From assembly GCA_023663085.1 (NCBI GenBank), contig JAMPIB010000017.1:1-57878 (forward strand): a stretch of DNA of 57,878 nucleotides, written 5' to 3'. The stretch's first letter is position 1, and every line of letters starts with the position of its first letter. A program made the translations under genes and the position numbers. The notes under the pieces were generated by a model. The model was not told where the DNA came from. It made no database searches and worked only from the letters and a program-made list of their open reading frames with translations. Positions 1 to 57,878 of the stretch are shown here, piece by piece. This DNA is from Ruminococcus sp. Lineage in GTDB: Bacteria > Bacillota > Clostridia > Lachnospirales > Lachnospiraceae.

Positions 1-902
1 GACAACATGGATGTTCCGGCCTGCTGTAAGATGTTGTTGTTAGCGTATTTAACCATCTCTGTCGCAATGTCCGTATCACGGATCGCTGCTTCTGCACTCG
101 TTGTGTTCTCAACGATGTTATCCAGATTGCTGATCGTGTGTTCCAGTCTGTTCTGAACGGCACCAAGATCGGAACGCTGTTTGGAAACTTCCTGTAACAT
201 CGCCTTCGTATAAGCGTTCAAGCTGGCAAAATCCTTTTCAACCGCTACTTTGTCTTTCAAAACATCCTTATCATATTCTTTGTAGAATTTGTCAACAACA
301 GCATCTGCCACATCACTAACTTTCACATCCTTAACAGAGTCGCCATCTTTTTCTACATTTCCGAATGTTTTATCTGCCTGATTTTTCTTTACTGCCGCAA
401 GCAAACCGTCAACACCCATTGCACGAATAGAAATAACGATATGCTGACCGGCTTCTGCGCCTACCTGCATTGCTTTTCCTGTAAACGTACCTGTCAACAG
501 GTTCTGCTCATTGAATGTGGTCGTGCTCTGTACACGGTCAATCTCAGACATCAACTGCTGTACTTCTGTTTGGATATAGGAACGGTCTACACTTGTCAAG
601 GTAGCTGTTTCACCTTTTACTGCCAATTCATTGATACGCTGTAACATATCATGTACTTCGTTCAACGCGCCTTCTGCTGTCTGTACGCAGGAGATACCGT
701 CCTGTGCATTAGCAGATGCCTGTGTCAATCCTCTGATCTGTCTTCTCATCTTTTCAGAAATCGCCAGACCTGCCGCATCATCCGCCGCACGATTGATCTT
801 ATAACCGGATGATAACTTTTCTGTGGATGATGCCTGTGCCTTTGTTGTCAGACCAAGCATTCTGTTGGAATTCATTGCTGTAATGTTGTGTTTTACTACC
901 AT
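1..902 (-). CDS. hag: Flagellin, partial (C-terminal end beyond the window)
   Basis: Structural protein of the flagellar filament, exported through the flagellar type III apparatus. Reading the minus strand from ATG at 900-902 gives about 300 codons open to the window edge. The N-terminus begins MVVKHNITAMNSNRM, the classical D0 helix, followed by SSGYKINRAADDAAGLAIS. The C-terminal D1/D0 part shows QRSDLGAVQNRLEHTISNLDN and ends at ILQQAGTSML, so only about ten residues are missing. The variable central region is short, so this is a compact flagellin close to the B. subtilis Hag size. A strong Shine-Dalgarno AAGGAGG lies 8 bases upstream and coincides with a CsrA-type site. No clear sigma-28 promoter is seen directly upstream; a weak sigma-A-like candidate (TTTATT, 16 bp, TATAAA) is possible. 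It could therefore also depend on transcription from csrA upstream. Confidence 0.97.
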   Translation of the reverse strand, partial: MVVKHNITAMNSNRMLGLTTKAQASSTEKLSSGYKINRAADDAAGLAISEKMRRQIRGLTQASANAQDGISCVQTAEGALNEVHDMLQRINELAVKGETATLTSVDRSYIQTEVQQLMSEIDRVQSTTTFNEQNLLTGTFTGKAMQVGAEAGQHIVISIRAMGVDGLLAAVKKNQADKTFGNVEKDGDSVKDVKVSDVADAVVDKFYKEYDKDVLKDKVAVEKDFASLNAYTKAMLQEVSKQRSDLGAVQNRLEHTISNLDNIVENTTSAEAAIRDTDIATEMVKYANNNILQQAGTSML

Positions 903-908
903 AGTACT

Positions 909-918
909 ACCTCCTTGT
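909..918 (-). promoter_or_regulatory. Probable CsrA binding site over the flagellin Shine-Dalgarno
   Basis: The minus strand reads ACAAGGAGGT here, which matches the core of the known CsrA consensus (ACARGGAUGU) at all but one or two positions and contains the ribosome binding site. A second GGA lies about 20 bases upstream (935-937). In B. subtilis hag, CsrA blocks translation by binding two such sites, one over the Shine-Dalgarno. Here csrA is the adjacent upstream gene, so the same control is likely. Secondary structure of the leader was not computed. Confidence 0.6.
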
Positions 919-979
919 TTTGTACTGCCGCAAATCCATTTACGACATTTGTTTATATAACATTTGTTTTTATAATAAA

Positions 980-1005
980 CCCGAAGCCCCCAGGATAGCC
1001 TCAGG
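980..1005 (-). terminator. Possible weak hairpin between csrA and flagellin
   Basis: On the minus strand CCTGAGGC can pair with GCTTCGGG (8 pairs, two of them G-U) around a 10-base loop, followed by TTTATTAT. It lies 15 bases past the csrA stop codon. It could be an attenuator or partial terminator that uncouples csrA from flagellin. The T-tract is poor, so read-through is expected. Confidence 0.35.
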
Positions 1006-1019
1006 CTATTACCACGATG

Positions 1020-1307
1020 TTATGCCTTATCCGATGTTGTCTTTTGCTTTTTTAAAGAATCATTTACCGCAATCTTTTTCTTGCGATATTTCTCCGGCAG
1101 ATCCGGCACCTGATAATAATGCGGGAGCGCTGCCCTTTCTTTTTCGTCACAGGTGTTATTTTCAATCACCCTGCTGCGTATGACATTTACTTCCTTCGGT
1201 ACATCCAGCATGATACGAAGATGGTTCTTGCTCCCGCCTAAAAAAATAATCTTGATATCGTCTCCTATCATCAGATAATCTTCCGCGCCTACTGTCAGTC
1301 TTAACAT
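1020..1307 (-). CDS. csrA: CsrA-family translational regulator, divergent and C-terminally extended
   Basis: Small RNA-binding protein that in Firmicutes represses flagellin translation and is itself antagonised by FliW. The first 50 residues follow the CsrA fold: MLRLTV at the start, IGDDIKI, then LRIMLDVPKEVNVIRSRVIE, which keeps the VPK turn and the arginine of the VHRxEI block, although the preceding His is Ile. The usual LTRK at residues 4-7 is LTVG, so part of the first RNA-contacting strand is altered. At 95 residues it is longer than the 61-75 typical of the family; the extra tail is rich in Lys. ATG is at 1305-1307 with GGGAGG just upstream. Its promoter region runs straight into the recombinase cassette, whose left crossover site begins 49 bp upstream of the start codon. 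No fliW is present in the window. Confidence 0.85.
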   Translation of the reverse strand: MLRLTVGAEDYLMIGDDIKIIFLGGSKNHLRIMLDVPKEVNVIRSRVIENNTCDEKERAALPHYYQVPDLPEKYRKKKIAVNDSLKKQKTTSDKA

Positions 1308-1355
1308 TCTGAAACCTCCCTGCTTTCCTTTAGCATTTTAAAGTGCCTCCCTGCC

Positions 1356-1383
1356 ATGCAACATTATGTATAAAATGTTGCAT
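1356..1383. repeat. Left crossover site of the cassette
   Basis: Arms ATGCAACATT and AATGTTGCAT form a perfect 10-bp inverted repeat around the spacer ATGTATAA. On the csrA-facing strand it is followed by GC-containing sequence with no T-tract, so it should not terminate transcription heading to csrA. Confidence 0.75.
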
Positions 1384-1404
1384 TCCGCACCAGTTGTTGT
1401 TTAT

Positions 1405-1434
1405 CTTATATTATTACACTTTATAGGATGTAAA
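1405..1434 (-). promoter_or_regulatory. Weak candidate csrA promoter in the present orientation
   Basis: On the minus strand TTTACA (1429-1434) and TATAAG (1405-1410) are separated by 18 bp and face csrA from inside the cassette. The match to a sigma-A promoter is moderate. If real, csrA would be weakly expressed in this orientation and this element would be carried away by inversion. Confidence 0.3.
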
Positions 1435-1460
1435 ATAACCAAACAGAATGGAGGAAAATC

Positions 1461-2042
1461 ATGAGTATCACATATCCAATCAAAAACAAAGAAACACTGA
1501 ACAAATTTAAAGACTATTATAAAGATGTAAAACCCGATCCCCGCAACTACACCATGATCATCATGGGGCTCAACACGGCGTTCCGGATCGGGGATTTATT
1601 ACAGATTAAATGGCAGGATGTCGTCGATATCAGTCAGAAAAAATTTCATACTCACATCGCCATGACAGAACAGAAAACAGGAAAAAAGAGGATCGTCGCC
1701 GTCAATACGACCGAACAGCAAGCTCTGTCTTATTACCTTGAGACTCATACTTCCGCAGAACCCGCCGATTATCTTTTTCAAAGCAAAAAATATAAGGGAA
1801 TGCCGCTTTCCCGATATCAGGCTTATCGCATCGTCAAAGAGGCCGCCCGCTACGTCGGTCTGGAAGAGAACATTGGCTGTCATTCCCTTAGAAAGACTTT
1901 TGGCTATCATGCGTGGCAGCAGGGCACATCGCCGGTCATGTTGATGAACCTTTATAATCACTCATCTTATCAGACTACCAAGCACTATCTGGGAATCGAG
2001 CAGGAGGAAAAAGACAATGTTTATCTTCATATTGAATTATGA
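1461..2042 (+). CDS. Small tyrosine recombinase (Fim/Xer-like DNA invertase)
   Basis: Site-specific recombinase of 193 residues, the size of FimB/FimE-type invertases, with no N-terminal core-binding domain of the long phage integrases. Catalytic residues are visible in order: Arg42 in TAFRIGDLL, a beta-hairpin Lys near 72-76, His141-x-x-Arg144 in CHSLRKTFGYH, His167 in YNHSS, and the nucleophile Tyr176 in KHYLGI. GGAGG precedes the ATG. The gene lies between two inverted crossover-like sites and points away from csrA. No other phage or transposon genes flank it, so its natural substrate is most likely its own flanking sites. Which orientation is commoner in a population cannot be told from one assembly. 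Confidence 0.9.
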   Translation: MSITYPIKNKETLNKFKDYYKDVKPDPRNYTMIIMGLNTAFRIGDLLQIKWQDVVDISQKKFHTHIAMTEQKTGKKRIVAVNTTEQQALSYYLETHTSAEPADYLFQSKKYKGMPLSRYQAYRIVKEAARYVGLEENIGCHSLRKTFGYHAWQQGTSPVMLMNLYNHSSYQTTKHYLGIEQEEKDNVYLHIEL

Positions 2043-2097
2043 GGAATCATGGCTGAAATGCTATTTAAAAATTTTTAAAAAAAATTTTATCTGGCTA

Positions 2098-2124
2098 TAA
2101 AGTATTTAAGAATGAATCCGATAT
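2098..2124 (+). promoter_or_regulatory. Flagellar sigma-28 (SigD/FliA-type) promoter inside the cassette
   Basis: TAAA at 2098-2101, then 15 bases, then TCCGATAT ending at 2124. The B. subtilis SigD consensus is TAAA-N15-GCCGATAT, so only one base of the core differs. The E. coli FliA form, TAAAGTTT-N11-GCCGATAA, fits almost as well (TAAAGTAT-N11-TCCGATAT). The predicted start is near 2131, a few bases before the right crossover site. The promoter points right, away from csrA; inversion would place it about 90 bases upstream of the csrA start codon, pointing at csrA. Confidence 0.65.
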
Positions 2125-2143
2125 ATAAAGTGTAACAGATAAG

Positions 2144-2171
2144 ATGCAACATTTTATACATAATGTTGTAT
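2144..2171 (+). repeat. Right crossover site, also a terminator-like hairpin
   Basis: Arms ATGCAACATT and AATGTTGTAT around spacer TTATACAT; reverse complement of the left site except one C-to-T change, which still allows a G-U pair in RNA. With the flanking AAG/CTT the stem extends to 13 pairs on the plus strand and is followed directly by CTTTATTTTTTTATT. Transcripts from the recombinase or from the sigma-28 promoter would meet an intrinsic-terminator-like structure here. The T-tract lies outside the cassette and would not move with it. The stem is AT-rich, so efficiency is uncertain. Confidence 0.65.
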
Positions 2172-2247
2172 CTTTATTTTTTTATTATATCCTTATTTTG
2201 TATTTATATACAGAATTTCCGCGCCAAATATGGTAAACTATTTTTAT

Positions 2248-2298
2248 GGGCAGCCTGCTGTGCGTGTTGTTATCCTCCACGCCGTTAATCTGCTGCCC
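2248..2298 (+). promoter_or_regulatory. Structured leader upstream of tadA
   Basis: A 7-bp outer stem (GGGCAGC at 2248-2254 with GCTGCCC at 2292-2298) encloses a 5-bp inner stem (GCGTG at 2262-2266 with CACGC at 2278-2282). A -10-like TAAACT lies at 2234-2239. No T-tract follows on either strand, so it is not an obvious terminator. It matches no riboswitch I recognise. Confidence 0.35.
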
Positions 2299-2340
2299 GC
2301 CATGCTGTTATTATAGTACTGTCTTTAAAGGGGATAAAAC

Positions 2341-2823
2341 ATGACAGATCGTGATGAAAAATATATGAAAGAAGCTATCAGGCAGGCCAAAAAAGCCTAC
2401 GCGCTCGGAGAAGTCCCGATAGGCTGTGTTATCGTCTATGAGGATAAGATCATCGGAAGGGGCTATAACAGACGTAATACCGATAAGAATACACTCGCCC
2501 ATGCAGAGATAACTGCCATTAATAAAGCAAGTAAAAAAATGGGCGACTGGCGACTGGAAGGCTGTACTCTCTATGTGACGTTAGAACCCTGCCAGATGTG
2601 CGCGGGCGCCATCGTGCAGGCCCGCATTACCGAAGTGGTCATGGGCAGCATGAATCCCAAGGCAGGATGCGGCGGTTCTATCCTCAATATTCTGGAAATG
2701 CCGCAGTTCAACCATCAGGTCATTGTCCGAAGAGGCGTGTTGGAAGAAACCTGTTCCTCTCTGTTGACAACCTTTTTCAAAGAACTGCGGATACGCAAAA
2801 AAGTCGAGTTGACAAATAATTAA
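2341..2823 (+). CDS. tadA: tRNA-specific adenosine deaminase
   Basis: Cytoplasmic zinc deaminase that converts A34 to inosine in the tRNA-Arg(ACG) anticodon, needed to read CGU/CGC/CGA. The 160-residue length fits TadA. The deaminase motif is complete: HAE at residues 54-56 and PCQMC at 83-87, the zinc-binding and catalytic residues. AAAGGGG precedes the ATG. It is followed at once by the SRP RNA, whose -35 box lies within the last codons of tadA; this tadA-ffs arrangement is common in Firmicutes. Confidence 0.96.
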   Translation: MTDRDEKYMKEAIRQAKKAYALGEVPIGCVIVYEDKIIGRGYNRRNTDKNTLAHAEITAINKASKKMGDWRLEGCTLYVTLEPCQMCAGAIVQARITEVVMGSMNPKAGCGGSILNILEMPQFNHQVIVRRGVLEETCSSLLTTFFKELRIRKKVELTNN

Positions 2824-2837
2824 AAAAACAGTATACT
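2809..2837 (+). promoter_or_regulatory. Consensus sigma-A promoter of the SRP RNA
   Basis: TTGACA (2809-2814), a 17-bp spacer and TATACT (2832-2837), near-perfect consensus. Predicted transcription start around 2844. The -35 overlaps the 3' end of tadA. Confidence 0.9.
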
Positions 2838-2843
2838 TATAAA

Positions 2844-3110
2844 ACCGTGCAGCCGGGGCGTTAGCGGTGCCCTGTACCTACAATCCGCTCTAGTAGGGGT
2901 GATGCCTGATTGAGGGCTTTTTCCTGTGTAGCTGCCCTTTATAAGTGGCGTTGAAGTTCGGGTCTTGCGCAATGGGAATCCATGAACCGTGTCAGGGTGG
3001 GAACACAGCAGCACTAAGTGGAAGCTTCCATGTGCCGTAAGGGTGCCTGGCGGAGTTAACTGTAAAGGTAACGTGCATGGGGCATGTTCAAGAGATGGCG
3101 CACGGTTTTG
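2844..3110 (+). ncRNA. ffs: Signal recognition particle RNA, large (Gram-positive) type
   Basis: RNA component of SRP that binds Ffh and targets membrane proteins. Recognised from the Alu-domain sequence near the 5' end (GCCGGGGCGTTAGCGGTGCC, then CTGTACCT and AATCCGCTCTAG) and the S-domain core around 2990-3020 with the apical GGGAAC loop and AGCAGCACTAAG. The ends pair: AAACCGTGC at 2842-2850 with GCACGGTTT at 3100-3108, closing a molecule of about 265 nt as in Bacillus scRNA. A T-rich stretch after 3105 ends it. The exact 5' and 3' ends are estimated from the promoter and the closing helix. Confidence 0.93.
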
Positions 3111-3136
3111 CTTTTATATTCATTCTTATTTTTCTT

Positions 3137-5050
3137 TTATTTTTGCGCCGCCAGCGCTTTTTTCTCTCTTTTGACCTGATACATGTCCTGATCGGCCAGT
3201 TCCACCAGTTTCTCCAGACTGATCTGTCCTGCGTCCGGCTCGATATGATAGCCGATGCTGGCATCCAGTTGATACGACCTCGTATAACGTACATTGTACT
3301 GTCCGATTGCCGTATGTATCCTGTCGATATATTCCCGAATCTCTTCTTCGGAACACCCGTTTAAAATAATGACAAATTCATCCCCTCCATATCTCACCAG
3401 CAGTTCGCCGTGTCTACGGCAGCTTTCCAGAATATTGGCCATTGCCTTGATATATACGTCCCCTTCTTCATGTCCATAGAGATCGTTCACCTTTTTCAGC
3501 GAATCCATATCGGCAAAAATAGCCGCAACGGGCAGTTTTCTCCTTCTGGCCTCCTCCAGGATCCTGGGGGCGAATTTATGATAACCGGCTCTGTTATTGA
3601 CTCCCGTCAATTCATCATAGAGCCACATACGGCTCAGACGGCCTAACATCGCGTTCATAGTATCCTGCCTGCGCACCGTTTCCAGCGCGTTATCCAGACT
3701 GAGGATAAAGTGTCTGAAAAAACGATTCTCCAAAGCCGGTCTGTAATTGCCCACAACACAATAGCCGAAACAATATTCCTGATGATGCAGAGGCATGACC
3801 AGATAAAAACAGCCGTTATTTTTCTTTTTACAGGAAGATGGCAGAAGTTCGTTTTTAGAAAAACCATCATAACTGTTAAAAGCACCTTTTTCATAGGCAA
3901 GAGGAATCCAGATATCATCTTTATAGATGGTCTCGTCTCTTCCCCGCTCTTCGCCCTCCGCCATACGTTCCAGTTCTTCATAGTAGTTCTCAATGGCACC
4001 GCACATGCACAGATAAAAATATTCCGGGTTAAGATGGCTGATATAACGTTTCGCGCACTCCATAAAATCCTCAAAAGTCTGCAATCCTGTAAAGTCCGCA
4101 GCACAGCATTTTAACATTTCCAGATTTTCATCTACCATAACGGACTTTTTCACATACAATTCCTGCAATTCCGCATGTGTATAGCTGTGCTTTTTCTCAC
4201 ACCCGCAGGATTGTGAAAAAATGGGTTTCCCGTATACGACGCTTTCTCCGGGAACCTCTTCGCCATTAATCACCTGCTTTAACAATTTGTAAGCCATTTC
4301 CGCAGCAGCATATTCTCCGCGTCTTACCGTAGTCAGACGCGGATGGTTCAATTTGGCGATAGAACTGTTATCATAACCTGTCACCAGAATGTCTTCCGGC
4401 ACCCGATAACCGGCCTCCTGTAAAGCCAGAATTGCACCTATGGCCATTTCGTCGTTGGCGGCCATAATAGCATCCGGTATCGGCATGTCCGATTCCAGAA
4501 AAGTCTTCACCGCCTTGATACCGCCCCTATAAGTATAATCGCCGTAGACAATTGTCTTTTCGTCCCATTTCAACTGATACTCGTCCATTACCGCCTGATA
4601 GGTTGCCAGACGCTGTTCCGCATCCTGATTACCGAGAGGCCCCGAAATAAAATAAATCCGCCTTGCATGATGCTCCTGCACCAGATGCTCGGCGACCGAG
4701 CGTGTACCCGTCTCATTTTCCAGCAGGATACTGATCGCGCCCTCCCAGTTGACCATCAGTGAAATACAGGGAACTTTAGCCTTTCTTATCCTATCATTGA
4801 GTTCTCTGGTCACATTCAGATCATGGATCGTATCCGGGCTGATGATAACGCCATCATACTGCGTAAAGTCCGGCAGCTGGTAAATATTGTACTCCCCATT
4901 CTCATATTTGAAGCGCGATTCATAATTCCAGCCATCGCATGTAAATATATAGACATTCGTTCCTTCCGGAAGTGCATTATCCAAAATGCCGCTGATTGTC
5001 CTCTTCTGGCTGTCAAAACCTACGCCGCCCAATAATACTGCAATATCCAT
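3137..5050 (-). CDS. Cytosolic PBP1-like (LacI-type) ligand sensor fused to a GGDEF domain
   Basis: Predicted diguanylate cyclase whose input is a sugar-binding-protein fold. Residues 1-290 follow the LacI/PBP1 pattern (start MDIAVLLGG, then ISGPLGNQDAEQR, ANDEMAIGAILALQEAGYRVPEDILVTGYDN, HPRLTTVRR) but no helix-turn-helix and no signal peptide precede it, so it should sit in the cytosol and not bind DNA as LacI does. A middle region of about 170 residues resembles no domain I can name. The GGDEF domain occupies roughly 465-635 with YGGDEF at 554-559, so catalysis is plausible. The inhibitory I-site RxxD is RHGE, a conservative change. It stands alone, ends just past the SRP RNA, and is preceded by a strong terminator. 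Confidence 0.88.
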   Translation of the reverse strand: MDIAVLLGGVGFDSQKRTISGILDNALPEGTNVYIFTCDGWNYESRFKYENGEYNIYQLPDFTQYDGVIISPDTIHDLNVTRELNDRIRKAKVPCISLMVNWEGAISILLENETGTRSVAEHLVQEHHARRIYFISGPLGNQDAEQRLATYQAVMDEYQLKWDEKTIVYGDYTYRGGIKAVKTFLESDMPIPDAIMAANDEMAIGAILALQEAGYRVPEDILVTGYDNSSIAKLNHPRLTTVRRGEYAAAEMAYKLLKQVINGEEVPGESVVYGKPIFSQSCGCEKKHSYTHAELQELYVKKSVMVDENLEMLKCCAADFTGLQTFEDFMECAKRYISHLNPEYFYLCMCGAIENYYEELERMAEGEERGRDETIYKDDIWIPLAYEKGAFNSYDGFSKNELLPSSCKKKNNGCFYLVMPLHHQEYCFGYCVVGNYRPALENRFFRHFILSLDNALETVRRQDTMNAMLGRLSRMWLYDELTGVNNRAGYHKFAPRILEEARRRKLPVAAIFADMDSLKKVNDLYGHEEGDVYIKAMANILESCRRHGELLVRYGGDEFVIILNGCSEEEIREYIDRIHTAIGQYNVRYTRSYQLDASIGYHIEPDAGQISLEKLVELADQDMYQVKREKKALAAQK

Positions 5051-5090
5051 CTTCTGTTCTCCTGATCATATCGTGTGATTTTAATTCTTA

Positions 5091-5116
5091 AAACGCAGAC
5101 TGCCGAGTCTGCGTTT
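5091..5116 (-). terminator. Intrinsic terminator after the 5148-5999 gene
   Basis: Perfect 11-bp stem AAACGCAGACT/AGTCTGCGTTT with loop GCCG, followed by T-rich sequence on both strands. Confidence 0.75.
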
Positions 5117-5147
5117 ATTGTAGCATATTTCCCGCGGATAGGCCATA

Positions 5148-5999
5148 TCAAAGCTCCACTTTTCGCAGATAATATCCGAACTTCCCTTCTTCCGCCTCCC
5201 CGCCTTCACATTCAAACGCCTCGAAACCGAACATCAGTGCAACCATCTTTTCTCTTTCATAAAAAACACCCGGTACGCCAAGATAAAAACCGCTCTCTTT
5301 TCCCAATATTAAATAACGATAGTTATAGAATCCATGCAGCAGGAAACTGTTATTTACAAGATGCTGGTAATTTTCCCGCAGGATGACAAAATCCTTTGGT
5401 TCCAGTTTAACGTAGACTCTGTCATCACCGTAAGGATGGATCTGCTCATATGTAGACATGAGCTGTTCCCATTTATTCTCATACAATGGCATCTGCCCTG
5501 TCTGGGACGTGCGCTCTGCTTTGCTGTGCTCTTCTCTGATGGGGGTTGTGGGAGAATCTGTCTTCTCCGCCGCTATTATGGCCCTGTTTTCACGAATCGC
5601 TTTGTTCTCATGAATTGCCCCTTTTCCCTTGTCCGGGATTTCCGGCTCTACTACAGGCGGCGTTATATCCCGCGGTTTATCCTTTATTTTACAATTTCTG
5701 CCCTCCCCTTTTATCTTACTGGCCGGACTTATGATGACTTCCGCCCGCAGGGGCGCTTCTGCCAAAGTTCCTGTCCATTTTCCAGCACCTTCTTTTACTG
5801 TCAGCGCATCCGGCTCCTGCCAGCCGTTCTCACTTTGCAGGCGGATTGGAAAACTTCCTGTTATCCCCTGTGGAAAATTTCTGACCTGTAATTCCAATGC
5901 GTACTGTCCTTCTTTTTTCTCTGCTTTCAGGTAGCCGACACAGTTTCCTTTTATTTCCCCATCGAACAGATGTAAATAAATGACTTCTTTCTGATACAT
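5148..5999 (-). CDS. Uncharacterised protein with two ordered blocks and a charged linker (DUF6128-like, tentative)
   Basis: 283 residues, function unknown. The first ~95 residues (MYQKEVIYLHLFDGEIKGNCVGYLK, then LELQVRNFPQG) look like an all-beta module. A low-complexity linker of about 75 residues rich in Pro, Lys and Glu follows. The C-terminal ~100 residues (WEQLMSTYEQIHPYGDD, KDFVILRENYQHLVNNSFLLHGFYNYRYLIL, YLGVPGVFYEREKMVALMFGF) resemble a domain recurring in Lachnospiraceae proteins that I recall as DUF6128; this is from memory and unverified. There is no signal peptide or membrane segment. Single-gene unit with its own terminator. Confidence 0.75.
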   Translation of the reverse strand: MYQKEVIYLHLFDGEIKGNCVGYLKAEKKEGQYALELQVRNFPQGITGSFPIRLQSENGWQEPDALTVKEGAGKWTGTLAEAPLRAEVIISPASKIKGEGRNCKIKDKPRDITPPVVEPEIPDKGKGAIHENKAIRENRAIIAAEKTDSPTTPIREEHSKAERTSQTGQMPLYENKWEQLMSTYEQIHPYGDDRVYVKLEPKDFVILRENYQHLVNNSFLLHGFYNYRYLILGKESGFYLGVPGVFYEREKMVALMFGFEAFECEGGEAEEGKFGYYLRKVEL

Positions 6000-6046
6000 G
6001 CTCTCACCCCTCTGTGTTCTATATATATGTTGGACATACTAAAAAA

Positions 6047-6072
6047 ATACCGGATGATTTCTCACCCGGTAT
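6047..6072 (-). terminator. Terminator after cdaR-like gene
   Basis: ATACCGG (6047-6053) pairs with CCGGTAT (6066-6072); on the minus strand the stem is followed by seven Ts. Confidence 0.8.
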
Positions 6073-6094
6073 CAGCTAATCAAAACACCTGTTA

Positions 6095-7183
6095 TTAATA
6101 TTCCAGAGAATCCAGATAGCGCATATAGTTTACGACCATCAGCGCAATCTTGAAGGTAAGTGCATCATCAAAGGTGCGGATATCCAGTCCCGTACTCCTG
6201 GCCAGTTTCTCGATACGATAAACAAGCGTATTTCTGTGAACGAACAACTGTCTGGAAGTCTCTGAAACGTTAAGATTATTTTCAAAGAATTTATTGATTG
6301 TCGTCAACGTCTCTTCGTCCAGATCGTCCGGTACGTTAGCACCGAAGATCTCGTCAATGAAAATACGGCAGAGATTGACCGGAAGCTGATAGATCAGCCT
6401 GCCGATCCCCAATTTATTATAGGCGGTCACTTTCTTTTCTTCATAGAAAATCTTGCCTACATCCAGCGCCATTTTGGCCTCTTTGTAGGATTTGGAAACT
6501 TCTTTCAATTCTTCTACGATAGTCCCATAGGAAACGCGGACGTTCAGCATGGCCTCCATATTCATCATATCAACGATCGTACTGGCCATCCGCTCTAACG
6601 ATTCATAATCATCCTCAGACGTCAGTGCCTTTATCAGGATGACATTACTCTCATCTACCGCCGTAATATAGTCGCCGGCCTGTACGGAAAACATCCCGTT
6701 TAACAGTTCCGAAGCCGGACTTTCTTTCTCAAACCCGGTCTCAATCAAAAATACCGCCCGCGGTATGCTGACTTCTATATGCAGCTTTTTGGCACGATTA
6801 TAAATATCCACCAAAAGCATATTATCCAACAACAGATTCTGAAAAAAGTTATTTCTGTCGAACCTCTCCTTATAGGCAATAATGAGATTCTGCAACTGAC
6901 TTACCGCCACTTTCCCGATCATATAGGAATCTTCGCCGGCACCTCTTGCATCTAATATATACAACAGTTCCCCTTCATCGAGTATCTTCAGCAAATGATG
7001 TGTGCCAATCACCTGGCTGTCCGCCGGAGAATCCGCAAATTCTGTGATCAGATTCAAAGGAAGATCATTCAGTTCAAAAGTAGAGGCTACTATACTTCCT
7101 TCCAGATCCATCACACACAGATCCACTCTGGTAATGGCTTTTAACTCCTCTATACTCGTTTTAATAACCTGCCCGGAAATCAT
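6095..7183 (-). CDS. CdaR/PucR-family transcriptional regulator
   Basis: Predicted DNA-binding regulator of sugar or organic-acid use. The N-terminus matches the sugar-diacid-recognition type of CdaR (GQVIKTSIEELKAITRVDLCVMDLEGSIVAST). The C-terminal ~60 residues are the PucR-type helix-turn-helix: FFENNLNVSETSRQLFVHRN followed by TLVYRIEKL. About 363 residues, normal for the family. A GTG 12 bases upstream (7195) is an alternative start, but it sits directly on the AAAGG ribosome site, so ATG at 7181-7183 is preferred. It lies just downstream of the MsmX/UgpC-type ATPase but is separated from it by a terminator. Confidence 0.85.
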   Translation of the reverse strand: MISGQVIKTSIEELKAITRVDLCVMDLEGSIVASTFELNDLPLNLITEFADSPADSQVIGTHHLLKILDEGELLYILDARGAGEDSYMIGKVAVSQLQNLIIAYKERFDRNNFFQNLLLDNMLLVDIYNRAKKLHIEVSIPRAVFLIETGFEKESPASELLNGMFSVQAGDYITAVDESNVILIKALTSEDDYESLERMASTIVDMMNMEAMLNVRVSYGTIVEELKEVSKSYKEAKMALDVGKIFYEEKKVTAYNKLGIGRLIYQLPVNLCRIFIDEIFGANVPDDLDEETLTTINKFFENNLNVSETSRQLFVHRNTLVYRIEKLARSTGLDIRTFDDALTFKIALMVVNYMRYLDSLEY

Positions 7184-7241
7184 TTTAATAACCACGCCTT
7201 TCTCTCAGCCTGCAATACTTGCGACGCAGGCACAACTTGAA

Positions 7242-7269
7242 AAAGGGGATGCGCTTCTGCATCCCCTTT
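7242..7269 (-). terminator. Intrinsic terminator after ugpC/msmX
   Basis: Perfect 11-bp stem AAAGGGGATGC/GCATCCCCTTT with a 6-base loop; on the minus strand it runs into TTTTTC. It lies 15 bases past the ATPase stop codon. Confidence 0.85.
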
Positions 7270-7283
7270 GTAATTTATTGTGA

Positions 7284-8393
7284 CTAGTTTGTAATGATCT
7301 GCTCTGTTTCTTTGTCAAATACGTGGATCTTCTCAACATCAAATGCAAACTTAACTGTGTCACCAGGTCTTGCTGTTGTACGGGAGTCAACTCTTGCCGT
7401 GATCGGGAACTCAGCGAGATCGAAGTATAAGTAAACTTCTGCACCAAGCAGCTCGTATACTTTGATGTTGGACTCGAATACACATTTCGCATTCTGAACG
7501 TATTCTCCGGAATCATAAACATCTTCCGGACGGATACCAAATGTAACAGTCTTTCCTGCATAACCGCCGTCGATCAGTTTCTTTGACTTAGCTGCCGGAA
7601 GAGGAATGCTGCTGCCTGCTACCTTGAGGCTTGCAGTATCGCCGCTTACTTCAACTACAGCGTCTAAGAAGTTCATCTGAGGTGATCCCATGAATCCTGC
7701 AACGAACAGGTTCTGCGGTTTCTGATATAAGTTCTGAGGCGTATCTACCTGCTGAACAACACCGTCTTTCATAACAACGATTCTGGTACCCAGAGTCATA
7801 GCCTCTGTCTGGTCATGTGTTACGTAGATGATCGTTGTGCCCAGTCTCTGATGCAGTTTGGAAATCTCAACACGCATCTGCACACGAAGTTTAGCATCCA
7901 GGTTGGAAAGCGGCTCATCCATAAGGAATACCTTAGGATTACGAACGATCGCACGTCCCATAGCAACACGCTGTCTCTGACCACCGGACAAAGCCTTCGG
8001 TTTACGATCAAGAAGAGGTGTTAAGTCAAGGATCTTAGCAGCTTCTTTAACCATTTTATCAATTTCATCCTTCGGTACTTTTCTTAACTTAAGACCGAAT
8101 GCCATATTGTCATAAACTGACATATGAGGATACAGAGCATAGTTCTGGAATACCATCGCGATATCTCTGTCTTTCGGCTCTACATCGTTTACAACTCTGT
8201 CACCGATCTTTAATTCGCCGGAAGAAATGTCTTCCAGACCAGCGATCATACGAAGTGTTGTAGATTTACCACAACCTGAAGGGCCTACGAAAATAATGAA
8301 TTCCTGATCTGCGATTTCAAGGTTGAAATCCTTTACTGCTTCAAATCCGTTAGGATAAACCTTGCAGATGTTTTTTAATGATAAACTTGCCAT
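7284..8393 (-). CDS. ugpC: Sugar ABC transporter ATPase, MsmX/UgpC/MalK family
   Basis: Cytoplasmic ATPase that energises CUT1-type carbohydrate importers. Walker A GPSGCGKST near residue 37, Q-loop QNYALYPHMSVYDN, signature LSGGQRQRVAMGRA, Walker B VFLMDEPLSNLDA and switch His THDQTEAMTLG are intact. A C-terminal TOBE/regulatory region of about 130 residues (FMGSPQMNFL, FGIRPEDVYD) is typical of the MalK branch. It is a lone gene with no permeases nearby, as for MsmX in Bacillus, which serves several importers in trans. SD AGGAGGCAC precedes the ATG; a likely -10 TATACT is at 8454-8459 on the minus strand. Confidence 0.93.
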   Translation of the reverse strand: MASLSLKNICKVYPNGFEAVKDFNLEIADQEFIIFVGPSGCGKSTTLRMIAGLEDISSGELKIGDRVVNDVEPKDRDIAMVFQNYALYPHMSVYDNMAFGLKLRKVPKDEIDKMVKEAAKILDLTPLLDRKPKALSGGQRQRVAMGRAIVRNPKVFLMDEPLSNLDAKLRVQMRVEISKLHQRLGTTIIYVTHDQTEAMTLGTRIVVMKDGVVQQVDTPQNLYQKPQNLFVAGFMGSPQMNFLDAVVEVSGDTASLKVAGSSIPLPAAKSKKLIDGGYAGKTVTFGIRPEDVYDSGEYVQNAKCVFESNIKVYELLGAEVYLYFDLAEFPITARVDSRTTARPGDTVKFAFDVEKIHVFDKETEQIITN

Positions 8394-8568
8394 GTGCTTG
8401 TGCCTCCTGATATTTTTGTTTATTCATGATTATAAATAATCAAGTCTGGATTTAGTATAACGAACTTTTCTACCCTTTTCCATACCATTATTTCACAAAG
8501 TTTTCGATTTCCATTGTAAAAATTGCTTATTTTCACTCAAAATATTTTTCTTTTCTGACAAGTTGACG

Positions 8569-8587
8569 AAGAATCTATGAGATTCTT
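8569..8587 (-). terminator. Weak hairpin after the Cache-GGDEF gene
   Basis: Perfect 8-bp stem AAGAATCT/AGATTCTT with a 3-base loop, 22 bases past the stop codon, without a real T-tract. The rest of 8394-8608 holds only the ugpC promoter region and AT-rich sequence. Confidence 0.4.
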
Positions 8588-8608
8588 GTACACATTGCCC
8601 AAACTCTT

Positions 8609-10093
8609 TTACGCCTCTTCTTTCAGCCATTTCTCTTTATAGAAAGCAAGCTGGTTCTTTCCTCTTTCCTTCGCCATATAAAGCGCACGATCCGCCGCCT
8701 TATAAATACTCTCGAAATCTTCTCCTTCTTCCGGGAAGATAGCTACGCCGATACTGGCGGTAGCAGAATATTTCGTATATTCACCCGCCTTAAAATCCTT
8801 GAAGAAATCCTCGACCTTTTTGGCTTCTTTTCTGACAGCCTCGGCATCCGTGATATTTTTCAGAAAAACGATAAATTCATCGCCGCCGGCCCGCCCGACG
8901 ATATCCGAAGCCCGGAAAATAGCGCCGATCTGCTTTCCTAATGAACGCAGCACCTCATCTCCGAAAGCATGTCCCATCGTATCGTTTATCTTCTTGAAAT
9001 TATCAATATCCAGAATGAACATCATGGACTGCGCCTCCGGATTTTTGGCGATAAATTCCTTGATCTTGCGTTCCGTGGCCAGTTTATTGTTCAGTCCTGT
9101 CAAAAGATCCGTATCCGCCTTTTCTTCCAGCTGTTTCTGCTTTTTGACATTATATAATTTGCTGATAATATTGATAATGACTACAATACACAGGAATACG
9201 ACAATAACGGCTGCCAGTTGGAACAGCATGTCTTTGACATCTTTCCACTGCTGCGATACCATCCTGTCAACATACTCCTGCTGGATACCGGCTACAAACA
9301 TCCAGTCGTTAAAGCCGGTCGGAATATATACAAGCGAATCTTCCAGTCCATCCAGATTGACCGAAACCATGCCTCCTGTGTGATTGGCAATACGGCTCTT
9401 CATCTTTCTGCCTGCTTCTGTATTATCTCCCTGCAGACTGTCATAGATGATGCTGCCCTGTTCCCATATGTTCTCCGGCCCATCCGCGATCAGTACCGTC
9501 CCCTCGGAATTGATGAGCGCCTCCATATCCCAGGCTACAAAATCACTTTTTTTCACGTCACGGTCAAAGTTATCGAGCGGATAAAAAAACAGTATATGCG
9601 CGATTTCTGTCTGACGTTTGACCGGGACGCTCACAATGATGACGTCTTTACCGGTGATATCGTCATCAGCCGTCAGAAAATAGGCCGTATCCGCCGCTGA
9701 CTGGATATCCGCAAAATACGCTTTCCCTGCGATGGAAACCTCTTCACCAGCACTGTTTATGCCGTTTCCCGCAGCATCGCACAGATAAATTCCCCACGCT
9801 CCCGTATGTTGCGCCGCAACATCTAACATAGCCGCTGTATCGGCAGAAACCAGTGCCGTCTCTTTTTCCAGAAGCGACGCTATCGGCTCTCCGACCGTTT
9901 CAAATAATGTAATCTGATCCGTCAGACCGCTCAGACACTCCTGCGCCGATACCATCATATTTTTAGTGACCGTATCGTAGGCTTTGGTCTCGCTTCTTGT
10001 TGAGAAGTTAAAGACCATGATCATCAATGCAATTACCAATAGTACTGACGGCCCGATCCACTGTACCGCTACCGACTTCGTTTGTTTATCCAT
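8609..10093 (-). CDS. Membrane diguanylate cyclase with extracellular Cache sensor
   Basis: Predicted c-di-GMP synthase. A first membrane segment (VLLVIALMIMVFNF) is followed by a ~260-residue extracellular region with dCache-like features (AWGIYLCDAAGNGINSAGE, GKAYFADIQSA, GKDVIIVSVPVK, FNDWMFVAGI), then a second segment (LAAVIVVFLCIVVIINII) and the GGDEF domain, GGDEF about 92 residues from the C-terminus. The feedback I-site RASD is present just ahead of it, so product inhibition is expected. ATG at 10091-10093 is preferred because GGGGAAGAG lies 5 bases upstream and it overlaps the stop codon of the YesL gene (translational coupling); an in-frame ATG at 10112-10114 lacks a ribosome site. 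Confidence 0.9.
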   Translation of the reverse strand: MDKQTKSVAVQWIGPSVLLVIALMIMVFNFSTRSETKAYDTVTKNMMVSAQECLSGLTDQITLFETVGEPIASLLEKETALVSADTAAMLDVAAQHTGAWGIYLCDAAGNGINSAGEEVSIAGKAYFADIQSAADTAYFLTADDDITGKDVIIVSVPVKRQTEIAHILFFYPLDNFDRDVKKSDFVAWDMEALINSEGTVLIADGPENIWEQGSIIYDSLQGDNTEAGRKMKSRIANHTGGMVSVNLDGLEDSLVYIPTGFNDWMFVAGIQQEYVDRMVSQQWKDVKDMLFQLAAVIVVFLCIVVIINIISKLYNVKKQKQLEEKADTDLLTGLNNKLATERKIKEFIAKNPEAQSMMFILDIDNFKKINDTMGHAFGDEVLRSLGKQIGAIFRASDIVGRAGGDEFIVFLKNITDAEAVRKEAKKVEDFFKDFKAGEYTKYSATASIGVAIFPEEGEDFESIYKAADRALYMAKERGKNQLAFYKEKWLKEEA

Positions 10094-10769
10094 TCTCTTC
10101 CCCATTTCCCTCATCTGTGCTAATGGTAAATTCGTAATCCGAGACTACCGCAGCCGCCTCAGGCTCAAATTTCTTAAAAATCTTACTGTATAAAAAAGCA
10201 GAAAGATATGCCGGCAGCGAGATACCGAACATGATTACAAAAATGCCTGCATATGCTGAAAAATATACGATAACGAGCGGCAGGATCAGTAATAACACCA
10301 TTAAAATTGTCTTTGGCAGATTCAGTATCGCCATATAAAACGCGTTTTTCAGTGTATTTTTAATCGTATTATCGAATCTGGATAATACTGGGAATATATA
10401 GACTGATACCATGAGCATGAGCACAGCCAGCGCAAGGATGAAAATGATAAACGCCTTGGGAAATTCCACATCCGAATAGGCAAAGATCAGAAAATCTCCT
10501 CCAATGATCCCTATCACCACTAACATCATCAGCCATATCAGCGTGGCCTGCCGGAAATTCTGCTTAAACGATTTAAAAAAGCCTCTTACAAGATATCCTT
10601 CTTCTCCACGCACAACCTTGAGCAGCACATAGTGCATTCCCGTGAAAGCGGCACCGGCCGTAAAGATCGGCAGACAACAGATGAGTACCAGAAAATTAAG
10701 TATCATCAGATCGCCCACCAGATTCAAAAACCGCATAAACGGACTTTCCAGATCAAAAAATCTACCCAT
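10086..10769 (-). CDS. YesL/DUF624 family membrane protein
   Basis: 227 residues with about five hydrophobic segments. The start MGRFFDLESPFMRFLNLVGD followed by LMILNFLVLICCLPIFTAGA is the hallmark of the DUF624/YesL family, often found with carbohydrate transport genes in Firmicutes; its biochemical role is unknown. Its last codons overlap the start of the GGDEF gene by 8 bases, so the two form an operon. The link between a YesL protein and a diguanylate cyclase is unusual to my knowledge. Confidence 0.85.
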   Translation of the reverse strand: MGRFFDLESPFMRFLNLVGDLMILNFLVLICCLPIFTAGAAFTGMHYVLLKVVRGEEGYLVRGFFKSFKQNFRQATLIWLMMLVVIGIIGGDFLIFAYSDVEFPKAFIIFILALAVLMLMVSVYIFPVLSRFDNTIKNTLKNAFYMAILNLPKTILMVLLLILPLVIVYFSAYAGIFVIMFGISLPAYLSAFLYSKIFKKFEPEAAAVVSDYEFTISTDEGNGEENG

Positions 10770-10881
10770 GATAACAACTAACCTCTTTTCCTGTTTGATA
10801 CTATTATAGTACCAAACCGTTCAAAAAAACTACCCACTTTACAAAAATTTCAGAAAAAATTGCCGAAAAAACAAAATCCGC

Positions 10882-12138
10882 CTATTTTTTGAAACGCTTA
10901 CTGATCTGCGCATACTGGGAATTCAACAACTGGTACATTTTGAGGACTTCGGCGGATTCTTTTTCCGCGCTTGCCATAATATTATCATAAAAATTGACAA
11001 ATGTATTGACGATCTGCTTATCCAGCCGGCCCTTGGCCGCTTCATCGTTAAGGATAGCGATCACCTGTTCTTTGATGAGCGGTTTTCGATAACTCCGCTG
11101 GTTGATCATACCGGTGACTGTATCCGCGATCTGTAATACTTTTTGCTCCTGGGTCATCTGATGCGCTTTTAATTTCTTCGGATAACCGCTGCCATCTTCC
11201 CGTTCATGATGTCCGAGCACGATGGAAAGAACATCCTCGCGCAGCATATTATTCAGCACTTTTTCCGTTGCGTCTACATGCGTTCTGACCTTCTTGATCT
11301 CTTCCGAATTAAGTTTTTTCGGTGCGTCTATGATCTCTTTCGGAACCGCCAGCATACCAAGGTCATGAAGCAGCGCTCCATAATAGAGTTTCTCCTTCAT
11401 GTCTTCCGTCATCAGTAATTTACTGGCCAGCTGGTCGCAGATATGTATGGTAGTTATGGTATCCACCACAGACTGTTCGCTGCGGAATCCGGTACAGTAC
11501 ATCAGCATGTCGCAGAACTTTTTCTTACCCTCATTGGAAAAGATCATGAAATCTAAAATATATTCCAGATCTTTCTTATAATCGCCCGTTTTCAGATTCG
11601 TGAAAATATCATATTTTTTCGCCACGTCATAGAATCTGTTCAGTCCTTCTTCGGAAAGTTTCGTGCCCGCCTGTTTATGGAACATCTGCATGTTAAACTG
11701 GCTGCCCATCGCTGAAAAATATATATCCATCTTCTCAGCGATATTGATATAAGCCGCCAGATCCTTATATTCATAATCCACTTTCTGAAGCTGTTCATAG
11801 TCCATATGATGATACATGATGACCTTGGCCAGTTCTTCTACCGGAGACAGATATTTAAAGAACAGATATCCGTAAATGGTATGCGCCCGGCTGTCTCTGG
11901 ACTCATACCGCAGCATATCGTTCAGGGCTCCGGCCTCCGTCTTATAAGCGCCAATATCATGCAGCGCCGCCACCATGACGATATCTGCCAGTTCAAACTC
12001 TTCATAAATGCCTTTATCCTCCAGCATCTTATAAACCATATAGGCAACTCTGTATCCATGATCCATTAATCTGGGGTGGATCAGTCTTAAGGTACCTCTC
12101 ATCAACACAAAAATATCCTTGCTCTTAATATACTCCAT
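10882..12138 (-). CDS. Tandem HD / HD-GYP domain protein, probable c-di-GMP phosphodiesterase
   Basis: 418 residues, soluble, with two HD domains. The first carries HG at 27-28, HD at 60-61 (AALHDIGAYKTEAG), RAH near 84 and HH at 110-111. The second is a true HD-GYP: HD at 258-259 (ALLHDLGMLAVP), HHE at 310-312 and DGSGYP up to 320, then QIADTVTGMI. The HDxGK lysine of many HD-GYPs is Met here, which leaves catalysis probable rather than certain. No receiver or membrane domain is attached, so the N-terminal HD may be the regulatory half. It would oppose the three GGDEF proteins of this window. Confidence 0.88.
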   Translation of the reverse strand: MEYIKSKDIFVLMRGTLRLIHPRLMDHGYRVAYMVYKMLEDKGIYEEFELADIVMVAALHDIGAYKTEAGALNDMLRYESRDSRAHTIYGYLFFKYLSPVEELAKVIMYHHMDYEQLQKVDYEYKDLAAYINIAEKMDIYFSAMGSQFNMQMFHKQAGTKLSEEGLNRFYDVAKKYDIFTNLKTGDYKKDLEYILDFMIFSNEGKKKFCDMLMYCTGFRSEQSVVDTITTIHICDQLASKLLMTEDMKEKLYYGALLHDLGMLAVPKEIIDAPKKLNSEEIKKVRTHVDATEKVLNNMLREDVLSIVLGHHEREDGSGYPKKLKAHQMTQEQKVLQIADTVTGMINQRSYRKPLIKEQVIAILNDEAAKGRLDKQIVNTFVNFYDNIMASAEKESAEVLKMYQLLNSQYAQISKRFKK

Positions 12139-12194
12139 GATCGCCCATCCTTTTCTTTCATTCTGATAACTGATATGCCGCCTGCAGGTCCGCC

Positions 12195-12668
12195 CTACAG
12201 GACAAATTCCATAGGGGTATATCTGATCCCGTCTCTTTCTTCTTCCGGCCTTAAGTCCCTGAAGCCCAATTTATGGTAAAATCCGACTCCATAGGGAGCG
12301 GCGTTTACCGTCACTTTGCTCACGCCTGCTTCGGAAAGCAGATATTCCCGCAGATATTCTATCAGTGCACGCCCTATTCCCTGCCTGTGATACCCTGCAT
12401 CTACAAAAAGCAGGGAAATATGCGTAGCGTTCCGTAAAGTAATCATCCCCACGATCTTTTTGCCCTCAAGCGCTACAAACATCTGATAGGCGCCCATAAT
12501 AAACATACGGTGCAGAGTCGTATCCGTGATAAAATCCTCAAAATGCCTGATACCCTCCATTGTATAGGTATCCGCTTCAAATTGCAGAAAAGTCTTCCAC
12601 GCCAGCGCCATTGCATCATCCCATTCATCCCGGTATGCACTTCTGATCTGATATGGAACCTGCGGCAC
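12195..12668 (-). CDS. GNAT-family N-acetyltransferase
   Basis: 157 residues. The acetyl-CoA loop is visible in GYHRQGIGRALIEYL, preceded by the strand HISLLFVD and followed by VTVNAAPYGVGFYHKLGF, the usual motifs A and B. Substrate cannot be inferred. Start MPQVPYQIRSA lies after GGAAGGGAG. Confidence 0.88.
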   Translation of the reverse strand: MPQVPYQIRSAYRDEWDDAMALAWKTFLQFEADTYTMEGIRHFEDFITDTTLHRMFIMGAYQMFVALEGKKIVGMITLRNATHISLLFVDAGYHRQGIGRALIEYLREYLLSEAGVSKVTVNAAPYGVGFYHKLGFRDLRPEEERDGIRYTPMEFVL

Positions 12669-12697
12669 TGTTCTGACTCCCTTCCTTTTTTTCTATT

Positions 12698-13681
12698 TTA
12701 ACGTATTTCTGTTCGATTTACAAGCGGGAGTCCATTTTCCAGTGCATAGGCATTTTCCAGAGTTTCTATGGCAATGGCCTGCATCGCTTCTTTGGTGAAA
12801 AATCCCATATGCGAAGTGATCAGGACATTAGGGAATGTCATCAGTCTCGCCAGATTTTCGTCCCGCATGATCTCATTGGACTTATCCTCATAAAAAATAC
12901 CTTCTTCTTCCTCATAGACATCCAGCCCGACTCCGCCGAATTTTCCTTCAACGAGACCCTCTATCAGCGCTTCTGTGTCGATCAGACTGCCCCTTGAAGT
13001 ATTGACGAGATATACGCCCTTTTTCATTTTATTTATGGAATCGCGGTTTATGATATGCTTCGTTCCCGAAGTCAGCGGACAGTGCAGGGAGATCACGTCC
13101 GACTTTTCAAACAATTCGTCCAGTTCCACATAATCCACTTCCAGTTTGCTATTCGGATAGGGATCATAAGCGAGCACCTGCATTCCGAAACCATTACATA
13201 TACGGATCATGGCCTCTCCGATCTTGCCCGTGCCGATGATACCTGCACTCTTATGAAAAAGATCCACGCCGATCAGACCGTTTAAACTCATATTAAAGTC
13301 TCTTGTCCTGTTATACGCCTTGTGGATATGCCTGTTCACCGTAAGAAGCATTCCCATGGCAAACTCAGCTACCGCCTCCGGCGAATAACTCGGCACCCGG
13401 AGCACCAGTATCTTTTCTTCCGCCGCCTTGATATCCACATGATTGAAACCGGCGCTCCGCAAAAGGATAGCCTTTACCTTCATCTCATATAATTTATCTA
13501 TCATCGGAGCCGTAACGTAATCGTTTACAAAAATACAGATGGCGTCGTATCCTCCCGCCAGATATATTGTCTCTTCACAAAAAGGCACTTCATAAAAATG
13601 GATATCGAACCCGTAATCTTTCCCCATTGGTTCAAACCAGATCTTATCATACGGTTTGGTACTGAAAAATGCAATTTTCAT
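12698..13681 (-). CDS. D-2-hydroxyacid dehydrogenase, D-lactate dehydrogenase type
   Basis: NAD-dependent reduction of a 2-keto acid, most likely pyruvate to D-lactate. The NAD motif GTGKIG is at 150-155 of the chosen start, with the acidic residue at AYDPYP, NTSRG (substrate Arg230), Glu259-262 cluster after DVYEEEE, and catalytic His291 in TSHMGFFTKEAM. The length of 327 suits LdhA. ATG at 13679-13681 is chosen because GGAGG lies 8 bases upstream; an ATG 21 bases earlier would bury the ribosome site in the coding region. Confidence 0.9.
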   Translation of the reverse strand: MKIAFFSTKPYDKIWFEPMGKDYGFDIHFYEVPFCEETIYLAGGYDAICIFVNDYVTAPMIDKLYEMKVKAILLRSAGFNHVDIKAAEEKILVLRVPSYSPEAVAEFAMGMLLTVNRHIHKAYNRTRDFNMSLNGLIGVDLFHKSAGIIGTGKIGEAMIRICNGFGMQVLAYDPYPNSKLEVDYVELDELFEKSDVISLHCPLTSGTKHIINRDSINKMKKGVYLVNTSRGSLIDTEALIEGLVEGKFGGVGLDVYEEEEGIFYEDKSNEIMRDENLARLMTFPNVLITSHMGFFTKEAMQAIAIETLENAYALENGLPLVNRTEIR

Positions 13682-13739
13682 AATAATCCTCCATTCCGGC
13701 AATTATAAATTTTTAATTTATTATAAGCAGAATGGCAAA

Positions 13740-13766
13740 AAACATTCCGTTTTTCGCGGAATGTTT
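13740..13766 (-). terminator. Terminator after the DUF1002 gene
   Basis: AAACATTCCG (13740-13749) pairs with CGGAATGTTT (13757-13766); on the minus strand it is followed by a run of Ts. Confidence 0.85.
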
Positions 13767-13795
13767 CAGACTGTTTATGATCTCACAGACACGGT

Positions 13796-14725
13796 TCATG
13801 AAAAAAGATTTTTAAAGAAATCCGTTATCGAATTTACCAGATTCTCAAAAAAACCTTTAATTGCGCTGGTCAGGGCATTTCCTACCGCCTCGTTGATCGC
13901 CTCGTTAGCGTTTTCCACGATCCCCAATCCGTATTTTTCATACAGACTCTGCGCCTGTTCTATCAGGTACTCGGCATTTAAACCGAGAGAATCCAGTTTC
14001 TGCAAAAGGCCGATGATCTTTAATTTATCTTCTTCCGAAAGTGTGATGCCAAAATTTGTCTCGCCTTCCGCTATGGCCGCCCGCACACTTTCCTCATCGC
14101 CGATATCCAGTTCGCCGCTGGCAATCTTTCCCTTCAACCAGGCTATAAGCGCCTCCGCCTCGTCAGAACCGACTTCACCCTGTAAATTCTGCGCCAGCTC
14201 TCCGGTCGTGATCAGTTCATCCAGCGCTGCATCGAGTGCCGTATCCGATACTTCCTTATCAGCCATCACACCATAAGCTTTCAGCGCACCGATCAGTCCC
14301 GCCGTCCCGGAGATCGGCGTCGGAGCGACGACTAACACATCCGTATCTTCCATACCCGCGGTCATAAGGGCATTGCGATACATCCCCGTCGTACAGTAAT
14401 TGATATTTCTGGTCGTCACCAGAATACCGCTGCCGGGTGCTTTCTTAGTGATCTTGACGCTCGATAAAGATTTTGTTCCAATCAGGGACGCATCCAGATA
14501 AGCATCCAGATATTCATGTTCCATATCATTCGTGATATAGATCACCGTACACTCCGCCAGATCCGCCTCCGTAAGTTCCATTAACGAAAGCACCCCGGCG
14601 CGCTGTTCCTCCGTAAGATCCGCCCCCAGCGCAACAACCATATCTTTCGTATCCGCCGCGCTGACATTCATACTGCACAGACCAAGCAATAGAAACAGCG
14701 CCATGACACTGAATAATTTCTTCAT
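13796..14725 (-). CDS. Secreted DUF1002 family protein
   Basis: 309 residues with a signal peptide (MKKLFSVMALFLLLGLCSMNVSAAD). The DUF1002 (YpuA-like) pattern is clear: VALGADLTEEQRAGVL, ITNDMEHEYL, GTKSLSSVKI, GILVTTRNINYCTTGMYRNALMTAG, DVLVVAPTPISGTAGLIGALKAY. The C-terminal 100 residues are helical with an amphipathic end (AIKGFFENLVNSITDFFKNLFS). Function of the family is unknown. It follows the lipase-like gene with its own start region and ends at a strong terminator. Confidence 0.88.
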   Translation of the reverse strand: MKKLFSVMALFLLLGLCSMNVSAADTKDMVVALGADLTEEQRAGVLSLMELTEADLAECTVIYITNDMEHEYLDAYLDASLIGTKSLSSVKITKKAPGSGILVTTRNINYCTTGMYRNALMTAGMEDTDVLVVAPTPISGTAGLIGALKAYGVMADKEVSDTALDAALDELITTGELAQNLQGEVGSDEAEALIAWLKGKIASGELDIGDEESVRAAIAEGETNFGITLSEEDKLKIIGLLQKLDSLGLNAEYLIEQAQSLYEKYGLGIVENANEAINEAVGNALTSAIKGFFENLVNSITDFFKNLFS

Positions 14726-14780
14726 AAACTCCCCTTTCCCAAACAGACGCCGTCCCCTCTTACGGCGCGCTGATCTAAAT

Positions 14781-15716
14781 CTATGCGATCCTCTGTAATA
14801 TCCAGCGGTATATATCCCCGTATACCTGTTCCCTGTCCGTTTCGTTTAATAACTCGTGGCGGTCTTTTTCATATAATTTCATCTGAACATTCTGCATTCC
14901 ATGTTCTTTAAAAGAGTTATATACTTTCTCAATACTCTTTCCGTAATTTCCCACGGGATCGTCCGCTCCGGCGATCAGAAAAACAGGCAGGTGTTTCGGC
15001 ATACTTTCTATTTTCTCCACATCATAACAGTTATGGATCAGCTGGAATAATGCGGCAAATCCATTCAGTGTAAAAACAAAACCACACAGAGGATCGGCCA
15101 TATATCTGTCCACATTGGCCTCATCTCTGGAAAGCCAGTCACACTGTGTCCTGACCGGCATAAATCTGTCATTAAAATGCCCGAAAGACGCCTTGTCGAT
15201 AAATTTACCGACATGTTTCGGCCCGCAGAAGAATTTCTGGATGGCAGTCACCATCCGTGCGACGAAAAGCGTCGCTTTCGACTGCATTCCCGTGCCTGCA
15301 ATAATGGCTCCGTTCACCCCGTTCCCGTAACGGAACAGATAATTTCTCAAAATAAAGGAACCCATGCTGTGTCCCATGATAAGATAAAGAACTCCCGGAT
15401 ACTGCTCCTGCATGATCTTTTTCAGACGATGGACGTCTCTTACCAGAACATTGGCCGCATCATCCTCGCAGAAATATCCGTATGTGCCGCCTTCCGGCAC
15501 CGACTTGCCGTGGCCGAGATGATCGTCTCCCACGACCAGAATCCCTTTGCCCGCCAGAAAACGGGCAAACTCATCATAACGATCTATATGCTCCGCCATA
15601 CCGTGCACAATCTGGAAGATACAGACCGGCTTCTCTACCTCCGGTACCCACTTAATTGCATGTATCTTATTTTTTTGATCTCTGGAGTCAAAATAAAATT
15701 CTTCTTTTTGTATCAT
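14781..15716 (-). CDS. Alpha/beta hydrolase, monoacylglycerol-lipase (S33) type
   Basis: 311 residues with the lysophospholipase/monoglyceride-lipase layout: oxyanion region IVHGMAEHIDRYDEFARFL, GDDHLGHGKS, nucleophile Ser117 in MGHSMGS, Asp in LIAGADDPVG and His in EKDRHELLNE. No signal peptide, so cytosolic. It probably hydrolyses lipid or small esters; substrate unknown. Confidence 0.87.
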   Translation of the reverse strand: MIQKEEFYFDSRDQKNKIHAIKWVPEVEKPVCIFQIVHGMAEHIDRYDEFARFLAGKGILVVGDDHLGHGKSVPEGGTYGYFCEDDAANVLVRDVHRLKKIMQEQYPGVLYLIMGHSMGSFILRNYLFRYGNGVNGAIIAGTGMQSKATLFVARMVTAIQKFFCGPKHVGKFIDKASFGHFNDRFMPVRTQCDWLSRDEANVDRYMADPLCGFVFTLNGFAALFQLIHNCYDVEKIESMPKHLPVFLIAGADDPVGNYGKSIEKVYNSFKEHGMQNVQMKLYEKDRHELLNETDREQVYGDIYRWILQRIA

Positions 15717-15796
15717 ATTGCTGTTTATGCCTTTCTTTATATTTCTATTATCTATTCTTTTTATCCGTTATTCTAACATGTTTTCTAACACATCTT

Positions 15797-17827
15797 CTAA
15801 CATATCTCTGCACCCGCAGGCATGGGCTTCTCCGGCGTCATGAGCGCCAGATTCCCCTCTGCGTCTTCCGCGCACAGAAGCATCCCTTCCGACGTCATCC
15901 CCGCGATCTCCCGCGGCGCCAGATTCGTCAACACCATGACCTTTTTACCAACCATCTCTTCCGCACTGTAATGCTGTTTGATGCCCGATAAAATCTGTTT
16001 CTCGACAGACCCGATACGCACTCTGGAGCAGAGCAGCTTTTTGGATTTAGGCACTTCCTTACATTCTATGATCTCGCCTATCTGAAACTGACATTTATCA
16101 AAATCATCGTAAGATATCGTCTCCTTCGGTTCCATATCAATGACTTCTTCCGCGCTTTCTTCTTTATTTTCTTCCTCTTCTACGCCTGCTGCCGCTCTTC
16201 TTTGTGCAAACATTGCCTCTACCTGCTCCATGACTTCCGCCAGATCGCGACGGGCGAAAAGTATCTCCGGTGTTTCTGTCACTTGATTTCCGGACGGATA
16301 AAGCGTTGCTGCCTTAGCGCTATCCTGCTTTGCGGCACACTCCTCCAATACGGAAAACAAAACGGCCTGCGCATTTATCTGTTCCAGAATCTTCGCGGCA
16401 GTCTCCGGCATATACGGCTCTAACAGGCTTGCCCCGACCAGAATGCCGTTTAACAGATTGTATAAGACCGTCGCCAGTCTGTCTTTCTTTGCCTCGTCTT
16501 TGGCTAACGCCCAGGGCATCGTTTCGTCAATATATTTATTGCAGCGTTTGAATAATACGAATATCTCCGTAATTGCATCCGCCACACGCAGATCGTCCAT
16601 TTTCTTAGAGACTCTTGTATACGTGTCCGTCAGCACATTCCACAGATCGGCATCTACGTCCTCTGCTCCCGCGTCCACACCGGCTTTCTTATTCTCTGCC
16701 ACGCCGCCGAAATACTTATTGCTCATGGAAATCGTTCTGTTGACCAGATTCCCTAATGTATTAGCCAGATCGGAATTGAGTCTTTCCACCATCAGATCCC
16801 AGGTGATAACGCCGTCGTTTTCAAACGGCATCTCGTGAAGGACAAAATAACGCACCGCATCCACACCGAAGAAGTCGATTAAATCCTCCGCATAAATGAC
16901 GTTTCCTCTGGACTTGCTCATTTTCCCATCGCTCTGTAACAGCCACGGATGACCGAAGATCTGCTTCGGCAGCGGCTCGCCTAACGCCATTAAGAAAATA
17001 GGCCAGTAAATTGTATGGAAACGGATGATGTCCTTACCGATCAGATGCAGGTCGGCGGGCCATAATTTCTGATACTGCTCCGTGCTGTTCCCGTCAGCGT
17101 CATATCCGATACCTGTGATATAGTTGGTCAGCGCGTCCAGCCACACGTAAACGACATGTTTGTCATCAAAATCCACCGGAATACCCCATTTAAAAGAAGT
17201 CCTGGAAACACACAAGTCCTGTAATCCCGGCAGAAGAAAATTATTCATCATCTCATTCTTACGGGATACCGGCTGGATAAATTCCGGATGTGCATTGATA
17301 TGTTCTATCAGTCTATCCGCATATTTACTCATCTTAAAAAAGTAAGCTTCTTCCTTGGCCGGTTTTACTTCCCTGCCGCAGTCCGGGCATTTTCCATCCA
17401 CTAACTGCGATTCCGTCCAGAAGGATTCGCAGGGCGTACAATACAGACCCTCATAGGCGCCTTTATAGATATCACCCTGCTCGTATAATTTCCTGAAAAT
17501 TTTCTGTACCTGTTTCTCATGATATCCATCTGTCGTGCGGATAAATTTATCATAAGATGTATTTAAAGAATCGCAGATAGAGCGGATCTGTCCCGCGACG
17601 CCATCCACAAATTCCTGAGGTGTAACGCCTGCTTCCTGCGCTTTTAGCTCAATCTTCTGGCCGTGTTCGTCCGTTCCCGTCTGGAAAAAAACCTCATAAC
17701 CGTCTTTTCTTTTAAATCTGGCGATACTGTCCGCAAGCACGATTTCATAACTGTTCCCGATATGCGGTTTCCCCGAAGTATAGGCAATTGCCGTTGTGAT
17801 ATAATATTTTCCTTTATTATTCATCAT
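15797..17827 (-). CDS. metG: Methionine--tRNA ligase
   Basis: Charges initiator and elongator tRNA-Met. HIGN after TSGKP near the N-terminus and KMSKS within DGKMSKSRGNV are the class I signatures. A zinc knuckle CTPC...CPDC lies in the connective region. The C-terminal ~110 residues form the tRNA-binding (EMAP/Trbp111-like) domain: FDKCQFQIGEIIECKEV, then LLCSRVRIG and LTNLAPREIAGMTSEGM, responsible for dimerisation. ATG at 17825-17827 is preferred, with AGGAAAGGG 6 bases before it; ATGs at 17833 and 17824 are alternatives. The leader is too short for a T-box. Confidence 0.97.
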   Translation of the reverse strand: MMNNKGKYYITTAIAYTSGKPHIGNSYEIVLADSIARFKRKDGYEVFFQTGTDEHGQKIELKAQEAGVTPQEFVDGVAGQIRSICDSLNTSYDKFIRTTDGYHEKQVQKIFRKLYEQGDIYKGAYEGLYCTPCESFWTESQLVDGKCPDCGREVKPAKEEAYFFKMSKYADRLIEHINAHPEFIQPVSRKNEMMNNFLLPGLQDLCVSRTSFKWGIPVDFDDKHVVYVWLDALTNYITGIGYDADGNSTEQYQKLWPADLHLIGKDIIRFHTIYWPIFLMALGEPLPKQIFGHPWLLQSDGKMSKSRGNVIYAEDLIDFFGVDAVRYFVLHEMPFENDGVITWDLMVERLNSDLANTLGNLVNRTISMSNKYFGGVAENKKAGVDAGAEDVDADLWNVLTDTYTRVSKKMDDLRVADAITEIFVLFKRCNKYIDETMPWALAKDEAKKDRLATVLYNLLNGILVGASLLEPYMPETAAKILEQINAQAVLFSVLEECAAKQDSAKAATLYPSGNQVTETPEILFARRDLAEVMEQVEAMFAQRRAAAGVEEEENKEESAEEVIDMEPKETISYDDFDKCQFQIGEIIECKEVPKSKKLLCSRVRIGSVEKQILSGIKQHYSAEEMVGKKVMVLTNLAPREIAGMTSEGMLLCAEDAEGNLALMTPEKPMPAGAEIC

Positions 17828-17860
17828 TTCCATCCCTTTCCTAAAAAATCCCTAATTTAA

Positions 17861-17889
17861 TAGATATCACAAAGGCTTGGGGTTGTCAA
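17861..17889 (-). promoter_or_regulatory. metG promoter
   Basis: On the minus strand TTGACA (17884-17889), 17 bp, TATCTA (17861-17866). Predicted start near 17855, giving a leader of about 30 nt. Confidence 0.75.
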
Positions 17890-17937
17890 ATGGCAATAAC
17901 GGATAAAAGAATAAATTATGACAGATCAGCCGGATTT

Positions 17938-18828
17938 TTATGGATTGTCTGACAAATAAAGCGTATTCGCCGCTTCATCATAACGATACTTCAAAGTATG
18001 CGTATCCAGCTGCCGTAACTGTGTCTGTAGTTCTTCTATCCGGCTCTCCAGAGCATTTATCTGCGTTTTCGCATCCCCAATCTGTATCTCTACATTGTCA
18101 ATCTGCGTTTCCACCTGTTTTATCTGCGTGTGCATATCCTCAAATTTATTGGTAATATCTATCAGATTCTGGTCGATGGATGTTTTTAAAGTTCCTTCCA
18201 GTTCACGTATTTTCGCCAGAAGTCCGGCATCCGTTGTCTCTAAGGCGCTGATCTTACTATAGATATTGGTGATATCGGCGCCTATCCCGCTCATCTGTGA
18301 TTCCATCTCGCCGATCTGCTCCTGTATGGCGGGAATGGTTTCCGTATCCATGATCTGGATCATGTCTGTCAGATCATATAGATAATTCTGCGTATTCTGC
18401 AATCGTATGATAAGATTCCCGATCTCGCTCTCCACCTCGCTTATCTGCTCTTTTAAAAGGGTATCTTCCTGCGCGTCGGCCAATATCGTTTCTTCCAGTG
18501 TTTCTTTCACTGTCGTCATGGATTGCAGCAGACTCTCTACCTTTTCGCCCAGATATGCAACGTTGTCCAGATACTGCTGTTTCAGCTCGTCCTCCTCATC
18601 AGGTGCGGACATTACGATCTCCGTTTTTTTCTCAAAAGTCTCCGCCTTTAATCCCTCTTCTTTTTCTTTTTTGTCCGTATTCTTTTGCCAGAGTAAGATC
18701 AGGCACAGGATGATGACGACTAAGATCACCACGCCAAGCATACAGAACACCAGTGGATTTCCATTCTTTTCCGGATCGTTCCTTCTCTCGCTGAAATAAT
18801 CCGACACTCTTGTCATAAATTCTCTCAT
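17938..18828 (-). CDS. Membrane-anchored coiled-coil protein of unknown function
   Basis: 296 residues. A short cytoplasmic part (MREFMTRVSDYFSERRNDPEKNG) is followed by one membrane segment (VFCMLGVVILVVIILCLILLW) and a long extracellular helical region of about 200 residues with heptads (IREL, VETQIDNVEIQIGDAKTQINALESRIEEL). A short tail TLKYRYDEAANTLYLSDNP ends it. It recalls proteins that span the cell wall or form oligomeric stalks, but no family is recognised. Confidence 0.75.
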   Translation of the reverse strand: MREFMTRVSDYFSERRNDPEKNGNPLVFCMLGVVILVVIILCLILLWQKNTDKKEKEEGLKAETFEKKTEIVMSAPDEEDELKQQYLDNVAYLGEKVESLLQSMTTVKETLEETILADAQEDTLLKEQISEVESEIGNLIIRLQNTQNYLYDLTDMIQIMDTETIPAIQEQIGEMESQMSGIGADITNIYSKISALETTDAGLLAKIRELEGTLKTSIDQNLIDITNKFEDMHTQIKQVETQIDNVEIQIGDAKTQINALESRIEELQTQLRQLDTHTLKYRYDEAANTLYLSDNP

Positions 18829-18982
18829 TTTTGTAAAAATACCTCCTGTTTTTCATCCATTTTTAAGTTCATAAATCATTTGAATCGTGGCGAATCGCCG
18901 GATCATCCCTGACGGGATAAGGATAGCAGATGAATTTCAAAGATTGTATCTGTACGATATCAAAATTATGAGACAAATGCAA

Positions 18983-19001
18983 TATCGGAAATTTTCACAA
19001 A
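18983..19001. repeat. 19-bp sequence shared with 57737-57755
   Basis: TATCGGAAATTTTCACAAA occurs here and once more near the right end in the same orientation. Both copies are intergenic. The remainder of 18857-19122 holds AT-rich sequence and the map terminator. Confidence 0.5.
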
Positions 19002-19015
19002 CTTTTATCAAAAAA

Positions 19016-19053
19016 AGCCGGAAAAACACCGTTTCATTCGATGTTTCCCGACT
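19016..19053 (-). terminator. Terminator of the tkt-rpe-map operon
   Basis: A 15-16 bp imperfect stem (AGTCGGGAAACATCG with CGGTGTTTTTCCGGCT, several G-U pairs) around a 7-base loop, with seven Ts after it on the minus strand. Confidence 0.8.
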
Positions 19054-19122
19054 TTTTATCTGTCAAAAACTTTTACGCATATAAAAAACTTATATTAAAA
19101 ATATTCAAAAATATTCCGGCCG

Positions 19123-19995
19123 CTACCAGGTGAGTATCTCATATCCATCTTCGGTAACGGCGACCGTGATCTCCCACTGTGCCGAGGGCAGTCCGTCTTC
19201 GGTATAAACTGTCCAGCCGTTTTCATCATCAATATAGATATCCGCCTTTCCCATGTTGACCATCGGTTCTATCGTAAAGACCATACCCGGCACCATCAGC
19301 ATTTCCGTGCCTTTGCTGGTAACATAGCTGACAAACGGCTCTTCGTGGAACTCCAATCCCACGCCGTGCCCGCCGATCTCACGCACTATGGAATAACCGT
19401 TTTCTCTGGCAAAATCGTTGATCGCCTGCGCCATATCCCCCAGAAAGTTCCAGGGTCTGACCTGCTCTAAACCGATGTCAAGGCATTTATGCGCCGTCTC
19501 CACCAGCCGCACAGTCGCCGGCTCTACCTCCCCGAACATGAACATTCTCGATGAATCTGAAAAATATCCCTGATAAATGGTAGAGACATCCACATTGACG
19601 ATATCACCCTCTTTTAAAATATCGTCTTTGGACGGGATACCGTGACAGACCTGTGAATTAATGGATGTACAGACGCTTTTCGGGAACCCATCGTATCCAA
19701 GAGGCGCAGGGATCCCACCCATCTGCGTGGTCTTTTCATAAACAAGGCGGTCTATTTCTTCCGTACACATACCGACTTTAATGTTTTCCGCTACATGATC
19801 CAGCACGGCTATATTGATCTTGCTGCTTTCTTTTATCCCTTCAATCTGCTCTTTCGTCTTGAGCATATCGTGATCGGGCACGATATGGCCTTCCAGCGCG
19901 TATTTTTGTATTTTCTCATCAAAGGCCATATGGCATGTCTTGTATTTTCGCCCGCTCCCGCACCAGCAGGGATCGTTGCGTCCTAATTTCTTCAA
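19123..19995 (-). CDS. map: Methionine aminopeptidase with N-terminal SEC-C zinc motif
   Basis: Removes N-terminal Met from nascent proteins. Residues 1-22 (start MKKLGRNDPCWCGSGRKYK, then CH) form a SEC-C zinc-binding motif, as in SecA tails and some clostridial MAPs. The catalytic domain shows metal ligands in NVDVSTIYQGYFSDSSRMF (two Asp), GGHGVGLEFHEEP (His), FTIEPM (Glu) and QWEITVAV (Glu), with the substrate His in QVCHGIPS. 290 residues, about 40 more than bare MAP. It is last in the tkt-rpe-map unit, 35 bp after rpe, and followed by a terminator. Confidence 0.94.
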   Translation of the reverse strand: MKKLGRNDPCWCGSGRKYKTCHMAFDEKIQKYALEGHIVPDHDMLKTKEQIEGIKESSKINIAVLDHVAENIKVGMCTEEIDRLVYEKTTQMGGIPAPLGYDGFPKSVCTSINSQVCHGIPSKDDILKEGDIVNVDVSTIYQGYFSDSSRMFMFGEVEPATVRLVETAHKCLDIGLEQVRPWNFLGDMAQAINDFARENGYSIVREIGGHGVGLEFHEEPFVSYVTSKGTEMLMVPGMVFTIEPMVNMGKADIYIDDENGWTVYTEDGLPSAQWEITVAVTEDGYEILTW

Positions 19996-20030
19996 TGTTT
20001 CCGCCCTTCTCTTTGCCTGCGATACGGCAT

Positions 20031-20693
20031 TTATTCTTCGCCGTTTAATATTCTCCGGTAAAGCGTAACATTGTCATGGATATTGCCGCCGAAGATCGCG
20101 GAACCTGCTACGATGACATTGGCCCCGGCCTCTAAAACGATACGTGCGTTTTCTTTGGTAATACCGCCGTCTACCTGAATGTCTGTAGTAAGTCCTGCCT
20201 CATCTGCCATCTGGCGGGCATCTCTGATACGCTGCGTGGATTCGGGAATATATTTTTGTCCGCCGAATCCGGGTTCCACGGTCATGATAAGAAGCATCTC
20301 TATCTTAGGCAAATACGCTCTTACCGCCTCCACCGCCGTCCCCGGTTTGATGGACAGGCCGGCCCTGCAGCCGGCCTGATGTATTTTGTCTATAACGCCG
20401 TTTACATCTTTAGTCGCCTCCAGATGAAAAGTAATACTGTCTGCGCCGCATTTCGCAAATTCTTCTATGTAGCGTTCCGGCTCCACGATCATCAGATGTA
20501 CATCGAAAACCTTCCCTGTCACGGGCCTGATCGTCTGGATCACAGGCATTCCGAAAGAAATCGACGGTACAAACACACCATCCATAACATCAATATGGAT
20601 ATAATCCGCCCCTGCCTCGTCCGCCTCCATGATCTGTTTTCCCAGAATGGAAAAATCAGCCGCGAGGATAGAAGGTGATAATAAATTCTTCAT
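20031..20693 (-). CDS. rpe: Ribulose-phosphate 3-epimerase
   Basis: Interconverts ribulose-5-phosphate and xylulose-5-phosphate. TIM barrel with LSPSILAADF at the start, DYIHIDVMDGVFVPSISFG, HLMI, EPGFGGQKYI and QVDGGI, giving the metal-binding His/Asp/His/Asp set. ATG at 20691-20693 follows GGAG; the longer reading frame from 20711 would overlap the transketolase stop. It sits with both transketolase subunits and the arabinose genes, feeding D-xylulose-5-phosphate into the pentose phosphate pathway. Confidence 0.95.
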   Translation of the reverse strand: MKNLLSPSILAADFSILGKQIMEADEAGADYIHIDVMDGVFVPSISFGMPVIQTIRPVTGKVFDVHLMIVEPERYIEEFAKCGADSITFHLEATKDVNGVIDKIHQAGCRAGLSIKPGTAVEAVRAYLPKIEMLLIMTVEPGFGGQKYIPESTQRIRDARQMADEAGLTTDIQVDGGITKENARIVLEAGANVIVAGSAIFGGNIHDNVTLYRRILNGEE

Positions 20694-20710
20694 AAGAACT
20701 CCTTCGACCA

Positions 20711-21655
20711 CTATGCTTTCACAAATTCTTTTACTTTCGCATAGATACCCTTGCCATCCAAACCATATTTTTCTACTAATGCCGCTGCCGGGCCGGATTC
20801 ACCAAACACATCCTGCATACCGATCTTCAGTACGGGCGTCGGCAGTTTCTCTGATAAACAGTCGCATACCGCGCTGCCGAGTCCGCCGATCACCGTATGT
20901 TCTTCTGCGGTCACAACTTTGCCTGTCTTCTTAGCAGAAGCCAGGATCAGTTCTTCGTCTAACGGTTTAATGGTATGGATATTGATAACTTCTGCGTTAA
21001 TGCCGTCAGCCGCTAACATTTCCGCTGCTTCTAACGCAGAGGATACGGTAATGCCGCTTGCTACGATGGTCACGTCAGTGCCTTCTTTTAACAAAACACC
21101 CTTACCGATCTCAAAATGATAATCGGGTCTGTCGTTGATGACCGGAACTGCCGCACGGCCGAATCTCAGATATACAGGGCCTTCTTTTTCAATCGCCGCT
21201 CTGACTGCCGCTTTGGCCTCCACATCATCGGAAGGTACGATAACGGTCATACCCGGAATCGTCCTCATCAACGCCACATCCTCGTTACACTGGTGTGTCG
21301 CGCCATCTTCGCCTACCGTGATGCCGGCGTGTGTCGCACCGATCTTGACATTCAGATGAGGATAACCGATGGAATTACGAACCTGCTCAAAATTACGTCC
21401 CGCCGCAAACATGGCGAAAGAACTGATAAAAGGCACTTTACCGCAGGTTGCAAGACCAGCCGCAATACCTGTCATATTACATTCTGCAATACCGCAGTCG
21501 ATATGTCTGTCGGGAAAAGCCTTCTGGAAAACGCCGGTCTTGGTCGCTCCGGCAAGGTCTGCATCCAATACTACCAGATTCGGGAAATCCGCACCGCATT
21601 CTGCCAGTGCATTTCCATAACTTTCTCTTGTTGCAATCTTCTTTACTTCTGACAT
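20711..21655 (-). CDS. Transketolase, C-terminal subunit
   Basis: Second half of a split transketolase: pyrimidine-binding (PP) and C-terminal domains. GIAECNMTGIAAGLATCGKVPFI carries the glutamate that activates thiamine diphosphate; GATHQCNEDVALMRTIPG and SIGYPHLNVKIGATHAGITVGEDG are typical. 314 residues. Its start overlaps the end of the N-terminal subunit gene by 13 bases, which should ensure equal synthesis. AGGTGAAG precedes the ATG. Confidence 0.93.
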   Translation of the reverse strand: MSEVKKIATRESYGNALAECGADFPNLVVLDADLAGATKTGVFQKAFPDRHIDCGIAECNMTGIAAGLATCGKVPFISSFAMFAAGRNFEQVRNSIGYPHLNVKIGATHAGITVGEDGATHQCNEDVALMRTIPGMTVIVPSDDVEAKAAVRAAIEKEGPVYLRFGRAAVPVINDRPDYHFEIGKGVLLKEGTDVTIVASGITVSSALEAAEMLAADGINAEVINIHTIKPLDEELILASAKKTGKVVTAEEHTVIGGLGSAVCDCLSEKLPTPVLKIGMQDVFGESGPAAALVEKYGLDGKGIYAKVKEFVKA

Positions 21656-22479
21656 AATGCTTCACCTACTTTCTCTAAATCCGCCATGGCGATCTTATAT
21701 TCTTCATCATTCGGCGCTTTGCCGTGCCAGCCCGCGTTATTCTCCATAAAGGAAACATCTTTGCCCTTAATGGTCTTGCAGATAATGGCTGTCGGCATAC
21801 CTTTCGTATTTCTGGCTTCTTTAAATGCCGCGTCGATCTGGTCAAAATCATTGCCATCGATATTGATGACATGGAAATTAAAGGCTTCAAATTTTTTATC
21901 AATCGGATAAGGAGAACATACGTCGTCAATCTTACCGTCAATCTGCAAGCCATTATTGTCTACGATAACAACCAGATTGTCAAGTTTTCTATGGCCGGCG
22001 AACATGGATGCCTCCCAGACCTGTCCCTCCTGAATCTCACCGTCGCCAAGCAGCGTATATACTCTGTAATCTTTCTTATCCATCTTGCCTGCCAGAGCCA
22101 TGCCGACTGCCGCCGAGATGCCCTGTCCGAGAGAACCTGACGACATATCCACGCCGGGCGTTTCCTGCATACAGGGATGTCCCTGCAGATAAGAGCCTAA
22201 GTGACGCAGCGTCTTTAAATCCTCTACCGGAAAATAACCGCGGTTAGCCAGTGCCGAGTACAGTCCCGGCGCCGTATGGCCCTTGGAAAGTACGAAACGG
22301 TCTCTGTCCGCCTTCTTAGGGTCTTTGGGATCGATATTCATTTCTTCAAAATAAAGATAAGTAAAAATGTCCGCCGCCGATAAAGATCCGCCGGGATGTC
22401 CTGCTTTGGCGCTGTGCACCGCAGTTACAATGCCCTTACGGACTTCATTAGCCGCTTTTTGTAACTCTAACTTGTTCAT
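21643..22479 (-). CDS. Transketolase, N-terminal subunit
   Basis: Thiamine-diphosphate-binding half. AVHSAKAGHPGGSLSAADI at the start, then FVLSKGHTAPGLYSAL, the ThDP motif GDGEIQEGQVWEA up to VIVDNN, and HGKAPNDEEY near the end. 278 residues from ATG 22477-22479, which follows GGAGGTTAAGG; the longer frame from 22512 has no ribosome site. Together with its partner it moves two-carbon units between pentose and hexose phosphates, the step needed after the arabinose pathway. Confidence 0.93.
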   Translation of the reverse strand: MNKLELQKAANEVRKGIVTAVHSAKAGHPGGSLSAADIFTYLYFEEMNIDPKDPKKADRDRFVLSKGHTAPGLYSALANRGYFPVEDLKTLRHLGSYLQGHPCMQETPGVDMSSGSLGQGISAAVGMALAGKMDKKDYRVYTLLGDGEIQEGQVWEASMFAGHRKLDNLVVIVDNNGLQIDGKIDDVCSPYPIDKKFEAFNFHVINIDGNDFDQIDAAFKEARNTKGMPTAIICKTIKGKDVSFMENNAGWHGKAPNDEEYKIAMADLEKVGEALCQK

Positions 22480-22527
22480 CCTTAACCTCCATAATATTTT
22501 ATTTTCTCTCAATCCGCCTCTGTGGAC

Positions 22528-22554
22528 AGGTGAAAGAATACCCTTCTTTCACCT
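22528..22554 (-). terminator. Hairpin between araD and transketolase
   Basis: Perfect 11-bp stem AGGTGAAAGAA/TTCTTTCACCT with loop of 5, no T-tract. It may lower read-through or protect the upstream mRNA 3' end rather than stop transcription. Confidence 0.5.
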
Positions 22555-22599
22555 AATCATATCACACATTACGAAATGCCTCCAGTCAAAAATTGCTCT

Positions 22600-23307
22600 T
22601 TATTTTTCACTATCACTCTGTCCGTAATAAGCGTTCGCGCCATGCTTTCTGTAATAATGCTTATCCTGTAATTCCTGCGGAGCAGGCTGGATACGGGGAT
22701 TGATGGTTTCCGCCCTGTATGCCATTTTGGCAACTTCTTCCAGAACGACCGCGTTATGCACCGCATCATGCGCATTTTTACCCCAGGCAAAAGGGCCGTG
22801 GTTCTTGCACAGGACTGCCGGGACCGCCATGACGTCCTTACCCATTTTCTGAAACTCATTGACGATCAAAAGGCCGGTGTTCTTCTCATAAGCCTCTTCA
22901 ATTTCTTCTTCGCTCAGGCATCTTAAGCAGGGCACTTCCCCGTAAATATAATCCGCATGTGTCGTTCCATAACAGGGAATGCCTCTTCCCGCCTGCGCCC
23001 AGCTTGTCGCATAGGAGGAATGCGTATGTACGATACCGCCGATCTCAGGATAGGCTTTATATAACTCCAGATGCGTCGGCGTATCGGAAGACGGATTGTA
23101 ACGCCCTTCTACTTTATTGCCGTTTAAGTCCATGAGCACCATATCATCCGGCGTCAGTTTCTCGTAATCCACGCCTGAAGGTTTGATGGCAAAAATACCG
23201 GATTCCTCGTCGATCTCGCTGACATTTCCCCATGTAAAAGTGACAAGGCCATATTTCGGCAGAAGCATATTCGCTTCATAAACACGTTGCTTTAATTCTT
23301 CTAACAT
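22600..23307 (-). CDS. araD: L-ribulose-5-phosphate 4-epimerase
   Basis: Class II aldolase-fold zinc enzyme making D-xylulose-5-phosphate, last step of arabinose catabolism. [22 protein letters not shown]-like [41 protein letters not shown] (zinc His residues) and [10 protein letters not shown] are characteristic. 235 residues, family length. Third of araA-kinase-araD. Confidence 0.95.
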
Positions 23308-23342
23308 AATCGCAGGTTCCCTTCTTTCTAAAATTTTTCTTC

Positions 23343-24947
23343 TTATAATGACTCTACCGCCGCTCTTTCGATCGCCAGACCTTTCGTGTAGCGTTCCATA
23401 AACTTATCAAAGCCTTCCACATCTTCTTTTACAGGCGCTTCTTTCGTGCCTGCCTGTCCTGCGAAAACTTTCTTCTCCAGAAAATCCGCCAGCGTTTCGT
23501 CGTTGTCTTTATGAAGCATATAAGAAGCCAACAGAGCCATTCCCCAGGCGCCGCCTTCTCCCGCCGTCTCCATAACGCTTACGGAGGCATTGATAGCCGC
23601 CGCCATGATGCGCTGCCCGACGCCTTTGGTCTTAAACAGACCGCCGTGTCCGAACATCTCGTCAACACATACGCCTTCTTCTTTTAACAGAATATCCATT
23701 CCTGTCTTCAATGCGCCGAGCGCCGTAAAAAGGTGCACTCTCATGAAATTGGCCAGGTTAAAGTTATCGGAAGGGGTACGCACGAACAACGGGCGTCCTT
23801 CTTCAAATCCGGTAATGGATTCCCCGGAAAAATAATTATAAGCGAGCAGGCCGCCGCAGTCGCTGTCGCCTTCTAAGGCTTTGCGGTACAAAGTGCCGAA
23901 CAGTTCGTTCATATCCACTTTCATACCCATGCTCTCCATGAATTCTTTAAAGATATTGACCCAGGCATTCAAGTCGGAAGTACAGTTATTACAATGCACC
24001 ATAGCTACCAAAGAGCCGTCAGGCGTTGTCACAAGATCTATGGCATCATATACTTTTTGTAACTCTTTCTCCAGTACCACCATGGCGAATACGCTTGTAC
24101 CCGCAGATACGTTACCGGTTCTGCGCGCCACGGAATTGGTGGCCGCCATTCCTGTTCCCGCATCACCCTCCGGAGGGCAAAGAGGCACACCTGCCTGCAG
24201 TTTCCCGCTGGGATCCAAAAGTTTCGCTCCTTCTTCCGTCAAAATACCTGCCGGTTCACCCGCCATTAACACTTTCGGCATGATCTCTCTTAATTTCCAG
24301 GGGAATTTTTTATCCGCTACCAGTTCGTCGAATTGTGCGATCATCTTCTCGTTAAAATCGCCGGTTGCAATATCAATCGGGAACATACCGGAGGCATCAC
24401 CCACGCCAAGCGTGCGTTCACCTGTCAGTTTCCATTGCACATAACCTGCCAGTGTCGTAAAGAAGCGTACCGAAGGCACATGCTCCTCGCCGTTTAAGAT
24501 TGCCTGATAAAGATGGGCAATACTCCATCTTTCCGGAATATGATAATTGAATACTTTTGTCAGTTCCCTGGACGCCTGCCCGGTGATCGTATTCCTCCAT
24601 GTGCGGAACGGTACGAGCAGTTCTCCTTTTTCATCGAACGCCATATAACCGTGCATCATCGCGCTGAATCCAATTGCACCGATCTTCACAAGTTCCGTGC
24701 CGTACTGTTTCTGCACATCCTGCGCCAGATCGCGGTAACAGTCCTGGAATCCGTTCCAGATATCATCCAGAGAGTATGTCCAGATACCGTTCTCCAGCCT
24801 GTTCTCCCAATCATGCGCACCAGAGGCGATCGGCGTATTATCCTCCGCTGCCAGAATAGCCTTGATCCTGGTAGAGCCGAACTCAATACCGAGCACAGTC
24901 CTGCCATCGTCAATCTGCTTTTTGATCTCTTCTGCCGAAAATCCCAT
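23343..24947 (-). CDS. araB: FGGY-family sugar kinase, probable L-ribulokinase
   Basis: Phosphorylates L-ribulose before AraD. FGGY features: [14 protein letters not shown] at the start, [60 protein letters not shown] and the C-terminal [21 protein letters not shown] plus [14 protein letters not shown] region. 534 residues: longer than xylulokinase and shorter than E. coli AraB. By sequence alone a xylulokinase assignment is possible; the position between araA and araD decides for ribulokinase. GGAGGAC precedes ATG; araA ends only 13 bp upstream. Confidence 0.88.
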
Positions 24948-24960
24948 TACAAAGTCCTCC

Positions 24961-26454
24961 TTAATTATAATATGCTTCGTTCCATCTCAATTCGTTCTTG
25001 AAGTTGCGTATCGTGGTATCCTTATCAATGACAACGCTTTCGATACCCATAGCCGCCGCCCAGTCAACCATCTGCTCTACCGTCAGGTCATAAGAGAAGG
25101 CCGTGTGATGCGCGCCGCCTGCCAGTATCCATGCCGTAGCGCCGATCTCCAGATTCGGCTGCGGCGTCCAGAATGCTGTACCTACCGGAAGTTTCGGCAT
25201 CGGTTTTTCCACTTTCTTACAATCCACGGCATTAATGAGCAGTCTGAAACGCGTTCCGAGGTCTACTAACGAACAGGCAACCGCCGGGCCTGTCTTAGAG
25301 GTAAATACAAGACGCGCGGGGTCTTCTCTGTTCCCCATGGAAAGCGGACAGACTTTGATGCCGATCTCCCCATCCGCCACGGAAGGACAGACTTCCAGCA
25401 TATGCGCCTGTAAGATGCCTTCTTTGCCCGGAACAAGATTATAAGTATAATCTTCCATCATAGAAGTGCCTTTGGCGTTCTTCATGCCGGCAGTCATCAG
25501 TTTCATCATACGCACCATAGCCGCTACTTTCCAGTCGCCCTCCGCACCGAAACCGTAACCTTTCTCCATAAGCCTCTGGATGGAAAGACCCGGCAGCTGT
25601 TTTAAACCGCCTAACATGCCAAAATGGGTAACGACTGCATGATAATCGTTCTCGACTAAGAACTTCTCGATACCGATCTCCTGTCTGGCCTGTACTGCCA
25701 CATGCGCTTTCAATTCGTTTAAGTCTCTGCCTTCGTCGATGATCTTATATTTGCTGTAATACTCTTCTACCAGCGCATCCACATCGCCCTGCGCTACGGC
25801 ATCCACATATTCCACCAGATCGTTGACACAGTAATGGTCAATTTCCCAGCCAAACTTGATCTGCGCTTCTACTTTATCACCCTCTGTGACGGCTACGTTG
25901 TTCATGTTATCACCGAAACGGCATACTCTGATATGGGAAGATTCGATAATGCCTAACGCTGTTCTCATCCAGCTGCCAAGCTGCTCCTGAACGTGCGCAT
26001 CTGCCCAGTGTCCGACGATGATCTTTCTCTCGATACCCATACGGCTTACGATATGCCCGTATTCTCTGTCGCCATGCGCCGACTGGTTCTCATTCATAAA
26101 GTCCATATCTATTGTATCATATGGAAGTTCTTCATTAAACTGTGTATGTAAATGACAAAGCGGTTTTTTAAATTCTTTTAAGCCGAGGATCCACATTTTC
26201 GCCGGAGAAAAAGTGTGCATCCAGGTGATGACGCCCGCGCACTCTTCATCATTATTCGCATCGTTAAAAGTTTTCCGGATGGACGCCTGACTGATCAGCG
26301 TAGGTTTTAAGACCACTTCAAAAGGCAGCCTGCCTGAAGCGTTTAACCCCTCTACGATCTTCGCAGAATGCTCCGCTACTTTCCGCAGGCATTCGTCCCC
26401 ATACAAGTCCTGCGAGCCTGTACAAAACCAGAATTTGTAATTTTTTGTCTGCAT
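24961..26454 (-). CDS. araA: L-arabinose isomerase
   Basis: Converts L-arabinose to L-ribulose. 497 residues, the usual length. [14 protein letters not shown] at the start, then [48 protein letters not shown] and [11 protein letters not shown] are hallmark blocks containing the manganese ligands (two Glu, two His). GGGAG lies 5 bases before ATG. A 120-bp gap separates it from the transporter genes; this gap holds a small CCGC/GCGG hairpin near 26469-26485 and a TATAAT-like box on the minus strand, so a secondary promoter is possible. Confidence 0.97.
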
Positions 26455-26575
26455 AAATTCTCCCTTTCCGCCGCTTTTTGCGGCCGCCCGTTTTATTTTT
26501 CAAAAGGCTGTCAGCTCGGCAATCGTGATCACCGGCATGGCAGCCTGTATTATATATGATATTATGAATAATCCT

Positions 26576-27625
26576 TTAGCGTTTCTTTTTACGCGCAATG
26601 ACCACACTCTGGATAATCAGGAACAGGCACAGCATGACTGCGACTGTGATCCCTGTCCACCACGCATCCTGTAAACCGGCGGAGGAAACGATATTCTTAA
26701 TGGTATTGAGCGAAACAACACCGAAGAACGTTCCGATAATATTGCCAACACCGCCTGTCAGCATCGTACCGCCGATAATGGAAGAGGCAATGGCGTTCAT
26801 TTCCGCGCCGCTGCCGTTGGATACCGCACCCGCACCGACATGCAGGAAGAAAACAAACCCGCCGACTCCCGCTAACAGTCCGCACAACAGGTGCGCTAAA
26901 AATTTCGTTCTCTTGACATTGATACCAAGCATCAACGCACTCTGATCGTTGCCGCCGACCGCATAGAACTGACGTCCTAATTTCGTCCATTTCAGTACGC
27001 AGAATAACAGGATAACGATCAGCAGCGCCACAATAACGCCAATCTCCACATAGGCGTCAACATAATTCCCGGACTTGGTCGTATAGCCCAGACCCGGTAT
27101 GATAACACGGGTATTTTTCAAAGCTACAAACGCCTCGTTCGTTACGTTGAACGGATTCGTATTTACAATGGTCGTCATACCGCGTGCAAAGAACATGCCG
27201 GCAAGCGTAACGATAAAGGGCTGGATCTCCAGATAAGCAATTAAAAATCCCTGGAACAGACCAAAAGCCAGGCCGATCGCCAATGCGACCAGAAACGATA
27301 CGAACACATTTCCGCCCTTATAATCCAGATATACCGCACAGCACATCGTAACCAGTCCGGTAATGCCGCCGACGGAAATATCAATACTCCGCGTGATCAT
27401 GACAAGGCTCATACCACAGGATAAGATAATAAGCGCCGCATTATCATTCAAAATTTTAAAGAACATCTGCGGTTTTCTAAATCCCTCGCCCAGAAACAAT
27501 ATCGCGCAGATATACATAAGAAGAAAGATTACAATCGTAATCGTCAGAAGCAGATTGGTATCCGTCATATTTTTTAGTTTATTCTGCAAACCGCCGGATG
27601 CAGATGTTTTTTGATTCGATGACAT
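26576..27625 (-). CDS. yjfF: Sugar ABC transporter permease, YjfF type
   Basis: One of two permeases of a CUT2 importer. 349 residues, about nine membrane segments, with the EAA-like/BPD_transp_2 blocks GLVTMCCAVYL, AFGLFQGFLIAYLEIQPFIVTLAGMFFARG and GTMLTGGVGNIIGTFFGV. Similar to E. coli YjfF (galactofuranose). It begins one base after the YtfT-type gene ends, so the pair is co-translated. Confidence 0.88.
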   Translation of the reverse strand: MSSNQKTSASGGLQNKLKNMTDTNLLLTITIVIFLLMYICAILFLGEGFRKPQMFFKILNDNAALIILSCGMSLVMITRSIDISVGGITGLVTMCCAVYLDYKGGNVFVSFLVALAIGLAFGLFQGFLIAYLEIQPFIVTLAGMFFARGMTTIVNTNPFNVTNEAFVALKNTRVIIPGLGYTTKSGNYVDAYVEIGVIVALLIVILLFCVLKWTKLGRQFYAVGGNDQSALMLGINVKRTKFLAHLLCGLLAGVGGFVFFLHVGAGAVSNGSGAEMNAIASSIIGGTMLTGGVGNIIGTFFGVVSLNTIKNIVSSAGLQDAWWTGITVAVMLCLFLIIQSVVIARKKKR

Positions 27626-27626
27626 A

Positions 27627-28715
27627 CTAAGCTACCTCCTTCTTCTGCAATTTCTTCACTGTGGAAGAGAACCATGACCGTACTACCGGCGCACTGATAA
27701 TGACCAGAGCAATGATGACCACCGCTTTATAGGCAGGAAGTGCATCGGAAGGTACATTGAATTTAAATAAAGTTGTCGTCAGAAGCTGAATCACATAAGC
27801 ACCGATCACAGACGCCACCATACTGAACTTACCGCCGCCAAGCGCGTTTCCGCCAAGTGCAACCGCCAGAATGGCATCCATTTCGATATCCTTGGCGATA
27901 ACGGAATAGTTGATGGTGGAAGTCCTGCTTACTTTGATCAGTCCTACGACCGCTACACATACGCCAAGAATGATAAAGGAAAGCATTTTAATAAGCTGTG
28001 GATTCAGGCCGTTCAATCTGGAAGAACTTTCATTGATACCAACCGCCTGCGTATATAATCTCAGATTGGTAAATTTCAGTACCAGCCCGATGATCAGCAT
28101 ACATATCATCGCTATGATAAACGGCGTCGGCACTGGGATTCCCGGAATCGAACCGCCAAAATATCCGAAAGATGTTTCATTGACGATAGGAAGTCTGTTC
28201 TGATTGACCCATGCCGCGATCGAACGACCCGCCGTATAAAGGATCAATGTCGCTACCATAGGCTGAATCCTGAAGTACGCTACCAGCACACCGTTAAAGG
28301 CGCCAAACAGCATTGCCACAATGCAGCTTACCAGAAAAGCAACGATAACCGGAGCCTGCATGGTTTCCGGACTTCCATCCGCACCGCACAGGATACGAAG
28401 GAGTACGCTGCCCGCTATGGCTACCGCCGCACCGACGCTGATATCCTGTCCGCCGGTAGCCGCCGTCACAAGCGTCATACCAATAGCAAGGATCGCAACC
28501 TCGGAACCGTTATCCAGGATTCTGATCAGATATCCGGCCAAAACGGGATTTCCCAGGTTATTATGCTCCAGAGTAATTTTTAGAAAAGAAGGATCCATGA
28601 TCAGATTAAATATGATAAGGATCAATAACGCAGCCAGAGGAATAAAAAGCTGCTGTTTCACCAGTCTGGAGAAAAAATTTCCGCCATTTGTTTTATTTGT
28701 TTCTTTTGCTCCCAT
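27627..28715 (-). CDS. ytfT: Sugar ABC transporter permease, YtfT type
   Basis: Second CUT2 permease, 362 residues with about nine membrane segments. AIGMTLVTAATGGQDISVGAAVAIAGS, FNGVLVAYFRIQPMVATLILYTAGRSIA and ALGGNALGGGKFSMVASVIGA are family blocks. Two bases separate it from the ATPase gene stop. Confidence 0.88.
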   Translation of the reverse strand: MGAKETNKTNGGNFFSRLVKQQLFIPLAALLILIIFNLIMDPSFLKITLEHNNLGNPVLAGYLIRILDNGSEVAILAIGMTLVTAATGGQDISVGAAVAIAGSVLLRILCGADGSPETMQAPVIVAFLVSCIVAMLFGAFNGVLVAYFRIQPMVATLILYTAGRSIAAWVNQNRLPIVNETSFGYFGGSIPGIPVPTPFIIAMICMLIIGLVLKFTNLRLYTQAVGINESSSRLNGLNPQLIKMLSFIILGVCVAVVGLIKVSRTSTINYSVIAKDIEMDAILAVALGGNALGGGKFSMVASVIGAYVIQLLTTTLFKFNVPSDALPAYKAVVIIALVIISAPVVRSWFSSTVKKLQKKEVA

Positions 28716-28717
28716 GA

Positions 28718-30226
28718 CTATTTTTCACCTCCCGCAATCGTACTCATGACTTTGGTCTGGTTCAGATCGCTGCCTGTAAGTTCTCCTACCACTTTTCGAT
28801 CGCGCATAACGACCAGACGGGAACAGGTACGCAGCATTTCATCCAGTTCGGAAGATATGAAAGTAACGCTCATGCCCTCCGATGCCAGTTTCAGTACTAA
28901 TTTCTGTATATCGACTTTCGTTCCGACATCAATACCACGCGTCGGCTCATCGAGGATCAGATATTCCGGATGCGTGAGCAGCCAGCGCGCCAATATGACC
29001 TTCTGCTGATTCCCGCCGGAAAGCGATTTGATAGGCGTATCGGCCGATGCCGTCTTGATACTCAATAATTTAATATACTCATCTGCAAATTTATTCGCTT
29101 CTGCCTTAGAAAACGGTTTAAAGAATCCTTTCAATACCTGCTGCGCAAGTATCAGATTATCCCGCACGGAAAGGTCTCCCACGATACCGTCGATCTTACG
29201 GTCTTCGGGAAGATAGGCGATACCGTTTTTCATGGCATCAAGCGGTTTGGCTATCTTAACGGCCTTGCCGTTTTTCCTGACTGTTCCGCCCGTTACTTTG
29301 TCCGCACCGAAAATTGCCCGGACACATTCGCTCCTGCCGGAACCTAACAGTCCGGTGAAGCCGTTTACTTCACCTTTATCTATATGGAAATCAAACGGTT
29401 TAATTCCCGCATCACTGACTAATCCTTCTGCTTCCAGTACAGGCACAGCACCCTCTTTGCGTTTGTATACCTGCTGTTCATCCTGAATATCCGCCATATC
29501 ATCCAGCTCTTTACCAAGCATCTTGGATACAAGCTGTACGCGCGGCAGATCTTTAATAGGATATTCGCCTACCAGTTTACCGTCACGCATAACGGTGATC
29601 CTGTCGCACACTTCATAAACCTGATCGAGAAAATGTGTGACAAATATAATGCCGACTCCCTTTGCCTTCAGGTTACGCATCAATTTAAATAATTTGGCAA
29701 CTTCCTGCTCATCCAGAGACGAGGTCGGTTCGTCCAGAATCAATACCTTACAGTCCATATCAACCGCACGCGCGATAGCGATCATCTGCTGTACTGCAAT
29801 AGAGCAGCTCTCTAACTGCTGCGTCGCCTTCGCCGGTATGTCCAGAGACTGTAAGATCTTCTCTGCATCGACGTTCATTTTTTTCCAGTTCTGATAAATA
29901 TTAGCCGTGCGGCCTATGTACATATTTTCCGCCACCGAAAGATTCGGACATAACGTGATCTCCTGATATACGGTACTGATACCGACTTTCTGTGCATCCT
30001 GCGGGGAACGTATCGTTACTGCATTTCCCTCCAGAGAGATCTGCCCTTCATCTTTCTCATAAACCCCTGTCAAAACCTTGATCAGTGTCGATTTTCCGGC
30101 ACCGTTTTCCCCCATCAAAGCATGGATCTCACCCTGTCGTAATGTGAAATCCACTCCCTGCAGGGCGCGCACACCCGGAAAGCTTTTATGAATATTTCTC
30201 ATTTCCAATAAAGCGCTCTCACTCAC
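28718..30226 (-). CDS. ytfR: Sugar ABC transporter ATPase with two nucleotide-binding domains, YtfR/AraG type
   Basis: Energises the CUT2 importer. First NBD: Walker A MGENGAGKSTLIKVLTG, Walker B VLILDEPTSSLDEQEV. Second NBD: degenerate Walker A GLLGSGRSE and signature LSGGNQQKVILARWL with Walker B YLILDEPTRGIDVGTK, as is normal in RbsA/AraG proteins. GTG at 30224-30226 is chosen as start because GGAGGTGAC lies just upstream; the frame is open to 30295 but the earlier ATG has no ribosome site. About 502 residues. Confidence 0.9.
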   Translation of the reverse strand: MSESALLEMRNIHKSFPGVRALQGVDFTLRQGEIHALMGENGAGKSTLIKVLTGVYEKDEGQISLEGNAVTIRSPQDAQKVGISTVYQEITLCPNLSVAENMYIGRTANIYQNWKKMNVDAEKILQSLDIPAKATQQLESCSIAVQQMIAIARAVDMDCKVLILDEPTSSLDEQEVAKLFKLMRNLKAKGVGIIFVTHFLDQVYEVCDRITVMRDGKLVGEYPIKDLPRVQLVSKMLGKELDDMADIQDEQQVYKRKEGAVPVLEAEGLVSDAGIKPFDFHIDKGEVNGFTGLLGSGRSECVRAIFGADKVTGGTVRKNGKAVKIAKPLDAMKNGIAYLPEDRKIDGIVGDLSVRDNLILAQQVLKGFFKPFSKAEANKFADEYIKLLSIKTASADTPIKSLSGGNQQKVILARWLLTHPEYLILDEPTRGIDVGTKVDIQKLVLKLASEGMSVTFISSELDEMLRTCSRLVVMRDRKVVGELTGSDLNQTKVMSTIAGGEK

Positions 30227-30305
30227 CCTTAAGTCACCTCCTACATACAAGAAAATCGCTTTGCGAATTATCCAGCTCTGTGAAAAATTTCCCACATTAT
30301 AATAA

Positions 30306-30340
30306 GGCGCGGTGCAGAGCCTTATTTTCTGCGCCGCGCC
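30306..30340 (-). terminator. Stable hairpin between binding-protein and ATPase genes
   Basis: A 13-pair stem (GGCGCGGTGCAGA with TCTGCGCCGCGCC, one G-U) with a 9-base loop and no T-tract. Such hairpins after the first gene of ABC importers commonly stabilise the upstream message and cause partial termination, giving excess binding protein. Confidence 0.6.
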
Positions 30341-30350
30341 ATTAATTTAC

Positions 30351-31457
30351 TTAGATGCCATACTGCTCAACATCATCTGATGTGATTTCTGTAGCGTCAA
30401 AACCTTTTTCATCCATGATGATTGTTTTCTCATCAATCGTGCCGCCGCTTTCCAGAGTCTTGATGATATCATTGATATAAGAAGACTGGAACGGGTTACA
30501 CTGGCCATCGTAATTCCAGTTTCCATCAAGCAGTTCCTGTAATGCCCACTTGTTGGTATCAAATCCCATGATGATAACGTCTTTGCCAACGCCATGAGAG
30601 ATATTCGCTGCGTCAAGAGCTGCTACAGCGCCTCTTGCCATATCGTCATTCTCTGCATAGATAACGTTGAAAGACTGCCCGGAATCAATGGCTGACTGTA
30701 CAATCTGCTGAGCTGTTTCAGCATTCCACTCTGCCGTCTGCTGTGTAACAAGGTTCCATCCTTCGGAAGAAACCGCTGCATCCATTGCTGCGGAACGGCC
30801 CTTCTGAGCTGCTGTACCCATAACACCCTGTAAGTGGATGATATTGTACTCACTGAGTCCCTGTGCTTTTAACCAGTCAACTGCCATCTGGCCTTCTTTC
30901 TCCATATCGGAAACGATAGAAGCTTCATAAAGGCTCTCATCAGCGTCGATTACACGGTCAAACAGGATAACTTTAACGCCTGCGTTCTGTGCATCTGTCA
31001 AAACGGAATCCCAGCCTGCCGTATCAGCAGCGGAAAGAAGTAAGTAATCTACTTCGTTCTGGATAAATGTCTGTGCGAATGCGATCTGCTCTTCATTCTT
31101 ATTGCTGTATGAGAAAGATGCATCGTATCCATTCTCTGCTGTAAAAGTTGCTTTCAGGTCGGCGTCGTTCGCTGTACGATAGCCGGACTCGTTCGGGTCA
31201 TTGTTGATGATGCCGACTTTGATCAGTTCTCCTGAAGAAGCTGTATCCGCCGCTGCGTCGTCCGCTGCCGCTGCAGCATCTTCTGTTGCTGTGTCGTCTG
31301 CTGCTGCAGTATCTTCTGTTGCTGTGTCGTCTGCTGCAGTATCTTCTGTTGCTGCTGAATCTGTAGATGCCGTTGTGCTGCTGTCGCCGCCGCATCCTGT
31401 TAACGTTGCAGCAACCATTGCTGCACTAAGTACCAGTGTTGCCAATTTCTTTTTCAT
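30351..31457 (-). CDS. ytfQ: Sugar ABC transporter substrate-binding lipoprotein, YtfQ type
   Basis: Extracellular receptor of the importer. Lipoprotein signal with lipobox LTGC at residues 19-22, then a ~50-residue Thr/Ala/Asp-rich spacer made of repeats such as TEDTAADD, and a PBP1-fold domain of about 290 residues (VGIINNDPNESGYRTAND, VDYLLLSAADTAGWDSVL, YAENDDMARGAVAALDAA, IIMGFDTNKWALQEL). It resembles YtfQ of E. coli, which binds galactofuranose and arabinofuranose; with araA-araD downstream, an arabinose form is the likely ligand here. First gene of the operon, 125 bp after its promoter. Confidence 0.92.
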   Translation of the reverse strand: MKKKLATLVLSAAMVAATLTGCGGDSSTTASTDSAATEDTAADDTATEDTAAADDTATEDAAAAADDAAADTASSGELIKVGIINNDPNESGYRTANDADLKATFTAENGYDASFSYSNKNEEQIAFAQTFIQNEVDYLLLSAADTAGWDSVLTDAQNAGVKVILFDRVIDADESLYEASIVSDMEKEGQMAVDWLKAQGLSEYNIIHLQGVMGTAAQKGRSAAMDAAVSSEGWNLVTQQTAEWNAETAQQIVQSAIDSGQSFNVIYAENDDMARGAVAALDAANISHGVGKDVIIMGFDTNKWALQELLDGNWNYDGQCNPFQSSYINDIIKTLESGGTIDEKTIIMDEKGFDATEITSDDVEQYGI

Positions 31458-31581
31458 TCTTTCATCCTCCTTTTTTGTAAGGTCGTTTTTGTATGTTTCG
31501 TCCTTACTGGTTAAAGTTTAACAGAAGTTTTCTGTTCCGGCAAGTTATTTTTCGTTGTAATAACCAATTTGAACGGTTTTT

Positions 31582-31610
31582 ATAATACAAATTCTATGAA
31601 TATATAACAA
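31582..31610 (-). promoter_or_regulatory. Promoter of the arabinose transport/catabolism operon
   Basis: On the minus strand TTGTTA (31605-31610), 17 bp, TATTAT (31582-31587). Predicted start near 31575, leaving a ~118-nt leader before ytfQ. Confidence 0.7.
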
Positions 31611-31626
31611 AATTCGATACAAATTC
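31585..31626 (-). promoter_or_regulatory. Candidate AraR operators: two direct repeats bracketing the promoter
   Basis: GAATTTGTAT (minus strand) occurs at 31585-31594, over the -10, and at 31617-31626, just upstream of the -35; the starts are 32 bp apart, three helical turns. Each contains ATTTGTA, the half-site of the B. subtilis AraR operator, though the second half of the palindrome is poorly kept. The 415-bp gap 31458-31872 otherwise holds the araR promoter region (TATAAT at 31734-31739, plus strand) and AT-rich sequence. Confidence 0.5.
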
Positions 31627-31872
31627 TCATTTCCTTACAATTTTTTATGATTTTAGATCATTTTATGTCAGTTTTTTTCCAATCCGCAAAAACCTTTCCA
31701 TAAAATACATTCTTTTTTTATGGTCATTTCTTCTATAATAGAACCAAAAAAGCTGATTTTTTTATTTTCATGCAGGATAAGTTTAAATTTTTATACAAAA
31801 AAAGAAGACGGCCTCTTAATTAAAGTGATAAATTATGGTATTTTTATAGTAAAGAATCACAAGGGGAGAAAA

Positions 31873-32958
31873 ATGAGTACAAAATACAGACTACTGGCCG
31901 AACAGTTAAAAAAAGACCTAAGCGACAATCTCAAATACGGGCGTTACAGGCTCCCTACCGAACAGGAGTTGTGTACACGCTATCATCTCAGCCGACAGAC
32001 CGTCCGACAGGCCCTTCTTCTTCTGGAAGAGGAAGGACTGATCGCCCGCAGACAGGGCAGCGGCTCTTATGCAACGGGCCTGCTCCCGGACGCAGAGAAA
32101 AACCATGTGGCCATCCTGCTTTCTTCGGATACAGAATATATCTTCCCGGCGCTGCTTGGTGATCTGGAAACCTTTCTTTCCAAAGAAGGGTATTCTGTCT
32201 CTGTTTTTATCACCAACAACCGTACCGATACGGAACGCATCATGTTACAGCGCTTATGCGAACAGCCTCTGCGCGGTCTGATCGCCGAGCCTTCCCGTTC
32301 TGCGCTCCCGACCCCGAATTTTGATCTATATGAAAAGCTTTCCGCCGCCGGGACCAATATTGTCTTTTTCCACGGCTACTATTCCAATCTGCCGCCTTCT
32401 TTATATGTAAAAGACGATAATTTTAACGGCGGTTTTATGCTGGGACAGTTTTTAATAGAGCAGAATCATAAAAAAATAGCCGGTATCTTCCAGTTAGATA
32501 CCATTCAGGGACAGGAACGCCATCTGGGATTTGTGCGCGCCATGCTGGAGGCTGGTCTGCCGATCGACGAAGATACGACCGCCTGGTTTACGACCGGACA
32601 GCTTACACGTCTGGAAAAAAAGCAGGATACCCGCTTTCTGTCCGATTTTATCAGTCAGAATCTCTCTTCCTGCTCCGCCGTCATCTGCCATAATGACGAG
32701 ATTGCCTACTGGCTTATCAAAGAATTATCCTACCGTGATATCCGGGTACCGGAAGATATCAGCATCGTCAGCTTCGACAACAGTTATCTCAGCGAATTGT
32801 CAGCACCGGGGCTGACTTCTCTTTCCCATGAGCCGCATGAGATGGCCTCCGCCGCCGTTTCTCTCCTGATCCAGAAAATGCAGGGGCGCAGTCCGTCTTC
32901 CATGCAGCTTCTCTGGAAACTGATCGGACGCGGGAGCTGTATGCGCCTGCCGGAATAA
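31873..32958 (+). CDS. araR: AraR-type repressor (GntR DNA-binding, LacI-like effector domain)
   Basis: Arabinose-responsive repressor. Residues 1-66 are a GntR winged helix (KYRLLAEQLKKDL, YRLPTEQELCTRYHLSR, then QTVRQALLLLEEEGLIARRQ, GSGSY). Residues 75-361 are a PBP1-type sensor (VAILLSSDTEYIFPALLGDLE, then GFVRAMLEAGL, VICHNDEIAYWLIKEL, ISIVSFDNSYLSEL, GLTSLSHEPHEM). The 361-residue length equals B. subtilis AraR. ATG at 31873 follows AAGGGGAG; the frame extends upstream to 31720 but without a ribosome site. It is divergent from the arabinose operon and presumably represses it until arabinose binds. Its stop codon lies two bases from that of the convergent response regulator. Confidence 0.92.
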   Translation: MSTKYRLLAEQLKKDLSDNLKYGRYRLPTEQELCTRYHLSRQTVRQALLLLEEEGLIARRQGSGSYATGLLPDAEKNHVAILLSSDTEYIFPALLGDLETFLSKEGYSVSVFITNNRTDTERIMLQRLCEQPLRGLIAEPSRSALPTPNFDLYEKLSAAGTNIVFFHGYYSNLPPSLYVKDDNFNGGFMLGQFLIEQNHKKIAGIFQLDTIQGQERHLGFVRAMLEAGLPIDEDTTAWFTTGQLTRLEKKQDTRFLSDFISQNLSSCSAVICHNDEIAYWLIKELSYRDIRVPEDISIVSFDNSYLSELSAPGLTSLSHEPHEMASAAVSLLIQKMQGRSPSSMQLLWKLIGRGSCMRLPE

Positions 32959-32960
32959 AT

Positions 32961-34568
32961 TTACGCACGATATTCTCTGGGGGTACAGCCCTGTGTTTTT
33001 TTGAATACAAAGCTGAAATAATGCGGATTTTTATAACCTACCGCCAGTGCAATTTCATTCGCGCGCATTTCTGTCTCCTGCAATAACCATCTGGCCTTCT
33101 CCATACGTTTCTGCGTCACATATTCCACGAACGTCATCTGCATTTCCTGACTGAACATCGCGCTGAAATAATTGGGCGTTACTTCCATGATCGCCGCGAT
33201 CTCATTTAACGACAGGTTCTCTCTTGTATAGTTTTCTTCTATATATTCCAGTGCCTTTTTTAAGGCTTTTTTGCCCTGTGTGTCATATTCCCGGTCTCTG
33301 AAGGCGATGGCCTGTGTCAGAAGCTCCCCCGCATAACGCTGCATATTTTCCAGACCAATCTCCAGTTTCTGGATATTCTCTGTATGGACATGCTCTAAAA
33401 ACTCCTGTTTTGTCACACCAAGCCCTTCTATATAAGAAAGCGTCGCAAAGCGGATATTTAAGAGCAGATAATCCCAGAAAATTCTGGAGCGCAGCGCCTG
33501 TCCCAATCCGTTTAGAAAATTACTGACAAACTCTGTCACTTCTTCTTTTTGTCCCCTGGCCAGAAAACTTTTTAACAGTTCAGGATTGACTTTCGCCATA
33601 TCGACCGCCTCCAGCGCGTCCTCGCCGTTTTCACTGGCCGCGCTTTCCGCCTCCTGCTCCGAGATGATATGTCTGCCCGGTTCAAAAAAGCGGTAGTTAA
33701 AAATATGATTCAACTTCCGGTAGCAGTCCGCAAGCAGGCTGAATCTTCCGACCGGCGTACCCGCCGCCGCGTACCAGTTCACTTCCTCCTCATACTGCGC
33801 ACAGATCTGCTCTATCCCCTCCAGACATTTAGCCGTCCGCTCGTTTATATTTTCTTCCTCTCCCTGGATCATGATGCCATATACATTCACACTCCAGCGG
33901 AATACCAGATAATAATTGGGAAAACGCATCAAAAAGCGCATCAGTTCCTCATAACATCTCTGACAGACTTCTCCCGAACTGCGCCTTACGCTCTTTCCCT
34001 GCACGTCGATCAGAACAAGATTATAACAGGATGCGTCCATATTAAGAGCATGTTTCTGCGCTTCTTCGTAGATTTCCTGCACGGAAAGTTCTCCCGCGAA
34101 AACTTTTTCAAAAAAGTGGCGCAGGAAAAACTGCTCATACTCGTGCATATCATCCTGATATTTATTCAGATAGTTTTTCTGCTCCTGCTCGGATTCAATT
34201 TTTTCTTTTACTTCCGTAAGGGCCTTTTGCAGCGTTCTTCTGGTGATCGGCTTGAGCAGATACTGATCCACGCCTACTTTTATCGCCTCTCTTGCATATT
34301 CAAAATCATCATAGCCGCTGATGATGATAATTTTCATCTCCGGAAATTCCTGACTCACGATATGGCTGAGTGTGAGGCCATCCATAAACGGCATCTTGAT
34401 ATCCGTGATCAGCACATCCGGCTTTGTTTTACGGATAAGCGGCAGCGCCATTTCCCCATCTCCCGCTTCTCCGACGAACTGATAACCAAACTGCTGCCAG
34501 GGAATATTATCTCTGAGTCCTTCTCTGACTACGCTCTCATCTTCTACCAAAAAAACTTTCAATGCCAT
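32961..34568 (-). CDS. YesN-type response regulator with AraC DNA-binding domain
   Basis: 535 residues. N-terminal receiver: acidic pair in VFLVEDESVVREGL, phospho-Asp in DVLITDIKMPFMDGL, Thr/Ser in IIIISGYDD and Lys in YLLKPI. A ~300-residue helical middle region, then a C-terminal AraC HTH (ALEYIEENYTRENLSLNEIA, VTPNYFSAMFSQEMQMTFVEYV, MRANEIALAVGYKNPHYFSFVFKK, GCTPREYR). It is third in the operon with the kinase and binding protein and is expected to activate sugar transport genes. Confidence 0.92.
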   Translation of the reverse strand: MALKVFLVEDESVVREGLRDNIPWQQFGYQFVGEAGDGEMALPLIRKTKPDVLITDIKMPFMDGLTLSHIVSQEFPEMKIIIISGYDDFEYAREAIKVGVDQYLLKPITRRTLQKALTEVKEKIESEQEQKNYLNKYQDDMHEYEQFFLRHFFEKVFAGELSVQEIYEEAQKHALNMDASCYNLVLIDVQGKSVRRSSGEVCQRCYEELMRFLMRFPNYYLVFRWSVNVYGIMIQGEEENINERTAKCLEGIEQICAQYEEEVNWYAAAGTPVGRFSLLADCYRKLNHIFNYRFFEPGRHIISEQEAESAASENGEDALEAVDMAKVNPELLKSFLARGQKEEVTEFVSNFLNGLGQALRSRIFWDYLLLNIRFATLSYIEGLGVTKQEFLEHVHTENIQKLEIGLENMQRYAGELLTQAIAFRDREYDTQGKKALKKALEYIEENYTRENLSLNEIAAIMEVTPNYFSAMFSQEMQMTFVEYVTQKRMEKARWLLQETEMRANEIALAVGYKNPHYFSFVFKKTQGCTPREYRA

Positions 34569-34587
34569 GACCTGCCGCTCCTTATCT

Positions 34588-35628
34588 TTAATATGTCCTT
34601 GTGTCCAGATACGCTTCTACATTCTCCGGCGTAAATATTTTTTCCTCTACGCAGTTTTCCTTATCTACCGTTTCGTTATTCTCTAACCTGTTGATAATAT
34701 CGGCAATATATTCTCCCTGTACCGGATTACATTCCACATCCACATTGATGACACCCTCCGCTACAAGTCCCAGCGCCTCACGCACCGCATCGAAAGAGAT
34801 CAGTATCACATCTCCGTCTACCCCTGTCGTCATCCCTTTTTCCTCCATCGCCCGCAGGACACCGAACGTCATATCATCATTTTGTGAGACGACCACATCA
34901 ATATCCGGATATTTCCTGAGAAACTGTTCCATGACCTCCTGTCCTTTGGCAGTCGTAAAATCCGCGGACTCCTGCTGTAAGATATGCCAGTTCGGATGCC
35001 CGGCTGCGATGGCATCAAAGCCTTCCGTCCTGCCGATCTGCGACGAAGAACCTGTCGTTCCCTGCAATACTACGATGTTGATATCCTCCTCGCTCCTGCC
35101 GTTGCTTTTCAGATACTCTTCCAGCCAGATCCCGGCATTTTCTCCTTCTTTACGCATATCGGAGCCGACCCAGGTCGTATACAGCGACTCATCCACAGAT
35201 GCTTTTCTATCCACCAGGATCACGGGAATCCCCGCGTCTTTGGCCTCCTGCAAAACGGTATCCCAGCCCTCTTCAGTCACGGGTGAGAATATGATATAGT
35301 CTACGCGCTGAGAAATAAATCCCCGGATTGCCTTGATCTGATTATCCTGTTTCTGTCTGGCATTATTAAATTCCAGAAAAAAACCGTTCTCTCTTGTCAG
35401 CGTCCCCTGTATGGATTCCGAATTGGCTGTCCGCCACACCGACTCGCTGCCAAGCTGCGAAAAGCCTACCACGATTAAATCTTCATCCGCCTCTGCCAGA
35501 ATGTCTTCCTCTTTTTGTGGTTCCACATTCTGAAAGGAACCGCATCCTGCCAGCGATATACTGACCAGCAGACCCGCGCAGCAGGCCGCCTGCACCCCTG
35601 CCTTCCGCAGTCTATTCCATTTCTTCAT
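34588..35628 (-). CDS. YtfQ-like sugar-binding lipoprotein of a sensor system
   Basis: 346 residues with a lipoprotein signal (lipobox SLAGC). The PBP1 domain is close to YtfQ: VGFSQLGSESVWRTANSESI, ARQKQDNQIKAIRGFISQRV, VILVDRKASVDESLYTTWVGSD, VVLQGTTGSSSQIGR, SQNDDMTFGVLRAMEE. It is a paralogue of the transporter's own binding protein (30351-31457), sharing the RTAN, GWD.VL, VDESLY and NDDM blocks. It lies between kinase and regulator genes, overlapping the kinase gene by 17 bases, with no permease beside it, so a sensory role like XylFII of the XylFII-LytS system is likely. Confidence 0.88.
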   Translation of the reverse strand: MKKWNRLRKAGVQAACCAGLLVSISLAGCGSFQNVEPQKEEDILAEADEDLIVVGFSQLGSESVWRTANSESIQGTLTRENGFFLEFNNARQKQDNQIKAIRGFISQRVDYIIFSPVTEEGWDTVLQEAKDAGIPVILVDRKASVDESLYTTWVGSDMRKEGENAGIWLEEYLKSNGRSEEDINIVVLQGTTGSSSQIGRTEGFDAIAAGHPNWHILQQESADFTTAKGQEVMEQFLRKYPDIDVVVSQNDDMTFGVLRAMEEKGMTTGVDGDVILISFDAVREALGLVAEGVINVDVECNPVQGEYIADIINRLENNETVDKENCVEEKIFTPENVEAYLDTRTY

Positions 35629-37144
35629 GTGCGCCTCCTTTCAAGTCCTGCTCCATGATCTGCGCAGGGATCACCACCTGCACGGTTGTGCCTTCTCCTT
35701 TCGCCGAAGTGATCGTCATACCGTATGCTGCGCCGAAGTTCATGCGGATACGCTCATTTACATTGGCAAGACCGAATCCCGTTTCCGTTTCCTTACAGGG
35801 TCTTACGATCTCTTTTTGCAAACGCTCCAACTCTTCCGGTTCCATCCCCACACCGTTATCTTTTACTGTCAGGCGGATTTCCGCCCCATCCTCTTTGCGC
35901 GTCATTTCTCCGCTTATCGTGATCTTCCCTTTTGCCCTTTTATACTTGATGCCGTGATAGAGTGCATTCTCTACAAGCGGCTGTAAAGTCAGCTTTAAAA
36001 TTCTGTAGGGATATAATTCCGGCGCAATGGCAACCTCATAATCCAGAATATCATGATAACGTACCTGTTGGATCTCCAGATAACTGCGGATATGCAGTTC
36101 TTCCTCCCGTATCGTGATAAACTCCTTGCCATGGCTCAATACCAGACGGAAGAAGTCGGAAAGCGACACTACCATATCGACCGCCTGCGCGCTCATATTG
36201 CCCTCGATCAGCCAGATGATCGTATCCAGCGTATTATACAGGAAATGCGGATTGATCTGTTCCTGCAACAGACGCAGTTCCGCATAACGCATCTTCCGCT
36301 CATCCTCCTTGATCTGGCTCACCATAATCTCCAGATGCTGCGACATCTCGTTGATACTGTCAGCAAGCTGGGAAACCTCATCCTGTGTCTCCACCCCTGC
36401 ACGGGTAGAAAAATCTCCTTCGGAAATCTGTCTCGTCACCCCGCATAGTTCCCTGATCGGCCGTGTGATACCATTGGAAATAAAAGAAGATACAAAGAGG
36501 ACGCCGACGATAATACAGACTAACAATACCGTCCATAAAACGATAAATTTTTCAACCTGTGTGTTCAACTGTACTTTCAGATTTTCGATGCTCTGCGTCT
36601 GATAATAGATATAATACTGGATATCATCCTGAATCAGTTCCGTTAAGATATAAATGTTATTATCCAGCATTTCAATATTTTCGTCATAGTGACCGCCTTC
36701 CTGCAGATTGAACTTAATGTCATCAACACGGTCTTCCAGCGTATCAATATTACGCAGAAGCCTTTGCAGCCATGATTTGCTTTCCTTATCTGTCGTGATG
36801 CGCATCAGGACGCCGAAATCCTCCCGCAGGCCGTCTATTACTTTATAGGGATCTTCCAGAGCCGCATCCCCGCTGATATTCTCAAACGTCACAGCGCTTA
36901 CGACTAATTTATACAGACTTTCGTCCATTTCCTCCTTGAAGTTCAGGTTATAACTGTTGGCAATGGTCATATTGCTGACGATCTCATCATAAGCGCTGCT
37001 GTAATTTCGGAGCGAAACGATCAGATAAAAAGTAACCGCCACAAATGGCAGTATGCTCACCAGGTTCAACATCATCAGTTTATTTTTTAACGGATACTTA
37101 TTCATGTCCTGTCCCTTCCTGCCCTGTCCTGCTTTTTTTTGCAT
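35612..37144 (-). CDS. YesM/LytS-type sensor histidine kinase with HAMP domain
   Basis: Transmembrane kinase, about 497-510 residues. Membrane segments at LNLVSILPFVAVTFYLIVSL and VLWTVLLVCIIVGVLFVSSF enclose an extracellular region of about 150 residues. HAMP follows (GITRPIRELCGVTRQISEGDFSTR), then the His_kinase domain with the phospho-acceptor in LLQEQINPHFLYNTLDTIIW and the ATPase boxes PLVENALYHGIKYK (N), VKDNGVGM (G1) and GFGLANVNERI (G2). The start is uncertain: ATG at 37144 with AAAGG close by, or ATG at 37105 (MNKYPLKNK). It should act with the adjacent binding protein as ligand sensor and the YesN-type regulator as output. Confidence 0.92.
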   Translation of the reverse strand: MQKKAGQGRKGQDMNKYPLKNKLMMLNLVSILPFVAVTFYLIVSLRNYSSAYDEIVSNMTIANSYNLNFKEEMDESLYKLVVSAVTFENISGDAALEDPYKVIDGLREDFGVLMRITTDKESKSWLQRLLRNIDTLEDRVDDIKFNLQEGGHYDENIEMLDNNIYILTELIQDDIQYYIYYQTQSIENLKVQLNTQVEKFIVLWTVLLVCIIVGVLFVSSFISNGITRPIRELCGVTRQISEGDFSTRAGVETQDEVSQLADSINEMSQHLEIMVSQIKEDERKMRYAELRLLQEQINPHFLYNTLDTIIWLIEGNMSAQAVDMVVSLSDFFRLVLSHGKEFITIREEELHIRSYLEIQQVRYHDILDYEVAIAPELYPYRILKLTLQPLVENALYHGIKYKRAKGKITISGEMTRKEDGAEIRLTVKDNGVGMEPEELERLQKEIVRPCKETETGFGLANVNERIRMNFGAAYGMTITSAKGEGTTVQVVIPAQIMEQDLKGGAHEEME

Positions 37145-37213
37145 AATCCTTTAATATTGCTTGCGCTTTGGGTCAAGTCAGTGTAAGATTAAATCGTATA
37201 TGCCATATATCAT

Positions 37214-38341
37214 ATGATAAAATATCTGCGGAAGAAAGGTATGACCAAGCCGATGAAAAACCCCTGGCTGCACAAAGCGGCACAATATATTTTAAAAGAT
37301 ACCGGAGAAGCAAACGAATCGCCGAAGTTAATCGTTGTCATCAGAATACTGCTTCTGTCCATACTTTCTTATATTATTGTAAATAGTATAATCTATATCA
37401 GTATTTTAAACAATATCGGAATTGCCATCTTACTGGTCTCTCTTATCATGTTTGCGCTTATTTTCATTATGACCTATCACCGCCGGACTGTGGTCGTCAC
37501 CTATACGCTCAATCTGTCCATGGCGGCCTGGATCATCATCAATATCCTTTATCTGGGCTGGGATACGGGTGTGCAGCATTTTATCCTTGTGCTCCTTGTA
37601 CTGGCTTTTTTCTCGACATACTCCCACTACGGTCATAAGGCGTTCTTTGCCATCGTGCTTTGTGCTTTCCGTATCTTTTTGTTCTTTTTATGCCGCAGCA
37701 GAGAGCCTATTGTCCAGCTTACCGGCTCTATGACGAATCTTTTACAGATTATCAATACTATCACGATCTTCTGGTGTCTTTCCATGATTGCCTATGTTTT
37801 CAGCAAAGATTCGCAAACGTTGGAGGGCAAATTGATCGACTATAACAACCAGCTGGAAGACCAGGCCAATACAGATGCCCTAACAGGGCTGTCCAACCGC
37901 AGAAAAGCCAGACAATATCTGGATGAACTGATCACTCCTGCCAACAAGTCATTTACGAGTATCTGCATCTGCGATATTGATTTTTTTAAAAAAGTAAATG
38001 ACAATTACGGACATGATATAGGCGATATTGTTTTGCAGAATATTTCCGACGTCATGGTAACGACACTGGACAGTCATATCCTTGTCGCCAGATGGGGCGG
38101 CGAAGAATTTCTGATAGTCTTCCCGGACTGCAACGGCGACGAAGCCTTTGCGCACTTAGAACAGCTCAGGAATAACATCAAGGCCCTGAAATTCAATGCC
38201 GGCGACAAGACTTTTTCCATTACCATGACTTTCGGTCTTGCCGAATATGATTTCCGGTCTGATATTGATACTATTATCAAAGAGGCGGATGAAAAATTAT
38301 ATATGGGTAAAGAAAACGGCAGAGACCAGATCGTCTACTGA
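37214..38341 (+). CDS. Membrane diguanylate cyclase (six-helix sensor plus GGDEF)
   Basis: 375 residues. About six membrane segments in residues 40-205 (ILLLSILSYIIVNSIIYISI, IGIAILLVSLIMFALIFIM, AAWIIINILYL, FILVLLVLAFF, AFFAIVLCAFRIFLFFL, ITIFWCLSMIAYVF), then a GGDEF domain with ANTDALTGLSNRRKA, DIDFFKKVNDNYGHDIGD and the active site WGGEEF. The I-site position reads TLDSHIL, not RxxD, so feedback inhibition is unlikely. The exact start is unclear (ATGs at 37214, 37241 and 37253; none has an ideal ribosome site). Divergent from the sensor-kinase operon with a 69-bp gap. Confidence 0.88.
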   Translation: MIKYLRKKGMTKPMKNPWLHKAAQYILKDTGEANESPKLIVVIRILLLSILSYIIVNSIIYISILNNIGIAILLVSLIMFALIFIMTYHRRTVVVTYTLNLSMAAWIIINILYLGWDTGVQHFILVLLVLAFFSTYSHYGHKAFFAIVLCAFRIFLFFLCRSREPIVQLTGSMTNLLQIINTITIFWCLSMIAYVFSKDSQTLEGKLIDYNNQLEDQANTDALTGLSNRRKARQYLDELITPANKSFTSICICDIDFFKKVNDNYGHDIGDIVLQNISDVMVTTLDSHILVARWGGEEFLIVFPDCNGDEAFAHLEQLRNNIKALKFNAGDKTFSITMTFGLAEYDFRSDIDTIIKEADEKLYMGKENGRDQIVY

Positions 38342-38409
38342 TTTTCAACGAATGCGCCGCTTTGTCCCGGCATATATTTAGATAAGAGCATACAAAGCAG
38401 GTCTTTTTC

Positions 38410-40245
38410 TTGAAAAAAAAACTTTCTTTTAAACAATGGGCGGGAGCAGTCCTGATATTGCTCCTTTTTATTTTATTGACACTCTTTCTTTATAATTATT
38501 TTCATGAAGATTCCCGATTTGAAAAATTTGCCAGAGAGTTTTTTGTGGACGAATTGTCTGCTAATCCGCTCAATCTGCATTACACACTGACTGATCCAGC
38601 CGCATATGGCATCGACGAAAGTTCCCTGACGCTCCCCGCCTACCACGCAGGCCAGGCTCTGGAGGACTGGGACGGGATACAGGAAACGCTTTCTTTGCTG
38701 AAAAAATTCCATCCCGAAAAAATGTCGTCCGCCAATCAATATACATACATCCTGTTCTCCACTTATCTGGAAAACCGCAAAGCCTGCGCCGCCTATCCTT
38801 ATTATGAAGAACCGCTTTCTCCCGTTTCCGGTATACAATCCGAACTTCCCATACTGTTGGCGGATTACCGGATCGCTTCTACGGACGATATCGAAAATTA
38901 TCTTTCCATACTCACGCAGATCCCGGCTTATCTCGATGGCATCATGCTCTACGAGCGGGAAAAAATGGATTACGACCTTTTCCTGTCCGACACTTCTATT
39001 GATAAAGTGATCGAGCAATGTTCGCTTCTGATGAACAGACAGGAACTGGAAAGCGATACGCATTTTCTGGAAATTACTTTTGCCGAACGTCTGGAAAAAC
39101 TGGTAGAGCAGGGTATTATGGATGCAGGTGAAGCGCTGAAGCGTCAGGGGGAAAACAAACGGCTGCTTTTAACACTCGTTGCACCTGCTTATGAGAAACT
39201 TGCCGATGAACTGACTCTGTTAAAAGGAAACGGTCATAATGAACAGGGACTCTTTTACACTACAGGCGGACAGGAATACTATCAGGCCTGGCTGCGGCTG
39301 TCAACCGGCTCCTATCGCAGCGTTCCGGAAATTAAAGCCATGCTCGCCAAAGACTTTGAGAAAAACTATTCCTCTCTGATCGCCCTGTTACGTGCCCATC
39401 CTGCACTGACAGATACTCTCTCCACAGAAGATACCACATTTCCTTCTCTTACACCCGAAAACATGCTCTCCGTATTACAGACCATGATCGCCAAAGATTA
39501 TCCGGCTATTCCAACGAGCACAGAGCAGTTTCCGCATTGCAGTATAAAATATATCAATGAAGCGCTGGCCCCTTATTCGGCGCCTGCCTTCTTTTTAACG
39601 CCGCCCATCGACGATATGCGTGAGAATACTATCTATATCAATGGTCTGGACGCGGCCGAAGGACTTTCTCTTTTTACGACGCTGGCGCATGAAGGATATC
39701 CGGGCCATCTGTATCAGACCGTCTACAGCGGGTATCATATGCGCTCTGAAGGCGCACCGGCCTTACGCCAGATCCTTAATTACGGCGGTTACATAGAAGG
39801 CTGGGCCATGTATGTGGAACTTAATTCCTACGACTATGCCATCCGCCTGACCAAAGATGCGCATCCGGAAACGGAGTCTCTGTATCTGGCTTCTAAACTG
39901 AACAGACAGATACAATTATGTCTGTATTCCCTTCTGGACATCATCATCCATTACGAAGGCGCTTCTTTTGAAAGAGTTTATCAGATTCTCTCAGCACTGG
40001 GATTTACTCATGAAGAAAGCGCACGCGCCATTTATGAATATATTGTTGCAGAACCGTGTAATTACCTGAAATATTATCTGGGATATCTGGAGATTGAAGC
40101 ATTAAAAGACCAGGCTAAGACCGCCTGGGGAGATAACTTTTCTCTATACCGTTTTCACACTTTCCTGTTAAATAACGGGCCGGCCGATTACAGGACGCTG
40201 GGCAGGCTTCTTAACGCTGCCCTTTTGACAGGAAAAAGTCGTTAA
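38410..40245 (+). CDS. DUF885 family protein, membrane-anchored, zinc-peptidase-like
   Basis: 611 residues starting with TTG (38410-38412), preceded by AAAGCAGG; no ATG is available for the first hundred codons. One N-terminal membrane anchor (AGAVLILLLFILLTLFLYNYF) places the rest outside the cell. The DUF885 signature is present: TLAHEGYPGHLYQTVYS, an HExxxxH-like metal site, with downstream GYIEGWAMYVE and QIQLCLYSLLDIIIHYEG. The family is regarded as metal-dependent peptidase-like, related to M32/M3 enzymes, but the substrate is unknown. The last 35 bases overlap the convergent marR-like gene. Confidence 0.87.
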   Translation: MKKKLSFKQWAGAVLILLLFILLTLFLYNYFHEDSRFEKFAREFFVDELSANPLNLHYTLTDPAAYGIDESSLTLPAYHAGQALEDWDGIQETLSLLKKFHPEKMSSANQYTYILFSTYLENRKACAAYPYYEEPLSPVSGIQSELPILLADYRIASTDDIENYLSILTQIPAYLDGIMLYEREKMDYDLFLSDTSIDKVIEQCSLLMNRQELESDTHFLEITFAERLEKLVEQGIMDAGEALKRQGENKRLLLTLVAPAYEKLADELTLLKGNGHNEQGLFYTTGGQEYYQAWLRLSTGSYRSVPEIKAMLAKDFEKNYSSLIALLRAHPALTDTLSTEDTTFPSLTPENMLSVLQTMIAKDYPAIPTSTEQFPHCSIKYINEALAPYSAPAFFLTPPIDDMRENTIYINGLDAAEGLSLFTTLAHEGYPGHLYQTVYSGYHMRSEGAPALRQILNYGGYIEGWAMYVELNSYDYAIRLTKDAHPETESLYLASKLNRQIQLCLYSLLDIIIHYEGASFERVYQILSALGFTHEESARAIYEYIVAEPCNYLKYYLGYLEIEALKDQAKTAWGDNFSLYRFHTFLLNNGPADYRTLGRLLNAALLTGKSR

Positions 40246-40654
40246 GACGCTCTAACGCCTTGGTGAGCACAGCTTTCTCTTCTTCCGAAAGCTGTGCAAC
40301 GACAGCGTCGATCATTTCTTCATGAAACTGTTGATGATGCAAAAAAGCCCTTTCTCCTTTTTTCGTCAAAGAGACAAGCACGACCCGCCTGTCTTCCTCG
40401 CTCCGGACCCTCCCCACATAATTCTTTTTTACAAGACTGTTGATGGAAATCGTAAGCGTTCCCGTCGTCACATGCAGTTCTTTGGCGACGGTCGTCATAT
40501 TTTTCTGTCCTTCCATACCAATTGCTTCTATGACGCGTATATCGTTCGTCGTCATATCCTTATATTCTTCTGTCCGGATCGCCTGCTGCTCAATATCTTC
40601 AATATTACGGAACAACTTGACAAGCACGGCGTTCAGTGCACCATTGATATCCAT
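40211..40654 (-). CDS. MarR-family transcriptional regulator
   Basis: 147 residues with the MarR winged helix: TTNDIRVIEAIGM, MTTVAKELHVTTGTLTISIN, LVKKNYVGRVRSEEDRRVVLVSLTKKG. It follows an ABC transporter ATPase and FtsX-type permease in one operon with a 19-bp gap and so likely controls that operon in response to an exported compound. It overlaps convergently with the DUF885 gene. Confidence 0.92.
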   Translation of the reverse strand: MDINGALNAVLVKLFRNIEDIEQQAIRTEEYKDMTTNDIRVIEAIGMEGQKNMTTVAKELHVTTGTLTISINSLVKKNYVGRVRSEEDRRVVLVSLTKKGERAFLHHQQFHEEMIDAVVAQLSEEEKAVLTKALERLNDFFLSKGQR

Positions 40655-40673
40655 ATCTGCCGCTCCATTTCTC

Positions 40674-43600
40674 TTATTCCATGGACTTCAGAGATTCTGC
40701 CATATTGATCTTATCCAGTTTAAAAAACATAATGCCATCTACAAATAATGCAAATACAAAAGTCCCGATAAAACTCAGCACATAACTAAGCGGCGTGGTC
40801 GTTGTCTTAAATGAAACCATATCAATATTGATATTATACATGATAAACCAGTGCAGCCACTTACCGAGAAACAGTCCCACCAGCGCTCCCAATCCCGTCA
40901 GTACCATATTTTCCCGGAAAACATAATCCGCTGTTTCTTTCGCATAAAAACCAAGTACTTTAATGGTCGCTATCTCACGCAGCCGTTCCGTAATATTGAT
41001 ATTCGTCAGATTATATAAGACGATAAAAGCCAGACTTCCCGCACAGATAATAATAAGCGCCACGATATAATTCATACTTTCCATCATATTGGATATTCTC
41101 ACACGCATATCCTGGATGACTGTAACGGACAGTACATCATTCCTGTCGGCAGTAGCAGCCGCAGCCTCATGGACGTCCACGCCATCTTTTACAATGGCAT
41201 AAGCGCTCTTATATTCGGGCGCGACATTAAGCTGATTTCGGTAAGTCTCCTTGTTTATATAAATATAATTATACACAAAGTTCTCGCAGATTCCTGAAAT
41301 TTTCACCGTAAGGGTATTCATGTCGTTATCTCTTACCGTCACAGTATCGCCAGTCTTGATCCCCATATTCTCCGCCGCCTTAGCGCTTAGAACGGCCTCG
41401 CCCTCCGCCGGATAAGGGATGGTTTCTCCGTCTTTGGTATGCAGGTTCACAAACGTTGTAAATGTTTCCACATCTTCCGGTATTTCCAGATAGAGTGATT
41501 TCGTTTTGCCGCCAAAATCCAGATCGACAGTCTCCTCATACCGACAGGCTATTCTTTCTATATCCGGTATCTCTTCCTGCAAAGTCTCCATATCTTCTTT
41601 TTGCATACTATCCGAAAAAGTAACTCCGATATCAAATATCTGGATCTCATCGTACTGTATCTCCGCTATGTTCATCACAGAACTTCTGATACCGAAAGCT
41701 GCCACTAACAGCGCCGTACAGCCGCTGATACCGAGTATCATCATGAAAAAACGCTTTTTATATCTTATGATATTGCGCACGGAAACCTTATGTAAAAACT
41801 TCATCCTGCGCCAGATGAAAGTAATATTTTCCAAAAAAATACGCTTGCCGCTCTTAGGCGCTTTTGGGCGGATCAGATTCGCAGGCACACTGTAGAGTTC
41901 ATAGCGGCAGGAAAAATAAGCCGTTCCCATGGAACACAACAGCGCCGCCGCCAGAGAAAAGAACGCCAGCCAGCCGTCAAATAAAAAGTGTATCCCGTCC
42001 ATATTATACATGATAGCATATCCCGCCCATATTGTCTTGGGGAATAACCAGATCCCCAGCGCATATCCGGCTATGGCGCCGACCGCCGCCGCAGAACCCG
42101 CATAGAATAAATATTTTCCCATAATAGCACCGTTTCCGTATCCGAGCGCCTTCAACACGCCGATCTGCGTGCGCTGCTCTTCTATCATGCGGTTCATGGT
42201 CGTCATGCAGACAAGTGCAGCCACCAGAAAGAAAAAGACCGGAAACAGACTGGCGATCGCCTCCACAACGTCAGAATCGCTGTCAAAGCAGGCATAACCA
42301 ATGTTGGCATTCCTTGTCAGCACATACTCATCCGGCTCTTCAATCTCCTCCAGTTCTTCCTGCGCATCGTCAATCTTGCGCTGCGCGTCCGCAACTTCTT
42401 CCTCAAACTCTGCTTTGGCATCCTCATATTCTGTCTTAGCTTCTTCGATATCTATTCTGGCGTCCGCAATCTCTGCTTTCACGTCTTCCAGTTCCGTTCT
42501 GGCCTCTTCCAGTTCTGTTCTGGCACTCGCCAACTCCTGTTCGCCGCTTGAAAGTTCCGCCTCCTGCGAGGCAATCTGTGTCCTCGCCGCCTCAATCTGC
42601 GCTTTACCCTGCTGTATCTGCAATAACGCACCCTGATACTGCTCAGCGGGCATCATAACCTGCATAGCCATAAGCTGCGTCTCCTGCGCCGTCAGTTCCG
42701 CCTCCTGCGCATCTAATGAATCTTTAGCCTGCTGTATCTGCGCCCTGCCGTCAGCTATCTCTTTTTCATGATCGGCGATCTCTGTTTCTCCATCGATGAT
42801 CTCCTGTTCGCCATCGGCTATCTCTTTCTCACCGTCGGCAATTTCCTGCTCACCATCGGTAATCTTCTGCCAGGCATCATCCAGTTCTTCTTCCGCTTCT
42901 TTCGTTTTATCATCCAATTCCGTCTGCGCGTCGTCGATCTTTTCCTGTGCCTCTGTGACCAGCCTTGTATACCTTGCCGCTACGACCGCTTCAGTCTCAT
43001 CCTCCAGACCATCTTCCAGACTCTCTATGTAATCGTCATATTCATCCGTATAAATATCATACTGCTGTTCTACCGTCAGATAAATCTCCGTCAGATAATC
43101 GCAGTCAAAAGCCTCCCTGGGCACACAGAAAAAACCCGTTACTTTGCCATCGCCGATAGATGTCGTTCCCCGTTCAAAATTAATATAACAGGGTGACTGC
43201 ACGATACCGACGATCGTAAATGTCTTCTCTTTCAACATATCCAACGTATCTTCATTATTATTATCCGTCACCGTTATCCGGGAGCCTATGATATCATCTG
43301 CAAATAAAGACGCATCCAGCACACATTCATCAGCCGCTTCGGGCATCCTGCCCTGCGTCAATACAAGCTGATTAATTTTCTCCGGCATGGCCTGTATCTT
43401 ATATACGGATTCGTTTCCATCCTCTATCGCACACAGCGCATCTATGGAGATACTGCCTTCCGCCTCTGAGATTTCTTTCAGTTCACTGAATTTCTGTACA
43501 TCCTCTTCCTCGAATCCGATCGTAGAAAGCAGTCTGAAATCATAGAAATTCTGTTCGGCCAGATAGGTATTTCCCGTGGCGATCATCGCAGGCTTTGTTA

Positions 43601-43715
43601 TCTTAAGCCCCGCAAAAAGAGCGACGCCAAGCATAACGATCGCCATGATCGCCACGAACCGTCCAAGACTTTCCTTTATTTCCCTGATCGTTGTTTTTAT
43701 CATTCCGCTGCTCAT
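40674..43715 (-). CDS. FtsX/MacB-type ABC permease with a long extracellular coiled coil
   Basis: 1013 residues. N-terminal membrane segment (FVAIMAIVMLGVALFAGLKI), a MacB_PCD-like extracellular domain, then a ~220-residue coiled coil between about 250 and 475 built of repeats such as IADGEQE, followed by three FtsX membrane segments (ASLFPVFFFLVAALVCMTTMNRM, AAAVGAIAGYALGIW, DGWLAFFSLAAALLCSM), a second extracellular domain and the last three segments near the C-terminus (YIVALIIICAGSLAFIVLY, VLTGLGALVGLFLGKWL, LSYVLSFIGTFVFALFV). With the adjacent ATPase it forms a MacB/LolCDE-like mechanotransmission system; cargo unknown. The extended coiled coil may reach through the cell wall. Confidence 0.9.
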   Translation of the reverse strand: MSSGMIKTTIREIKESLGRFVAIMAIVMLGVALFAGLKITKPAMIATGNTYLAEQNFYDFRLLSTIGFEEEDVQKFSELKEISEAEGSISIDALCAIEDGNESVYKIQAMPEKINQLVLTQGRMPEAADECVLDASLFADDIIGSRITVTDNNNEDTLDMLKEKTFTIVGIVQSPCYINFERGTTSIGDGKVTGFFCVPREAFDCDYLTEIYLTVEQQYDIYTDEYDDYIESLEDGLEDETEAVVAARYTRLVTEAQEKIDDAQTELDDKTKEAEEELDDAWQKITDGEQEIADGEKEIADGEQEIIDGETEIADHEKEIADGRAQIQQAKDSLDAQEAELTAQETQLMAMQVMMPAEQYQGALLQIQQGKAQIEAARTQIASQEAELSSGEQELASARTELEEARTELEDVKAEIADARIDIEEAKTEYEDAKAEFEEEVADAQRKIDDAQEELEEIEEPDEYVLTRNANIGYACFDSDSDVVEAIASLFPVFFFLVAALVCMTTMNRMIEEQRTQIGVLKALGYGNGAIMGKYLFYAGSAAAVGAIAGYALGIWLFPKTIWAGYAIMYNMDGIHFLFDGWLAFFSLAAALLCSMGTAYFSCRYELYSVPANLIRPKAPKSGKRIFLENITFIWRRMKFLHKVSVRNIIRYKKRFFMMILGISGCTALLVAAFGIRSSVMNIAEIQYDEIQIFDIGVTFSDSMQKEDMETLQEEIPDIERIACRYEETVDLDFGGKTKSLYLEIPEDVETFTTFVNLHTKDGETIPYPAEGEAVLSAKAAENMGIKTGDTVTVRDNDMNTLTVKISGICENFVYNYIYINKETYRNQLNVAPEYKSAYAIVKDGVDVHEAAAATADRNDVLSVTVIQDMRVRISNMMESMNYIVALIIICAGSLAFIVLYNLTNINITERLREIATIKVLGFYAKETADYVFRENMVLTGLGALVGLFLGKWLHWFIMYNINIDMVSFKTTTTPLSYVLSFIGTFVFALFVDGIMFFKLDKINMAESLKSME
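42761..42865. repeat. 21-bp coding repeats in the FtsX coiled coil
   Basis: About five imperfect 21-bp units encode the heptad IADGEQE and variants. In phase with the reading frame, so length changes would keep the frame. Confidence 0.6.
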
Positions 43716-43766
43716 TTATCCGACTCCCTGTATCCAGATCTCGTAATCAAATCCCCCATCCGGCTT

Positions 43767-44471
43767 CTACCACTCGATTTCTTCCACCGGTATGATATGC
43801 TCATTCATTTCCATCTTCTGTACCGTTCCGCTCTTTACAGTAATAATTCTATCGGCCATAGCCGTCAACGCCTGATTATGTGTGATGACCACAACTGTCA
43901 TCTTTGTTTTCCTGCATGTATCCTGCAATAATTTTAAGACCGCTTTGCCCGTATTATAATCGAGCGCTCCTGTCGGCTCGTCGCATAACATCAGTTTCGG
44001 GTTCTTGGCCAGCGCCCTCGCGATCGCCACTCTCTGCTGCTCCCCGCCGGATAACTGCGCCGGGAAATTCGCCGCTCTGTCTTTTAACCCTACCATCTCT
44101 AAAACGGTCATCGCATCCAGCGGATCCTTACAGATCTGCGCCGCCAGTTCCACATTTTCCAAAGCTGTCAGATTCTGCACCAGATTATAAAACTGAAAAA
44201 CAAAACCGATATCATATCTCCTGTAAGAAGTCAGTTTCTTTTTGTTATACACAGAAATTTCTTCCCCGTCTAATAAAACCTGTCCGGAAGAAAGCGAATC
44301 CATCCCGCCTAAAATATTTAAAATTGTCGTCTTGCCCGCGCCAGAGGCGCCGACTACCACACAAAACTCCCCTTTTTCAATCGTAAAATTTACATCTTTC
44401 AATGCCTCGATATCCACTTCACCCATATGGTATGTTTTGCTGACACCTTTAAATTCTACAAATGAACTCAT
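43767..44471 (-). CDS. ABC transporter ATPase, LolD/MacB family
   Basis: 234 residues. Walker [19 protein letters not shown]-loop [19 protein letters not shown], signature [15 protein letters not shown], Walker [13 protein letters not shown], switch ITHNQAL. It precedes the FtsX permease by 51 bp and the MarR gene beyond, as the first gene of a three-gene operon. Confidence 0.93.
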
Positions 44472-44512
44472 GTTTCTTCTCCTCCCGCGCCGTGTTACGG
44501 CTTGTCCGATGT

Positions 44513-44544
44513 AATAAACGCAGGCTGCTGAGCCTGTGCTTATT
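44513..44544 (-). terminator. Terminator after spmB
   Basis: 14-base arms AATAAACGCAGGCT and AGCCTGTGCTTATT with loop GCTG (one G-T mismatch pair), T-rich on the exit side. The stretch 44545-44667 before it shows only GC-rich imperfect inverted repeats. Confidence 0.7.
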
Positions 44545-44667
44545 TTACCATATATAATTTGGTTCTAAAATAGTTTGCATGTAAAAAAATTATAAAATTG
44601 TAACAGTCCGGATTTCCGCCGGGCGACATGTGTTGTCCGTAAATGGAAACCTGCGGACGGGAATTTT

Positions 44668-45195
44668 CTACATCATTCCTGCTAAAACAATACTGGCAAT
44701 TACACCGCTTAACGTTGCGAGAATGGCGCCGCTTAACGTATAACGTGTCTTGGTGACTCTGGCGGCCATGTAGTATACGGACATCGTATAAAAAACGGTC
44801 TCCGTGCAGCTCATCAAAATAGAAGTCGTCATGCCGATCAGGGAATCCGGCCCGTGATTTTTGAAAATATCCAGAACGAGGCCCGTCGCTGCAGATGAAG
44901 AAAACATTTTTACCAGAATAAGGGGTATCAGTTCCGAAGAAAAACCTAAGCGCTGCGTCACGCCCGCAAAAAGACCTCCCAGAAAATCCAGAAAACCGGA
45001 CGCGCGCAGAACGCCTACCGCCACCATTAATCCGACTAACGTCGGCATGATCTGTATCACCGTATGAAAACCGTCTTTGGCTCCTTTTATGAAATCCTCA
45101 TAAACGTTAATTTTAACGCTGATTCCGTATGCTACTATGTAAAATATGATGACCGGGATGATAATACTGGAAAAATGAGCGAAAACCTGTGCCAT
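44668..45195 (-). CDS. spmB: Spore maturation protein B
   Basis: 175 residues with four to five membrane segments and the nucleoside-recognition (Gate) pattern: FIKGAKDGFHTVIQIMPTLV up to VAVGVLRASGFLDFL, PLILVKMFSSSAATGL, GMTTSILMSCTETVFYTMSVYY. In B. subtilis SpmA and SpmB are needed for spore core dehydration. No spmA is adjacent; the neighbour upstream is a ROK kinase. No good ribosome site precedes the ATG, and a hairpin sits between the two genes. Confidence 0.88.
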   Translation of the reverse strand: MAQVFAHFSSIIIPVIIFYIVAYGISVKINVYEDFIKGAKDGFHTVIQIMPTLVGLMVAVGVLRASGFLDFLGGLFAGVTQRLGFSSELIPLILVKMFSSSAATGLVLDIFKNHGPDSLIGMTTSILMSCTETVFYTMSVYYMAARVTKTRYTLSGAILATLSGVIASIVLAGMM

Positions 45196-45200
45196 AGAAA

Positions 45201-45238
45201 TGCCCGCATAAATTCTTTTCTTTAAATTTATGCAGGCA
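45201..45238 (-). terminator. Hairpin between the ROK kinase and spmB
   Basis: TGCCCGCATAAATT (45201-45214) pairs with AATTTATGCAGGCA (45225-45238) with one mismatch, 10 bases past the ROK stop. It ends six bases before the spmB start and would separate or attenuate the two genes. Confidence 0.55.
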
Positions 45239-45247
45239 GATTTGACA

Positions 45248-46126
45248 TTATGAGTTTCTTTCCAGTTCGAGCAGCCCTAACTTCAAGGCTCCCATGATGC
45301 CCTGTTTATCGTCCAGGCTCTGTACAACGATATAGGAATCCAGATCTTTTAGTTCTTTTGTTTGCAGATAGCCGTTTAATAACTTCGCAAATTTCTTCCG
45401 TATCATCGGCAGAAGCTGCGTCTGGTGCATCACGCCGCCGCCTAAGATGATACGCTGTGGAGACAACATGCAGGTGTAATCAACAAGCGCCTGTGCAATA
45501 TACTCAGCCTCCATCTCCCAGACTTCGGGAACATCCGCCAGTTCTACGGCCTTCTTCCCAAAACGTCCTTCAATAGCCGGCCCGGCCGCCAGTCCTTCAA
45601 AACAATTCTCATGGAAGGGGCAAAAGCCTTTATACGCATCCTGCGGTAATCTCTGTAACAGGATATGCCCGCCCTCCGGATGCAGCATTCCGTGTAAAAG
45701 CTGTCCATCCGCTATCACGCCGACGCCGATACCCGTTCCGATCGTAACATAGATACAACTGTTTAGCCCTCTGCCGATTCCCCATGTATACTCACCCAAA
45801 ACAGAACCATTCACATCCGTATCAAATCCTACCGGCACACCAAGTTCTCGCTTAAATGTGCCCGCGATATCATAATATTGCCAGGCTCGCTTCGGCGTCG
45901 TCGTAATACATCCATACGTGTCCGAATCACGGTTTAAGTCGATCGGGCCAAAACAACCGATACCCAGCGCCTCGATCTTTTTCCCTCGGAAAAAGGCAAG
46001 TAATTTGGGCATGGTAATCTCCGGTGTCTGCGTGGGAATAGAAATCTGTTCTGTTATGGTTCCGTTTTCATTGCCGATGGCACATACCATTTTGGTGCCG
46101 CCGGCTTCTAATGCTCCGAGTAACAT
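45248..46126 (-). CDS. ROK-family sugar kinase, probable fructokinase
   Basis: 292 residues. ATP motif GALEAGGTKMVCAIG, catalytic Asp in GFDTDVNGSVLGEYTWGIGRG, ROK zinc motif HPEGGHILLQRLPQDAY followed by FCPFHENCFEG (His-Cys-His-Cys), and GPAIEGRFG. This shape matches bacterial fructokinases such as YdhR/ScrK of Firmicutes. No dedicated transporter is adjacent, so the substrate remains an inference. Confidence 0.9.
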   Translation of the reverse strand: MLLGALEAGGTKMVCAIGNENGTITEQISIPTQTPEITMPKLLAFFRGKKIEALGIGCFGPIDLNRDSDTYGCITTTPKRAWQYYDIAGTFKRELGVPVGFDTDVNGSVLGEYTWGIGRGLNSCIYVTIGTGIGVGVIADGQLLHGMLHPEGGHILLQRLPQDAYKGFCPFHENCFEGLAAGPAIEGRFGKKAVELADVPEVWEMEAEYIAQALVDYTCMLSPQRIILGGGVMHQTQLLPMIRKKFAKLLNGYLQTKELKDLDSYIVVQSLDDKQGIMGALKLGLLELERNS

Positions 46127-46148
46127 GGTGAAGGGTCTCCTTGTGGGA

Positions 46149-47156
46149 TTATGCTAATAAATCATTCAAATATTTCTTTACATGGGCCGGCGTCTCTTTT
46201 GAAATATCATATTTCTCCGCAATCCGCGTATAATACGCTTCTATCACATTTTTATTTATTACCTCTCCGCAGCTTGCGTCTTTTTCATATCCTTCTCTCG
46301 CCGATTGATAAGGTTCTTCCAAATGACAGATCATTTCTAATGATTTAGCGGTATAAATATCAAAATAATACTCTTTTACAAATTGCAAAACTGTCGTTTC
46401 CGCCTCTGTAAATTCTTCGTTCCTTTTGACTTTGGGCAAAGGCTTATATTTAAATTTTTTGAAATTATTATATACATTACGATATACAGCCCCATGAACC
46501 CATGCTTCACAATCATCATCAAATAACCACGCATGATTCCATATTTTATTCCAACATTGTGAAAAATACAACAGTTTTTGTAAAGCCAGATGGGTAACCG
46601 GATTTTCATCCGTGGACTGCCCTAAAAACCAGTTGACGACTTTATAAACCTTACCTGATCGCTTTTCTATCTCGCCTATATTTCTATTGATATTATCCTG
46701 CAATTTATTGACTAAGTTTTCACTTTCAAATTCCTCACCGGCTTTTTCTATTTTTTCATCCAAAAGCTGCTGAAAAACATATGGATCATTCAGAGCTTTT
46801 ATTTTCTCACTGTTGGCCGCATTCGGCGTATATCCTCCACTGATATAACGTGTTAAGGTGATTTCACCCCAGCCTAACAATCTGCTTAAAAATTTCTGGC
46901 TCACATTATATCGGGACAATATTGAAATAATTTCTTCTTTCTTAATAATCCCTTTACATTCTCGTATTTTCCCGTTTGCTCTTTCGGCGATTTCTTCCTC
47001 GATCTCTTCAACTTCTATAGGGTTTCCGCATTTTTTACAAAACGGCACCTTTACTTCCAATGTAAAACTATATCCGTCTCCTTCATATTTTCTTGTAGTT
47101 TGGCGGAACTCATATTCATTCGTAAATCCACATTCCAGACATAGTAAATTATCCAT
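46149..47156 (-). CDS. MqsA-like zinc-finger/HTH protein with Panacea (DUF4065) domain, probable antitoxin
   Basis: 335 residues in three parts. Residues 1-60: MqsA/YgiT-like zinc site with CLEC at 6-9 and CKKC at 40-43. Residues 70-140: an HTH of the MqsA type (EEIISILSRYNVSQKFLSRLLGWG, ITLTRYISGGYTPNAANS). Residues 165-335: Panacea/DUF4065 block (KVVNWFLGQSTDENPVTHLALQKLLYFSQCW, EAWVHGAVYRNVYNNFKKF, then ETTVLQFVKEYYFD and LEEPYQSAREG). Panacea proteins are known antitoxins able to pair with very different toxins. The likely partner is the small gene upstream. Codon use is visibly more AT-rich than in the neighbours, suggesting transfer. AAAGGAG precedes the ATG. Confidence 0.85.
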   Translation of the reverse strand: MDNLLCLECGFTNEYEFRQTTRKYEGDGYSFTLEVKVPFCKKCGNPIEVEEIEEEIAERANGKIRECKGIIKKEEIISILSRYNVSQKFLSRLLGWGEITLTRYISGGYTPNAANSEKIKALNDPYVFQQLLDEKIEKAGEEFESENLVNKLQDNINRNIGEIEKRSGKVYKVVNWFLGQSTDENPVTHLALQKLLYFSQCWNKIWNHAWLFDDDCEAWVHGAVYRNVYNNFKKFKYKPLPKVKRNEEFTEAETTVLQFVKEYYFDIYTAKSLEMICHLEEPYQSAREGYEKDASCGEVINKNVIEAYYTRIAEKYDISKETPAHVKKYLNDLLA

Positions 47157-47216
47157 TTGATAAGCTCCTTTCTTTCAGAAACTTTTTATCAGTATTATAT
47201 ATAATGAAGTATACTA

Positions 47217-47240
47217 TCCGGCAATCTCTTAATTGCCGGA
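47217..47240. promoter_or_regulatory. Palindrome over the antitoxin's candidate promoter
   Basis: Perfect 9-bp arms TCCGGCAAT and ATTGCCGGA with a 6-base centre. On the minus strand TTGCCG within it is followed 17-19 bp later by TATATA/TATAAT, so the palindrome covers a plausible -35 and may be the operator bound by the antitoxin's HTH. It could also act as an RNA hairpin between the two genes. Confidence 0.45.
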
Positions 47241-47298
47241 ATAGCACTTCCAGAGTTCAAATTTAATGAGATATAAGTATAAATATCAGAAACAGTTA

Positions 47299-47496
47299 TC
47301 AGGGCCGATATGGAAATTCTAATTTATCTTTCGGATTTCCAGGGCGTTCGGGGTGAAACGACATAATCAATAAGTATTCCTCTTCTATTTGTTTGATCTT
47401 TAATTTAATATAAAAATCTTCATTCTGGTCAATCAAATTCTTCGTAATACCAAATATCCATACATATTCTCCGGAAAAATCAGGGTTTTTATCCAT
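47299..47496 (-). CDS. Small protein, candidate toxin partner (MqsR-like C-terminal pattern)
   Basis: 65 residues, start ATG preceded by GGTGAGG. The stretch DFYIKLKI followed by LLIMSFH resembles the final strands of MqsR (VYLKITV then VLIVSF), an mRNA interferase paired with MqsA, and the next gene is MqsA-like. It lacks the first ~35 residues of an MqsR toxin, so it is a shortened toxin, a new small toxin or a remnant. It is 142 bp upstream of the antitoxin gene on the same strand. I do not recognise it with certainty. Confidence 0.6.
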   Translation of the reverse strand: MDKNPDFSGEYVWIFGITKNLIDQNEDFYIKLKIKQIEEEYLLIMSFHPERPGNPKDKLEFPYRP

Positions 47497-47576
47497 ATTT
47501 CCTCACCCGCCTTTCTTATATCTTTGCATAATTATTAACCATACCTTTCTTTATAATATTACTTTTCGCGCAAATC

Positions 47577-47591
47577 GGTATCATTGATACC
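47577..47591. promoter_or_regulatory. Palindrome upstream of the candidate toxin gene
   Basis: GGTATCATTGATACC, 7-bp arms with one central base, 80 bp upstream of the toxin start and about 145 bp upstream of the divergent gene at 47737. Size and place suit an operator for either. Confidence 0.4.
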
Positions 47592-47736
47592 AATACTATA
47601 TCACAAGCCATAAATCCCGTCAAGTTATTTTGATATCATTTTTCATCGAAATTACGGTTTGCTTTTCCCATTCTACACGGTATAATAAATACATCGGGAT
47701 CAACGCACCCGAAATATGATATTTAAGGAAACGCTT

Positions 47737-48843
47737 ATGTCGATTGAATTCACTTATCAGTCCGCTATTGAATATGAAAATATCGTCTATGGAAATATGA
47801 CACCTGCCATGGCTGCGGACTATCTGCGAAACGGACGGATCATCATGCGGAATTTTGCAGATACATTGCGCGACATGTATCCGGCTCCCGATCTGGTTTC
47901 ACGTCTGACAGATTTTTTCCTGAACATTACGCCAGATGCCGCTCCGCCTTCGATCTCCAAAAAAATCCGCAACTGGCTTTCCGACAAAAACCGTCCTAAT
48001 AGCAGAAACGACATTTTTTGCATCGCGTTTGCGCTCCGGCTCAGTGAACAGCAGTTAAATTACCTTCTCTGTCTCTGCACAGATTACCGCATCCAGTATC
48101 GGGACAGCTACGAACTCATTCTCGCATGGTTTTTACGCAACGGATACGACTATCAGGATGCTCTGCAATTTTATTTTTCTCTGCCGCCCGTTGGTGAACT
48201 GAATCTGGCCAGAACCAAGAAAACATCCCATCTCACACAGGAAATGCGGGCTGAATTTCAAGTCATCTGCACTTTAGAGGATCTGAAAAAATACTATCTA
48301 AAAAATCAGCATCATTTTGGCTGTATGCATCTGCGCGCCTATTACTATTTTGATAAGTTTTTAAATCAGCTTATCTGTCCCATACCCTGCTGGGAAAATA
48401 ACACCGAAGCAAATTATTCTTTGGAAACCGTCATGCAGACCTATCTTTCTCTGAATGTTCCTTCCGGCAGAAAGCGTACAGATTATAATATCGTGCAAAA
48501 ACTTTTAAAGCAGAACTGGCCGAGTGCAACCTCTATCAAAAATATCCGCAATCATAAGGAAGACGTTCCCCGCAAATTGCTGTTGCTGCTTTATGTCGTT
48601 ACGGAAAATGAATCTTCCGATCCTGATTTTTACAGAGAACTGGATGAAGATTATATACCATTGGAAGACCGGGTAGAATACCATTGGTGGACATTGAACG
48701 CTATTCTGGACGACTGCGGGATGGCCCCTCTTGACCCCCGTAATGCCGCTGACTGGCTGATCCTTTATGCGATTTCCTGTAATGCGGAAGAATCCATGAG
48801 CGAACGTCTAGAACAGGTTATGGCCTATGTATTCGACACATAG
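47737..48843 (+). CDS. Conserved-looking helical protein of unknown function
   Basis: 368 residues from ATG 47737, which follows AAGGA at 8 bases; an upstream in-frame ATG (47716) has none. The sequence is mainly alpha-helical and soluble, with many Tyr, Leu and Asn. A segment around 75-115 (PPSISKKIRNWLSDKNRPNS, then RNDIFCIAFALRLSEQQLNYLL) looks like an HTH_XRE-related fold, as in proteins that sit beside Ser/Thr kinase loci in Lachnospiraceae; this is tentative. It converges on the large kinase gene, sharing a bidirectional hairpin, and may belong functionally to that island. Confidence 0.7.
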   Translation: MSIEFTYQSAIEYENIVYGNMTPAMAADYLRNGRIIMRNFADTLRDMYPAPDLVSRLTDFFLNITPDAAPPSISKKIRNWLSDKNRPNSRNDIFCIAFALRLSEQQLNYLLCLCTDYRIQYRDSYELILAWFLRNGYDYQDALQFYFSLPPVGELNLARTKKTSHLTQEMRAEFQVICTLEDLKKYYLKNQHHFGCMHLRAYYYFDKFLNQLICPIPCWENNTEANYSLETVMQTYLSLNVPSGRKRTDYNIVQKLLKQNWPSATSIKNIRNHKEDVPRKLLLLLYVVTENESSDPDFYRELDEDYIPLEDRVEYHWWTLNAILDDCGMAPLDPRNAADWLILYAISCNAEESMSERLEQVMAYVFDT

Positions 48844-48852
48844 GCCATAACC
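48816..48852. terminator. 15-bp perfect hairpin between convergent genes
   Basis: GGTTATGGCCTATGT (48816-48830) is fully complementary to ACATAGGCCATAACC (48838-48852) with a 7-base loop. It includes the stop codon of the plus-strand gene and lies 34 bases past the end of the kinase gene. No long T-tract follows, so it may act as a two-way transcription barrier and 3'-end protector. Confidence 0.65.
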
Positions 48853-48886
48853 GACTACTTTCGCTTATTTCATTACAGCATTCTTA

Positions 48887-51800
48887 TCAGCGTGGAATTG
48901 CCACATTACCTTCCACATAAGTATCCTCCCATTTCCAGTCAGTTTCATCCCGTCGATAATAATCTTCGTGATAATACACTTCTTGCTGATTATTGATCGG
49001 CTCCGACAACTCCATATGAATCGCAAATTCCATGACACCATAATTTTCCAGTTCACCATGAACCATAAACAAATTTTCATCCCAGCCGGATACCGCAATA
49101 AGTCCTTCATTATGCACCGCTGTTCCGCTAAGCAGCGATAAATTAGACACATCACTGTAAAACTCACCATCCGGCGCAATGGTTACAGCACAGTTTCGCA
49201 GATTCATATTTCCAGTCATATTATAGAATACTCCGGATTCAATCTGTAAACTGCAATCCGTTAAATCCATATCTGAGATCATATAGAAAAAGGATTCTCT
49301 GCCTTCCCCGGCAAGCCTGATGCTGCTGTTATTTATATTCACTGTGTCAAAGTATTGCGGAGGCATGGCAAATACGCTTTGATTTTGCAGAATGATCTCA
49401 CTCTTACTAACTTCCAGAGACGACACATTTTCAAGTGCCAATCCTGCTTTGTTCTTCAAAAAGAAAGAAGCCTCACTCAATTCTATACTGACAGGCCAGC
49501 CCCATAAAATGGAATTGTCCAGTGTCAGACTTCCATTCTCTTCTATGATCAAAGCCGAACCCTCCATACAAAGCTGCGCATCTTCCTGCAAAGTGATCGT
49601 ACTGCCGCGCAAAGAAGCCTGCTCTCTCAGTATAATGATATTTCCATAATCCAGGATCGCCGCGCCATCCGCCATAGTCAGGGAACAGCCGCTATCTATG
49701 ACAAGCGGTTTTCTTATTGTTATATCCGTATGCGCCGTTATATCTGCTTTGATATGTACTGCCTCCATTGCATTATCTTCCAGCGCATGCAGCAATTCTT
49801 CCTCACTCGTTACTTCCGCCAAGGCCACCGTTTCTTCCGCATCATAATAGAAGGTATGATGTACCTTGATATCCGCTCCTCCAGTATCATAATCGCCTCC
49901 GCCATAATAAATACCAACATGGTTTTCATCTATTCCTGCACCGTTCTCTATTTGAAAGAATCCGTCATTCATAAGCAGCGTATTATCAAATCTGCCTTGA
50001 TAACCGACCACCATTTCTCCAGAGTTAAGGATCCAACTGCCATTACGCATATGCGCAGCTTTTTCTACCTTCACCCGGCCGCCGGACTTATTCCAAAATA
50101 TGCTGCCGTTTAGTATCTCAAACCAGGATTCCTTCTCCCTGCTGCCTTCCATTACTGTCATATTTCCCCAATTAGCCATGTGTCCGCCAACCAGATAAAA
50201 CTCATAACAATTTACATCCCCCATATTAATAAACAAAGAATCTTTCCAGAAGCGGCTTGCATCATCAACTGTCATCGTTCCGAAATTGACCACCGCACTT
50301 GCATCTTCCACCCACAAAGAAGCGCTCCGCATATTTTCTTCCACACACATTTCCAGTGAGCCATTGTTAATAACCGTTCCCCCGTCCGCTACACATAGAT
50401 TTCCTTCAAGTTTACCGTTATTGATCAGGGCAGATCCTGTTTCCAGCATAAAATTATACCAGTTTCCTTCCGCAGCCTGCATCGTACTGACTGTCACACC
50501 TTCCGAAATGCGTACCGGTACGCCCAAAACCACATCCTCTTCCAGCGTGATATCCGCGTCGATACTGATCGGGCCGCCCGCTTCAACAGCCTGCTGCAAA
50601 GAAGCAAAATCCGTAGCGGAATATACGTTACTTTTCTCAAAAACCGTTTCGGAAAAAACAAATCTGTGCTCCGCATCCGGTTCTTCACCGCCATTGTCTC
50701 CCACAGTAACAAAATTTGCTTCATCATCCAGCCATATAAACGCATTACTTGACCAGCATATCCCGCCATCCATAACGCACAGACGGAGAACGTCTCCGCA
50801 CAGTTTCAAGTATCCTGAGTGATCAAAACTCAGCCTGCCCTCAACCTGCAAATATCCGCCCTCATCAATGACTATACTGTCCGCATACCAGAATGTGCCC
50901 GTCGATAACAATACCGGTTTCGTCACAACAGTCCTTCTTATATCTATATTTTCACACTCCATAATAACAGACTCTACGGAATCATCTTCCATAAGGGCTT
51001 GAAATTCCTGGTCATCGCCGCTTGTAAACATAACGGCATTGTCAAAAATATGCTCGTCTATGTCTACTGATATCGAGCCGCCTTCCGCCGCCTGATCCCC
51101 GGCATTTCTATACCCGTTTTCATCTTCTCCCGACGAAGTATTTTGATTGGCGACATTTACCCTTCCTTTTTCTGCGGAATGACTGATCCACACAATACAG
51201 ATCACAATAAGACAGATCGCCGCAACACCCGCCCCCAAAAAAATTTTTACTTTTTTATCCGGATTGCCCGTCAGGTGCTGCGTACCGCTCTGCTCCGTAT
51301 CCGCGGCAGCCTCCGGTGTTATGGCTGCCGGTTCGTCATCTTCCACAGGCTCCGGCGTTACGACGGCCGCCTCGTCATCTTCCACAGTCTCTGGCACAGC
51401 AGCTGACAACTCGTCACCCTCAACAGTTCCCGGCTCTGCTGCCGCCGACTCGTCATCTTCCACAATCCCCGGCTCTGCCGCCGTCGGCTCGTCGCCTTCT
51501 ACAGTCCTCGGCGCGGCGGCTGACAATTCATCGCCCTCGACAGTTCTCGGTGCTACGACGGCCTCTTCCTCCGCCGTCGTTGTCTCACCATCCGCCACTG
51601 TCGTTTCTTCCTCTGTTTGTGTATACAAGGCGCTCCACATCTCTTCCGCACTGGCAAAACGACGGCTCGGCTGAAGCTTCATTCCTTTTAACAAAGCCGT
51701 CTCCTGTTTTTCAGTAATGTCGATACCGAGTTTACTGGGTAAAAGCAGTTCATCCTCTGTGATGCGGTCTAAAGCCTGCGGCGGGACTTTTCCTGTCAGA

Positions 51801-52570
51801 CAATAATAAATGGTTGCACTGAGTGCATAAATATCCGTCCAGGGCCCCTGCCCCTTTTGCTGGTACTGTTCAATCGGCGCATATCCATGCTTTAAGGCAA
51901 TTGTCATGGTTTCCGTGCCTTTAGAAGCCTCTCTTGCGCAGCCAAAATCCAACAGACGGACTTTTCCGTTTTCCAGCATCAGATTATCCGGCGAAATATC
52001 CCTGTGGATCAGGCCATTTTCGTGCATCATGGAAAGTGCATGAAAGAGCGGCTCAACCATGGAAAATAACTCTCCGGCAGGAATCTTTCCTCCCTTTTTC
52101 TCCACCAGTTCCCGGAAAGTAATGCCTTCTATATATTCCATTACGATATAAGCCGTATTATTAATTTCAAAAAAGTCACGGACACTGACAATTACCTGCT
52201 GTTTATCCATCCGCGCCATAACCTGCGCCTCGCCCAGAAATTTCTGCTTTCCCCGTTCAAAACTCTTTGCGGATGGTCCTATAAAATTAGTGACTTCCAG
52301 TGATGCAGAAGCGTTTCTTGTTGCACGGTCAACCGGATAATATTCTTTGATTGCAACCTTTAATTCCAGCCGCAGATCACATCCGATATAAGTAATCCCA
52401 AATCCGCCTTCGCCCAAAACGCGTCCGACCAGATAACGATTCATCAGTACCGTTCCCGGAGGCAGATGATGCGGAGAAGGAATATAAGTGCCCGAAGTCA
52501 GTCCGCACACAGAACAGCTTTCCCCTTCCGGCACCGGCGTCATGCAATAGGGACAATAATTCTTACTCAT
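48887..52570 (-). CDS. Zinc-ribbon Ser/Thr protein kinase with large extracellular repeat domain
   Basis: About 1227 residues from ATG at 52568-52570 (GGAG 8 bases upstream; a GTG at 52579 is the alternative). Residues 6-22: zinc ribbon CPYC...CSVC. Residues ~42-310: Hanks-type kinase with GEGGFGITY, VAIKEYY, HRDISPDN, LLDFGCAR and GYAPIEQYQ. Residues ~325-430: tandem acidic repeats (units like TVEGDELSAAAP). One membrane segment at VKIFLGAGVAAICLIVICIVW. The remaining ~750 residues lie outside and consist of short repeating turns with frequent N.G, GG and L.. patterns (SALINNGKLEGNLCVADGGT, VINNGSLEM, GVIYYGGGDYD-like), suggesting a right-handed beta-helix as in pectate-lyase-like or adhesin domains. 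Last gene of the kinase/phosphatase/FHA operon. Confidence 0.88.
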   Translation of the reverse strand: MSKNYCPYCMTPVPEGESCSVCGLTSGTYIPSPHHLPPGTVLMNRYLVGRVLGEGGFGITYIGCDLRLELKVAIKEYYPVDRATRNASASLEVTNFIGPSAKSFERGKQKFLGEAQVMARMDKQQVIVSVRDFFEINNTAYIVMEYIEGITFRELVEKKGGKIPAGELFSMVEPLFHALSMMHENGLIHRDISPDNLMLENGKVRLLDFGCAREASKGTETMTIALKHGYAPIEQYQQKGQGPWTDIYALSATIYYCLTGKVPPQALDRITEDELLLPSKLGIDITEKQETALLKGMKLQPSRRFASAEEMWSALYTQTEEETTVADGETTTAEEEAVVAPRTVEGDELSAAAPRTVEGDEPTAAEPGIVEDDESAAAEPGTVEGDELSAAVPETVEDDEAAVVTPEPVEDDEPAAITPEAAADTEQSGTQHLTGNPDKKVKIFLGAGVAAICLIVICIVWISHSAEKGRVNVANQNTSSGEDENGYRNAGDQAAEGGSISVDIDEHIFDNAVMFTSGDDQEFQALMEDDSVESVIMECENIDIRRTVVTKPVLLSTGTFWYADSIVIDEGGYLQVEGRLSFDHSGYLKLCGDVLRLCVMDGGICWSSNAFIWLDDEANFVTVGDNGGEEPDAEHRFVFSETVFEKSNVYSATDFASLQQAVEAGGPISIDADITLEEDVVLGVPVRISEGVTVSTMQAAEGNWYNFMLETGSALINNGKLEGNLCVADGGTVINNGSLEMCVEENMRSASLWVEDASAVVNFGTMTVDDASRFWKDSLFINMGDVNCYEFYLVGGHMANWGNMTVMEGSREKESWFEILNGSIFWNKSGGRVKVEKAAHMRNGSWILNSGEMVVGYQGRFDNTLLMNDGFFQIENGAGIDENHVGIYYGGGDYDTGGADIKVHHTFYYDAEETVALAEVTSEEELLHALEDNAMEAVHIKADITAHTDITIRKPLVIDSGCSLTMADGAAILDYGNIIILREQASLRGSTITLQEDAQLCMEGSALIIEENGSLTLDNSILWGWPVSIELSEASFFLKNKAGLALENVSSLEVSKSEIILQNQSVFAMPPQYFDTVNINNSSIRLAGEGRESFFYMISDMDLTDCSLQIESGVFYNMTGNMNLRNCAVTIAPDGEFYSDVSNLSLLSGTAVHNEGLIAVSGWDENLFMVHGELENYGVMEFAIHMELSEPINNQQEVYYHEDYYRRDETDWKWEDTYVEGNVAIPR
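51312..51561. repeat. Tandem 42-45 bp coding repeats in the kinase linker
   Basis: Six imperfect in-frame units encode acidic Pro/Glu/Asp-rich repeats (P-x-TVEGDE-x-AA). They form the juxtamembrane spacer between the kinase and its membrane segment. Length variation between strains would be expected. Confidence 0.75.
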
Positions 52571-52642
52571 GAGCCTCACTCCATTTCTTCGTTATATATA
52601 ATATAAAACACTTTTCCTGTAACCACAATATTCCTTTTTCTG

Positions 52643-53833
52643 TCAAAGTATACACAACAGGATAATGATCGCGGCTATGGCTGCTCCCACGACGGCTATA
52701 GCGATTGACAGGATATTTTTTCCATGATTATCCGAAGCTGCACTCCCATCTATGGGATAGCTGTCATTTATAATTTCATTCTGATACGCTGTATTTTGCG
52801 AATCAATGTTTTGACTTCCTGCATTCTGCACCTTTGCCATCTCCGCTTGTGATGCGGATGCCTTCTCCAGACGTGCCGCCAGCGTCTCCATATTCTGAGG
52901 CCGGACGGAAGGCTGTAAAGATAATCCCCACATCAGTATCTGTTCCTGTTCCGGCGAAAGAGAAACGCCCAGGGCTGAAGGCGGAATCAAAGAATCCGGC
53001 TGGTTATCAAAAGTCGTTGTCAGACGCTCCGGCGAAGCCGGCGGAATCTTTCCGGTAATACAATAATATATCGTAGCGCAGAGTGCATATAAGTCCGTAT
53101 AGGGCCCCTGTCCTCTCGTCTGGTACTGTTCAATCGGTGCAAATCCCGGTTTTAATACGACTGTCATAGAACGTCCGTCTTCCAAAGAACGCGCGCATCC
53201 GAAATCGAGAAGTTTCAGACTGCCATCCGGCATCCACATAATATTATCCGGCGCAATATCCCGATGCAGTACGCCGGCCTTATGCAGGCTCTCCAGATCG
53301 CGCATTAACGGCAGGAACTTTGGGATCAGTGTGTCCGCCGGAATCCGCTCCTGCTTCTGCATAACATGCTGAAGCGTGGAACCATTCAGATATTCCATGA
53401 CCATATAGGCAGTTCTGTTGGCCTCAAAATAATCCATCACATACACAATAGACGGAAGATTCGCTACTGCCCGCAGCATACTCGCTTCGCTTAAGAAACT
53501 CTGCATGCCGTGAGCATATATTTCTTCAAATCTCTCCTGTGGTCTTATGGAACCATCCGGCAGTCTCTGCGGCTGACAGCGGGAGGGAAAATATTCTTTT
53601 ATCGCCACCAGCCGCCCCGAATTTAATTCTTTTCCGATATAAGTCAGACCGAAACCGCCCTCACCCTTAACAATACCAAACAAAAAACGATGACCGTTCC
53701 CGCCTTTTAAAACCGTCCCGACCGGCAAATGGTGGGAAGGCGTATCTACTGCAAGGCGGCTGCCGCAGTCCGGACAAACTTCCGTCTCTCTTTCCACTTC
53801 TCTCATACAGTATGGACAAAAGTGCTCATACAT
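52643..53833 (-). CDS. Zinc-ribbon Ser/Thr protein kinase with C-terminal membrane anchor
   Basis: 396 residues. Zinc ribbon CPYC...CPDCG in residues 6-22, kinase domain ~45-320 with GEGGFGLTY, VAIKEYFP, LHRDIAPDN, LLDFGCAR and GFAPIEQYQ, a Gln/Asn/Ala-rich spacer, and a terminal membrane helix (SIAIAVVGAAIAAIIILLCIL) with nothing outside. It is a clear paralogue of the next kinase, without the extracellular part. Starts after GGAGG and one base past the stop of the protease-FHA gene. Confidence 0.92.
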   Translation of the reverse strand: MYEHFCPYCMREVERETEVCPDCGSRLAVDTPSHHLPVGTVLKGGNGHRFLFGIVKGEGGFGLTYIGKELNSGRLVAIKEYFPSRCQPQRLPDGSIRPQERFEEIYAHGMQSFLSEASMLRAVANLPSIVYVMDYFEANRTAYMVMEYLNGSTLQHVMQKQERIPADTLIPKFLPLMRDLESLHKAGVLHRDIAPDNIMWMPDGSLKLLDFGCARSLEDGRSMTVVLKPGFAPIEQYQTRGQGPYTDLYALCATIYYCITGKIPPASPERLTTTFDNQPDSLIPPSALGVSLSPEQEQILMWGLSLQPSVRPQNMETLAARLEKASASQAEMAKVQNAGSQNIDSQNTAYQNEIINDSYPIDGSAASDNHGKNILSIAIAVVGAAIAAIIILLCIL

Positions 53834-53834
53834 A

Positions 53835-55175
53835 CTAATTGCCTCCCTTTTGCACTAAAACAAATGTTTCGGCATCAGAACCCAGGCTAAACCGTTCCCC
53901 TGGCCTGATCTGCATCGCCTGCCCGGCCGCCAGTTTCTTTCCTGTCATCAAAAATGTTCCGTGGCTTGAACCAAGATCCTTGATCCATACAGTTCCGTTA
54001 TCATACCAGACCTGACAATGTTTGCCGCTGACACCCGCAGTTGCCGCCGGAAAAGCCACATTGCAGGCCTCCGCATTACGTCCGAAGGTCAGAGGCGTAT
54101 TTTTTCTTATCATAAAGCGCCTCCCTTCCATACTTCCGGCAACACCCTGTAAACGATAACCGGTATCATCCGTAGAAGAAACTCCTGTTGTCGGAGACAA
54201 CACTGACGAGGCCGCGGATTTCTTTTTCTTTTTTGATAAAATTATGACAACAGCCACTATGATAAGCAGTACAAGTAATCCCGCCACTATACCGATAATG
54301 ATCGCCGGACTTCCTGCTGTACCGGATTCATTTTCCATTGTGTACGCAATACCGTACAAATTCAAAAGTGTGATCACTTCATCAATATTTACGGCATAGG
54401 CAGCTTCTTCGGCGTTTTCATTCATATATCCCCATGCGCTGATACCGACTGCCGATCCGTTCTCATTAACGATAGGCCCGCCGGAATTACCATGCCCGAT
54501 AGAAACATCCACCTGTATATTCTGCACACCGGTTCCCGACGTCGTCGTAAGGCGGCTTATGATGCCTGATGTAAATGTCAGATCCTCCAATCCCCAGCTT
54601 GTCACGGAATCTACGACCGGATTATCGGCAACTCCGGGATATCCGATCGCATATACCGTAGAACCCACCATATTTCCCGTAGGAGAACAAAGTTTCAGAG
54701 CACGCCGCTTACTTGTAGGCGACGCGATGCGCAGCAGCGCAACATCAGCAACCTCGTTATATCCTACCACATATGCCTCAACATAATCTCTGGAGTCAAA
54801 ATAAACCCGTACATAACTTTTCAGAGCATATGTAGTTCCATCCTCATCTGTATAAGAAGCAAGCTGCCCTGCACCGAAATACAGATAATCCGCAATGACA
54901 TGATGATTCGTGACCAGATACTGCGGGTCTTCTCCTTCCTTGCCAATGAAAAAACCACTCCCATGCGCCACGCCTGCTTCTACTCCATCAAGCGCAACAT
55001 ATTCGCTGACTACCACAACACCATTTTTGGCATCCAAATGGCTTTGCGTTTCCGATGCAGTATCAGCACATCCGGTTAACGTAAATAACATGATAATACT
55101 AATACCGATTGCAGCTATTTTTCTTCTGAACGCTGTTTTTCTTTTTTTCTTATAATTCTGATCCATACTTGTCAT
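53835..55175 (-). CDS. Extracellular trypsin-like (S1C) protease fused through the membrane to an FHA domain
   Basis: 446 residues. An N-terminal signal with lipobox-like LTGC near residue 36 is followed by an S1C/HtrA-like domain: catalytic His in YLVTNHHVIADY, Asp in EVADVALLRI and Ser in SIGHGNSGGPIV. A membrane helix (IIIGIVAGLLVLLIIVAVVIIL) leads to a cytoplasmic FHA domain (LTFGRNAEACNVAF, then VSGKHCQVWYD, DLGSSHGTFL), which binds phosphothreonine. The topology links an outside protease to inside phospho-protein recognition. No PDZ domain is seen. It lies between the phosphatase and kinase genes. Confidence 0.9.
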   Translation of the reverse strand: MTSMDQNYKKKRKTAFRRKIAAIGISIIMLFTLTGCADTASETQSHLDAKNGVVVVSEYVALDGVEAGVAHGSGFFIGKEGEDPQYLVTNHHVIADYLYFGAGQLASYTDEDGTTYALKSYVRVYFDSRDYVEAYVVGYNEVADVALLRIASPTSKRRALKLCSPTGNMVGSTVYAIGYPGVADNPVVDSVTSWGLEDLTFTSGIISRLTTTSGTGVQNIQVDVSIGHGNSGGPIVNENGSAVGISAWGYMNENAEEAAYAVNIDEVITLLNLYGIAYTMENESGTAGSPAIIIGIVAGLLVLLIIVAVVIILSKKKKKSAASSVLSPTTGVSSTDDTGYRLQGVAGSMEGRRFMIRKNTPLTFGRNAEACNVAFPAATAGVSGKHCQVWYDNGTVWIKDLGSSHGTFLMTGKKLAAGQAMQIRPGERFSLGSDAETFVLVQKGGN

Positions 55176-55199
55176 AACCTGCCTTTCATTTTATAGTTA

Positions 55200-55913
55200 T
55201 TAAATGGTGATCCATACTGCTGCCGCAGTATTATTATCATTATCATCCTCCGCCCGGCCCTCCAGATGACTTCTCATCCGCTCCAGCCAATCCTGCGGAG
55301 AATCTGCCGCCTGCAATTCCTGTTCCATTTCCTTCTCATAAACATATTCCCAGAAGCCATCCGTACAAAGTAAAAAAGCATGTTTTCCCGGAGATAGTTC
55401 CTCTTCCTTTGCATCCGCATTCAAATTACTTTCCTGCCCCAACGCGCGGAAAATATGACTGCGATCTTCATGAAAACGAATTTCTTCCGGTTTGATCTGC
55501 CCCATTAGTACCGCTATCTGTGACGAACTGTGATCGCATGTCTGAAAAACCAGTTTCCCATCGATAAAATGATACAATCTGGAATCTCCCGCATGCGCCC
55601 ACTGTGCACGATTATTTTCTATCGACAGGATAACGACCGTTGTCTTCATTTTGCATACCGGCGTCTGTAAAGACAATATTCTGCGATGCGCCGCCTGCGC
55701 CAGATCACACAACAAAGCCGGTGTTGCGCTGCCGTTCCATCCTTCCAGGATCAGCTTCACCGCTTCTTTAGAGGCGATCTCCCCGCCTCCGTGTCCTCCC
55801 AATCCATCCGCCAGTACGACGCATATACGATCATCATCTATTTTCTTACAATCGACGCTGTCCTCATTGTATGGTCTTCCGCCGGTATCTGTGCAGCTTG
55901 CATAGCAAATCAC
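55200..55913 (-). CDS. PP2C-family (PPM) Ser/Thr phosphatase
   Basis: 237 residues, GTG start at 55911-55913 with AGGCGGAG upstream. Metal-binding and catalytic motifs are all present: PYNEDS, LADGLGGHGGG, HAGDSRLY, LCTDGFWE and DNDNNTAAAV. Soluble, expected to reverse the action of the two kinases. Confidence 0.93.
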   Translation of the reverse strand: MICYASCTDTGGRPYNEDSVDCKKIDDDRICVVLADGLGGHGGGEIASKEAVKLILEGWNGSATPALLCDLAQAAHRRILSLQTPVCKMKTTVVILSIENNRAQWAHAGDSRLYHFIDGKLVFQTCDHSSSQIAVLMGQIKPEEIRFHEDRSHIFRALGQESNLNADAKEEELSPGKHAFLLCTDGFWEYVYEKEMEQELQAADSPQDWLERMRSHLEGRAEDDNDNNTAAAVWITI

Positions 55914-55939
55914 TCCGCCTACCCCCTATCTTTTACCGC

Positions 55940-56938
55940 TTAATAACAACCGATGATAATCGCAGTATAATTGTCCTGATTGGTATAAGCTTTTTCCTGT
56001 ATAGCCTCCTGAATCCGTTTCGCCGCCTCCTCAGGTTCCGCGTTCAGGCACCTTATAAGTTCTTCATGATCCAGCGCATTATAGATACCATCACTCATAA
56101 ATAGCAGCTTATCACCCGGAATCACTCTGAGCGGTTCCGCCGGAAAATCAATATATTGTACCACTCCCATTCCCAGAAAACTGATCAGGCCGCTCCCGCG
56201 GGAATCCCCATATATATCCTGTAAAGTCGTTTCGCCGTTGACCGCGTCCAGAGCCAGCTTATTCCTGTAAATGTGTTCTCTGTTTAACTGCATTAAAAGT
56301 CCGTGACGATACAAACAGATCCTGCTGTCCCCCACCGATACAAATGCAAGCCGGCTGTCACGCAAAAGCCCCATAACAAGAGTGGAACCGCTTTTGCCGA
56401 CACCACCCGCTCCCAGCAGTTCGTTTACACTCTCCACCGCTTTTTGCACCAGCATGAGTAATATCTGTTCCGGCGTACCTTTTCCCTGATAAAGAAGAAA
56501 CTGATCTAAAATACTTTCTACCGCTGCCGTACTCACTTTATCGCCATCCGCAAGTCCGCCCATTCCATCCGCTACTACTGCCAGTAACCCATGCGTCTGC
56601 ATCAAAGATTCATCTGATACGCCGAAGCAGTCCTGCTGACCTGAACGCTCTCCCTGCTCGTGCAGTTTGCCGATTCGGACTGTTTCTACTGCCCCGATCT
56701 CCAGTGATCCGGTCGATGCCATAGTCTGCGCCCCCTGTCCTTTTTTCAACTTCCTGCATCGCCATAACAGAAAAAGAATCCATAACAGTAATATCCCTGC
56801 CGCGATCCCGATACCTGTCAACAACGACGTTCTGACTCCTACATAACCGCTAAACTCCCCTGTATCCTGTTCTGTCTGCGCCATCCATACACTTAAATCT
56901 TTTATTATCAGATTATTTATTATCATATTAATCCCCAT
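55940..56938 (-). CDS. Membrane-anchored PP2C-family Ser/Thr phosphatase
   Basis: 332 residues with one membrane helix near 38-58 (SLLTGIGIAAGILLLWILFLLW), placing the phosphatase in the cytoplasm. Motifs: SGQQDCFGVS, VVADGMGGLADGD, VSVGDSRICLY, LLFMSDGIYNAL and TNQDNYTAII. The ribosome site is weak; the gene begins nine bases past the stop of the FHA gene, so coupling is likely. The short N-terminal external part (about 35 residues) resembles no sensor. Confidence 0.92.
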   Translation of the reverse strand: MGINMIINNLIIKDLSVWMAQTEQDTGEFSGYVGVRTSLLTGIGIAAGILLLWILFLLWRCRKLKKGQGAQTMASTGSLEIGAVETVRIGKLHEQGERSGQQDCFGVSDESLMQTHGLLAVVADGMGGLADGDKVSTAAVESILDQFLLYQGKGTPEQILLMLVQKAVESVNELLGAGGVGKSGSTLVMGLLRDSRLAFVSVGDSRICLYRHGLLMQLNREHIYRNKLALDAVNGETTLQDIYGDSRGSGLISFLGMGVVQYIDFPAEPLRVIPGDKLLFMSDGIYNALDHEELIRCLNAEPEEAAKRIQEAIQEKAYTNQDNYTAIIIGCY

Positions 56939-56947
56939 GCTTTCACA

Positions 56948-57586
56948 CTAATCCTCGCCCCAGACAAATTTTTCGCCGCATAGCCCGACAAACATCAGCT
57001 TCGTAGTTCCTATTGTGATCACATCATAATTATGAATTTCCATACCGCCGCCGATAACAGGCATATCATTTACCAGCAGAACATTTTTCCCCTGTTCATG
57101 CGCAATATAAAATTTTCTCGTCTGAGGCACAAACGTAACATTGGCGTCTTTTTCCGCGGAAATCGTATTATCGCCATGAATACAAATATCCCCGGCTTCT
57201 CGTCCTATATAGTTGTATCCTGTATGGATTCGATAATCCGTCCCACGACAGGGTCCTTCTACCGCTACCAGCCAGCCGACTACCGGTACAGCAGCGCCGG
57301 TTGATGTGGAAGTATCTACAAACTGTGTCTTACTCATGGATTCCGCCGCCCTGTTCCTGACCGGCGGAGCCTCTGTCGGCCCGAAATTCCCGTAATTATT
57401 TTCTCCTCCTATGTCTGCCGTCTTACCAATCCCGCCATCTCCCGCATTATCGTCCGCCATCTCCGCAAACGGGTCTACCGTAGGGGAAAAACTCCCCGAA
57501 CTGCAATAAGGACAGCTTGCATACCGATTTGCGTCATAATAATGCCCTTTAGAACAACTGATAATTTTTTGTCTGATCTCTGCCAT
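56948..57586 (-). CDS. Zinc-ribbon FHA-domain protein
   Basis: 212 residues, first gene of the operon. Residues 11-29 form a zinc site (CSKGHYYDANRYASCPYC), a pattern recurring in clostridial FHA proteins. A disordered linker (30-100) containing MSKTQFVDTS may be a kinase target, since TQF-type threonines are classical FHA-binding phosphosites. The FHA-like fold follows (YNYIGREAGDICIHGDNTIS, EKDANVTFV, NVLLVNDMPV, YDVITIGTTKLMFV). The FHA histidine/serine pair is not canonical. Confidence 0.85.
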   Translation of the reverse strand: MAEIRQKIISCSKGHYYDANRYASCPYCSSGSFSPTVDPFAEMADDNAGDGGIGKTADIGGENNYGNFGPTEAPPVRNRAAESMSKTQFVDTSTSTGAAVPVVGWLVAVEGPCRGTDYRIHTGYNYIGREAGDICIHGDNTISAEKDANVTFVPQTRKFYIAHEQGKNVLLVNDMPVIGGGMEIHNYDVITIGTTKLMFVGLCGEKFVWGED

Positions 57587-57631
57587 ACCGCTTTCCTCCG
57601 CTTTTTTCGTATGAATTTTTCTTATGACGCT

Positions 57632-57640
57632 ATTTTAGCA
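57632..57640 (-). promoter_or_regulatory. Extended -10 promoter of the FHA/PP2C/kinase operon
   Basis: The minus strand reads TGCTAAAAT, an extended -10, with TTGGAC 20 bp further upstream. The predicted start leaves a ~40-nt leader before the FHA gene. Confidence 0.5.
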
Positions 57641-57736
57641 TTTTGCTTTTTTGAATCGTCCAACTGTTTTCCGCTTACTGGCTGTAAGGGGTATTAACCA
57701 TAAATATATTGTAGTAGCGGAGGGATGAAGAACTGG

Positions 57737-57755
57737 TATCGGAAATTTTCACAAA
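57737..57755. repeat. Second copy of the 19-bp intergenic sequence
   Basis: Identical to 18983-19001. Here it lies just upstream of the promoter of the last, partial gene. Confidence 0.5.
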
Positions 57756-57764
57756 AAAATTCAG

Positions 57765-57793
57765 TTTTCAAAAGATATTGCCTGATGTATAAT
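57765..57793 (+). promoter_or_regulatory. Promoter of the terminal partial gene
   Basis: TTTTCA (57765-57770), 17 bp, TATAAT (57788-57793). Confidence 0.6.
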
Positions 57794-57819
57794 AAAAGTG
57801 GTGAAGGAAGGTGATATTT

Positions 57820-57878
57820 CTGAATACAACAGAGCAGACACACCAGCAGGATTTAGAGCGTCTGAAAGCGTTCCGCTA
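57820..57878 (+). CDS. Start of an unfinished gene, possibly a PD-(D/E)XK (Rpn/transposase-like) nuclease
   Basis: Only about 19 codons are in the window: NTTEQTHQQDLERLKAFRL after the start. The phrase LERLKAFRL resembles the beginning of Lachnospiraceae PD-(D/E)XK nuclease-family proteins as I recall them; this cannot be tested on so little. A good ribosome site (GGAAGGTGAT) ends six bases before CTG at 57820-57822, and no ATG, GTG or TTG is correctly placed (GTG at 57811 overlaps the site), so a CTG start is suggested. Confidence 0.45.
   Translation, partial: MNTTEQTHQQDLERLKAFR

Follow-up and report, generated by a model that had tools for sequence, protein, structure and literature searches.

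The window, by which we mean the whole stretch of 57,878 nucleotides that was analysed, begins with a flagellin gene followed by a csrA paralogue and a putative invertible promoter cassette. The features are listed here by position.

1-902, - strand: flagellin with its C-terminal end missing (Pfam Flagellin_N 2e-39, Flagellin_C 2e-18), likely the second gene of the switched unit
1020-1307, - strand: divergent csrA paralogue of 95 aa (Pfam CsrA 8.6e-15), first gene of the proposed switched unit
1356-2171: putative invertible promoter cassette of ~0.8 kb, two inverted sites enclosing a recombinase and a promoter
1356-1383, no strand assigned: proximal recombination site, with no T-run on the csrA side
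1461-2042, + strand: tyrosine recombinase of 193 aa (Pfam Phage_integrase), essentially a catalytic domain alone by Pfam range
2098-2124, + strand: flagellar sigma-28/sigma-D type promoter by motif, TAAA-N16-CCGATAT, pointing away from csrA (OFF)
2141-2184, + strand: terminator-like hairpin formed by the distal site and a T-run (terminator call and RNA fold)
2144-2171, no strand assigned: distal recombination site

The initial annotation had described two inverted 28-bp sites, each a 10-8-10 palindrome, around a tyrosine recombinase with a full catalytic set, with csrA and then flagellin beyond the left site. We found this arrangement in place: the sites are 27/28 complementary, both have the 10-8-10 form, and the gene beyond csrA encodes both flagellin domains, truncated near the C-terminus because the contig starts at base 1. 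csrA does adjoin the left site, at a distance of 48 nt, one less than the 49 given there. That annotation listed neither the sigma-28 promoter within the cassette nor the terminator-like distal site. The two sites lie 760 nt apart. The 8-bp spacer of the left site reads ATGTATAA and is itself non-palindromic; therefore, the inverted orientation of the pair is real. Scanning the 3.4-Mb genome with the site pattern at up to 3 mismatches returned the window's pair, with 0 mismatches at one site and 1 at the other, as well as two further places with 3 mismatches each; the reversed-control pattern gave two matches per strand. The window's two sites are not a chance pair. Neither a flipped junction nor a flipped copy of the window's cassette was found in its own genome assembly.

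The recombinase matched Pfam Phage_integrase (PF00589) above the cut-off, with an E-value of 1.9e-27 over residues 16-179 of 193. The catalytic set R-K-H-R-H-Y of the tyrosine recombinase superfamily is complete, and among 88 aligned relatives R42, K72, H141, R144 and H167 were conserved in 100% and Y176 in 99%. Phage_integrase was the sole Pfam match, with no serine recombinase domain of the kind that defines Hin. Both FimB/FimE models fell far short of their cut-offs (NCBIfam PRK09871, 47.7 bits against 222; PRK09870, 39.3 against 221). In the PDB sequence search the relevant matches were XerA, a XerC-like protein, an integrase and XerH. We set aside the many pentatricopeptide repeat matches in the same search, which trace to an N-terminal stretch of low score.

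The sequence TAAAGTATTTAAGAATGAATCCGATAT (2098-2124, + strand), which stands between the recombinase gene and the distal site, matches the consensus of the flagellar sigma-28/sigma-D type perfectly. The stricter form of this motif occurred 15 times in the genome and its reversed control once; one of the strict matches stands fixed upstream of another flagellin, on contig C22. Of seven flagellin picks in the genome, C36, C11 and C22:129k proved wrong or empty and were left out. By motif, then, a flagellar promoter lies together with the recombinase gene inside the putative invertible segment, and in the window it faces the distal site, away from csrA. The distal site forms part of a hairpin of 13 pairs with a T-run after it, which is terminator-like (fold of -15.3 kcal/mol, z -4.75). 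When we inverted the segment in silico, the promoter came to lie 95 nt before the csrA start with both sites intact, and no T-run came after the hairpin. At threshold, no sigma-70-like promoter was detected ahead of the recombinase or csrA in the cassette, and positions 880-2345 held 2 sigma-70 matches against 5.2 expected.

The window's csrA falls below the NCBIfam csrA cut-offs. CsrA was matched four times in this genome: two copies, the window's among them, are divergent and stand beside cassettes, and another belongs to a canonical flgK-flgL-like-fliW-csrA operon. The CsrA of Bacillus subtilis is a translational repressor of flagellin. csrA beside flagellin is also an ordinary gene order in Bacilli and Clostridia, so the presence of csrA alone is weak evidence. 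The initial annotation had put csrA first among the targets and flagellin only as a possibility; going by the kind of promoter and by which neighbours are conserved, the unit under control would be csrA-flagellin. We dropped csrA as the sole target, because this is a flagellar type of promoter and csrA is followed by flagellin in most loci. The two genes are separated by a terminator-like hairpin (994-980, - strand), which makes their co-transcription unsure. The same genome carries a second complete cassette (G000:C22:60673-61251; L002, L178), also OFF, with its own csrA and a larger flagellin; its recombinase is 70% identical to that of the window, and its 9-bp spacer differs. Elsewhere in the window, positions 2820-3115, after tadA and before a GGDEF protein, resemble by eye a small structured RNA gene, such as that of the signal recognition particle RNA.

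We collected relatives of the recombinase from four sources: the genome_contigs scan (18 loci), 61 relatives (27 matching, E 1e-30), 397 family genomes (30 matching, E 1e-40) and 77 genus genomes (39 matching, E 1e-50). The 114 recombinase places fetched gave 107 loci after removal of duplicates, the window included. A good inverted palindromic site pair surrounded the recombinase in 73 of the 107, and 70 of these lay beside csrA and/or flagellin. The initial annotation had counted loss of the sites in close relatives that keep the recombinase as evidence against a switch. No pair was found in 34 of the 107 loci, of which 24 are elsewhere and 10 are beside csrA or flagellin, where some are cut by a contig end, some have decayed or unequal-length sites, and one is the single locus in the opposite orientation described below.

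In the 70 paired loci beside csrA or flagellin, the anatomy of the window recurred. The strict sigma-28 motif stood at the distal end, pointing out, in 65 and at the proximal end in none, with the reversed control motif appearing once at each end. The -35/-10 spacing was 16 in 64 of the 65 motifs, and the gap from motif to distal site was 14-25 nt (median 21). Near matches were in place by eye in four of the five remaining loci (L176, L090, L097 and L102), and none was seen in L101. With a T-run counted as 7 or more T among the 12 nt just outside a site, 67 distal sites and 1 proximal site had one (Wilcoxon p 3e-13, a nominal value since the rows are related). csrA or flagellin lay on the 5' side of the recombinase in 64 loci and on its 3' side in 6, five of these reversed-recombinase pairs belonging to one tree clade; 5 of the 6 carry the strict motif, and in 5/5 it points away from csrA. 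The anatomy is thus conserved by function and not by strand, and the window's cassette belongs to a conserved family. A genus-wide scan for motif plus site, independent of the recombinase, found 30 such places, spread over 26 of 60 genomes, and none with the control; the promoter pointed away from csrA in 30/30. Flagellins beside OFF cassettes lacked a sigma-28 motif of their own: over 72 loci, the stretch from recombinase to flagellin start held 2 motif matches toward flagellin, one in the ON locus L165 and a weaker CCGAAA in L176. On the distal side the nearest ORFs were diverse (63 ORFs in 37 clusters, the largest of 12 and 7, with 38 of the 63 oriented against the promoter), whereas on the proximal side a single cluster took in 57 of the 70 nearest ORFs. 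A promoter kept this strictly needs a target, and with distal neighbours diverse and proximal ones uniform, inversion is implied.

The spacers carry a further record. Strand exchange requires matching spacers, and the two spacers of a locus were identical in 54 of the 70 paired loci, with 45 distinct spacers overall; shuffling gave a mean of 3.66 and a maximum of 11 in 10,000 rounds. The two spacers of a locus thus evolve in a coupled manner. Outer half-sites matched within the pair in 10 of 70 loci against 5.5 when shuffled, which is little coupling, and inner half-sites did so in 47 of 70 against a shuffled mean of 19, which is some. This inner co-variation is unexplained by exchange within the spacer alone and counts against the explanation that we favour below. 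In all nine examined genomes with two or three paired cassettes, spacers differed between the cassettes, so that the cassettes would be kept from cross-recombining; such a difference is also expected by chance, given the many spacers in the pool.

By the strict motif, 69 of the 70 orientation-scorable loci were OFF and 1 was ON, a comparison across species and not within a strain. The 69 comprise 65 pairs plus L023, L047, L083 and L164; altogether 80 loci lay beside csrA or flagellin, 10 of them unscorable. The ON locus, L165 in genome G494, has the order recombinase, sigma-28 motif, site, csrA, flagellin, with the T-run at the other site. It belongs to a clade of 7 members (100/100 support) whose other 6 are OFF. 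Aligned with these six, its csrA-flagellin DNA is collinear on the same strand and its cassette is reversed; the breakpoints fall at the sites, and the T-run and the proximal outer half-site stay with their flanks. That proximal outer half-site is degenerate, as in the clade relatives. The recombinase of L165 is 77-85% identical to those of the six, and the ON case is a different species from its OFF relatives. The initial annotation had suggested comparing related genomes for both orientations, and G494 supplies the second one; a uniform orientation, which had been held to speak against a switch, is nearly what the other 69 of 70 loci present. The OFF bias is real, and it counts against a switch because free flipping would give a mixture. 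Most records, where titled, are metagenome assemblies, so the bias would follow if OFF prevails in the gut; an OFF-biased recombinase or slow switching would also produce it.

Several relatives depart from this layout. A related clade (L107, L110, L117, L119, L172, L173 and L174; 98/92 support), most members with their own inverted sites, sits in polysaccharide loci with NeuB, glycosyltransferases, CDP-glycerol transferase and epimerase, and possibly concerns phase-variable surface glycans. In L047 (about 1243-1411), L048, L050, L111, L113 and L120, small inverted repeats ~130-165 bp apart lie beside the recombinase and not around it. L047 is of another family; its small segment beside the recombinase holds a sigma-28 motif and adjoins csrA-flagellin, which is perhaps an older or alternative layout. 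L086, in the single-contig genome G441, has a recombinase and one site directly before flagellin, and no second site at up to 3 mismatches was found genome-wide; it is possibly a locked or decayed switch.

Taken together, these observations make it very probable that the locus is a Hin-like switch in which a tyrosine recombinase turns a sigma-28 promoter toward or away from a csrA-flagellin unit, the recombinase and promoter forming a self-contained invertible cassette. The recombinase encoded in the cassette would exchange strands within both 8-bp spacers, so that the 0.8-kb segment inverts. In the OFF state of the window, the promoter would fire outward, and the distal palindrome with its T-run would end the transcript. 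In the ON state, it would point across the proximal site, where no T-run follows, toward csrA and, beyond it, flagellin. Only some of the cells would then produce the flagellin of the locus, with its own CsrA copy, and they would do so only while sigma-28 is active. The anatomy, its conservation, the coupled evolution of the spacers and one natural ON relative are observed; from there we infer that inversion is the work of the window's recombinase, that the promoter at 2098-2124 is read by sigma-28 and that csrA and flagellin are co-transcribed. OFF is presumably the usual state.

A cassette that once inverted and now stays OFF in most lineages, the window's included, with the locus mostly silent, would account for 69 of 70 scorable loci being OFF, for the 34 of 107 loci lacking a detectable pair and for the degenerate proximal outer half-sites in the clade of the ON locus. 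We consider such a fossil or rarely moving switch improbable: catalytic residues remain 99-100% conserved across 88 relatives, the two spacers of a locus continue to change in step in 54 of 70 loci, and the promoter and terminator tail are maintained. The OFF bias, together with the well-formed distal hairpin and T-run, could mean that the promoter works as oriented, giving a sigma-28-dependent RNA of ~45 nt that ends at the distal site, with the recombinase serving something else. That is very improbable, as it accounts neither for sites that are inverted and share their spacers, nor for the flipped L165, nor for the lack of a sigma-28 motif before the flagellins of OFF loci.

We give scarcely any credence to a small mobile element, bounded by terminal inverted repeats and inserting beside flagellin in either orientation, without programmed switching. 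The cassettes do consist of a recombinase and terminal repeats with no other cargo gene, and single-gene cassettes with their own inverted sites also occur in polysaccharide loci. However, tyrosine recombinases excise between direct sites and not inverted ones, the end that carries the promoter lies away from csrA in nearly all cases, and in L165 the T-run and the proximal outer half remain with the flanks. A viral-contig scan for relatives gave 14 pattern matches, none of which was confirmed.

Returning to the promoter switch, the reading given in the initial annotation is largely supported, and its comparison with Hin is apt, as recombinase and promoter lie together between inverted sites by flagellin, and G494 presents the flipped state. 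Hin is a serine recombinase, whereas the enzyme here is a tyrosine recombinase; the system works like Hin and is not a Hin. It resembles the fim switch of E. coli in having a tyrosine invertase of catalytic-domain size that moves a promoter, and PRK09871 and PRK09870 were among the matches, although the scores lie far below those family cut-offs. The fim recombinases are encoded outside their invertible element, whereas here the gene is inside it. In Clostridioides difficile, RecV is likewise a tyrosine recombinase that inverts DNA controlling flagella; there the flg segment has no functional promoter, lies upstream of the early operon and acts through Rho on the flgB operon (PMC7446863). By contrast, the proposed target here is flagellin, and the segment is not promoterless, holding a sigma-28-type promoter and the recombinase gene. 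The Hin/hix cassette of Salmonella (fljBA) likewise encloses the recombinase gene and a flagellin promoter within inverted palindromic sites. By default it is oriented away from fljB, and the switched operon carries FljA, a post-transcriptional regulator that prevents fliC translation (PMC2652032). Both orientations occur there as here (69 OFF and 1 ON, across species). A csrA paralogue adjoins the cassette here, and the canonical fliW-csrA operon is elsewhere in the genome. Unlike in Salmonella, csrA precedes flagellin, the distal site doubles as a terminator-like hairpin, and several cassettes can occur per genome. In the open-access literature searched, we found no prior description of such a system.

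By analogy, csrA is a candidate for the role of FljA, repressing other flagellins. The locus could then be a convergent H1/H2 counterpart in commensal Lachnospiraceae, in which the ON state makes a new flagellin together with a dedicated CsrA paralogue acting as translational repressor of the fixed flagellin or flagellins. We regard this extension as tentative and somewhat unlikely; were it true, cells would exchange filament antigens and not merely gain one, and genomes with two or three cassettes of differing spacers would run several independent flagellin switches. If the promoter switch itself is true, two unrelated recombinase classes have reached the same cassette design, and a recombination site would act as a terminator-like hairpin or as a leader hairpin depending on where it lies. 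Lachnospiraceae flagellins are prominent immune targets; one of them, CBir1, is described as the immunodominant antigen in colitic mice and in about half of Crohn's disease patients (PMC13353774). If such flagellins are phase-variable through a cassette recognisable from DNA alone, their ON and OFF states would be scorable by counting junction reads in metagenomes, isolates and patients.
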